Under the pieces are notes generated by a model, which saw only the letters and a list, made by a program, of their open reading frames with translations, did no database searches and was not told the DNA's origin. A stretch of 36,021 bases of DNA from Sandaracinus sp. GTDB taxonomy: Bacteria; Myxococcota_A; Polyangia; Polyangiales; Houyiibacteriaceae. The stretch covers positions 1 to 36,021 of the forward strand of contig PABA01000004.1 of assembly GCA_002699025.1 (NCBI GenBank), written 5' to 3'. Position numbers and translations under genes: made by a program. Below are positions 1-36,021 of this stretch, piece by piece (position 1 is the stretch's first letter; each line of letters opens with the position of its first letter).

Positions 1-33
1 ACCCCCAGCGACCTCGAGGTCCTCGTGACCTAG
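1..33 (+). CDS. C-terminal tail of an upstream gene (partial)
   Basis: Frame 1 reads TPSDLEVLVT followed by a TAG stop. Third codon positions are almost all G or C, as in the real genes of the window, so this is probably the last ten residues of a protein that begins before the window. Nothing can be said about its function. The 150 bases that follow hold a GGGCAC hexamer run and then the next gene on the same strand. Confidence 0.45.
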   Translation, partial: TPSDLEVLVT

Positions 34-76
34 CCCAGAAGAAAAACAGCAGGCTGCCCTTGACCCGCCTCATAGA

Positions 77-110
77 GGGCACGGGCACGGGCAGGGGCAC
101 GGGCACGGGT
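77..110. repeat. GGGCAC hexamer run
   Basis: Near-perfect tandem GGGCAC units with one slipped unit in the middle. It lies just after the stop of the partial gene and upstream of the exported protein at 184. The same hexamer recurs in other intergenic gaps of this window. Confidence 0.85.
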
Positions 111-183
111 GTGGCGCGTGAGGGCGGTCGGGAGAGCCCCCGCCTGAACATCCCGGGCGCGGCGCGCGTCGTACGATGCAACC

Positions 184-912
184 ATGCGTTCGCTTCTCCT
201 CGCGCTGCCCCTCCTGCTCGCCCCCTCGCTCGCCGCCGCGCAGAGCGCCCCCGACGTCGCCGACGCCCGCGCCCGCGCCGCGCGGGAGATCGGCTGCCTC
301 GAGCGCCTCCACGCGGACCTCGGCACGGCCCTCGAGCTGCTCCGCGACGCCCGGCAGCAGCTGAACGCGCCCTACGAAGACGTGCGGAACGACGCGGCCC
401 GCGCCGTGGAGAGCCTCGAGCAGCGCATCGACGACATCGGCGAGGCCATCCGCGCGTGCCTGCCGCGCACCTCGCGCCTCGAGCCGCGCACCGTCGTTCA
501 GGAGCCCACTGGCACCGAAGCGCGGGTCGAGCGGGAGAACGACGCGACCCGCGACGTGGAGCGCGACGCCCGGCTCGGCGAGTACGTGCGGGTGGTCGTC
601 GGCGAGCGCGTCGACGGGATGGGCCAGCTGAGCGCGGGGGCCGTGCGCAGCATGGTCCGCGGCGTGAGCAGCCGGCTCGAGCGCTGCTACGGGGAGCTGG
701 TCGAGCGGGGCGCGCTGGAACGGGGGACGCTGATCCTGACCTTCACGATCGACGAGCGGGGTCGCCCGCGGCGCGTGACCATCGATCAGCAGCAGGTCGG
801 GGACACGCGCTTCGCCCGCTGCGTGGAGCGCGCGGGCCGCCGCCTCCGGGCGAGCACCCCGCCGAGCGGGGGCGAGGTCCGCTACAGCTACACTCTCCGC
901 TTCGGGCCGTGA
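184..912 (+). CDS. Exported protein with AgmX/PglI-type C-terminal domain
   Basis: 242 aa. An N-terminal signal peptide (MRSLLLALPLLLAPSLAAAQ) predicts Sec export with cleavage after the AAA/AQ region. Residues about 30-100 are a charged, probably coiled-coil segment. The C-terminal ~90 residues carry the pattern seen in the AgmX/PglI C-terminal and TonB-C-like fold: a conserved 'ERCYGELV' helix, a basic/acidic turn, 'GTLILTFTIDERGRPRRVTI', and a second Cys in 'FARCVERA'. In myxobacteria this domain is common in gliding and envelope proteins, but a specific role cannot be assigned. The two Cys in the domain could pair after export. No clear ribosome binding site precedes the ATG; the start is chosen because it gives a complete signal peptide. 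Confidence 0.8.
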   Translation: MRSLLLALPLLLAPSLAAAQSAPDVADARARAAREIGCLERLHADLGTALELLRDARQQLNAPYEDVRNDAARAVESLEQRIDDIGEAIRACLPRTSRLEPRTVVQEPTGTEARVERENDATRDVERDARLGEYVRVVVGERVDGMGQLSAGAVRSMVRGVSSRLERCYGELVERGALERGTLILTFTIDERGRPRRVTIDQQQVGDTRFARCVERAGRRLRASTPPSGGEVRYSYTLRFGP

Positions 913-931
913 CCGGGAGCCCCGCGGGCGG

Positions 932-999
932 GCCCGGGCGACGGGCCGCGCGCGGGAGGGACCCGGCTTCCGTGCGCCGGCGAGCCCGGGCGACGGGCC
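932..999. repeat. Direct repeat of a 16-bp GC-rich element
   Basis: GCCCGGGCGACGGGCC occurs at 932-947 and again at 984-999, 52 bp apart, filling the short gap between the genes at 184 and 1024. The element is itself nearly palindromic. It could be a small structured RNA element or just a local duplication. Confidence 0.6.
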
Positions 1000-1023
1000 A
1001 CGCGGGGGAGTAGGCTGGCCTCC

Positions 1024-1800
1024 ATGCGCCGACTGGCCCGCCGTGAGGAGCGCGCCGACTTCACCTGGGTGAACATGGTCGCCGTCTGGGACGCGGCCGA
1101 AGAGCGCGGCGGCGGGCGGCTCGTCTACCAGCCCCTCGAGCGGGCCGCCGGGGGCGAGACCGGCGCGCGGCTCTCCGCGGCGCTCCGCGAGGACGCCGAG
1201 TCCCACGCCGCCCTCCCCGGCGCCCTCGAGCGCGTCGGCGTCGGCGACCTCGAGGGGCGCCCGGCGATCGTCTACGCGCCCTTCGAGGGGACGCCGCTGA
1301 AGACCTTGCTGGACACGGCGGCGAGCGCGCCCTGGCCCGCCACCACCGCCGCGCGCGTCGGCGCCGCCGCCTGCGCCGCCCTCGCGCGCCGCCCGCGCCC
1401 GGACCCGCGCCTGAACCTCCTCCTGGCCCCCGACGGGAGCTGGCGCCGCCTCCCCTCCCTCGACGCCGTGCACCGCGTCGAGGCGCCCTTCTTCACCGCC
1501 GCCGAGCAGCTCTGGCCCGTCGGCGTCGCGCCCCCCGAGCTCCTCCTGGGTTTGGAGGAGGACGCCCGCGCCGCGGCCCTCCAGGTCGCCGCCCTCGTCG
1601 TCCAGCTCGCCACGGGCCGCCGCCCCCTGGCGCTCGGCCCCCTCGCCTTCGCCCAGGCCCGCGCCGGAGAGCGCCTCGCCGATCCCGCCGCGCTCGAGGG
1701 CCTGGTGCCCGCGCTCGCGCGGGCCCTCGCGCCGGCCTTCGCCCCCCACGCGACCCGCTGCGGGGTGGGCGAGCTCGGCGACCGCCTCTGGCGCGTTTGA
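1024..1800 (+). CDS. Kinase-fold-like protein, probable pseudokinase
   Basis: 258 aa, soluble. I recognise the outline of a bacterial Ser/Thr kinase, but the catalytic residues look lost. 'EGRPAIVYAPFEGTPLKTLL' (about residues 78-97) matches the hinge region ('GRPFLVMEYVEGESL' in typical kinases). 'RPDPRLNLLLAPDGSW' sits where the HRDLKPxN loop should be and keeps only the Asn. The DFG motif is not visible. 'PELLLGLEEDARAAALQVAALVVQLATGRRPL' with its internal Asp and GRRPL end resembles the APE-to-alphaF region. No obvious VAIK lysine is seen. This supports a non-catalytic scaffold or regulator, but the assignment rests on pattern similarity only; an unrelated fold is possible. No clear SD precedes the ATG. 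Confidence 0.6.
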   Translation: MRRLARREERADFTWVNMVAVWDAAEERGGGRLVYQPLERAAGGETGARLSAALREDAESHAALPGALERVGVGDLEGRPAIVYAPFEGTPLKTLLDTAASAPWPATTAARVGAAACAALARRPRPDPRLNLLLAPDGSWRRLPSLDAVHRVEAPFFTAAEQLWPVGVAPPELLLGLEEDARAAALQVAALVVQLATGRRPLALGPLAFAQARAGERLADPAALEGLVPALARALAPAFAPHATRCGVGELGDRLWRV

Positions 1801-1811
1801 ACGCGCCAGAG

Positions 1812-1847
1812 CACCCGTGCCCGTGCCCATGCCCCTGCCCGTGCCCG
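1812..1847. repeat. GTGCCC hexamer run (reverse orientation)
   Basis: Tandem GTGCCC/ATGCCC/CTGCCC units directly after the stop of the kinase-like gene. This is the complement of the GGGCAC run found elsewhere. It lies in the 353-bp convergent gap between the kinase-like gene and ftsK, which has no other gene. Confidence 0.85.
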
Positions 1848-1926
1848 CTCGGGCCCGGCGTGGAGAACGAGTCGGACGCACGGTCTTCGGGTCCGGTCTT
1901 CCCGCTCCGCGGGTACGGGAGGCTCG

Positions 1927-2135
1927 GGTTGGAGGGTCGTGCTCCCCTTCTCTCCGCGGGCACGGGCACGGGCCTTCGGCCTTCGGCCTTCGGTTGGAGG
2001 GTCGTGCTCCCCTTCTCTCCGCGGGCACGGGCATGGGCACGGGGCCCTCGGCCTTCGGTTGGAGGGTCGTGCTCCCCTTCTCTCCGCGGGCACGGGCAAG
2101 GGCAAGGGCATGGGCATGGGCATGGGCACCTTCGG
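1927..2135. repeat. 65-bp tandem repeat, three units, with hexamer tails
   Basis: Unit starts (GGTTGGAGGGTCGTGCTCCC) fall at 1927, 1992 and 2057, an exact 65-bp period. Each unit ends in a GGGCAC/GGGCAT/GGGCAA run and a CTTCGGCCTTCGG stretch; the third unit has an expanded hexamer tail to about 2130. The array fills the convergent gap and stops about 20 bp from the ftsK stop codon. Confidence 0.9.
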
Positions 2136-2153
2136 CCTCGGCCTCGGCCCTCG

Positions 2154-4619
2154 TCAGATCGGCGAGATCAACACCTCACGCCGTCCGCCCGCCTTCTTCG
2201 AGGCCGGGCCCACGACGCCGTCCTTCTCCATGCGCTCCACGAGCTTCGCGGCCTTGTTGTAGCCGATGCTCAGCTGGCGCTGGAGGTGGCTGATCGAGCA
2301 GTAGCCGGCGTTCGCCACCACGGCCACGGCCTTGTCGTAGAGCGGGTCGTCGCTCTTCTGCCCGACGCCCCCGTCGCTCTCGTCCCGCGGCTGCAGGATG
2401 CGCTCGTCGTACACCGGCTTGCCCTGCGCGCGGAGGTGGTCGCAGACCGCCGCCACCTCGTCCTCGTTGATGAAGGCGCAGTGCACGCGCTGCAGATCGC
2501 TCGACCCGGGCGGCAAGAGCAACATGTCGCCCTTGCCCAGCAGGTTCTGCGCGCCCACGCGCCCGAGGATCGTCTTCGAGTCGACGCTCTGGCTCACCTT
2601 GAAGGCCATCCGCGCCGGGAAGTTCGCCTTGATCATGCCCGTGATGACGTCGACGCTCGGCCGCTGCGTCGCGAGGATCACGTGGATGCCCGCCGCCCGC
2701 GCCTTCTGCGCCAGCCGCGCGATGCACGCCTCGACGTCCTTCGCCGCGACCATCATCAAGTCCGCGAACTCGTCGACGACCACCACGATGTAGGGCAGCC
2801 GCTCCGGCGTCAGCTCGCTCGGCGCCTCCCCCTCGGTCGCCTCGGCCCAGACCTCGTTGCCGTTCTCGTCCTTGCCGCGGATCTTCCCGGCCTTGCTCCG
2901 CATCAGCTTCTCGATGGGGAGCTCGCCCTTGCGCACCTTGTCGACGCGCTGGTTGTACGTCTTGATGTTCCGCGCGCCCGCGTCGGCGAAGAGCTGGTAG
3001 CGCCGCTCCATCTCGTCCACGGCCCAGCGCAGCGCGAGCGCCGCCTTGTTCATGTCCGTGACGACCGGCAGGAGCATGTGCGGGATGCCGTCGAAGACCG
3101 CGAGCTCGACGACCTTCGGGTCGATCATGAGCATGCGCACCTCCTCCGGCGTCCGCTTGTAGAGGAGCGAGGCGAGCATGACGTTGATGCCCACGGACTT
3201 GCCGGCGCCGGTGGCGCCCGCGACGAGCAGGTGCGGCATCTTCGCCAGGTCCGAGTAGACCGGCTGGCCGGCGATGTCCTTGCCGAGCGCCATGGGCAGC
3301 GCGCCCTTCTGCGAGTCCCAGCGGTCGTCCTCGAGGATCTCCCGCAGGTAGACGATCTGCCGATCGTCGTTCGGCAGCTCGATGCCGACGCGCGCCTTCC
3401 CGGGGATGGGCGCGACGATGCGCACCTTCTGGGCCGCGAGGGCCAGCGCCAGGTCGTTCTCGAGGTTCGCGATCTTCGAGATCTTCGTGCCGCTCGCCGG
3501 CTCGAATTCGTACATGGTCACGACCGGGCCCGGGTGGATCTCGTCCACGCGCCCCTTCACGCCGTAGGACTCGAGCTTCTCCGTGAGCCGCTTGGCGTTC
3601 TCGCGGAGCACGGCCGGATCGACGCGCACGCGCCCACCGTAGCTCCGGTCGAGCAGGTCGATGGGCGGCGGCTCGTAGCCGTCGAGGCGCGGCACCGGCG
3701 ACGACGCCTTGGTGGCGCTCCGCCGCGGACCGGTCTCCTTCGGCGCGACGATGCGCGGGCCGTCGTCGCCCGCCGAGCGCTTGGCCTTCTTCTTCGGTTT
3801 CTTCTTCGGCGCGGGCTCGGGGGCCGCCGCCGCGGGCTCCTCTTCCTCGTCGACCTCGTCGGGCTCGTCCTCGACGTCCGCCGCGGCGCCGTCGTCGGTG
3901 TCCCCGCCGTCCTCGCCGTCGTCCGCGTCCAGGCCCTCGTCGAGGGTCCGGTCGTCGTCCTCGCGCTCGGCCCGCTCGAGCTCGCGCGCCTCCTCCCAGG
4001 CGTCGACGAGCGCGCGCGCGCCCTCCTTCGTCCGCTCGGCCCCGCGCCGCGCCAGCCCCGTGAGGCGCGCGACGCCGTGCACGATCGAGACGGGCGTGCG
4101 GAGGACCAGGGTGATCAGCAGCACGGTCACGCCGACCACGTAGGCGCCGGCCAGCCCGAAGAGCGAGCGCAGCACCTCGCCGAGCACCTCCCCGAGGATG
4201 CCCCCCGGCAGGTGCCCGCCGTAGACCTCCGTGCCCTCCATCGCCAGGTGCAAGAGGCCGCAGCCGACGAGCACGATCACCAGCGTCGAGACCGCCGTCG
4301 CCACGCCGAGGATGCCGCGCTTGCCGCGGAAGAGACGGAAGGTCGCCATCCCCAGCTCGCCGACCAGCACCCAGCCGGCCACGCCGAAGGCGCCCACGAG
4401 GAGCCCCGCGAGGCTGCTGCCCACGGGCCCCACGAGGTTCTCCGCCCCGCGCGCGTCGTAGGACCAGAGCGAGAGGGCGAGCAGGATGGTCGACGCCAGA
4501 CCGACGAGGCCGAGCACCTCCCGCCGCGCCGAAGGCCGCTCTCCCAGGTCGGGGGCGGCGATGTCCCCATGTGCCGATGTCGTACGAGGTGCGCCCAAGC
4601 CGGAAGCTCCCACCCGCAC
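2154..4619 (-). CDS. ftsK: DNA translocase FtsK/SpoIIIE
   Basis: About 821 aa from the GTG at 4619. Order: several hydrophobic membrane segments; a long acidic/Ala/Pro linker with a Lys-rich patch; the alpha-beta motor with Walker A 'GATGAGKS' and Walker B 'IVVVVDEFADLMM'; and a C-terminal winged-helix gamma domain ('AGYCSISHLQRQLSIGYNKA') that in this family reads KOPS-type sequences. It pumps chromosome ends through the closing septum and assists dif recombination. The start is unsettled. The frame is open to an ATG at 4754, but codons between 4754 and about 4560 lack the strong G/C third-position bias, and that ATG lies next to a predicted plus-strand promoter. GTG codons at 4619 or 4613, or one nearer the first membrane helix, are more likely. 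No good SD is seen at any of them. Confidence 0.93.
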   Translation of the reverse strand: MRVGASGLGAPRTTSAHGDIAAPDLGERPSARREVLGLVGLASTILLALSLWSYDARGAENLVGPVGSSLAGLLVGAFGVAGWVLVGELGMATFRLFRGKRGILGVATAVSTLVIVLVGCGLLHLAMEGTEVYGGHLPGGILGEVLGEVLRSLFGLAGAYVVGVTVLLITLVLRTPVSIVHGVARLTGLARRGAERTKEGARALVDAWEEARELERAEREDDDRTLDEGLDADDGEDGGDTDDGAAADVEDEPDEVDEEEEPAAAAPEPAPKKKPKKKAKRSAGDDGPRIVAPKETGPRRSATKASSPVPRLDGYEPPPIDLLDRSYGGRVRVDPAVLRENAKRLTEKLESYGVKGRVDEIHPGPVVTMYEFEPASGTKISKIANLENDLALALAAQKVRIVAPIPGKARVGIELPNDDRQIVYLREILEDDRWDSQKGALPMALGKDIAGQPVYSDLAKMPHLLVAGATGAGKSVGINVMLASLLYKRTPEEVRMLMIDPKVVELAVFDGIPHMLLPVVTDMNKAALALRWAVDEMERRYQLFADAGARNIKTYNQRVDKVRKGELPIEKLMRSKAGKIRGKDENGNEVWAEATEGEAPSELTPERLPYIVVVVDEFADLMMVAAKDVEACIARLAQKARAAGIHVILATQRPSVDVITGMIKANFPARMAFKVSQSVDSKTILGRVGAQNLLGKGDMLLLPPGSSDLQRVHCAFINEDEVAAVCDHLRAQGKPVYDERILQPRDESDGGVGQKSDDPLYDKAVAVVANAGYCSISHLQRQLSIGYNKAAKLVERMEKDGVVGPASKKAGGRREVLISPI

Positions 4620-4763
4620 GCTACGGGCCGCGCCGCGTGGGTCAACAAATCGACACCCGCTCCCCTCCCCGGGCCCGCCCCGGCGGGATCGGCCGGCGGC
4701 GGATCGCCCCCCGCGCGCCGAGGGCCCGGAATTCACGCTGTAATTTCGCAACATGCGCGACTC

Positions 4764-4791
4764 TTGATCGGCCGGGGGAGTCGTCTAGTAT
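4764..4791 (+). promoter_or_regulatory. Candidate sigma-70-type promoter for the HEAT-like lipoprotein gene
   Basis: TTGATC at 4764-4769, a 16-bp spacer, then TAGTAT at 4786-4791. This is one of the few AT-richer spots in the region. The start would leave a leader of about 180 nt before the ATG at 4980. The stretch 4800-4979 otherwise shows only GC-rich sequence with no gene. Confidence 0.4.
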
Positions 4792-4979
4792 CATCGCGAC
4801 CGCGGCGGGGCCGGCGTGCCCGCCCTGCCGTCGTTTTCCCGTTCGAGGGCCTCTTCCAGCGCCGATCCCAATGGCACCCGCGGGGGGCCCGCGCCCGCCC
4901 GCCACTTCGCCCGCCCCATCTCCGCGCGGCCCGACCCGCGGCCCCGCGCCGCGCTCCCCGGAACATCGAAAGAGAACCG

Positions 4980-6575
4980 ATGCGACTCACCCCCCTCTCT
5001 CCGCGAGCCCTGCGCCGATGGACCGGCCTGCTCGTCGCCGCCTTGGCCTTGAGCATCGGCTCGGGCTGCAAGGTGACCTCGGAGGACATCGAGTACTGGA
5101 AGGGCACGGTGAAGGGGCCGGGCAAGATCGTCGCGGTCATGCTCGCGGAGCGCTACCCGATCGAGCTGCGCACGCAGGCGGCCCAGGCCCTCGTCGAGAT
5201 GGAGCGCAACGACGTGAACGGCGTCGGGGAGCTCCAGCGGGCCCTGGCGACGCTGAAGGCCCAGGACCCGGAGGCGGCCCAGCAGATCGTCGACGGCATG
5301 GTGCCGGCGCTCCAGTCCATGATGCGCGGCGGCGAGGACGCCCAACAGAGCGACGCCCTCGGCCCGCCGATGTCGCAGCAGCGCGCCAAGGACGCCGCCT
5401 ACCTGCTCGTGGAGCACGCCGGGCCGCAGGCGCGGCAGCAGCTCACGGAGGCCGTCGTCGGCTGGTATGCCGTCGACTTCGCCGAGCGGCACCTGGCCGG
5501 CGACTACAGCGCCGAGCAGGTCGTGCGATCGCTCGGCGCGCCGGCCGCCGACCAGTTGGTCTCCGCGATGAGCTCGCACCAGCCGCAGCAGGCGCTGGTG
5601 AAGATCGCGGAGCTGATCGGGCAGATCGGCAACGAGCAGACGAAGCAGCGCGCCGGCGAGCGGCTCGTGGAGATCGAGCAGGAGATGGAGGGCGACGAGT
5701 TCGTCCAGTGGCTCCAGGGGCGGATCACCGAGTCCCTCGAGGAGGCCGGTCGCGAGATCGACGAGAACCGCGTGCGGGCCATCGCGCTGCTCAACCGGGA
5801 GAACTTCATCAACGACGGCGCCCTGCCGGCCATGAAGCACCTCGCCCACGTCGACGCCGTGCGCAACCGGCTGCTCGCCGTGGCGCAGGCGGCCCCGCCC
5901 GAGGACGCGCCCGGGCCGCTCATCGAGTCGCTGAACATGCGCCGGCAGAAGGCGCTGCAGGCGCTCGAGGGCAACGCCTCGGCGGACCAGCTCGACGCGC
6001 TGCTGGGCATCGCGCTCAACGAGGAGAACCCGGTCAACGTGCGGGACTACGCCTTCGACCGGGTGGGGGACATCCGTGACCGGCGGGCCATCCCGCGGCT
6101 CTGGCCGCTGGTGGAGTTCGCCGAGAACGAGGACCTCGGCAAGCGGCTGCGCTGGCGCGCCGGCGAGCTGGTGCTGGCGATCGGCGGCGCGGAGATCGTG
6201 GGGGAGTTCCTCTCGCGGCTGCCGAGCGACCGGGGCGTCGAGTACGAGCCCGAGGAGCTGGCCGGCTACGCGACGCGCATGAGCCAGATGACGCCGCAGC
6301 CGGTGGACGTGCTGGAGCGTCAGCTGCGCTCGCCGAACTGGTACAACAAGGTGATCGCGCTGCGCTTCACGGAGCGCCGCGGCACGGAGGCCGACGTCGC
6401 GAAGATGCGGCGGCTGGCGAGCGACCGGACCGAGACCGTCGGCGACGGCTGGGCGCGGCAGGAGCTCGAGACCGTCGGCAAGGTGGCGGAGAACGCCATC
6501 GAGGCGCTGCAGGAGCGGCTCGCGGAGCCCGAGGAGGGCGAGGCGGGCGGCGAGGGCGAAGCGGCCGGGGAATGA
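4980..6575 (+). CDS. HEAT/ARM-like helical-repeat lipoprotein
   Basis: 531 aa. The frame is open far upstream, but the ATG at 4980 is chosen because it starts a signal peptide (MRLTPLSPRALRRW, then a hydrophobic stretch) ending in a 'GSGC' lipobox-like site. The mature part is almost entirely alpha-helical with recurring 'AxxALVxLxR', 'RAIPRLWPLVEFAEN' and 'IALRFTERRG' patterns, typical of HEAT-like repeats used for protein-protein contacts. The C-terminus is an E/G/A-rich tail. The lipobox has Gly instead of Leu at -3, so lipidation is likely but not certain. The stop codon overlaps the ribosome binding site of the next gene, so the two are probably co-transcribed and coupled. The exact function is unknown. 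Confidence 0.8.
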   Translation: MRLTPLSPRALRRWTGLLVAALALSIGSGCKVTSEDIEYWKGTVKGPGKIVAVMLAERYPIELRTQAAQALVEMERNDVNGVGELQRALATLKAQDPEAAQQIVDGMVPALQSMMRGGEDAQQSDALGPPMSQQRAKDAAYLLVEHAGPQARQQLTEAVVGWYAVDFAERHLAGDYSAEQVVRSLGAPAADQLVSAMSSHQPQQALVKIAELIGQIGNEQTKQRAGERLVEIEQEMEGDEFVQWLQGRITESLEEAGREIDENRVRAIALLNRENFINDGALPAMKHLAHVDAVRNRLLAVAQAAPPEDAPGPLIESLNMRRQKALQALEGNASADQLDALLGIALNEENPVNVRDYAFDRVGDIRDRRAIPRLWPLVEFAENEDLGKRLRWRAGELVLAIGGAEIVGEFLSRLPSDRGVEYEPEELAGYATRMSQMTPQPVDVLERQLRSPNWYNKVIALRFTERRGTEADVAKMRRLASDRTETVGDGWARQELETVGKVAENAIEALQERLAEPEEGEAGGEGEAAGE

Positions 6576-6585
6576 AGGAGCGCGC

Positions 6586-7467
6586 GTGACCGATCAGAAC
6601 AAGAAGACGCTCCGAAGCTTCCAGTGCCGGGACTACCTCTGGGAGATCTTCGGGCAGATGAGCGCCGAGCTCGAGTGCTCGGTGGACTACCTCATCAACG
6701 AGGCGATGCGGCAGTACGCCCGGTCCCGGAACTACGGCACGCGTAGCCCCTCGACGCCCGGCATGCCGCGCCCCGGTGGGGCCCCCGCGCCGCAGGGGCC
6801 GCCGCCCGGGCCCCCACCCGGTGCGCCGCCCCCCGGGGGCCCGCCCCCCGCGGGGCCCGGCATCCCGTCGATCGGGGGGGGGCCCTCCCGCCCACCGATC
6901 CCCTCGGCGCCGCCGCCCCCTCCGCCGCGTCCCGGCGGACCGCCCCCCGCGGGGCCGCCCCAGTACGGTGGCTACCAGGGTCAGCCGCAGCCCGGCTACG
7001 CCCCTCCGCAGCCCGGTGGCTACCCGCCCGCGCAGAGCTACCCGCCCGCGCCGGGCCGCCCGCCCGCCGGTCCGCCCACCGGGGGCCCCTCGAGCTATCC
7101 GCCGCCTGGGCGTCCCAGCGCGCCGCCGCCGCTCCCGGGGCAGGGCGCGCCCGCCGCCCCTCCCGGCTACGGGGCCGCGCCCCAGCGGCCGTCGCTCTAC
7201 GTGATCTTCAATGGCCAGAAGATCCCCGTCGCCAAGGACGAGTTCGTGATCGGCCGCGGGAGCAAGACCGCGGACCTGCCGATCAAGGACGGGAACATCT
7301 CGCGCCGCCACGCGGCCGTCGTGTTCCAGGGCGGCGCCTACTACATCAAGGACCTGGGCAGCACGAACGGCATCGAGTACGGCGGGCGGCGCATCGACAG
7401 CAAGCGGATCGACGAGGGCGACCTCATCCAGATCTGCGACTACGAGCTCCGCTTCACCTACCGCTGA
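6586..7467 (+). CDS. Ribbon-helix-helix-like plus FHA domain protein with Pro-rich linker
   Basis: 293 aa, GTG start with a strong AAGGAG (6575-6580) five bases upstream, overlapping the previous stop codon. Residues 8-46 have the strand-helix-turn-helix layout of RHH (CopG/Arc-like) DNA-binding domains, ending 'VDYLINEAMRQYARSR'. Residues about 50-200 are a Pro/Gly-rich disordered linker. Residues 202-293 form a complete FHA domain: 'IGRGS' with Arg224, 'SRRH' at 239-242 and 'STNG' with Asn261, the residues that contact phosphothreonine in the family. The architecture suggests a DNA- or partner-binding module steered by Ser/Thr phosphorylation. The RHH assignment is inference from pattern; the FHA assignment is secure. 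Confidence 0.9.
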   Translation: MTDQNKKTLRSFQCRDYLWEIFGQMSAELECSVDYLINEAMRQYARSRNYGTRSPSTPGMPRPGGAPAPQGPPPGPPPGAPPPGGPPPAGPGIPSIGGGPSRPPIPSAPPPPPPRPGGPPPAGPPQYGGYQGQPQPGYAPPQPGGYPPAQSYPPAPGRPPAGPPTGGPSSYPPPGRPSAPPPLPGQGAPAAPPGYGAAPQRPSLYVIFNGQKIPVAKDEFVIGRGSKTADLPIKDGNISRRHAAVVFQGGAYYIKDLGSTNGIEYGGRRIDSKRIDEGDLIQICDYELRFTYR

Positions 7468-7552
7468 GCCGCTCGCTCCCGCCGAGCTCCCCCGTGGCGT
7501 GCCCTCGGGGCCTCGGCGATACTCGGCGCTCGCGCTTTCGGAGGACCTCGCC

Positions 7553-7984
7553 GTGCCCGCGTTCCGCCACATCCTCGTCACCACCGACTTCTCGGACGCC
7601 GCCCAGGCGGCGCTCTCCGTCGCCAAGGATCTGGCCGAGCGCTACGAGGCGCGGCTGACGATCCTCACCGTGTACGAGGGCGGCCCCATGCTCATCGACG
7701 GGGTGCTCCCGCACGGGCGGCGGAGCTCGTCCTTCTCGGAAGACGCCTGGCTCGAGAAGCTGCGGGCGCTCGCGGAGGAGGCCGGCGTCCCCGACGCCGA
7801 GCTGGCCGTGGTCACGGACGCGAGCCCGGTGGAGGGGATCCTGAAGCACGTGAAGGCAGGCGGGATCGACCTGGTCGTGATCGCGACGCGCGGGCGGAGC
7901 GGGCTCGAGCGACTGCTCATCGGGAGCGTGACCGAGCGGGTCGTGCGGCACGCCCCCTGCGCCGTGCTCACCGTGAAGGCCTGA
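7553..7984 (+). CDS. Universal stress protein (UspA family)
   Basis: 143 aa from the GTG at 7553, chosen because GGAGG (7540-7544) stands eight bases upstream and the product then begins right at the first beta-strand 'FRHILVTTDFSDAA'. The open frame extends to 7499, but those codons add a non-homologous leader. The family signature is clear: N-terminal 'ILVTTDFS', 'ASPVEGILKHV', 'DLVVIATRGRSG', and the C-terminal 'LIGSVTERVVRHAPCAVLTVK', which holds the nucleotide-binding loop of ATP-binding Usps. The length is typical for a single-domain Usp. It is the last plus-strand gene before a convergent gap of hexamer and 50-bp repeats. Confidence 0.95.
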   Translation: MPAFRHILVTTDFSDAAQAALSVAKDLAERYEARLTILTVYEGGPMLIDGVLPHGRRSSSFSEDAWLEKLRALAEEAGVPDAELAVVTDASPVEGILKHVKAGGIDLVVIATRGRSGLERLLIGSVTERVVRHAPCAVLTVKA

Positions 7985-7992
7985 GCCCCCCA

Positions 7993-8028
7993 CCCCGTGC
8001 CCGTGCCCGTGCCCCTGCCCGTGCCCGC
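7993..8028. repeat. GTGCCC hexamer run
   Basis: Tandem GTGCCC units (one CTGCCC) directly after the universal stress protein stop, in the same orientation relative to the upstream gene as the run at 1812. Confidence 0.85.
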
Positions 8029-8082
8029 AGGCCAAAGGGCCCTCCCACGGGCCCAGAGCACCTCGCCCCCCAACCCGTGCCC

Positions 8083-8273
8083 GGGCACGGGTTCGGACCG
8101 CCCGGCTCCCGCTCTCCTCATCCGCACGCTACGGGCACGGGTTCGGACGGCCCGGCTCCCGCTCTCCGCATCCGCACGCTGCGGGCACGGGTTCGGACGG
8201 CCCGGCTCCCGACCTCCTCATCCGCGCGCTGCCACGGGCACGGGCACGGGCTCGGGCCGCCCGGCTCCCGGCC
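8083..8273. repeat. 50-bp tandem repeat, four units
   Basis: Units beginning GGGCACGGGTTCGG start at 8083, 8133 and 8183 (exact 50-bp period). The fourth begins at 8242, shifted by an extra GGGCAC expansion. Each continues into CCGCCCGGCTCCC and a CTCATCCGC stretch. The array runs directly into the stop codon of the minus-strand Cys-rich lipoprotein, so it would be transcribed as its 3' trailer. Confidence 0.9.
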
Positions 8274-9047
8274 TCATTCGCACACGATCGCCGTCCCATC
8301 GAAGCTCGGCGGCGCCGTGCACTGCCCCACCTCCGTGCACTTGCAGATGCCGTCCTCCGTGTCGCAGGTGCCGCGACCGAAGCAGGCGTCGTCGTTCGCG
8401 CAGCCGCAGCGCCCGCCGTAGCAGGCCTGGTTCTCACCGCAGCCCGCGTCCCCGGTGCACACGCAGCGCCCGCCCTCGCAGCGCTCTCCGTCTCCGCACG
8501 GTGACGCCGGGCACATGCTCGCCTCGCTCGTGCAGACCCCCTCGACGCAGCTCGTCCCCGCGCGCCCGCAGACCTCCACGTCCGCTCCGTCGGAGAAGCG
8601 CGCCTCGGTCAGCGTGTCCAGCATGAAGCTCGCGCAGTCCCCCTCGATGCTGCAGCGACCCGCGCCGGCGATGCGCACGCAGGGGCCGTTCATGCAGTCG
8701 CCGTCGCTCGTGCACTCGCTGTTCCAGCCGCTGAGCTGCGCGCGGCAGAGGTCCTCGTCGCACGCCGCCGCGGCGCAGTAGCCCCCGAGGCAGGCGAAGC
8801 CGCGCGCGCTCCCGAGGATGAAGCAGTCGCCGTCGTTCACGCAGCTCTCGCGGCAGAGCTGGTAGTCGAGCATCGGCCCGGCGTCGAAGTCGCGGCCCGC
8901 GTCCTCTTCCGGCGGACCGGCGTCCTCGCCCGGCGGGACGAAGGCGTCCCGGCCACCGGCGTCGCGGGGCGTCACGGGGGGAGCGCCGTCGTCGCCGCAG
9001 CCGGCGAGGAGAGCGAGAGCGAAGAGGGCGAGCAGGGCGCGACGCAT
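8274..9047 (-). CDS. Cys-rich lipoprotein with EGF/Dickkopf-like Cys spacing
   Basis: 257 aa. The signal peptide ends in the lipobox LLAGC, followed by a D/A/G/P/E-rich linker to about residue 60. The rest has roughly 30 cysteines in repeated short units such as 'CVNDGDCFILGS', 'CTSDGDCMNGPC', 'CGDGERCEGGRC' and 'CGENQACYGGRC'. This spacing resembles the disulfide-rich modules found in many myxobacterial surface lipoproteins. It is predicted to be outer-membrane or surface anchored and structural or adhesive; no enzyme motif is present. The ATG start is fixed by the signal peptide. Its 3' end abuts the 50-bp repeat array. Confidence 0.85.
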   Translation of the reverse strand: MRRALLALFALALLAGCGDDGAPPVTPRDAGGRDAFVPPGEDAGPPEEDAGRDFDAGPMLDYQLCRESCVNDGDCFILGSARGFACLGGYCAAAACDEDLCRAQLSGWNSECTSDGDCMNGPCVRIAGAGRCSIEGDCASFMLDTLTEARFSDGADVEVCGRAGTSCVEGVCTSEASMCPASPCGDGERCEGGRCVCTGDAGCGENQACYGGRCGCANDDACFGRGTCDTEDGICKCTEVGQCTAPPSFDGTAIVCE

Positions 9048-9208
9048 GGCCCGAGTCTAGCCGGAGGGCTCCCCACGCGGCGTGATGATCGTGGGTCTGG
9101 GGTCCGCAGTGGATTCTCGACGAGCGAGGAACACGGGCTGTATTCGGGCGAAGCGAGAGCCCGCTGCGGGCCGAAGGATCGTGCGAGGGCGCGGCGACGG
9201 GTGACGAA

Positions 9209-9237
9209 TCCGGGCGAGCCCGGACTCGTCCGACGAG
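9209..9237. promoter_or_regulatory. Two adjacent perfect hairpins upstream of the membrane protein gene
   Basis: TCCGGGC-GA-GCCCGGA (9209-9224) is followed without a gap by CTCGTC-C-GACGAG (9225-9237). They lie in the 286-bp gap between the divergent genes at 9047 and 9334, which has no other recognisable feature. They could be a structured leader, an operator, or a bidirectional terminator remnant; there is no T-tract. Confidence 0.4.
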
Positions 9238-9333
9238 CGGTGCGCCGCGCGGTCGAACCGCCCCGCGTGGGAATGCTCACGGGTCCGCAGACGTACACCG
9301 AGGGTGGAGCCCGCGTGGCTCCGGGAGGGAAGC

Positions 9334-9984
9334 ATGCTCTACCTCGTCCTCACCGCGCTCGTCACCGTCGCCTGCGCCATCGGAATCCCGCTGACCGTCG
9401 GGCGATCCCGCGAGGGTCGCTGGGGCACGCGGCGCGGCGCGCCCGTCTCCGCCGGCACGAGCCCCTACCGCGAGGGCGTCCTCCGCGCGGAGCTGCCGAA
9501 CGGCGCGCCCTGGGCCCTCCGCTTCACCTCGGGAGCGAACGCCGCCTGGGCCGTGCTGACGATGATGATCTTCGCGCCGGCGGGGCTGCTCCTGCTGCTC
9601 TTCACGGCGGACGAGGCGCCGCTGGCGGCCCTCCCGCTCCTGGCCGTCTGCGTCGACGGCTTCGTGCTGGGGGGCTTTCTGCTGGGGTCGGCGCGGGCCC
9701 TGCTCCGGCGGGAGAAGCTCGACGAGATCCCGAAGCGCGCGACCTGGTCCCTGCTCCACCACGGGGCCGTGATGCTCACGATGCTGCTGATCGGGCTCCT
9801 CAGCGGGGAGTGGTTCATGGCCGCCATGAGCGCGGTCCCCTGTGGCGTGGGGATCGGCCTCGCCGTGGCGCTTCGGGGCGCCGCGCGGAAGGCCTCGCGT
9901 CTCGGGGGAGAGCTCCCGGGCGGAGAGGGGCCGGGCGGAGAGCTGCCGGGAGGAGAGCTGCCGGTCGCCGACGCGCTGGGCTGA
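9334..9984 (+). CDS. Small polytopic membrane protein, unknown function
   Basis: 216 aa from the ATG at 9334, chosen over an in-frame start at 9304 because CCGGGAGGG lies just upstream and the product then starts with the first membrane helix (MLYLVLTALVTVACAIGIPL). Four hydrophobic segments are visible: residues about 2-20, 75-95, 98-120 and 140-175. The C-terminus ends with a short GELPGGE-type repeat (9908-9963) that looks like an expansion in the DNA. I recognise no family. The gene converges on the hydrolase at 10100 across a 115-bp gap with a hexamer run. Confidence 0.7.
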   Translation: MLYLVLTALVTVACAIGIPLTVGRSREGRWGTRRGAPVSAGTSPYREGVLRAELPNGAPWALRFTSGANAAWAVLTMMIFAPAGLLLLLFTADEAPLAALPLLAVCVDGFVLGGFLLGSARALLRREKLDEIPKRATWSLLHHGAVMLTMLLIGLLSGEWFMAAMSAVPCGVGIGLAVALRGAARKASRLGGELPGGEGPGGELPGGELPVADALG

Positions 9985-10063
9985 CTCGCCCCGGTGGCGA
10001 GGTGCTGCGGGCACGGGTTGAAGGGTGAGCTGCTCCTGACACGGTGAAGGGCGCTTCGGCCTG

Positions 10064-10098
10064 CGGGCAGGGGCACGGGCACGGGCATGGGCAAGGGT
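10064..10098. repeat. GGGCAC hexamer run
   Basis: GGGCAG/GGGCAC/GGGCAT/GGGCAA units in the convergent gap, ending two bases before the stop codon of the hydrolase gene. Confidence 0.85.
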
Positions 10099-10099
10099 T

Positions 10100-12055
10100 C
10101 TACGGGCAGCCTTCGGGGGAGGGCACGACCGGCGGCTCGTCTCGCGCCAGCGTCTCCAGGAAGCAGCGGTACTCGGCCTTCGGGCCCTCGGTCTGGAAGA
10201 CCACCTCGTGGCCGTCCTCGATCGGGCCCTCGAGGTGCTGGGTGACGATCGCCGTCACGCCCTCCCGGTTGCCGCTGGCGGGGAGGTCCACCGGGCCGCG
10301 GCCCACGAGCGGGAGCCGCGAGGCGAGCGGCACGAAGCTCTCCAGGCGTGGCTCGCTCGCGTCGAGGGGCGGGCCGCCGAGGTCGAGGCCGAAGGCGAGC
10401 GAGCTGGCGTTGGCGATCGGCGGGAGGATGTAGGTGTCGACGATGCCCTGCATCATCAGCACGTGCGTGCCGAGCGCGCGGAGCTCCGCGCCGAAGACGG
10501 GCGGGTCCGCGCCCTCCCCGGCCCACTGCAGGAGCGCGAGCGCCGGGTCGTGCTCGTGGAGGTCGTAGCGGCCGGCCACGCGGAGCTGGAGCTCGGCGAA
10601 GGGCTTCACGCGGACCGGGCTCTCCTTGTGGATGACGTTCTCGATCCAGCTCCCGCCGGCGCCGCTCAGGAGCAGCGCCCGAAAGCGCGGCTCGAGCGCG
10701 GCGGCGAGCGGGCTGATCGTCGCGCCCATGGAGTGGCCCATCAGCGCGAAGCGCGACCGGTCGAAGCGCGCCGGCCCCTCCGCGCCCGGGCACGCGCTCG
10801 CGTCGACCTCGAGGGTCTCCGCGAGCTCGGCGGCGAGGATCAGCTCGGCGGCGGACTGGCGGATGTTGTCCCGCAGCGCGCGCGGGTTCGTGATGTTGAA
10901 GATGAGCAGCTGCTCGTCGCCGCCGGTGATGTTCCGGAGGCCGCCGTGCGGGCCGTCGATGCTGATCCCGGCCCAGCCGACGCGGGCGAACTCGCGCGCC
11001 GGGCCCGTGCCCGGCTCCACGGGCTCGCCGCTCTCGTCACGGAAGCCCCGGTCGACGAGCGGCCGGTCGCCGCCGCCACCGGTGCGGCTGAAGACCACGA
11101 GCGGGTAGCCGCCCTCGGGCTCGGGCCGGCGCGGGATCGTGACCAGCACGCGCGCCGTCTCGGTGCCCTGGAGGACGGGCGCGCCGCCCTCGAAGAGGAT
11201 GTCGCCGCCTTCGCTCGAGTAGGGCGGCTCGCCGCGCTGGAAGACGGGCATGGGGAGCTCGCCGCGGAAGACGCAGAAGTCCTCGTGGGTCTCGAGGAGC
11301 GCGAGCGGCGCGGCGAGCTCCGGGAGCGGCTGGGCGAGCATGCCCTCGCGGAGCGCGCGCATCGCGGCGAGCGGGTCGGCCGTGCGGAAGACGCTGAGCG
11401 CGGCGACGTCGTCCACGCCGCGCTCCGCCAGGGCCGCGAGGGCCTCGCCGTGGTCGCCGGCGGCCTCGCCCATGCCCTCGGGCGTGCCGCCCCGGCGGAG
11501 CGTCCGGACCGCGGGCGCGACGGCCAGGGGCCGCCCCTCGGCGTCCCGGACGCGCTGGCGCACGACGGCGACGTAGCGCGTGTTCGGCGCGAGGGGCACG
11601 CCCTGGAGCGGCAGGAGCGAGAGGAGGTTCGGCGCGCCGAAGGGCCCGCCGTCCTCGCGGAAGCGCACCTCGATCGGGTGCGGGGCGGCGTCCGGGTCGT
11701 CGAAGGCGAGGAGGAGCACGGGCGCGTCGAGCGTCGTCGTCTCCTCCGGCTCGGCCTGCACCGCCGGGTCGAGGGGCGCGTCGAAGGCGAAGTAGAGCGT
11801 CGCCGTGGTGGCGAAGCCCTCCTCCTCGGCGACCAGCTCCTTCAACGCGTCGACGATCGCCGCGCGCGTCGTGTTGGGGAAGGCCGCGACGTCGATCCCC
11901 TCCGGGCCGCGCCGCGCCTCGCTCGGGAAGGGGGCCGCCCAGAAGTCCTCGCCGACGGCCGCGTAGTCCATGCGCGCCGCCGTCCCCGGCGCGTCGTCCC
12001 CGCAGCCGAGCGCGAACAGCAACGCGGCCGCGCCTCCCCAGACTCCCCAGCGCAT
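10100..12055 (-). CDS. Large alpha/beta-hydrolase lipoprotein (bacterial lipase-like)
   Basis: 651 aa. The signal peptide ends at the lipobox FALGC (Cys18). The N-terminal half has beta-rich, Ig-like text ('LYFAFDAPLDPAV', 'PLAPNTRYVAVVRQRVRDAEG') like the N-terminal domain of bacterial virulence-factor-type lipases. The C-terminal half is an alpha/beta hydrolase: oxyanion region 'YPLVVFSRTGGGGD', nucleophile elbow 'GHSMGA' with Ser442, and a late 'MMQGIVDTYILP' segment where the acid is expected. A His after the last strand ('VTQHLEG') could complete the triad. It likely hydrolyses esters at the outer membrane; the substrate is unknown. Its upstream region is the 12.1-12.5 kb tandem array, so any promoter must lie within or beside repeats. 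Confidence 0.85.
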   Translation of the reverse strand: MRWGVWGGAAALLFALGCGDDAPGTAARMDYAAVGEDFWAAPFPSEARRGPEGIDVAAFPNTTRAAIVDALKELVAEEEGFATTATLYFAFDAPLDPAVQAEPEETTTLDAPVLLLAFDDPDAAPHPIEVRFREDGGPFGAPNLLSLLPLQGVPLAPNTRYVAVVRQRVRDAEGRPLAVAPAVRTLRRGGTPEGMGEAAGDHGEALAALAERGVDDVAALSVFRTADPLAAMRALREGMLAQPLPELAAPLALLETHEDFCVFRGELPMPVFQRGEPPYSSEGGDILFEGGAPVLQGTETARVLVTIPRRPEPEGGYPLVVFSRTGGGGDRPLVDRGFRDESGEPVEPGTGPAREFARVGWAGISIDGPHGGLRNITGGDEQLLIFNITNPRALRDNIRQSAAELILAAELAETLEVDASACPGAEGPARFDRSRFALMGHSMGATISPLAAALEPRFRALLLSGAGGSWIENVIHKESPVRVKPFAELQLRVAGRYDLHEHDPALALLQWAGEGADPPVFGAELRALGTHVLMMQGIVDTYILPPIANASSLAFGLDLGGPPLDASEPRLESFVPLASRLPLVGRGPVDLPASGNREGVTAIVTQHLEGPIEDGHEVVFQTEGPKAEYRCFLETLARDEPPVVPSPEGCP

Positions 12056-12090
12056 GCTCGCAGCCTACGCGCCGCCGCCGCCCGCCGCGA

Positions 12091-12490
12091 GCGGCGGGCG
12101 GCGGCGGCGGGGGGTCGGGGTTTCGTCGCCTTCGGCGACGACCGGCCTGCGGCCGGGGGGATGGGGGAACTGGGGCATGGGGATCGAGCGCGCCGCCGCG
12201 AGACCCGCTCCCGGCTCTCTCGGGCGGCGGGGAACGGTGGGCGGTGGTCGGCGGCGGCGGGGGGTCGGCGGCGGCGGGGGGTTGGGGGTGCCTTCGGCGA
12301 CGACCGGCCTGCGGCCGGGGGATGGGGGAACTGGGGCATGTGGATCGAGCGCGCCGCCGCGAGCCCTGCTCCGGGCTCTCTCGGGCGGCGGGGGACGACT
12401 GGGCGGCGGGCGGCGGCGGGGGCCGGGGTTTCGTCGCCTTCGGCGGCGACCGGCCTGCGGCCGGGGGGATGGGGAGCTGGGCGTGTCTGG
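12091..12490. repeat. Tandem array of about 146-162 bp units, three copies
   Basis: Anchor CCTTCGGCG followed by ACCGGCCTGCGGCCGGGGG recurs at 12129, 12291 and 12437 (spacing 162 and 146). Each unit includes a GGATGGGGGAACTGGGGC stretch, GATCGAGCGCGCCGCCGCGAG, CTCTCTCGGGCGGCGGGG and a variable GGCGGC run. Spacer length varies because of the GGCGGC tract. This is the 492-bp gap between the hydrolase start and the coding remnant; no gene is supported in it. Confidence 0.85.
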
Positions 12491-12547
12491 GCCCCTCACG
12501 CCGCGCACCTCGCGCCCCTTCCAGCGAGCGCGACCCGCGGGGTGGGC

Positions 12548-12736
12548 TCAGCGCGCGTGGACCGTGGGGCCGAAGGTGAAGCCGAAGCGCGCAGCCGGGA
12601 GGGCGTTGGCGAGGAGGACGTGGCTGAGGCGGAGGGCCTCGTCGTCGGCGGGCTCGCCCCCCTGGTCGAGCGGACGGCCCCGGTGGACGAGGAGGGCGTA
12701 CGGGGGAGAGCCTTCACGCTCCGCCCCGCGCGCCCC
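12548..12736 (-). pseudogene. Headless coding remnant (C-terminal fragment)
   Basis: A 62-codon minus-strand frame bounded upstream by a TAA (12737-12739) and ending in TGA (12548-12550). It reads for example 'SPPYALLVHRGRPLDQGG' and ends 'ALPAARFGFTFGPTVHAR'. Third positions are overwhelmingly G or C, as in the real genes, and unlike the other frames here. Yet no ATG, GTG or TTG occurs in frame. It therefore looks like the surviving 3' end of a gene whose 5' part was deleted, or a frameshifted gene. No family recognised. Confidence 0.45.
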
Positions 12737-12748
12737 TTAAATGGGGGC
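12732..12748 (-). terminator. Candidate terminator hairpin after the small lipoprotein gene
   Basis: GCCCC-TTAAATG-GGGGC, a five-pair GC stem eight bases beyond the stop codon at 12756. No T-tract follows, so intrinsic termination would be weak. Confidence 0.3.
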
Positions 12749-12755
12749 CCCTCGC

Positions 12756-13022
12756 TCAGCGGCAGAGGACCACGGCCGGCCTCTCGCCGCCCTGGGTCAG
12801 CGTGCCCCCGACCGGCGTCCAGCCGTCGATGGGCTTGGCGTTCCCCGGGAGGTCCTCCGGATCGCCGTCGAAGTCGAGCGTGTACGCGACGCATTCGCGG
12901 AAGTCGCCGGAGGCGCCCGACCCCGACTGCGCGGTCACCGAGGTCGCCTGCGTGGCGTAGGAGGTCGCGCAACCGATGAGGACGCCGAGGAGGAGCGCGA
13001 GGGTGAGCTGGTGCTTCTGCAT
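12756..13022 (-). CDS. Small lipoprotein, unknown function
   Basis: 88 aa. It has a signal peptide of about 17 residues with the lipobox VLIGC, then a Ser/Thr/Ala/Gly-rich stretch and a short folded tail containing two Cys ('RECVAYTLDFDGDPEDLP' and a final 'VVLCR'). Many similar tiny lipoproteins occur in myxobacteria; no function can be assigned. The ATG start is fixed by the signal sequence. Confidence 0.7.
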   Translation of the reverse strand: MQKHQLTLALLLGVLIGCATSYATQATSVTAQSGSGASGDFRECVAYTLDFDGDPEDLPGNAKPIDGWTPVGGTLTQGGERPAVVLCR

Positions 13023-13082
13023 GGCGCGACGCTACGCGATGCCATGGTCCGTTTCCACCCTCTTCGCCTCGCCGCGCGGAGC

Positions 13083-13631
13083 TCAGCGGTGGCGGAACTC
13101 GCTGAGGTGGGTGACGAACCACTGGCCGTCCCAGGAGTTCATGGTGCGCACCTCGAAGCGGCGCTCCTCCTCGCCGACCTGGTAGTAGAGCCAGTTGTGC
13201 CGCTGGGCCCAGTAGGGGAGGCGGTTGGACTCTTGCCGGGGGACGACCCAGCCGCGGCGGCGCGAGAGCTCGAGGCGGAGGAAGGTCGCGCGCTCGGCGT
13301 CGTCGCCGAGCTCCTCGTGGAGCGCATGCACGTCGCGGTGGAAGAGCGCGAGCATGCGGTCGTAGAAGCGGTCCGGATCCGCGACGCCCTTCACCTGGCG
13401 GAACACCTCGCGCGACATGAAGAAGGGCAGCCCGCGCTCCGGGTCGTCGTGGACGATGGCCTCGAAGAGCTGGCGCGCGCCTTCCTGCGCGCTCTCCTGG
13501 CTCGGGCGCGGCGGCGGCGTCTCCTGGCGCGGGTCGTTGTGCTCGGGGGGCGGCGGGAAGCGGCGGCGCTGCGCGAGACCCGTGGAGGCGACGAGCGCGG
13601 CGAGGACGAGGGCGGCGGTCAGCGTGCGCAT
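13083..13631 (-). CDS. Exported protein, unknown function
   Basis: 182 aa from the ATG at 13631; a TTG nine bases further upstream is the alternative. The signal peptide (MRTLTAALVLAALVASTGLAQ) has an ALAQ-type cleavage site. A Pro-rich stretch (residues about 22-45) precedes a compact domain with 'RQLFEAIVHDDPERGLPFF' and ends in an aromatic, His/Arg-rich tail with 'LPYWAQRHNWLYYQVGEEE' and 'WDGQWFVTHLSEFRHR'. This layout resembles a small periplasmic NTF2/DUF-like domain, but I recognise no family with confidence. Confidence 0.75.
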   Translation of the reverse strand: MRTLTAALVLAALVASTGLAQRRRFPPPPEHNDPRQETPPPRPSQESAQEGARQLFEAIVHDDPERGLPFFMSREVFRQVKGVADPDRFYDRMLALFHRDVHALHEELGDDAERATFLRLELSRRRGWVVPRQESNRLPYWAQRHNWLYYQVGEEERRFEVRTMNSWDGQWFVTHLSEFRHR

Positions 13632-13694
13632 GGAGAGCAATTCGCGCGAGGGAGGGGGCTGCGCAAGGCGCGGAGCGACGCCGCGGGCCGGCGG

Positions 13695-15077
13695 CTAGGA
13701 GAGCAGGCCCGGGAGCACCTCGCCGCTCCCGTCGCCCCAGCCGCCGACCGGCTCGCCCATCGCCGTGCAGATCGCCGCGAGCAGATCCCCGTGGCGCCGC
13801 CCGCCCGTCTCGAGCACGCGCCCGCCGCTCACGCACCCGCCGCCGCCGCCCGCGAGGATGAAGGGCATGTCCTGGTGCGAGTGCGTGTTCCCGTCGCTCA
13901 CCTCGGTGCAGAAGAGCACCAGCGAGTGGTCGAGCATCGTCCCGTCGCCCTCGGGCCGCGCCTCGAGCTCCTCGAGCAGGTAGCGGAACTGGCTCACCCA
14001 CCAGCGCCGCTGCGCGAGGAAGTCGACGAAGAGCCGGTTCGAGCGATCGTGCCGCGCGCCGTAATGCGACGCCTGGTGGCTCCGCATGTCGAAGCCCGGG
14101 TCGTACATCTCGGCGCCCATGAAACGGCTCATGATCAGCTCGCTCGTGTGGTGCGAGCCCTGCAGCACGCCCACCTGCGTCAGCCCGCAGGCCATCGCCG
14201 TGACCATCAGGTCGGTCTGCGCGCGCAGGATCGCCGGGAACATCCCGGGCTCGAAGCGCTGCTCCTCGGGCACGTCGTAGGCGAGCGTCGGGTCGTCGCA
14301 GCTCGGCGCCTCCGCCGGCGGCGGCATCTCCACGCCGGCGATGCGCCGCTCCACCTCACGGAGCGACTCGAGGTGCAGGTCGAGCTTGCTCTTCTCGAGC
14401 GTCCCGAGCCGCGCCCGGAGCGCGTTCAGGTCCGCCAGGCTCGCGTCGAGCACGCTCCGCGTCCGCCGCCGCGCCGCCTCGGCCTCCGGGTCGGGCCCGT
14501 CGCCCGGGCGCACGGTCACGCCCCCCTCGAAGAGCCGCCCGAAGGCGCGCCGCGGATCGTCCTCCGGCGCGGCCGTCACGCCGGCGCTCGGGTAGCTCAC
14601 GAACTTGTCGCCGCTCGCCCCGTTCAGCGTCGCCATGGCGCCGAGGTAGAGGTGCCGGAAGGGGCTCCCGCCGCCGACCGTCGACGCGAGGAACTGGTCG
14701 ACGCTCATGCCGAAGCCGCCGTCCTTGTTCGTCAGCAGCTTCTTCGCGCCGCCGGGGTGACTCCCCTCGTCGGCGCGCCCCATCGACATCCCGTTCACGA
14801 AGACGCAGCGGTCCTCGATCCCGGCCAGCGGCTGGAGCTGCTCGCTCAGGCGGATGCCCCCGCCCTCGCTCCGCGCCTCCCAGAGCGAGCCCTCACCGTC
14901 CTGGCTGCGCCCGGCCACGCCGTCGGGGAAGTAGAAGACGATGAGGCGCTTCGCGCGCCCGCTCGGGCCGGCGGCGAGGGCCGGGCGGTGGCCGAGCGCG
15001 CCGGCGAAGGGCGCGGCGGCGGCCCCGCCGAGGAGCGCGCGGAGGAAGGTGCGGCGGCCTCGATCTCGCTGGCTCAT
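13695..15077 (-). CDS. Tat-exported DUF1552 family protein
   Basis: 460 aa. It begins with a twin-arginine signal (Arg8-Arg9, 'RRTFLRALLGG') and an Ala-rich hydrophobic stretch ending ALA, so it is likely exported folded, perhaps with a cofactor. The body has the landmarks of DUF1552: 'RLIVFYFPDGVAG', 'FVNGMSMG', 'SVDQFLAS', 'SFADLNALRARLG'-type helix, 'MVTAMACGLTQVGVLQ', 'SHHTSELIM', and 'HSLVLFCTEVSDGNTHSHQDMPFIL'. The overall look is of an alkaline-phosphatase/sulfatase-like fold with clustered His and Asp, but no activity is established for the family as far as I know. Its ATG overlaps the stop of the DUF1592 gene (ATGA), so the two are translationally coupled; these families are regularly adjacent in Myxococcota and Planctomycetes. 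Confidence 0.92.
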   Translation of the reverse strand: MSQRDRGRRTFLRALLGGAAAAPFAGALGHRPALAAGPSGRAKRLIVFYFPDGVAGRSQDGEGSLWEARSEGGGIRLSEQLQPLAGIEDRCVFVNGMSMGRADEGSHPGGAKKLLTNKDGGFGMSVDQFLASTVGGGSPFRHLYLGAMATLNGASGDKFVSYPSAGVTAAPEDDPRRAFGRLFEGGVTVRPGDGPDPEAEAARRRTRSVLDASLADLNALRARLGTLEKSKLDLHLESLREVERRIAGVEMPPPAEAPSCDDPTLAYDVPEEQRFEPGMFPAILRAQTDLMVTAMACGLTQVGVLQGSHHTSELIMSRFMGAEMYDPGFDMRSHQASHYGARHDRSNRLFVDFLAQRRWWVSQFRYLLEELEARPEGDGTMLDHSLVLFCTEVSDGNTHSHQDMPFILAGGGGGCVSGGRVLETGGRRHGDLLAAICTAMGEPVGGWGDGSGEVLPGLLS

Positions 15078-17254
15078 TCGCTCTCTCCCGTCTCCCCCGC
15101 GCCGGGCGTCTGCCGCAGCCGGAAGCGCTCGCTCGCGTAGACCTCGCGGAGCAGCGCGCCGATGTCGCCCTCGCTCGCCCGGAAGCGCTCCTCGAGCTCG
15201 CGCACCATGCAGGCGTCCGACTCGAGGGCCCCGTGCGCGAAGCGCCAGACCTGCCGCGCGAAGCAGTCGGGCGCGGCCTCCGACTCGGCCAGCCGCGCGC
15301 CCAGCTCGGGCAGGCTCGCGAAGGGCGCCTCCGTGTCCGTCCCGAAGCCCTCCACGTCCCGGAGCACGCCGCTCGGATCGATGGGCTGGCCGTTCTCCAC
15401 GTCACGGTAGCGGCCGTCCTGGTCGAAGCGCTCGAAGCCGAAGCCGAGGTCGTCGATGTACTGGTGGCAGCTGTAGCAGCGCGGGTTTTCCGTGTGCTGG
15501 CGGAAGCGCTCGCGCGTCGTCGCCGTCGGGTCCACGTCCGGCACGCCGCCGGCCTCGGGCGGGGGCGGCGGGAAGTCCTGGCAGAGCAGGCGCCGGCGGA
15601 GGAAGGTCCCGCGCTGGATCGGCGAGCTCTGGTCGGAGTGGGCGTAGCGGACGTGCAGGCTCGCGTGGCCGAGCACGCCGGCGCGCCGCTCCTCGGGCAG
15701 CGTCACGCGGCCCCAGTCGCCGGGCCCCTCGAGGCCGTAGTGCGCGGCCACCCGATCGTTGGCGACGGTCCAGTCGGCCGTGAGCAGGTCGCGGAAGCGC
15801 CCGCCCCCGAAGGCCACCTCGGCGACGAAGCGCTCGGTCTCCTCCACGAGGTCCGCCCGGAGCGCCGGGTCGAGGCCCCGCGTGAGCTCGCCGAGCCCCT
15901 CCACGCCGAGCCACTGGCGCGCGAAGACGCCGAGCTGCTCCCGCGCCCCCTCGTTGGCCAGGAGCCGGTCGACCCAGCGGCCCACGCCCTCGGCGTCGTC
16001 GAGCTCCCCGGCCGCGGCCGCGTCCAGGAGCGCGTCGCCCGGCGTCGTGCCGAGCAGGCCGTAGCTCAGGGCCGCGGCCATCTCCCAGCCGGTCAGGCGG
16101 AAGGCCCCCTCGTGCGCCTCGCCGACCTCGCTCCGGTAGAGGAAGTGCGGCGACGCGAGCAGGCCGTGGAGCGCGACCTGCCAGCCCTCCGCGCGGCTCG
16201 CCTCCCCGGTCGCCAGCGCCCCGTAGCGCGCCCGCTCCTCGTCCGTGAGCGGGCGCCGGAAGGCGCGCCGGCCGAAGGTGCGCACGAACTGCTCCGCGCA
16301 GCCCGCGTCGTCCCCCTCGCAGGGCACGAGCTCGACCACGCGCGCGCCCACCGCGTCCGCCACGCGCTTGGCGGCGCTCAGGTACTCCTGCGCGTGCACG
16401 CTCGTCACGACCGCCGGGTCCGCGGCGTTGTCGAAGGGGAAGGCCTCGGGCCGGGTCTCCACGGGCATGGCGCGCGTCAGGTCCGCGATCGCCACCGCGC
16501 CCCCGGGCTCGCCGCCGCCTGCGCACGCGACCTCGAGCACCGAGTTCGCGCCCCCGAAGCCGTCCGGCGCGGTCTCCGGGTTCGCCGGGTCCGTGATCCA
16601 CTCGCCCCCGTCGAGCACCAGCTTGTACTCGTGGCGCCCCTCCGGGACGACGCGCGTGAGCGTCCAGACGCCGCCCTCCGCGCGCATCGGCCAGGCCGCC
16701 GGATCCCAGCCGTTGAAGCTGCCGGCCACGTGCACCGAGCCGAGGCTCCGGCCGCCGGCGTCGTAGGTGAAGGTCGTGCCGTCCGTGCAGGGGTCCGGCC
16801 CGGTCTCCCTCATGCCGCCGAGCGGAGCGAGCAGGTCGCGGACCGTGGCCGCGTACTCGCGGCGCGTCAGCAAGCGCAGGCGCCGCGCCGGGAGCGGCGG
16901 GTCGTCGCAGAGCACCACGCCGTCGAGGCCCAGCACGTAGTCCGCGACGGCCTCCGCGCAGCCCCCCGTGCGGCACTCGCTCGGGTCGACGTAGGGCATG
17001 GTCTCGTCGATGTTCGCGACGAGCGCGTCGCGGCCGTCGGCCCAGGAGTACACGGCCGGGCCGAGGCCGCCCTCCCCCGCGTCGCCGTGGCAGCTCGCGC
17101 ACTGCTCCGCGTAGACGGCGGCGCCATCCCAGCTCTCCGGGCCCTCCGAGCCCGGCGGGAGGCCGGGGCCCGCGGGGGAGCCACCTCCGGCACACGCGAC
17201 GATCCACGGCGCGACGAGCGCCCCGATCCGCGACAGCCTGAGTCCTTCGGCCAC
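15074..17254 (-). CDS. DUF1587/1592/1588/1585 haem lipoprotein with embedded CBM48-like module
   Basis: 726 aa from the GTG at 17254, which has AAGGGG seven bases upstream; a GTG at 17260 is the alternative. The signal peptide ends at lipobox IVAC (Cys21). In order: cytochrome-c-like CASCH (52-56); DUF1587-like 'LLTRREYAATVRDLLAP' (128-144); an inserted starch/glycogen-binding CBM48/AMPK-type module from about 165 to 250 ('VHVAGSFNGWDPAAWPM', 'GRHEYKLVLDGGEWITDP'); DUF1595 'FGRRAFRRPLTDEERAR'; DUF1592 'LLASPHFLYRSEVGE'; DUF1588 with a second haem motif CYSCH (about 592-596) and 'LGFGFERFDQDGRYRD'; DUF1585 at the end. It is probably an outer-membrane-anchored redox protein acting on a polysaccharide-like or bound substrate. 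It is the first gene of the operon with DUF1552. Confidence 0.93.
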   Translation of the reverse strand: MAEGLRLSRIGALVAPWIVACAGGGSPAGPGLPPGSEGPESWDGAAVYAEQCASCHGDAGEGGLGPAVYSWADGRDALVANIDETMPYVDPSECRTGGCAEAVADYVLGLDGVVLCDDPPLPARRLRLLTRREYAATVRDLLAPLGGMRETGPDPCTDGTTFTYDAGGRSLGSVHVAGSFNGWDPAAWPMRAEGGVWTLTRVVPEGRHEYKLVLDGGEWITDPANPETAPDGFGGANSVLEVACAGGGEPGGAVAIADLTRAMPVETRPEAFPFDNAADPAVVTSVHAQEYLSAAKRVADAVGARVVELVPCEGDDAGCAEQFVRTFGRRAFRRPLTDEERARYGALATGEASRAEGWQVALHGLLASPHFLYRSEVGEAHEGAFRLTGWEMAAALSYGLLGTTPGDALLDAAAAGELDDAEGVGRWVDRLLANEGAREQLGVFARQWLGVEGLGELTRGLDPALRADLVEETERFVAEVAFGGGRFRDLLTADWTVANDRVAAHYGLEGPGDWGRVTLPEERRAGVLGHASLHVRYAHSDQSSPIQRGTFLRRRLLCQDFPPPPPEAGGVPDVDPTATTRERFRQHTENPRCYSCHQYIDDLGFGFERFDQDGRYRDVENGQPIDPSGVLRDVEGFGTDTEAPFASLPELGARLAESEAAPDCFARQVWRFAHGALESDACMVRELEERFRASEGDIGALLREVYASERFRLRQTPGAGETGESE

Positions 17255-17402
17255 GTGCACACCCCTTCTCGATTCGGCGGCGGACCCCCCGGCGTCACCG
17301 GGGAGACACCACTCCGCCCCGCCGACCCCGCCTCGCCAGCCTCGATCGGCCCCGGCTGGCCCAGAAGGCGCGGGAGGTCCGATCGAAATGCTGACGAAAC
17401 AT

Positions 17403-17422
17403 GTAACTCTCTTATGAGTTAC
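17403..17422. promoter_or_regulatory. Perfect inverted repeat, candidate operator
   Basis: GTAACTC-N6-GAGTTAC, seven perfect base pairs per arm around TCTTAT. It lies between the divergent DUF1592 operon and the TrmB-family regulator gene and covers the predicted -10 of the operon, the position expected for a repressor site. It stands out as AT-rich in a very GC-rich window. Binding by the neighbouring regulator is inference. Confidence 0.65.
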
Positions 17423-17440
17423 TTGCGTGCGGGGTGTCAA
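17411..17440 (-). promoter_or_regulatory. Predicted promoter of the DUF1592-DUF1552 operon
   Basis: On the minus strand a consensus -35 TTGACA (17440-17435) is followed by an 18-bp spacer and CATAAG (17416-17411) as -10. Initiation near 17404 would give a leader of about 150 nt before the GTG at 17254. The -10 sits in the centre of the inverted repeat 17403-17422. Confidence 0.6.
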
Positions 17441-17533
17441 GCGTGTGCTAGGAAGCGGGTCGCGCGCGGACGTGTCTCCGATGGTAGTGTCGGGGCAGAT
17501 CTGCCGAGCGCAGGGCTGGATCGGGAGCGATAC

Positions 17534-18352
17534 GTGGCGGAGGAGGTCGAAGAGCGGGTGGTGGCTGCCATGCGGCAGCTGGGCTTCAACGCGACGGACG
17601 CGAAGGCGTACCTGGCGCTCCTGAAGCAGCACCCGGCGACGGGGTACGAGCTCGCGACGCGCTCGGGCGTGCCGCGCTCGGCCATCTACAACGTGCTCAA
17701 GCGCCTGCAGGGGCTCGGGCTGATCAACGCGGTCAACGAGAAGCCGGCGCGCTACGTGCCGCTCCCCCCGCAGAAGCTCTTCCAGCTCCTCGAGACGCGC
17801 TTCGGGCGCAACCTCGAGTCGCTGAAGGAGGGGCTCGAGGCGCTGAACGAGGAGCCGAACGGCTCGGTCACGTGGACCGTCGAGGGCTACGAGGCGATGC
17901 TCGAGCAGGCCGAGCAGCTCGTCGGCAAGGCCAAGCAGCGGGTCGTCGCGTCGCTCTGGGGGCGCGAGGCGGAGCAGCTCCAGAAGGCCTTCGAGGAGGC
18001 GGTCGAGCGCGGCGTGGAGGTCGTGCTCTTCAGCTTCACGCCGCTGCCCGACGAGGTCGGGACGCAGTTCAGCTACGGCATCGAGCCGGCCGACCTCGAG
18101 GAGCACTGGGAGCATCGGATCGTGCTGCTCGTCGACAAGCAGAACCTGCTGGTCGGGCGCGCGGAGGAGACGAGCGACAACCGGGCGGTGGTCACCGACG
18201 AGGTGTCGCTGATCGAGATGGCGATCTCGAACCTGGTGCTCGACCTGACGCTCTTCGGGGAGCGCCTGAAGGTCGACGTCTCGCACGTGGTCGAGTCGCT
18301 GACCGGGTGGCTCGCGCCGGTCGAGGCGCTGCTCGAGAAGTCGCGCAAGTAG
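17534..18352 (+). CDS. TrmB-family transcriptional regulator
   Basis: 272 aa from the GTG at 17534, with GGGAG six bases upstream; an in-frame ATG at 17570 is the alternative. Residues about 12-80 form the winged helix-turn-helix of the family ('LGFNATDAKAYLALLKQHP', 'TGYELATRSGVPRSAIYNVL', 'KRLQGLGLI'). A coiled-coil linker follows ('FQLLETRFGRNLESLKEGLEAL'), then a C-terminal phospholipase-D-like effector domain ('QRVVASLWGREAEQLQKAFEE', 'ERGVEVVLFSF') that binds sugars or other ligands in characterised TrmB proteins. It is divergent from the DUF1592 operon across 279 bp that contain a perfect inverted repeat, so it is the natural candidate to control that operon and possibly itself. TrmB proteins are better known in archaea but are also widespread in bacteria. 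Confidence 0.92.
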   Translation: MAEEVEERVVAAMRQLGFNATDAKAYLALLKQHPATGYELATRSGVPRSAIYNVLKRLQGLGLINAVNEKPARYVPLPPQKLFQLLETRFGRNLESLKEGLEALNEEPNGSVTWTVEGYEAMLEQAEQLVGKAKQRVVASLWGREAEQLQKAFEEAVERGVEVVLFSFTPLPDEVGTQFSYGIEPADLEEHWEHRIVLLVDKQNLLVGRAEETSDNRAVVTDEVSLIEMAISNLVLDLTLFGERLKVDVSHVVESLTGWLAPVEALLEKSRK

Positions 18353-18385
18353 GGCGCGCGCGTCGAACGCCTTCCCCGCATCCTT

Positions 18386-18442
18386 CGCGGCCCCATCCCG
18401 CGCGGCCGCATCCCGCGCGGCCGCATCCTGCGGGATGGCCGC
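18386..18442. repeat. 15-bp tandem repeat, three units, ending in a hairpin
   Basis: CGCGGCCGCATCCCG-type units start at 18386, 18401 and 18416. The last unit folds with the following sequence (CATCC-TGCG-GGATG, extended by GCGGC/GCCGC) into a stem-loop at about 18416-18442. It lies 35 bases downstream of the regulator stop and could act as its terminator, though there is no T-tract. The remaining gap to 18592 shows nothing else. Confidence 0.6.
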
Positions 18443-18592
18443 CTCCGGGACGGCAGCGCGAACGAGACTCGCGCTCGCGCGTGTCGCTCACTGTAGCTTG
18501 AGCACCCACACGCGACGCCATCACATCGGCTCGCGCCGTTCTCGGGATCTGCGAGGGCGCCCCCTTCGCGCCCTCCGACCCGAGAGCGAGCC

Positions 18593-20569
18593 ATGCCCCG
18601 ACCGATCCCGACGCGCCTTTCGCCCCTCGCCCTGCTCCTCGCCTGCGCCCTGACCCCGGCCTGCTCCGAGCCCGCGCCGGCCGCGCACGCGCCCTTCGAC
18701 ATCATCCCACCGGCCGACGGTGGCGTGGAGGAGACGGCGAGCGCATCGCAGGCCCTCTCGGAGCACCAGATCGACGGCTGGGGGCTGCCCGCCGGCTACC
18801 TCTCGCTCACCTACGACGACGGCCCCGGGGAAGGCACGCTGGAGATCGCCCGGTTCCTGGCCACCCGCGGGGTGCCGGCCACCTTCTTCGTGAACGGCTG
18901 CCACCTCGAGGGCGCCCCACCGGCCGACTCCAACGGCACCGGCTCCTGCATCCGCAACGAGTCGAGCTACCCGCACGGCTTCTACGCGGAGCTCATCCGC
19001 CTCGGTCATCGCGTCGGCAACCACACCCAGGACCACGCCGTCGTGACGGGAGCGCCTCCGAACACGCTCTACCAGCTCACCGAGAACCAGCGGACGCTCG
19101 ACGCCTTCATCGAAGACCAGGTCCGCCTCTTCCGTCCCCCGGGCAACGGCTGGTCGGACGCGACCTGGGAGCTCGTGAAGGACGACCCCTACGTCGGCAC
19201 GCTCCTCGGCCCGATCTACCACACGGTCCCCGGGCCCGCGTCCCGCCCCGAACACGACTACGGCTGCCTCGAGCAGGTGCACATGTCCTCCGCCGAGTGC
19301 ACGGACGTCATGCTCCGGCACGTCGCCCGGGACGGCAGCACGCACGGCGTGGTCCAGCTCCACGACCGACGACCGACGTCCTGGGAGACGCGCAAGGCGG
19401 TCTCGCTGACGAAGCGGCTCATCCCGGCGCTCCAGGAGCTCGGCTACACCTTCGTTCCCCTGGACGCGATCCCCGGCGTCCTCGGACCGCGCCGCTTCGA
19501 CGAGGAGGCGCTCTCGGTCTGGACGCACGAGTTCGGCGACGACGTCGGCTGGGACGTCGCCCGGAGCCACTGGGGCTCGCTCCGCTTCGCCGATCTCCAG
19601 GGCGACGGCCGCCTCGAGCTCTGCGGGCGCGGCAACACCGGCGTCCGCTGCGTGAGCACGTACCACCTCGGCAGGCGCGCCGGCTTCACCTCCGCGCGCA
19701 CCTACACGGCCGCCTTCTCCGACGCCGACGGGTACCTCCCGGATCGGTACGGCGCGACGCTGATGTTCGGGGACCTCGACGCCGACGGGGACGACGACAT
19801 CTGCGCGCGCTACCGGGACGGCGTGTACTGCGTGAAGAGCCTCTGGGACTCGGGCGTGGGTTTCCAGCAGGTCCCCGTGCGCTGGACGCGCGACTTCTCC
19901 GACGGGCGCGGCTGGAGCCAAGAGCGCTACTGGGGCTCGCTCCGCCTCGTCGACGTCGACGGCGACGACCGCGCCGACCTCTGCGGACGGAGCAACGCGG
20001 GCATCGTCTGCGCGCGGGCGCGGCGCAGGGGCGGCTTCGGGCCGCTCGAGGGCTGGCTCGACGACGACTTCGGCGACGACGACGACTCGCGCCTCCGCCA
20101 CCTGAGCTACGCGACCACGCTGATGTTCGGGGACATCGACGGCGACGACGACGCCGACGTCTGCATGCGCAAGCCCCTCGGCATCTACTGCGCCCCGAAC
20201 CTCGGCGGCCGCTTCGGCGCCACGCGGCTCTGGAGCGGTCGCCGCTTCTCGGACCGGGACGATTGGCGTCGGAGGCGCTCGAGCTGGGGCTCGCTCCAGC
20301 TCGTGGACGTCGACGGCGACGGAGACGCGGACGTGTGCGGGCGAGCCGTGACCGGTGTGGTCTGTGCCTTCTCCAACGGCGAGGAGTTCCGTCCCTACCA
20401 GCACCTCACGAACGTCGAGCTCAGCAACCAGGCCGGCTGGGGCGCCGACCGCTACGGCTCGACGATGCAGATCGGGCGGCTGAACCGGGACGCGGTCGCC
20501 GACGTGTGTGTACGGCGGCGGCGCGGCGTCTGGTGCACGCACGGCTCGAGCGCGCTGGCGGCCCACTGA
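18593..20569 (+). CDS. Exported polysaccharide deacetylase (CE4) fused to VCBS-like Cys repeats
   Basis: 658 aa. The signal peptide is followed by Cys24 (or Cys18), so lipidation is possible. Residues 68-295 are a NodB-type CE4 domain with all main motifs: 'TYDDGP' (73-78, base and metal Asp), 'HTQDH' (144-148, metal His), 'RPPG' (181-184) and 'LHD' (256-258). Family members remove N- or O-acetyl groups from chitin-like glycans, peptidoglycan or xylan. Residues about 310-650 hold six repeats of about 55 residues with 'YWGSLRLVDVDGDDRADLCGR' type cores: a DxDxDG calcium-binding-like loop, then two Cys. These match FG-GAP/VCBS beta-propeller blades, probably a substrate or surface anchor, each blade carrying a likely disulfide. 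It is complete; the native substrate is unknown. Confidence 0.93.
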   Translation: MPRPIPTRLSPLALLLACALTPACSEPAPAAHAPFDIIPPADGGVEETASASQALSEHQIDGWGLPAGYLSLTYDDGPGEGTLEIARFLATRGVPATFFVNGCHLEGAPPADSNGTGSCIRNESSYPHGFYAELIRLGHRVGNHTQDHAVVTGAPPNTLYQLTENQRTLDAFIEDQVRLFRPPGNGWSDATWELVKDDPYVGTLLGPIYHTVPGPASRPEHDYGCLEQVHMSSAECTDVMLRHVARDGSTHGVVQLHDRRPTSWETRKAVSLTKRLIPALQELGYTFVPLDAIPGVLGPRRFDEEALSVWTHEFGDDVGWDVARSHWGSLRFADLQGDGRLELCGRGNTGVRCVSTYHLGRRAGFTSARTYTAAFSDADGYLPDRYGATLMFGDLDADGDDDICARYRDGVYCVKSLWDSGVGFQQVPVRWTRDFSDGRGWSQERYWGSLRLVDVDGDDRADLCGRSNAGIVCARARRRGGFGPLEGWLDDDFGDDDDSRLRHLSYATTLMFGDIDGDDDADVCMRKPLGIYCAPNLGGRFGATRLWSGRRFSDRDDWRRRRSSWGSLQLVDVDGDGDADVCGRAVTGVVCAFSNGEEFRPYQHLTNVELSNQAGWGADRYGSTMQIGRLNRDAVADVCVRRRRGVWCTHGSSALAAH

Positions 20570-20589
20570 GCGCGGCGCGGGCGACGGCG

Positions 20590-20925
20590 CGGGCACGGGC
20601 ACGGGGTCTTCGCTCTGTTCGAGGGGGCGCGGGCTCGTGGATTCGCGCGTCGAGCTCTTTCCCCGGCGGGGACGGGCGTGGGTCTTGGGTTCGGGGGGGC
20701 TCGCGTGATCTGCTCCTCGGGTTCTTTCGTCGGCGGGCATGAGCATGGGCATGGGCGCGGGCACGGGTCTTGGGTTCGGGGGCTCGCGTGACCTGCTCCT
20801 CGGGTTCTTTCGTCGGCGGGCATGGGTCTTGGGTTCGGTGGGCTCGCGTGACCTGCTCCTCGGGTTCTTTCGTCGGCGGGCACGGGCACGGGCACGGGCA
20901 CGGGCACGGGTCTTCGGTTCGGGTC
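20590..20925. repeat. Composite array: 59-bp unit interleaved with GGGCAC runs
   Basis: The core GGTCTTGGGTTCGG plus a GCTCGCGTGACCTGCTCCTC stretch and GGGTTCTTTCGTCGGCGGGCA recurs with starts at 20681, 20766, 20825 and (partial) 20909. Units are directly abutting (59 bp) or separated by GGGCAC/GGGCAT hexamer runs of different length (one, about five, about six copies). The array fills most of the 399-bp gap between the deacetylase and the dehydrogenase gene; no gene is supported there. Confidence 0.9.
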
Positions 20926-20968
20926 GTCGTCGTGGCTTTGCTCATGGACCGGGTTCGGGGGCGGCGGT

Positions 20969-22045
20969 ATGCCCGGCGTCATGACGAAGAAGGTGGCGGT
21001 CATCGGTGGGGACGGCATCGGCCCCGAGGTCGTGGCGGAGGGCGTGAAGGTCCTCGAGGCGCTCCGGGAGATCCGGGGCTGGGACCTCGAGCTCCTGCCC
21101 TTCGAGCTGGGAGCGGAGCGCTACCTCGACGACGGCACGACCTTCCCGGCCGACGTCGCCGAGACCATCGAGAAGGAGTGCGACGCCGTGCTCCTCGGCG
21201 CCCTCGGCGACCCGCGCGTGCCCGACATGAAGCACGCCCGCGACATCCTCTTCGGGCTCCGCTTCGGCCTCGACCTCTACTGCAACGTGCGCCCGATCGT
21301 CTGCCTCCACGATCGGCTCATGCCCCTGAAGCGGTACTCCGCGCACGACTGTGACTTCACGGTCTTCCGCGAGAACACGGAGGGCATCTACGTGGGCATG
21401 GGCGGCCACTTCAAGAAGGGCACGGCCGACGAGATCGCCATCCAGGAGGACGTGAACTCGCGCAAGGGCGTCGAGCGCATCATCCGCGCCGCGTTCGAGT
21501 TCGCGAAGGCCCACGGCAAGAAGACCGTGCACATGGCGGACAAGCACAACGCCATGAAGCACGCCCACGAGCTCTGGCACCGCTGCTTCCTCGAGGTCGC
21601 CGAGGAGTACCCGGAGATCGAGGCCAAGCACGTCTACGTGGACGCGCTCTGCCTCTTCCTGGTGCTCGACCCCTCGCAGTTCGAGGTCATCGTCACCTGC
21701 AACCTCTTCGGCGACATCGTCACGGACCTCGGCGCGGCGCTCCAGGGCGGCATGGGCATGGCCGCGAGCGGCAACGTGCACCCGGGGAAGGTGAGCATGT
21801 TCGAGCCGGTGCACGGGAGCGCGCCGCCGCTGACCGGGAAGAACGTGGCGAACCCGCTCGCGACGGTGCTGACGGTGGGCATGATGCTCTCGCACCTCGG
21901 CTACGAGGGGGAGGAGAAGATCCTCACGGAGCTGGTGCGGCAGGCCGTCCACACCGGGCACTGCACGGCGGAGGTCGGCGGGGACCTCGGCACGCGGGAG
22001 ACCGGCGACTGGATCGTGTCGCGGCTCCGCGAGATGGTGGGCTGA
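20969..22045 (+). CDS. Isopropylmalate/isocitrate dehydrogenase family, probably 3-isopropylmalate dehydrogenase
   Basis: 358 aa from the ATG at 20969; an ATG at 20981 gives a slightly shorter product with the same 'KKVAVIGGDGIGPEVV' start. Landmarks of the beta-decarboxylating dehydrogenase family are present: the N-terminal 'GDGIGPEV', 'RFGLDLYCNVRP' (substrate arginines), 'FTVFRENTEGIYVG', 'DKHNAMKHA', the metal-binding 'VTCNLFGDIVTDL' (Asp pair) and 'FEPVHGSAP' (adenine-ring loop of NAD users). It catalyses an NAD(P)-dependent oxidation and decarboxylation of a 2-hydroxy acid. The specificity cannot be fixed from the sequence: LeuB is the likeliest, but no other leucine genes lie nearby. 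It heads a probable unit with the two genes immediately downstream. Confidence 0.9.
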   Translation: MPGVMTKKVAVIGGDGIGPEVVAEGVKVLEALREIRGWDLELLPFELGAERYLDDGTTFPADVAETIEKECDAVLLGALGDPRVPDMKHARDILFGLRFGLDLYCNVRPIVCLHDRLMPLKRYSAHDCDFTVFRENTEGIYVGMGGHFKKGTADEIAIQEDVNSRKGVERIIRAAFEFAKAHGKKTVHMADKHNAMKHAHELWHRCFLEVAEEYPEIEAKHVYVDALCLFLVLDPSQFEVIVTCNLFGDIVTDLGAALQGGMGMAASGNVHPGKVSMFEPVHGSAPPLTGKNVANPLATVLTVGMMLSHLGYEGEEKILTELVRQAVHTGHCTAEVGGDLGTRETGDWIVSRLREMVG

Positions 22046-22048
22046 GGA

Positions 22049-22324
22049 GTGGGGCTGGTCGCGAAGGCGGGCTCGCTGGTCGAGACGCTCGGGGAGCTGC
22101 TCGAGGACCTGCGGCCGCTGCTCGTGGAGCAGGTGCCGGCGCTGGTCGGGCGCACGACCGAGCTGGTGGACGAGGCGACGACGCTGGTGCGGCAGGGGCA
22201 GGGGACGCTCGCGCGGGCGGACCGGGTGCTCGAGCGCATGGACCGGGTGCTCGCCCTCGAGGAGGCGCAGCTCGCGCGCCCGGGAGACGGCCGCGAGGGA
22301 AGCGCGCCGCGCGAGACGCCGTAA
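22049..22324 (+). CDS. Small helical protein, unknown function
   Basis: 91 aa, GTG start three bases after the dehydrogenase stop; a GAGGA lies directly against the start, so the true initiation codon is uncertain. The protein is a run of amphipathic heptads ('LVETLGELLEDLRPLLVEQV', 'LVDEATTLVRQG'), consistent with a coiled coil or a membrane-surface helix, with a polar tail. There is no signal peptide and no family I recognise. Its stop overlaps the ribosome binding site of the next gene, which suggests coupling. Confidence 0.55.
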   Translation: MGLVAKAGSLVETLGELLEDLRPLLVEQVPALVGRTTELVDEATTLVRQGQGTLARADRVLERMDRVLALEEAQLARPGDGREGSAPRETP

Positions 22325-22333
22325 GAGGACGAC

Positions 22334-22756
22334 ATGGGACGCATCTCCGGGACGAGCTGGGTGCGGGGGCTCCTCTTCGCCCTCTGCGCGGGGAGCTTCG
22401 CCACGCTCGCCGTCGCGCAGGGCAGCGGGCGCGGCGCCGCCGTCGTCGCGCGGAAGGTCGGCGCGAGCGGGAACGATCTCCGCTACCTCTGCCAGAGCAG
22501 CTGCGGCTCCATCCGGAACGACGACACGCGCTACCTCTGCCAGGGCAGCTGCGGCTCCATCCGCGACAACGACGCGCGCTACTACTGCCAGAGCAGCTGC
22601 GGCTCGAGCCGCGACAACGATCTCCGCTACCTCTGCCAAGGCAGCTGCGGCTCCATCCGCGACAACGACACGCGCTACCTCTGCCAGGGCAGCTGCGGCT
22701 CCATCCGCGACGACGACCTCCGCTACTTCTGCCAGGGCAGCTGCGGCTCCATCTGA
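22334..22756 (+). CDS. Exported protein of six exact 16-residue Cys repeats
   Basis: 140 aa, ATG start with AAGAGGA (22323-22329) four bases upstream. A signal peptide (hydrophobic 'LLFALCAGSFATLAVAQ') directs it out of the cytoplasm. Residues about 48-140 are six units of exactly 48 bp / 16 residues, first bases at 22481, 22529, 22577, 22625, 22673 and 22721, with consensus R-Y-[LYF]-C-Q-[SG]-S-C-G-S-[IS]-R-[DN]-[ND]-D-x, giving 12 Cys in CxxxC pairs. After export these could form disulfides or bind metal. The DNA copies are nearly identical, so the gene is likely length-variable. I recognise no named family; a multi-core peptide precursor is conceivable but nothing nearby looks like a maturase. 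Confidence 0.85.
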   Translation: MGRISGTSWVRGLLFALCAGSFATLAVAQGSGRGAAVVARKVGASGNDLRYLCQSSCGSIRNDDTRYLCQGSCGSIRDNDARYYCQSSCGSSRDNDLRYLCQGSCGSIRDNDTRYLCQGSCGSIRDDDLRYFCQGSCGSI

Positions 22757-22931
22757 TCCGTCTGAGGGCCGGTTTCGCGGAGAGGCGCTCGGTCCCCCTT
22801 CGTCGGCGCGTCGTCCGCGACGGCGACCTCCGCGACTTCTGACCTCCGCGACTTCTGCCCGGACAGCTGCGGCTTCATCGGAGGGCCGGTCTCGGGGAGA
22901 GGCGCTCAGTCCGCCTTCGTCGGCGCGTCGC
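22715..22931. repeat. Degenerate tandem duplication of the repeat gene's 3' end
   Basis: The segment 22715-22813 (last Cys repeat, stop codon and downstream sequence) is repeated with divergence at 22841-22931. The second copy still reads 'DLRDFCPDSCGFIG' and lacks about nine bases at the stop. Both copies share AGGGCCGGT, GAGAGGCGCT and TTCGTCGGCGCGTCG. The second copy supplies the end of the next minus-strand gene (stop at 22906). Confidence 0.8.
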
Positions 22932-23520
22932 TCTCGCTCCCCTCGAGCTCGCGGCGGCGCCGGTAGGTCTCGGCGTTCTCCTCGATGAGGCGGAGATCGC
23001 GGTTGGCGCGGGCGCGCTCCTCGTCGAGCTCGTCCGTGTGCCAGACCAGACCCCACCAGTCGCCCTCCTCCGCGCGCCAGACGCGCACGGTGGTGCCGCG
23101 CGCCGTGTGCACGATCGTCTCCTCGCCCTCCGTCTCGGTGCGCTCGGGCTTTCCGACGTCGCCCCCGATCGTGCTCCGGCAGGCCGCGTCGCAGCGGCGC
23201 GCGAAGAGCTCGCGCGCGCTCTCCACCTCGGCCGCGTCGCCGAGACGCGCGAGGGCCGCGGCCCGCTCGGCCTCCGGATAGGTCTCGCGAACGAGGCTGG
23301 CGGCGGCGCGCCGATCGTTCACGATGGAGATCATCGCGTGACGCGCGCGCGCGTCGACGATACGAAAGAGCATGGCGGGGTCGTCCCGCTCCACCGCCAG
23401 GGCCGCGTAGGCCATGGCACCCTCCAGGTTGCGCGGATCGGGGGTCCCCCCGAAGCCGCATGCGCCCGCGAGCGCAGCCACGAGGGTCATCGAGAGCAGA
23501 CGAATACCGGCCGGAAACAC
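22906..23520 (-). CDS. Lipoprotein, unknown function
   Basis: 204 aa from a GTG at 23520; the ATG at 23490 is an alternative but gives a very short signal peptide. Lipobox LAGAC. The mature protein is mostly helical with 'AMAYAALAVERDDPAMLFRIV' and 'ALARLGDAAEVESARELFARRC', a central beta-rich segment ('TIVHTARGTTVRVWRAEEGDWWGLVW') and a basic, probably coiled-coil C-terminus. Two Cys ('RRCDAACRS') may pair. No family recognised. It is divergent from the PP2C gene with about 60 bp between starts. Its last codons lie inside a copy of the duplicated segment of the neighbouring repeat-protein gene, so its C-terminus may have been remodelled. Confidence 0.75.
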   Translation of the reverse strand: MFPAGIRLLSMTLVAALAGACGFGGTPDPRNLEGAMAYAALAVERDDPAMLFRIVDARARHAMISIVNDRRAAASLVRETYPEAERAAALARLGDAAEVESARELFARRCDAACRSTIGGDVGKPERTETEGEETIVHTARGTTVRVWRAEEGDWWGLVWHTDELDEERARANRDLRLIEENAETYRRRRELEGSESDAPTKAD

Positions 23521-23529
23521 ACGGGAACC

Positions 23530-23557
23530 TTGACACGACCAGCGTCCCCAAAGGAAT
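23530..23557 (+). promoter_or_regulatory. Possible promoter of the PP2C gene
   Basis: A consensus -35 TTGACA at 23530-23535 is followed after 16 bases by AGGAAT, a weak -10 (three matches). It lies between the divergent lipoprotein and phosphatase genes. Confidence 0.3.
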
Positions 23558-23580
23558 CTGCGACCTGCCCCGGCTGGCCC

Positions 23581-24348
23581 ATGAACTTCATCGCGGCAGG
23601 TCTATCGGACGTCGGGCTCCAACGGGAGCACAACGAGGACAGCTTCTGCATCTTGCCGGAGCATCGGCTGTTCATCGTGGCCGACGGTATGGGTGGTCAT
23701 CGGGCCGGAGACGTGGCCTCCAAGATGGCCACGCACTCGATCGCGTCGTTCTTCCAGGCGACGGCGAACGAGGACGCCACCTGGCCGTTCAGCTTCGATC
23801 CGCACCTGAGCATCGACGAGAACCGGCTCGTGACGGGCATCAAGCTCGCGAACCGGAAGATCTTCGAGGCGTCGATCAAGCACCGCGAGGTCCACGGGAT
23901 GGGCACGACGGTGGTCGGCGCGCTCTTCTCGAAGGACAAGTCGAAGCTCTACGTGGCGCACGTCGGCGATAGCCGCGCCTACCGGATCCGGGGGGGCGAG
24001 ATCACGCAGCTCACGCGCGATCACTCGCTGCTGAACGACTATCTGCTCGTCATGCCCGACATGACGGAGGAGCAGAAGGACGAGCTCCCGAAGAACGTGA
24101 TCACGCGGGCGCTCGGCATGCAGGACTCGGTGGCCGTCGACATGGTCCCAGACGAGCCGCAGGCGGGGGACGTGTACGTGCTCTGCTCCGACGGGCTCAG
24201 CGGGATGATCGACGACGACGAGCTGCTGCGGCTGGTCGGCGAGGCCGGGGACGACATGGAGAAGGCCGCGCACGACCTGGTGGCGGCGGCCAACGCGAAC
24301 GGCGGTGAGGACAACATCACCGTCGTCACGATGCTCTTCACGGATTGA
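23581..24348 (+). CDS. PP2C-type Ser/Thr protein phosphatase (PPM family)
   Basis: 255 aa, typical length for the bacterial Stp/PrpC group. All key motifs are present: 'GLQREHNEDSF' (12-22), 'VADGMGGHRAG' with metal ligand Asp35, 'MGTTVVGAL' (107-115), 'AHVGDSRAYRI' (126-136), 'LTRDHS', 'ITRALGM', 'CSDGL' with Asp204, and 'GGEDNITVV' with Asp244. It removes phosphate from Ser/Thr/Thr-P partners in a metal-dependent way and normally opposes Hanks-type kinases; FHA-domain proteins such as the one at 6586 are typical readers of such phosphorylation. No strong SD precedes the ATG; the start is chosen because the domain begins at once. A short hydrophobic C-terminus is absent, so it is cytoplasmic. 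Confidence 0.95.
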   Translation: MNFIAAGLSDVGLQREHNEDSFCILPEHRLFIVADGMGGHRAGDVASKMATHSIASFFQATANEDATWPFSFDPHLSIDENRLVTGIKLANRKIFEASIKHREVHGMGTTVVGALFSKDKSKLYVAHVGDSRAYRIRGGEITQLTRDHSLLNDYLLVMPDMTEEQKDELPKNVITRALGMQDSVAVDMVPDEPQAGDVYVLCSDGLSGMIDDDELLRLVGEAGDDMEKAAHDLVAAANANGGEDNITVVTMLFTD

Positions 24349-24390
24349 TCTGGGCGCTGCGCGCCCCTACCGCGCGGCCGTGGGCCGCTT

Positions 24391-24554
24391 GGCGGTGTCC
24401 GCTCGCTCCGCTCGCTATCTCGGCCGCTTCGCGGCCCCTACCAGCGGGCCCGTGGGGCCCTCGGCGCGGCGTGGCGGTGTCCGCTCGCTCCGCTCGCTAT
24501 CTCGGCCGCTTCGCGGCCCTTACCAGCGGGCCCGTCGGGCCCTCGGCGCGGCGT
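24391..24554. repeat. 82-bp direct repeat, two units
   Basis: GGCGGTGTCCGCTCGCTCCG begins identical units at 24391 and 24473 (period 82), each with TCGGCCGCTTCGCGGCCC and CAGCGGGCCCGT. A partial earlier copy begins about 24361. It lies directly after the phosphatase stop and is the first part of a 1.1-kb stretch without a gene. Confidence 0.9.
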
Positions 24555-24596
24555 GGCCGCCGCGTCACATGCGTCGGTTCTTCGTCGGTGCGCGAA

Positions 24597-25236
24597 CGCG
24601 GCTCCGTGGGGCCGGGCCACGGGGCAGAGATGGGAGCGCTCCCCCGGCCGGGCGGGGGCTGAAGACGGGCGGCGGCGGAAGTCGTCCAGATGCGCGGTGT
24701 CGTTCGTTCTCCATCTCCGGCGGCGCTTCGGGGTGGCGGGGTGCTTGAGCGCGACTCGCGGGAGACGGCTCCGTGGGTGGGTGGGCTACGGGGCAGAGAT
24801 GGGGGCGCTCCCCCGGCCGGGCGCGCGGTGAAGACGGACGGCGGTGGAGGTCGTCCAGATGCGCGGCGTCGCTCGTTCTCCATCTCCGGCGGCGCTTCGG
24901 GCTGACCGCACGCCTGGACAGGACTCGGGGGAGGCGGCTCCGTGGGCGGGCTACGGGGCAGAGATGGGGGCGCTCCCCCGGCCGGGCGGGGGCTGAAGTC
25001 GGGCGGCGGCGGAGGTCGTCCAGATGCGCGGCGTCGTTCGTTCTCCATCTCCGGCGGCGCTTCGGGCTGACCGTACGCCTGGACAGGACTCGGGGGAGGC
25101 GGCTCCGTGGGTGGGCTACGGGCAGAGATGGGGGCGCTCCCTCGGCCGGGCGGGCGGTGACGACGGGTGGCGGCGAAAGCCGTCCAGATGCGCGGCGTCG
25201 CTCGTTCTCCATCTCCGGCGGCGCTTCGGGCTGACG
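24597..25236. repeat. Tandem array of about 165-bp units, four copies
   Basis: GGGCAGAGATGGG starts units at 24622, 24791, 24956 and 25120 (spacing 169, 165, 164). Each has GCGCTCCCCCGGCCGGGCG, CGTCCAGATGCGCGG, TCGTTCTCCATCTCCGGCGG and a GGCTCCGTGGG junction. A long minus-strand frame crosses it, but the unit lengths are not all multiples of three and the bias is not coding-like, so I treat it as non-coding. Confidence 0.9.
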
Positions 25237-25240
25237 GGGC

Positions 25241-25430
25241 CGCTTCGAGCTCCTGCTCGAGCTGAGGCTGCCGCTCGGGTTCGAGCTCGAGCTCCTGCTT
25301 GCGCTCGGGCTCCCGCTGCAGCTTCGGCTCGAGCTCCCGCCGTAGCTTCGGCTTGGGCTTCCGCTCGAGCTCGGGCTTCCGCTCGGGCACGAGCTTCTGC
25401 GCGAGCTCGGGCCCCGTGCTCGGGCCCCGG
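25241..25430. repeat. Low-complexity GAGCTC/GCTTCCG-rich tract
   Basis: A degenerate hexamer-like tract of GAGCTC, GCTCGGGCTTCC and CTCGGG modules; on the minus strand it would read as an E/R/K/P/L low-complexity peptide. It follows the 165-bp array and precedes the lipoprotein gene at 25489. I see no gene, and any promoter for that lipoprotein must lie at its end. Confidence 0.6.
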
Positions 25431-25488
25431 CGCCGTGCTCTTCGCCCGGCCGCTGGGAATGGTGGGCACGAGTGGGGGTTGAAGACAC

Positions 25489-26136
25489 ATGGCGATGCCG
25501 GGCCTCGGATGGCGGATGGGGCTCGGAGCGCTCGTCGCTCTCGGAATGGGTTGCGGCCGCCCTCCTCCTGCGCCGCTCGTGCCCTTCGACCCCCCTCCGG
25601 CCGGTGCCGTCGGGACGGATGACGACCCGGCCCGCCGCGCGCTCGCGCAGGTCCTGTCGGAGTGTCGGGCGGTCGAGCGCGCGGAGGACGTCACCATCGC
25701 GGCGGAGCGGCGGCGCCAGCGCGCCCTCGCGGTGGCCGCCTACCTCGCGTGGGCCTTGGTGAACGTGCTGATGGCCGCGCGCCCCGCCGAGGAGCGCGAC
25801 GGCGCGCCCATCGCGACCCCGGAGCTCGGAGGCCGGCCGTGCGCAGAAGGCGAGGAGGACCTGGCACGCTGCGGTCCGCCGGCCCCGCGCTTCGACCCCC
25901 TGAACGGGCTCGCTCCCTCCGCGCGGGAGGACTCGCTCCTCGAGCGGCGGCGAACACGCGTGGAGGCGGGCGAGGACGCGCTCGCGCGCGTGGACGCCCT
26001 CCTCACGGAGCGAGGGAGCGGCGACTGGGACGCCGAAGCCTGGCGCCGCTTCGACGCGCTCCTGGATCAGCTTCGGCGCGCTTGCGCCGGCGCGCCGAGC
26101 CTCGAGACGCCACCGCCCCCTGGCGCTCCGGAATAG
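25489..26136 (+). CDS. Lipoprotein with internal membrane-like segment, unknown function
   Basis: 215 aa. Signal peptide with lipobox LGMGC, then a Pro-rich linker. The middle has an Arg-rich helix followed by 'ALAVAAYLAWALVNVLM', hydrophobic enough to sit in a membrane, then a Cys-containing turn and a helical C-terminus ('ALARVDALLTERGSGDWDAE'). No family recognised. It is convergent with the exported protein at 26168, separated by 31 bp. Confidence 0.7.
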   Translation: MAMPGLGWRMGLGALVALGMGCGRPPPAPLVPFDPPPAGAVGTDDDPARRALAQVLSECRAVERAEDVTIAAERRRQRALAVAAYLAWALVNVLMAARPAEERDGAPIATPELGGRPCAEGEEDLARCGPPAPRFDPLNGLAPSAREDSLLERRRTRVEAGEDALARVDALLTERGSGDWDAEAWRRFDALLDQLRRACAGAPSLETPPPPGAPE

Positions 26137-26167
26137 GGCCGCCGGGGGAGGACTCGCTCCTCGGCGC

Positions 26168-26635
26168 TCAGCGGCGGGCGTGCGAGATCACGCTGTCGAT
26201 GGAGGTCACGACCCACTGGCCGCCGCGCTTCACGGCGGTGGCGCGCAGGCCGATGCGGGCCCGGTCGGTCATGGAGAGGGTGCGCGAGAGGAGGACCTCG
26301 TCGTCGCCCTCGAGCTGGAGGTACCAGGCGCCGATGCGCGCCCAGCCGGACTCGTCGACCCAGGGCGCGCTGGGCGTCCCCCGGAGCGCGCCGCGGAGCT
26401 CGGGGGCGACGGTGCCGCGCCCGCGCCGGACGGCGTAGATCAGCGCGCAGCGGATGGCTCGGCCGTCCTCGGGGCGGAGGCGGAAGACGGCGCTCCGCGT
26501 CGTGTCCACGGGGCGGATGGCGATGCCGTTCTGGGGCCAGGGATCGCCCACGGCCTGCCCGGGCGCGCACTGCTGCGCGGCGGCCGGCGGCGCGGCGAGC
26601 AGGGAGATCAGAGCCACGGTGAGGAGCGAGCGCAC
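26168..26635 (-). CDS. Exported protein, unknown function
   Basis: 155 aa from a GTG at 26635; the signal peptide (RSLLTVALISLLAAPPAAAQ) has an AAAQ-type cleavage site. The mature domain is beta-rich with two Cys ('QQCAPGQ', 'RCALIYAVR') and ends 'GGQWVVTSIDSVISHARR', a layout like small periplasmic or NTF2-like domains. No ribosome binding site is clear, and no family can be named. Confidence 0.7.
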   Translation of the reverse strand: MRSLLTVALISLLAAPPAAAQQCAPGQAVGDPWPQNGIAIRPVDTTRSAVFRLRPEDGRAIRCALIYAVRRGRGTVAPELRGALRGTPSAPWVDESGWARIGAWYLQLEGDDEVLLSRTLSMTDRARIGLRATAVKRGGQWVVTSIDSVISHARR

Positions 26636-26751
26636 TGCCGGAGGCTAGCAGCTCCCTCGCCGACGGGCGCGTCGCCCCGCGTCCGAGCGCTCGGCGCGAC
26701 CGCGGGCCAGCCGCTTCCCCCGCCGCGGAGCGGGTGCTATGCAGCGCCGCG

Positions 26752-27258
26752 ATGAAGACCTTCACCATGCGGCACGACGTCGACTGCACCGTCGACGAGT
26801 TCTGGGAGATCATCCACTTCGGGAACTTCAACCACGCCATGTACGAGGACCTCCTCGGCTACGAGTACGAGGTCATCGAGGACGACTTCGACTCGGGCGT
26901 GCGCAAGACCCACATCGTCCCCCACGTGGATGCCCCGAAGGTCCTCGTGAAGGCGCTCGGCGACACGGTCTCCTTCGAGGAGCACGGCCAGCTCCACAAG
27001 AGCGACGACGGCAGCCACCGCTACGAGTTCAACGTCGTCCCGGGCGTCTTCCCGAAGAAGATCTCCATCGCCGGCGAGATGGTCATCGAGCCGAAGGGCG
27101 ACAAGGCCGTCCGGGTCGTGGACTTCCGCATCGGCTGCTCCATCTTCGGCATCGGCAAGATCTTCGAGAGCTTCGTCGCCAAGGAGATCCAGCAGAACTA
27201 CGAGCGCAGCGCGAAGTTCACGAACGAGTACCTCGCGCGCAAGCGCGCCGAGGGCTGA
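26752..27258 (+). CDS. DUF2505 (SRPBCC-like) protein
   Basis: 168 aa from the ATG at 26752; the open frame has a GTG at 26734, but the family starts at 'MKTFTMRHDVDCTVDEFW'. The sequence has the START/SRPBCC-like pattern of the DUF2505 group, with the long open cavity predicted to bind a hydrophobic ligand. No catalytic motif is known. The C-terminus ends in a Lys/Arg-rich helix. It is a stand-alone cytoplasmic gene between a convergent lipoprotein pair and a hydrolase. Confidence 0.85.
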   Translation: MKTFTMRHDVDCTVDEFWEIIHFGNFNHAMYEDLLGYEYEVIEDDFDSGVRKTHIVPHVDAPKVLVKALGDTVSFEEHGQLHKSDDGSHRYEFNVVPGVFPKKISIAGEMVIEPKGDKAVRVVDFRIGCSIFGIGKIFESFVAKEIQQNYERSAKFTNEYLARKRAEG

Positions 27259-27338
27259 GTCGGGACGCAGGAGCGGACCGGGCGGGAGCCCGTCGCTGAC
27301 GCGCGACGGAATCGCGACGGAATCGCGGCGGGGCAGAG

Positions 27339-28214
27339 ATGGCGCGGGTGCACACGGGAACGGTCTCCCTGGGGATCGACGAGCGCGGCGAAGGCGCGCC
27401 GCTCGTCCTGCTCATGGGCCTCGCCTGGCCGCGCACCTACTGGGACGAAGGCTTCTGCGACGCGCTCGCCGCCCGCGGCTTCCGCGTGCTCCGCGTCGAC
27501 CACCGGGACGTCGGCGAGAGCGACTTCCTCGACGTCACGCCGCCCAACATCGGCCGCGTCGTGCAGGCGGCCTTCGCCGGCGAGCCCGTGGACGCGCCCT
27601 ACCTCCTCGCCGACATGGCCCGCGACGTGGTCGGGCTCCTCGACGCGCTCGAGCTCGAGCGGGCCCACCTGGTCGGCGCCTCGCTCGGCGGCATGGTCGC
27701 GCAGACGCTGGCCATCGCGCACCCGGAGCGGGTCGCCTCGCTGACGAGCGTGATGTCGTCGACGGGCGACCCGGAGAAGGTGCTCGCCAGCACGGCGGCC
27801 CTCGACGTGCTCTTCACGCCCATCCCCACCGAGCGCGAGGCCGCCATCGCGCACCAGGTCGAGGCCTTCCGCACGCTGAGCGGGGCGGCCTTCGACGAGG
27901 CGCGGGTCCGGGCGCTGGCGGCGCGGGGCTTCGATCTCCAGGCCCACGTGCCCGGGCTCCAGCGCCAGCAGGGGGCCGCGCGGCAGCTCGTCGCCCTCCT
28001 CGCGTCGGGGCCGCGGGTCGAGGCCCTCCCCGGGGTGGAGGCGCCGAGCCTCGTCGTCCACGGCGCCGAGGATCCGCTCGTCCCGCTCGAGGCGGGCGAG
28101 CAGACGGCGGCGCTGATCCCGGGCGCCGAGCTCCTGGTGCTCGAGGGCATGGGCCACGACGTGGCGCCGCCCTTCTGGGCACCCGTCGCCGACGCCATCG
28201 CCGCGCTCCGCTGA
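27339..28214 (+). CDS. Cytosolic alpha/beta hydrolase
   Basis: 291 aa with no signal peptide. A full catalytic set is visible: the oxyanion region 'LLMGLAWPRTYWDEGF', 'VDHRDVGES', nucleophile 'GASLGG' with Ser115, acid 'HGAEDPLV' with Asp245, and 'GMGHD' with His273. This matches the epoxide-hydrolase/haloalkane-dehalogenase/esterase superfamily; the small lid (residues about 140-200) is helical. The substrate is not predictable. An 80-bp gap with two CGACGGAATCG repeats precedes it. Confidence 0.9.
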   Translation: MARVHTGTVSLGIDERGEGAPLVLLMGLAWPRTYWDEGFCDALAARGFRVLRVDHRDVGESDFLDVTPPNIGRVVQAAFAGEPVDAPYLLADMARDVVGLLDALELERAHLVGASLGGMVAQTLAIAHPERVASLTSVMSSTGDPEKVLASTAALDVLFTPIPTEREAAIAHQVEAFRTLSGAAFDEARVRALAARGFDLQAHVPGLQRQQGAARQLVALLASGPRVEALPGVEAPSLVVHGAEDPLVPLEAGEQTAALIPGAELLVLEGMGHDVAPPFWAPVADAIAALR

Positions 28215-28346
28215 GACCTCCCGCCGTCCTCGCCGACGGGCACGTGCACGTCGACGATCCCCGGCGGAGCGAAGGTGAGACGCGGAGGGCTTCGCGGAGT
28301 CGCCCCACCCTCGACGACCTCGGGCGCGCGACCTATGGTCGCGGCC

Positions 28347-28832
28347 ATGGCGAAGCGTCCCCGCAAGTACTGGCTGATGAAGAGCGAGCCCGACGTCTAC
28401 TCCATCGACGACATGGAGAAGGACGGCGAAGAGGAGTGGGAGGGCGTGCGCAATTACCAGGCGCGGAACTTCATGCGCGACATGAAGGAGGGCGACCTGG
28501 TGATCTTCTACCACTCGAACGCCAAGCCCCCGGGGGCCGTCGGCGTCGTGAAGGTCGTCGGCGAGGCGCACCCCGATCGCGAGCAGTTCGACCCGAAGAG
28601 CAAGTACTACGACCCGAAGTCGAAGAAGGACGACCCGCGCTGGGACGTCGTCGACGTGGGCTTCGTCGAGAAGTTCCCGGAGATCGTCCCGCTGAAGGCG
28701 CTGAAGGAGGCCCCGGAGCTCGAGGGCATGTGGGTCACGCGCAAGGGCATGCGCATCAGCGTCACGCCGGTGGAGAAGGCGCACTTCCGGGCCGTGCTGA
28801 AGATGGCCGGCGCGAAGACGAAGGTGCGCTGA
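28347..28832 (+). CDS. EVE-domain protein (THYN1-like)
   Basis: 161 aa from the ATG at 28347, with an alternative ATG at 28335. The start 'RKYWLMKSEPDVYSIDDM', 'GVRNYQARNFMRDMKEGDLVIFYHSN' and 'GVVKVVGEAHPD' are hallmarks of the EVE/PUA-like fold, which in characterised members binds modified DNA or RNA bases. The aromatic cage residues (Trp, Tyr, Asn) of the ligand pocket appear intact. The protein is complete and cytoplasmic. EVE proteins often accompany restriction or RNA-modification genes, but none are seen here. The next gene starts 26 bases downstream. Confidence 0.92.
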   Translation: MAKRPRKYWLMKSEPDVYSIDDMEKDGEEEWEGVRNYQARNFMRDMKEGDLVIFYHSNAKPPGAVGVVKVVGEAHPDREQFDPKSKYYDPKSKKDDPRWDVVDVGFVEKFPEIVPLKALKEAPELEGMWVTRKGMRISVTPVEKAHFRAVLKMAGAKTKVR

Positions 28833-28858
28833 GCGGCGACGCCGCCCGCGGAGCGTCG

Positions 28859-29719
28859 ATGCGCCTGGCGATCGTCGGTGACGTGCACGAGCTCTGGGAC
28901 GCGGAGGACGCGCCCCTCCTCGACGCCGAGGGCTACGACGCCGTGCTCTTCGTCGGCGACCTCGCCGGCTACACGGTGCGCGGCGGGCTGGCGACGGCCC
29001 GGCGCATCGCGGCGCTCCGCACGCCCGCCTACTGCCTGCCGGGCAACCACGACGCCGTCCACGCGCTCCAGCTCGGCGCGGAGATCTTCCCGCGCTGGGC
29101 GCCGCTCCGGCGCGTGCTCGGGCGGCGCATGCCGGGGCGCGTCGAGGCGCTCCGGGAGGCCCTCGGGCCGGTGCGCCTGACGGGCTACGCGCTCCACGAC
29201 CTCGGCGCCTTCACCCTCCTCGCCGCGCGCCCGCACAGCTGCGGCGGCCCCCGGCTCGCGTACGCGCGCTACCTCCGGCGCGCCTTCGGCGTGGAGGACA
29301 TGGCCGGCTCCGCGGCGAAGCTCCGGGCGCTCGTGGACCGGGCCCCGGCGGAGCGGCCCCTCGTCGTCCTCGCCCACGACGGGCCGACCGGGCTCGGCGC
29401 CGAGCGGGACGCGCCCTGCGGGCGGGACTTCCACCCGGACGGCGGCGACTGGGGCGACCCGGATCTGCGCGCGGCCCTCGACCACGCGGCGGCGACGGGC
29501 AAGCGGGTGGCGGCGGTCTGCTTCGGGCACATGCACCACGGCCTCCGCGGCCAGGGCGGCGATCGGCGCTGGCAGGCGCGCGAGGGCCCGACGCTCTTCG
29601 TCAACGCGGCGCGCGTGCCGCGACACGGGCGGCGGGGGCGGCATCACGTCGCGCTCGAGCTCGAGGGCGGCGCGGCGCGCGTCGAGCCCCGCTGGCTCGG
29701 CCCGCCCGTCGCCCGCTGA
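28859..29719 (+). CDS. Calcineurin-like metallophosphoesterase (TIGR04168-like)
   Basis: 286 aa. Metal-site motifs: 'GDVHELWD' (Asp8, His10), 'VGDLAGY' (Asp34), 'PGNHD' (Asn63, His64), 'LAHDGPTG' and 'CFGHMHH'. The start with a D-x-H and 'LWDAEDAPLLDAEG' strongly resembles the cyanobacterial/plant TIGR04168 group of unknown substrate. It likely hydrolyses a phosphoester in the cytoplasm. It probably shares a transcript with the EVE gene. Confidence 0.9.
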   Translation: MRLAIVGDVHELWDAEDAPLLDAEGYDAVLFVGDLAGYTVRGGLATARRIAALRTPAYCLPGNHDAVHALQLGAEIFPRWAPLRRVLGRRMPGRVEALREALGPVRLTGYALHDLGAFTLLAARPHSCGGPRLAYARYLRRAFGVEDMAGSAAKLRALVDRAPAERPLVVLAHDGPTGLGAERDAPCGRDFHPDGGDWGDPDLRAALDHAAATGKRVAAVCFGHMHHGLRGQGGDRRWQAREGPTLFVNAARVPRHGRRGRHHVALELEGGAARVEPRWLGPPVAR

Positions 29720-29754
29720 GGGCCGCGCCTGCGATCGGCACCCGAGCGACGCGC

Positions 29755-30645
29755 TCAGCGCTCGTGGCAGGTCGCGCAGGCGCGGTCGCCGGTGGCGAAG
29801 AAGATGTCCTCGGGGTCGTTCGAGGGGTCGTCGTCGGCGAAGCGCCGCGCCCGCTCGGGGGCCGCCTCGACCCAGGCCTCGAAGGCGTCGCGGTAGGGCC
29901 AGCGCGCGGCGGCCGGCATCTCGAGGGCCCGCGCGTAGCTCTCCTGGCCCCCCTCGAGGTCGCCGAGGCGGACGCGCAGATCGCCGACGGTCGCGTGGTA
30001 GCCCTCGGGCCCGTGCGGGAAGAGCTCGCCCGTGCGGCAGGTCCAGCTCGTGCCGTCGCCGCAGTCGCCGGCGGCCTCGAGGGGCGCCAGCGTGCGCTGC
30101 GGGAGCCCGCTCTCGAGGGGGCGGTCGGCGAGGGAGACGGCGGCGAGGAAGCTGGTGAAGGAGGGGTCCGCGGCGGCGGCCTCGAGGAGCTCGCGGGTCG
30201 GCTCGGCCATGTCCTCCTCGCGGCTCTCGGCGGCCTGGTAGGCGAAGAAGGCCCGCCAGCCCTCGGCGCTCGGGTTCTCCGGGGCGAGCGCGGCCGCCTC
30301 CTCGAAGGCGCGCGTCGCGCGGATCGCGTAGGGCAGCTCGCGATGCTCGAGGTAGCCGTGGAGGTTCGCGAGGCCGAACCAGAGCTGCGCGCGGGCGTCC
30401 TCGGGGTCGCGATCCAGCGCGCCGGCGAGCGCCGAGAGCGCCTCGGGCCGCTTCTCGGTCGCGCCGTTCATCACCTCCGTGAAGAGCGCGACCGCCTCGG
30501 CCGTGCTCGCGTCCGTCGGCGGCACCCGCAGCCACCAGAAGAAGCCGCCCACGCCGAGCGCCCCCAGCAGGAGCAGCGCCAGGAGGGCGAAGCCCAGGCG
30601 CCGGGGCCAGCGGCGAGTCGGCGTCGTTCGGGGAGCGTCGGGCAC
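29755..30645 (-). CDS. Membrane-anchored TPR-like protein with a C-terminal CxxCH
   Basis: 296 aa from a GTG at 30645. A GTG at 30717 overlapping the upstream gene's stop is possible, but the extra 24 codons have weak codon bias. One membrane helix near the N-terminus ('LGFALLALLLLGALGVGGFF') leaves the rest periplasmic. Helical tetratricopeptide-like pairs follow ('ARAQLWFGLANLHGYLEHRE', 'AFEEAAALAPENPSAEGWRAF'). The last residues are 'DRACATCHER', a haem-c attachment motif at the very C-terminus. It could be a scaffold that presents a single haem, or the Cys pair may be redox active; a distal Met or His ligand is not obvious. It lies 68 bases downstream of the AAA ATPase on the same strand. 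Confidence 0.75.
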   Translation of the reverse strand: MPDAPRTTPTRRWPRRLGFALLALLLLGALGVGGFFWWLRVPPTDASTAEAVALFTEVMNGATEKRPEALSALAGALDRDPEDARAQLWFGLANLHGYLEHRELPYAIRATRAFEEAAALAPENPSAEGWRAFFAYQAAESREEDMAEPTRELLEAAAADPSFTSFLAAVSLADRPLESGLPQRTLAPLEAAGDCGDGTSWTCRTGELFPHGPEGYHATVGDLRVRLGDLEGGQESYARALEMPAAARWPYRDAFEAWVEAAPERARRFADDDPSNDPEDIFFATGDRACATCHER

Positions 30646-30713
30646 CTTCGAGGTATGTGGTCGGCGGGCCGCCCCAGCCAGGGCTCGAGCCGCCTCAGCC
30701 AGGGCGGCCGCGC

Positions 30714-32216
<1,503 letters not shown>

Positions 32217-32373
32217 GGGAGCGAGGGTACACCCGACGGGGACGCCGAGCGCGGGGATGGCGGGTGGCGTGGCGCGCGGAGCGGCGCGAGGGGGGCCGGG
32301 GCGTTCCGGCGGGCGCGCGAGGCCCCTTGGGGTCAGACTCCGGCCCAGAGGGGTCGCGCCCCGACCCGCCGCG

Positions 32374-32413
32374 CGTGTCGCGCGTTTGACACGGCGGGGG
32401 CGAAACCTACACT
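32374..32413 (+). promoter_or_regulatory. Strong candidate promoter with overlapping inverted repeat
   Basis: TTGACA (32386-32391), 16-bp spacer, TACACT (32408-32413): the best consensus promoter I found in the window. An inverted repeat CGTGTC-N8-GACACG (32374-32393) overlaps the -35, so a regulator could act there. It drives the gene at 32438, with a leader of about 18 nt. Confidence 0.65.
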
Positions 32414-32437
32414 CGCGACCCTCGGAGGCTGACTGAT

Positions 32438-32662
32438 ATGGCGAAGCAGGTGGACGATTTCCTGGTGGACAAGCGCATCGTCGAGCGAAACATGAAGAAG
32501 GGGCTGCTCGGCAAGAAGGAGTACGAGCAGTACCTGAAGTCGCTCGCCGACGTGGAGGAGAACGCCGAGGTCGTCGATCTCGAGGCCGAGGAAGAGGCCG
32601 CCGAGGACGAGGCGACCGAGGGTGAGGCCGCGGCGGAGGCCGAGGCCGGGGCGGAGGCCTGA
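32438..32662 (+). CDS. Small acidic-tailed protein, unknown function
   Basis: 74 aa, ATG with CGGAGG (32423-32428) nine bases upstream. Residues 1-40 are basic and folded-looking ('MAKQVDDFLVDKRIVERNMK', 'KEYEQYLKSL'); the last 30 are almost only Glu and Ala. No family recognised. The adjacent DUF1844 gene starts five bases after its stop, so the two form an operon; an RNA- or protein-binding role is only a guess. Confidence 0.75.
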   Translation: MAKQVDDFLVDKRIVERNMKKGLLGKKEYEQYLKSLADVEENAEVVDLEAEEEAAEDEATEGEAAAEAEAGAEA

Positions 32663-32666
32663 GGTC

Positions 32667-33005
32667 ATGGGCGACGATGCGCTGACGCCCGAGGAGAAGG
32701 CGGAAGCCGAGCGCCGCGCCGACGAGGTCGAGGAGAAGCAGACCACGCAGGCCCCGCCGGTCGACTTCAACACCTTCGTGCTCTCGCTCAGCAGCACGGC
32801 GCTCGTGCACCTCGGCGCCGCGCCCCCCGAGCTCTTCCCGGACGGCCAGATGCCGCCCCGGAACCTCCCGATGGCGAAGCAGAGCATCGACCTGATCGCC
32901 ATGATCGAGGAGAAGACCCAGGGGAACCTCTCCGGCGAGGAGGAGCGGCTCCTCCAGCAGGTGCTCTACGACCTGCGCATGCGCTACGTGCAGGCCGCCG
33001 GCTGA
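32667..33005 (+). CDS. DUF1844 protein
   Basis: 112 aa, ATG with GAGG overlapping the upstream stop codon, so translation is coupled. After a charged N-terminus, residues about 33-112 match the DUF1844 pattern: 'VDFNTFVLSLSSTALVHLG', 'NLPMAKQSIDLIAMIEEKTQ', 'GNLSGEEERLLQQVLYDLRM'. The fold is an all-helical bundle of unknown function, frequent in deltaproteobacterial lineages. It is convergent with the HPt gene across a 169-bp GC-rich gap with no other feature. Confidence 0.88.
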   Translation: MGDDALTPEEKAEAERRADEVEEKQTTQAPPVDFNTFVLSLSSTALVHLGAAPPELFPDGQMPPRNLPMAKQSIDLIAMIEEKTQGNLSGEEERLLQQVLYDLRMRYVQAAG

Positions 33006-33174
33006 GCCGCGTCGGCGTCTCGCCTCGCGCGCCCGTGGCTCCGGCCGCGGGCGCCGACGCGTCCGGGGTGCCGGCGGCCGGCTCGGCGCACGGCGCTCGG
33101 ATCACGGCGCGGCAGAGGGCGGCGCGGCGGATCGCAGACGCGGATCGCAGCGGCGAGCGCGCAGGCCTGGCCGC

Positions 33175-33525
33175 TCAGGGCTCCGCGAGCGTGCGGGCCT
33201 GGTCCATCAGGAGCGCCAGCCCGTCGCAGACCGGCCGCGGCGGCGCACCCGAGGCCCGGAAGGGGGCGACGAGGTCCTCCATCTCGTGGACCACCTCGCC
33301 GAGCTTCTCGAAGCCATAGGAGCCCGCCGTGCCGGCCAGCTTGTGGGCCAGCCCCCAGAGCCGCTCGATGTCCTCGGCCCGCCCCTCGCGGACCACGTCG
33401 CGGGTCGCGGCCTCGAGGGCGTCGATCTTCGTGCCCATCTTCGCCGCGTAGCCCTCGCGGAGCTTCGCCAGACGCTCTTCGAGCCCACCGCTCACGCTCC
33501 CGACGATCCCCCACCGCGGACCCAT
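33175..33525 (-). CDS. Histidine phosphotransfer (HPt) protein
   Basis: 116 aa from the ATG at 33525; a GTG at 33495 would remove ten residues and is also possible. The four-helix HPt signature is clear, 'LWGLAHKLAGTAGSYGF' with phospho-acceptor His61. It would relay phosphate between a hybrid histidine kinase and a response regulator in the cytoplasm; neither partner is encoded in this window. There is no other domain. The gene is divergent from the membrane protein at 33624 with about 100 bp between them. Confidence 0.88.
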   Translation of the reverse strand: MGPRWGIVGSVSGGLEERLAKLREGYAAKMGTKIDALEAATRDVVREGRAEDIERLWGLAHKLAGTAGSYGFEKLGEVVHEMEDLVAPFRASGAPPRPVCDGLALLMDQARTLAEP

Positions 33526-33623
33526 CGGCAAGCCGGCGCTTCGTGACGGCTTCGCGGCGAGAGAGCGCGCCCCACGACGCCCGCAGTTGCGTCGCGCCCT
33601 CCGACCCGCAACCCTTCGGCCCG

Positions 33624-35108
33624 ATGCGGTGGCTTCGTGTTCCCTCGCCGAACGAAAGCGTCGGCACCTGGCACGTCGCCCCCTGGGTCGACACCCTCGC
33701 CTACGCCTTCAGCTGGCTGCCCTTCCTGCTGCCGGTCGCCTTCCTCGGCGACCACCAGCGGATCGACTACCTCTGGGGCTACCTGATCGTCCTCGCCTTC
33801 ACGGACGTCCACCGGCACTACGGCTTCCCCTACGTCTACATGGACGGGCAGGTCTTCGGTCGGCACCCGGTGCGCTTCACGATCTTCCCGCTCGTGATGC
33901 TCGTCGCCTTCGCGGCGAGCCCCTTCCTCGCGCGCGGCGGCTACTACCTCTCGCCGATCGGCGCCGCCGCCCTCGGCAGCGCCGTGCTCTTGCTCGTGCA
34001 GATCCTGCTCCGCGACCGCGGCGACGCCGGGCGGCCACGCTTCTCCGAGCTGGGCGCGGCGGCGCTCGCCGGGGGCGCCGTGGGGCTGCTCGTGCTCGGC
34101 GGGCAGCGCGCCATGCCGCACGCCGGCTGGGAGCGCGTCGACGGGAACTGGGCGCTCTGGGCGGGCCTCGTGGGCGCCTCGGTGGCGCTCGACCTGATCG
34201 CCCGACGCCGCGCGAAGGACCGGGGCGAGGCCGGGCCGCGCTTCGTCTTCCCGGCCCTCGCGCTCGCGACGATCCTGGTGCCGCTCGTGGCCTGGCCCGC
34301 GGACGCCCGCTCGCTCCGGGTGCGCTCGGTGCTGAACTTCGCCGCCGTCTTCGCCGGCGCCTGGAACATCTGGCACGTCTACATGCAGAAGTACGGCATC
34401 TTCCGCATGTACAACGCCAAGAGCGGCAACGAGGAGAAGGTGCCCGGCTGGGTGGACCGGCTGCTGATCTTCGCCTGGCTGCCCTTCTACCTCTTCTACC
34501 TCGGCAGCAAGTACCGGAGCGACATCGACCGGCTCTTCAGCCGCGGCCGCGAGGCGCTCGGGCCCCTGCTGGACCTCTTCGCGGAGACCGCCGAGGTCAT
34601 GATGTGGCCGACGGGCCTGCTGGTGGTGGCGAGCCTGGCGATCTGGGTGCGCGCCGAGCACCGGGTGAACGGGCTGAAGAGCCGGCCGCGGCTGGTGATG
34701 GCGACGGGCACGACCCTGCTCGCGGCGAGCTTCCTGCTCGTGCACCCGCTCAAGGCCTACCTCGCCTACGCGCTGAGCCACGCGGTGGAGTACATGGTCT
34801 TCGTCTGGGCCTTCCAGCGGCGGCGCTACCGGCACACGCTCGAGCATCGGCCGACCATCGCGCGCTTCCTCGGGCGGCCCATCCTGGTCTACGTCGTGAG
34901 CGCGGCGGCGCTCGGCGTGGCCTTCGTGTACCTGAAGTACTACGGGCGCTGGATCTGGCCGCGGGAGGCGATGCCCCAGGTGCTCGGGTTCACGACCTAC
35001 GAGTGGATCGGCTACTGGACCGTGTACCAGTCGATGGTCCACTTCTACTTCGACGGCTTCCTCTGGAAGATGCGCCTGCCGGCGATCCGCGCGACCGTCG
35101 GCGCCTAG
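33624..35108 (+). CDS. Polytopic membrane protein with conserved-looking His motifs, unknown function
   Basis: 494 aa from the ATG at 33624; the open frame reaches an upstream GTG at 33543, but that stretch lacks coding bias and a membrane segment. About ten hydrophobic helices are visible. His-containing motifs sit in or next to them: 'DVHRHYGFPYVYMD', 'WNIWHVYMQKYGIFRMYN', 'ALSHAVEYMVFVW' and 'QSMVHFYFDGFLWKMR'. Multi-His arrangements like this occur in membrane metalloenzymes such as desaturase/Brp-Blh-type oxygenases, but I cannot name the family and this is inference. The C-terminus is intact. A 171-177-bp repeat array follows directly. Confidence 0.75.
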   Translation: MRWLRVPSPNESVGTWHVAPWVDTLAYAFSWLPFLLPVAFLGDHQRIDYLWGYLIVLAFTDVHRHYGFPYVYMDGQVFGRHPVRFTIFPLVMLVAFAASPFLARGGYYLSPIGAAALGSAVLLLVQILLRDRGDAGRPRFSELGAAALAGGAVGLLVLGGQRAMPHAGWERVDGNWALWAGLVGASVALDLIARRRAKDRGEAGPRFVFPALALATILVPLVAWPADARSLRVRSVLNFAAVFAGAWNIWHVYMQKYGIFRMYNAKSGNEEKVPGWVDRLLIFAWLPFYLFYLGSKYRSDIDRLFSRGREALGPLLDLFAETAEVMMWPTGLLVVASLAIWVRAEHRVNGLKSRPRLVMATGTTLLAASFLLVHPLKAYLAYALSHAVEYMVFVWAFQRRRYRHTLEHRPTIARFLGRPILVYVVSAAALGVAFVYLKYYGRWIWPREAMPQVLGFTTYEWIGYWTVYQSMVHFYFDGFLWKMRLPAIRATVGA

Positions 35109-35173
35109 GGCCGAGGAAGGCGGGAGCCTTCCTCGGCGGGGGGGCTGCCGGGGGGCGCGGCGGGGGAGGGGGC

Positions 35174-35820
35174 GGTGGGCCCACGCGCTGGGGCTTCGGG
35201 GAGCGGGGGAGGATGGGGGTCCGGGGCCGGGGAACTCGACCACGGTCGGCACGTGGTCGGCGGGGACGCTCGACCCTTCGTCCTCGTGCACGTGCACGTG
35301 CTCGATGCTCGACTCGGCAGACGGAGCGCTTCGCGTGGCGGCGCGGTGGGTCCACGCGCTGGGGCTTCGGGGAGCGGGGGGAGATGGGGATCCGGGGCCG
35401 GGGAGCTCGACCACGGTCGGCATGTGGTCGGCGCGGACGCTCGACCCTTCGTCCTCGTCCTCGTGCACGTGCACGTGCTCGACGCTCGACTCGGCAGACG
35501 GGGCGCTTCGCGTGGCGGCGCGGTGGGTCCACGCGCTGGGGCTTCGGGGCGCGGGGGAGACGGGGGCCCGGGGCCGGGGAACTGGGCCACGGTCGGCGGG
35601 GACGCTCGACCCTTCGTCCTCGTCCTCGTGCACGTGCACGTGCTCGAGGCTCGACTCGGCAGACGGGGCGCTTCGCGTGGCGGACGCGCCTCGCGCTCTC
35701 GGCGGAGCACGTGGTCGGCGGGGACGCGCGACCCTTCGTCCTCGTCCTCGTGCACGAGGCTCGACTCGGCCAACGGGACGATTCGGGGGGCGCGCGGCGG
35801 CGCGGTGGGTCCACGCGACG
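35174..35820. repeat. Tandem array of about 171-177 bp units, three copies plus a partial
   Basis: GGTGGG[CT]CCACGCG starts units at 35174, 35345, 35522 and 35804 (spacing 171, 177, 282). Each has GGGGCTTCGGGG, GGTCGGC, GACGCTCGACCCTTCGTCC, CTCGTGCACGTGCACGTGCT and CTCGACTCGGC. Internal CCTCGT and GCACGT tracts vary in copy number. The third unit has an extra partial duplication around 35700-35780. It fills the 0.9-kb stretch after the membrane protein; no gene is supported. Confidence 0.88.
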
Positions 35821-35953
35821 GGCCCCGGTTCCCCGTCCCCCATCACCCCGCGCTTCGCGCTCCCCCCGAGCGTGAGCCCACGCGGCGCCCCTTGCCGAGC
35901 GCCCCGCTCTCCCCACCCGCCGCTCCGAGCGCCCCGGTCCTCCCGGGCGTGGG

Positions 35954-36021
<68 letters not shown>

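Follow-up and report, generated by a model that had tools for sequence, protein, structure and literature searches.

A candidate TrmB operator at the promoter of a DUF1592-DUF1552 operon and upstream of alpha-glucan and glycolytic genes in Polyangiales

Archaeal regulators of the TrmB family repress transcription when they bind over or downstream of a promoter and activate it when they bind upstream (PMC4158304, PMC4706686). TrmBL1 of Pyrococcus furiosus and Tgr of Thermococcus kodakarensis act through one palindromic operator that is common to glycolytic, amylase, and sugar-uptake genes (PMC4158304, PMC4706686). The open-access literature, to which our search was confined, describes TrmB regulators in archaea, and in it we found no bacterial TrmB regulon, no report of an operator of the form GTAACTC-N6-GAGTTAC, and no paper in which DUF1592 and DUF1552 occur together; the papers that contain both arms of this motif as strings were, judged by title, unrelated. 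We know of almost no described function for the DUF1592 and DUF1552 proteins.

Here we analyze that palindrome in a window of 36,021 nucleotides (the whole stretch of DNA under study) from a Sandaracinus sp. genome, in which it lies between a DUF1592-DUF1552 operon and a divergent gene for a TrmB-family regulator (Table 1). In our view the palindrome is very probably the operator of this TrmB protein, which would repress the DUF1592 operon as part of an alpha-glucan and glycolysis regulon and would respond to a ligand derived from alpha-glucan.

Table 1. Locations of the features of the locus in the window
Feature	Position	Strand	Basis
DUF1552 (HXXSHH) gene, 460 aa	13695..15077	-	Domain/ORF analysis
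DUF1592-type gene, 726 aa	15074..17254	-	Pfam
AMPK1_CBM (CBM48-like) glycogen/starch-binding module, residues 160-243 of the DUF1592 protein	16526..16777	-	Pfam
Palindrome GTAACTC-N6-GAGTTAC (candidate TrmB operator)	17403..17422	.	Sequence; exact recurrence in 33 genomes, all TrmB+
-10 hexamer CATAAG, within the candidate operator	17411..17416 (17416-17411)	-	Sequence, 18-bp spacer
-35 hexamer TTGACA, DUF1592 operon promoter	17435..17440 (17440-17435)	-	Sequence; TTGACG kept in G006 and G007 orthologues
trmB-family regulator gene, 272 aa, divergent from the DUF1592 operon	17534..18352	+	Pfam; AlphaFold model

Read directly, the site is GTAACTC TCTTAT GAGTTAC, and with one mismatch its arms reach 10 bp (CATGTAACTC...GAGTTACTTG, 17400-17425). 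The preliminary description had reported the palindrome, its overlap with CATAAG, a TTGACA at 18 bp on the minus strand, and the divergent layout of TrmB and DUF1592-DUF1552, all of which the sequence bears out. Seen in this single window the palindrome is weak evidence, because 22 of 100 shuffles reach the one site with up to three mismatches that the window holds (0.24 expected), and because perfect 7-bp inverted repeats with gaps of 3 to 10 are common there (76 versus 69 in shuffles, at a window GC of 74%). Such repeats with arms below 50% GC numbered 4 versus 0.2 expected. Its weight comes from related genomes. That the palindrome is a chance repeat, as the abundance of 7-bp inverted repeats might suggest, has a negligible probability in our judgment, since the same 14 bases recur genome-wide solely together with TrmB, upstream of functionally coherent genes. 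That it acts ahead of the operon as an RNA hairpin or an intrinsic terminator, as which a terminator scan lists it (minus strand, stem 7, loop 6), is scarcely more credible: the output of that scan was near the chance rate (2 found versus 1.8 expected), the tail (ATGTTTCGTC) has no T-run, the palindrome sits in a promoter, and changes at position 3 in relatives are not compensated on the opposite arm.

We searched 183 genomes of the order with the exact 14-base pattern from the window, unchanged, and with the reversed pattern as the control; presence of the TrmB subfamily was called at E ≤ 1e-20. The exact motif occurred at 64 sites in 33 genomes, and the control at 2 sites. TrmB was present in 54 genomes and absent from 129. 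All sites fell in the former group (33/54 versus 0/129; Fisher 2e-22), and the same held by genus (21/30 versus 0/53; 6e-13), with the limit that these P values do not reflect independent events, because the genomes are related. The exact motif was absent from 21 of the 54 TrmB+ genomes. Relaxed to GTNACTC-N6-GAGTNAC, the pattern gave 11 sites in G006 and 10 in G007, with none for the control. Exact or one-mismatch sites lie close upstream of trmB itself in G000, in G009, and in five Myxococcota MAGs (L170, L171, L172, L178, and L221); the TrmB of G009 is only 49% identical, yet the same palindrome stands about 60 bp before its gene. The trmB promoters of G006 and G010 had no site, and an alignment of trmB upstream regions revealed nothing. 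Co-occurrence of this kind would also be seen if another transcription factor of the same phylogenetic spread, inherited together with TrmB, bound the palindrome and TrmB were a bystander. We consider this improbable, given that 33 of 33 motif-bearing genomes carry TrmB, that the site repeatedly adjoins trmB in several genera, and that the targets are of classic TrmB types (PMC4706686).

Relatives of the regulator also occur in Neomarinimicrobiota and Calditrichota, several with a near-perfect site located some 70 bp upstream of trmB; in five Neomarinimicrobiota-type MAGs (L202, L209, L217, L227, and L241) a one-mismatch GTAACTC-N6-GAGTTAT is found about 70 bp before the gene for a 33-37% identical TrmB. 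Use of the operator outside Myxococcota is only suggestive, because genome-wide motif counts in the 16 genomes behind the Neomarinimicrobiota- and Calditrichota-type TrmB loci were overall not above the control.

Orthologous promoters could be compared in genomes with and without the regulator. Orthologues of the DUF1592 gene with its carbohydrate-binding module (DUF1592-CBM) occur in both groups, and their promoters carried a site with zero to three mismatches in 10 of 10 testable TrmB+ genomes (G000, G006, G007, G050, G073, G123, G154, G168, G178, and G179; G182 was left out because of a contig edge), whereas the best match in 13 of 13 TrmB- genomes had at least six mismatches (Fisher 2e-6, calculated on 9 TrmB+ versus 13 TrmB-). 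Class I aldolase is found in most genomes of the order; its promoters held sites with up to three mismatches, mostly 90-125 bp upstream, in 13 of 36 TrmB+ genomes versus 1 of 50 TrmB- genomes (p 3e-5). Thus, the search for the palindrome upstream of homologous operons, proposed earlier as a check, found that the site follows TrmB across the order and not merely the operon. The preliminary description had also held that absence of the palindrome from loci keeping both regulator and operon would count against an operator. G007 keeps the divergent pair (DUF1592, C603:5252-7315, minus strand; trmB, C603:7901-8698, plus strand), and its intergenic region retains two degenerate sites, with the first spaced from a TTGACG -35 element just as in the window. 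Upstream of DUF1592 in both G006 and G007 the two sites are in tandem, 22 bp apart, and TTGACG lies 11-12 bp upstream of the first, matching TTGACA in the window.

We retrieved the flanks of 61 exact sites and identified the facing genes by Pfam and NCBIfam on representatives. The largest groups were phosphofructokinase (8, one typed as PPi dependent), glycogen/alpha-glucan phosphorylase (7), and GH13 alpha-amylases (7), several of which carry CBM48/AMPK1_CBM modules. Other exact sites face LamB porins (3), pyruvate kinase (2), class I aldolase (2), GH57, a CBM21 protein, enolase, GAPDH, glutamate synthase (5), DUF6209 proteins, trmB, and an aldo/keto reductase divergent from phosphofructokinase; about one quarter face genes without an assigned identity. 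The relaxed pattern in G006 and G007 brings in additional copies of pyruvate kinase, enolase, GAPDH (with its site 315 bp upstream), PEP carboxylase, and glutamate synthase. In five genomes (L080, L107, L112, L113, and L116) the candidate operator stands 47-54 bp before the glutamate synthase gene gltB, which would link a carbon regulator to nitrogen assimilation. These coherent targets, together with the co-occurrence, bear out the earlier proposal of a TrmB operator and a carbohydrate signal; its restriction to a single operon did not stand, since the sites point to a genome-wide alpha-glucan and glycolysis regulon.

One exact site is present in the genome from which the window comes. Sites with one mismatch precede glycogen phosphorylase (C71:8319) and class I aldolase (C116:4149), and those with two mismatches precede a LamB porin, a CBM21-like protein, a GDE-like glycosidase, and succinyl-CoA synthetase. 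Individual weak sites in this genome may be false, because those with up to two mismatches number 12 versus 7 for the control, barely to modestly more. Two paralogous lipoprotein-like putative esterases (PF00756; L126 and L127) in the same genome have GTGACTC-N6-GAGTGAC right at the start codon.

The position of the site bears on the direction of control. In the window the -10 element overlaps the palindrome; a generic sigma-70 scan of the window did not return this TTGACA/CATAAG promoter, because it accepts only T as the sixth base of the -10. Since the site covers the -10 and the start region of the DUF1592-DUF1552 operon, bound TrmB should sterically block RNA polymerase. The protein might instead bind here but activate, or chiefly autoregulate trmB, so that the -10 overlap would not mean repression. 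Archaeal TrmB proteins do either, depending on site position (PMC4158304, PMC4706686), at the gltB promoter and some of those of glgP a -10-like element apparently follows the site 30-55 bp further downstream, and the site is in a shared divergent intergenic region. We nevertheless hold this to be rather unlikely: the -10 of the window is inside the site, 18 bp from a consensus TTGACA; G006 and G007 keep TTGACR at a distance of 11-12 bp from the site, a position that would exclude polymerase; and we saw no convincing promoter on the trmB side. A positional test of -10 elements against sites, for activated versus repressed targets, gave no significant enrichment. Alongside repression of the DUF1592 operon, TrmB may control trmB too, because the site is in the region that both genes share.

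The regulator has the fold and logic of the TrmB family. Its winged helix matches PF01978 (E 3.7e-21; 75.2 bits, above the cut-off of 25.6), and its C-terminal Regulator_TrmB/PLD-like effector domain matches PF11495 (2.3e-5; 24.2 bits, above the cut-off of 22.2) over profile positions 3-118 of 233 only. The AlphaFold model (pLDDT 89) resembles 2f5t, the TrmB sugar-binding domain (Z 15.9, rmsd 2.6, 137 of 233 residues), and also matches 3qph (TrmB) and TrmBL2 (5box, 5bpd). Sequence alignment with 3qph spans only its residues 5-164; the structural match, as one of overall fold, reaches residue 328 (the sugar contacts are G320 and E326 in archaeal numbering). The full-length archaeal equivalogs of sugar-sensing TrmB (NF040851, NF047390, and NF047392) were matched at 42-62 bits, below their cut-offs of 500-650, and over about residues 3-166 of the regulator. 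Because the protein has 272 aa versus about 338-342 aa in archaeal sugar-sensing TrmB, it may respond to something other than a free sugar. The residues of the recognition helix, PRSAxYxVLxRL, are invariant across 29 orthologues.

The DUF1592-type protein has a cytochrome c-like N terminus followed by DUF1587, AMPK1_CBM, DUF1595, DUF1592, DUF1588, and DUF1585; without the binding module these DUFs are the PSCyt/PSD domain set. AMPK1_CBM-like modules also precede GH13 catalytic domains in other site-bearing targets. The ATG of DUF1552 overlaps the TGA of DUF1592 by 4 bp (ATGA). Given its starch/glycogen-binding module and cytochrome c-like domain, the DUF1592 protein probably belongs to an extracytoplasmic alpha-glucan branch. 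Selenocysteine in DUF1592 orthologues was considered and rejected: in-frame TGA codons, where located (three loci), are at the extreme C terminus and look like true stops. The gene next after trmB (18593-20569, plus strand) encodes a carbohydrate-related polysaccharide deacetylase fused to FG-GAP repeats. Elsewhere in the window, a small predicted protein (ORF 22334-22756, plus strand) contains an in-frame tandem 48-bp repeat at 22472-22753, about six copies of a 16-residue Cys-containing unit (RYLCQGSCGSIRDND-like), and GC-rich tandem arrays at 12091-12423, 24598-25235, and 35172-35688 have units of 161-171 bp that are 88-89% alike, the unit length being alike at all three places.

From these data we infer the following model. 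TrmB, presumably as a dimer, would bind GTNACTC-N6-GAGTNAC directly through its conserved recognition helix, and the same protein and site would unite in one regulon the genes of alpha-glucan use (amylases, LamB porins, starch-binding proteins, and glycogen phosphorylase) and of glycolysis (phosphofructokinase, class I aldolase, GAPDH, enolase, and pyruvate kinase), sometimes with glutamate synthase. The probable ligand of the C-terminal PLD-like domain is a sugar or sugar phosphate released when alpha-glucan is broken down, and its presence would alter DNA binding. More broadly, it seems likely that TrmB is a global regulator of glycolysis and alpha-glucan use in bacteria (Polyangiales, other Myxococcota, and possibly Neomarinimicrobiota and Calditrichota) that works through an operator of its own, GTNACTC-N6-GAGTNAC, and that its control assigns the DUF1592/DUF1552 pair, with its starch-binding module and cytochrome c-like domain, to an alpha-glucan pathway outside the cytoplasm. 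If so, one short motif would predict switching between carbohydrate and other carbon in a large, mostly uncultured bacterial group, DUF1592/DUF1552 proteins would gain a testable physiological context, and one regulator family could be compared cleanly on archaeal and bacterial transcription machinery.

Each of the closest described TrmB systems resembles this one in part. TrmBL2 (5box, 5bpd), at about 264 aa, is similar in length and fold to the regulator here, but it is an abundant DNA-binding protein of the chromatin type and has no specific palindrome (PMC4158304). The mal operon repressor TrmB of Thermococcus litoralis and P. furiosus shares the repression by promoter overlap that we propose here, an alpha-glucan/maltodextrin theme, and the effector fold (2f5t); it differs in its operator (TACT-N3-AGTA), in controlling ABC-transporter operons and not a genome-wide regulon, and in its longer sugar-binding domain. 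TrmB of Halobacterium salinarum and Haloarcula hispanica controls central carbon genes, as proposed here, and the H. salinarum operator TACT-N7-8-GAGTA has the ACT...GAGT core in common with ours (PMC4158304, PMC10817205), whereas arm sequence and spacing differ, the regulon is centered on gluconeogenesis, and the promoters are archaeal. TrmBL1 and Tgr are proteins of about 340 aa, versus 272 aa here, that work on archaeal BRE/TATA promoters and not on sigma-type -35/-10 promoters, and their operator, the Thermococcales glycolytic motif (TGM; TATCAC-N5-GTGATA), is not the GTAACTC-N6-GAGTTAC found here (PMC4158304). By analogy, the Thermococcales arrangement of one palindromic operator common to glycolytic and alpha-glucan genes is found here as well. 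Our results thus support the view that the operator is new and that the regulon is the bacterial counterpart of the archaeal TrmB glycolytic regulons.
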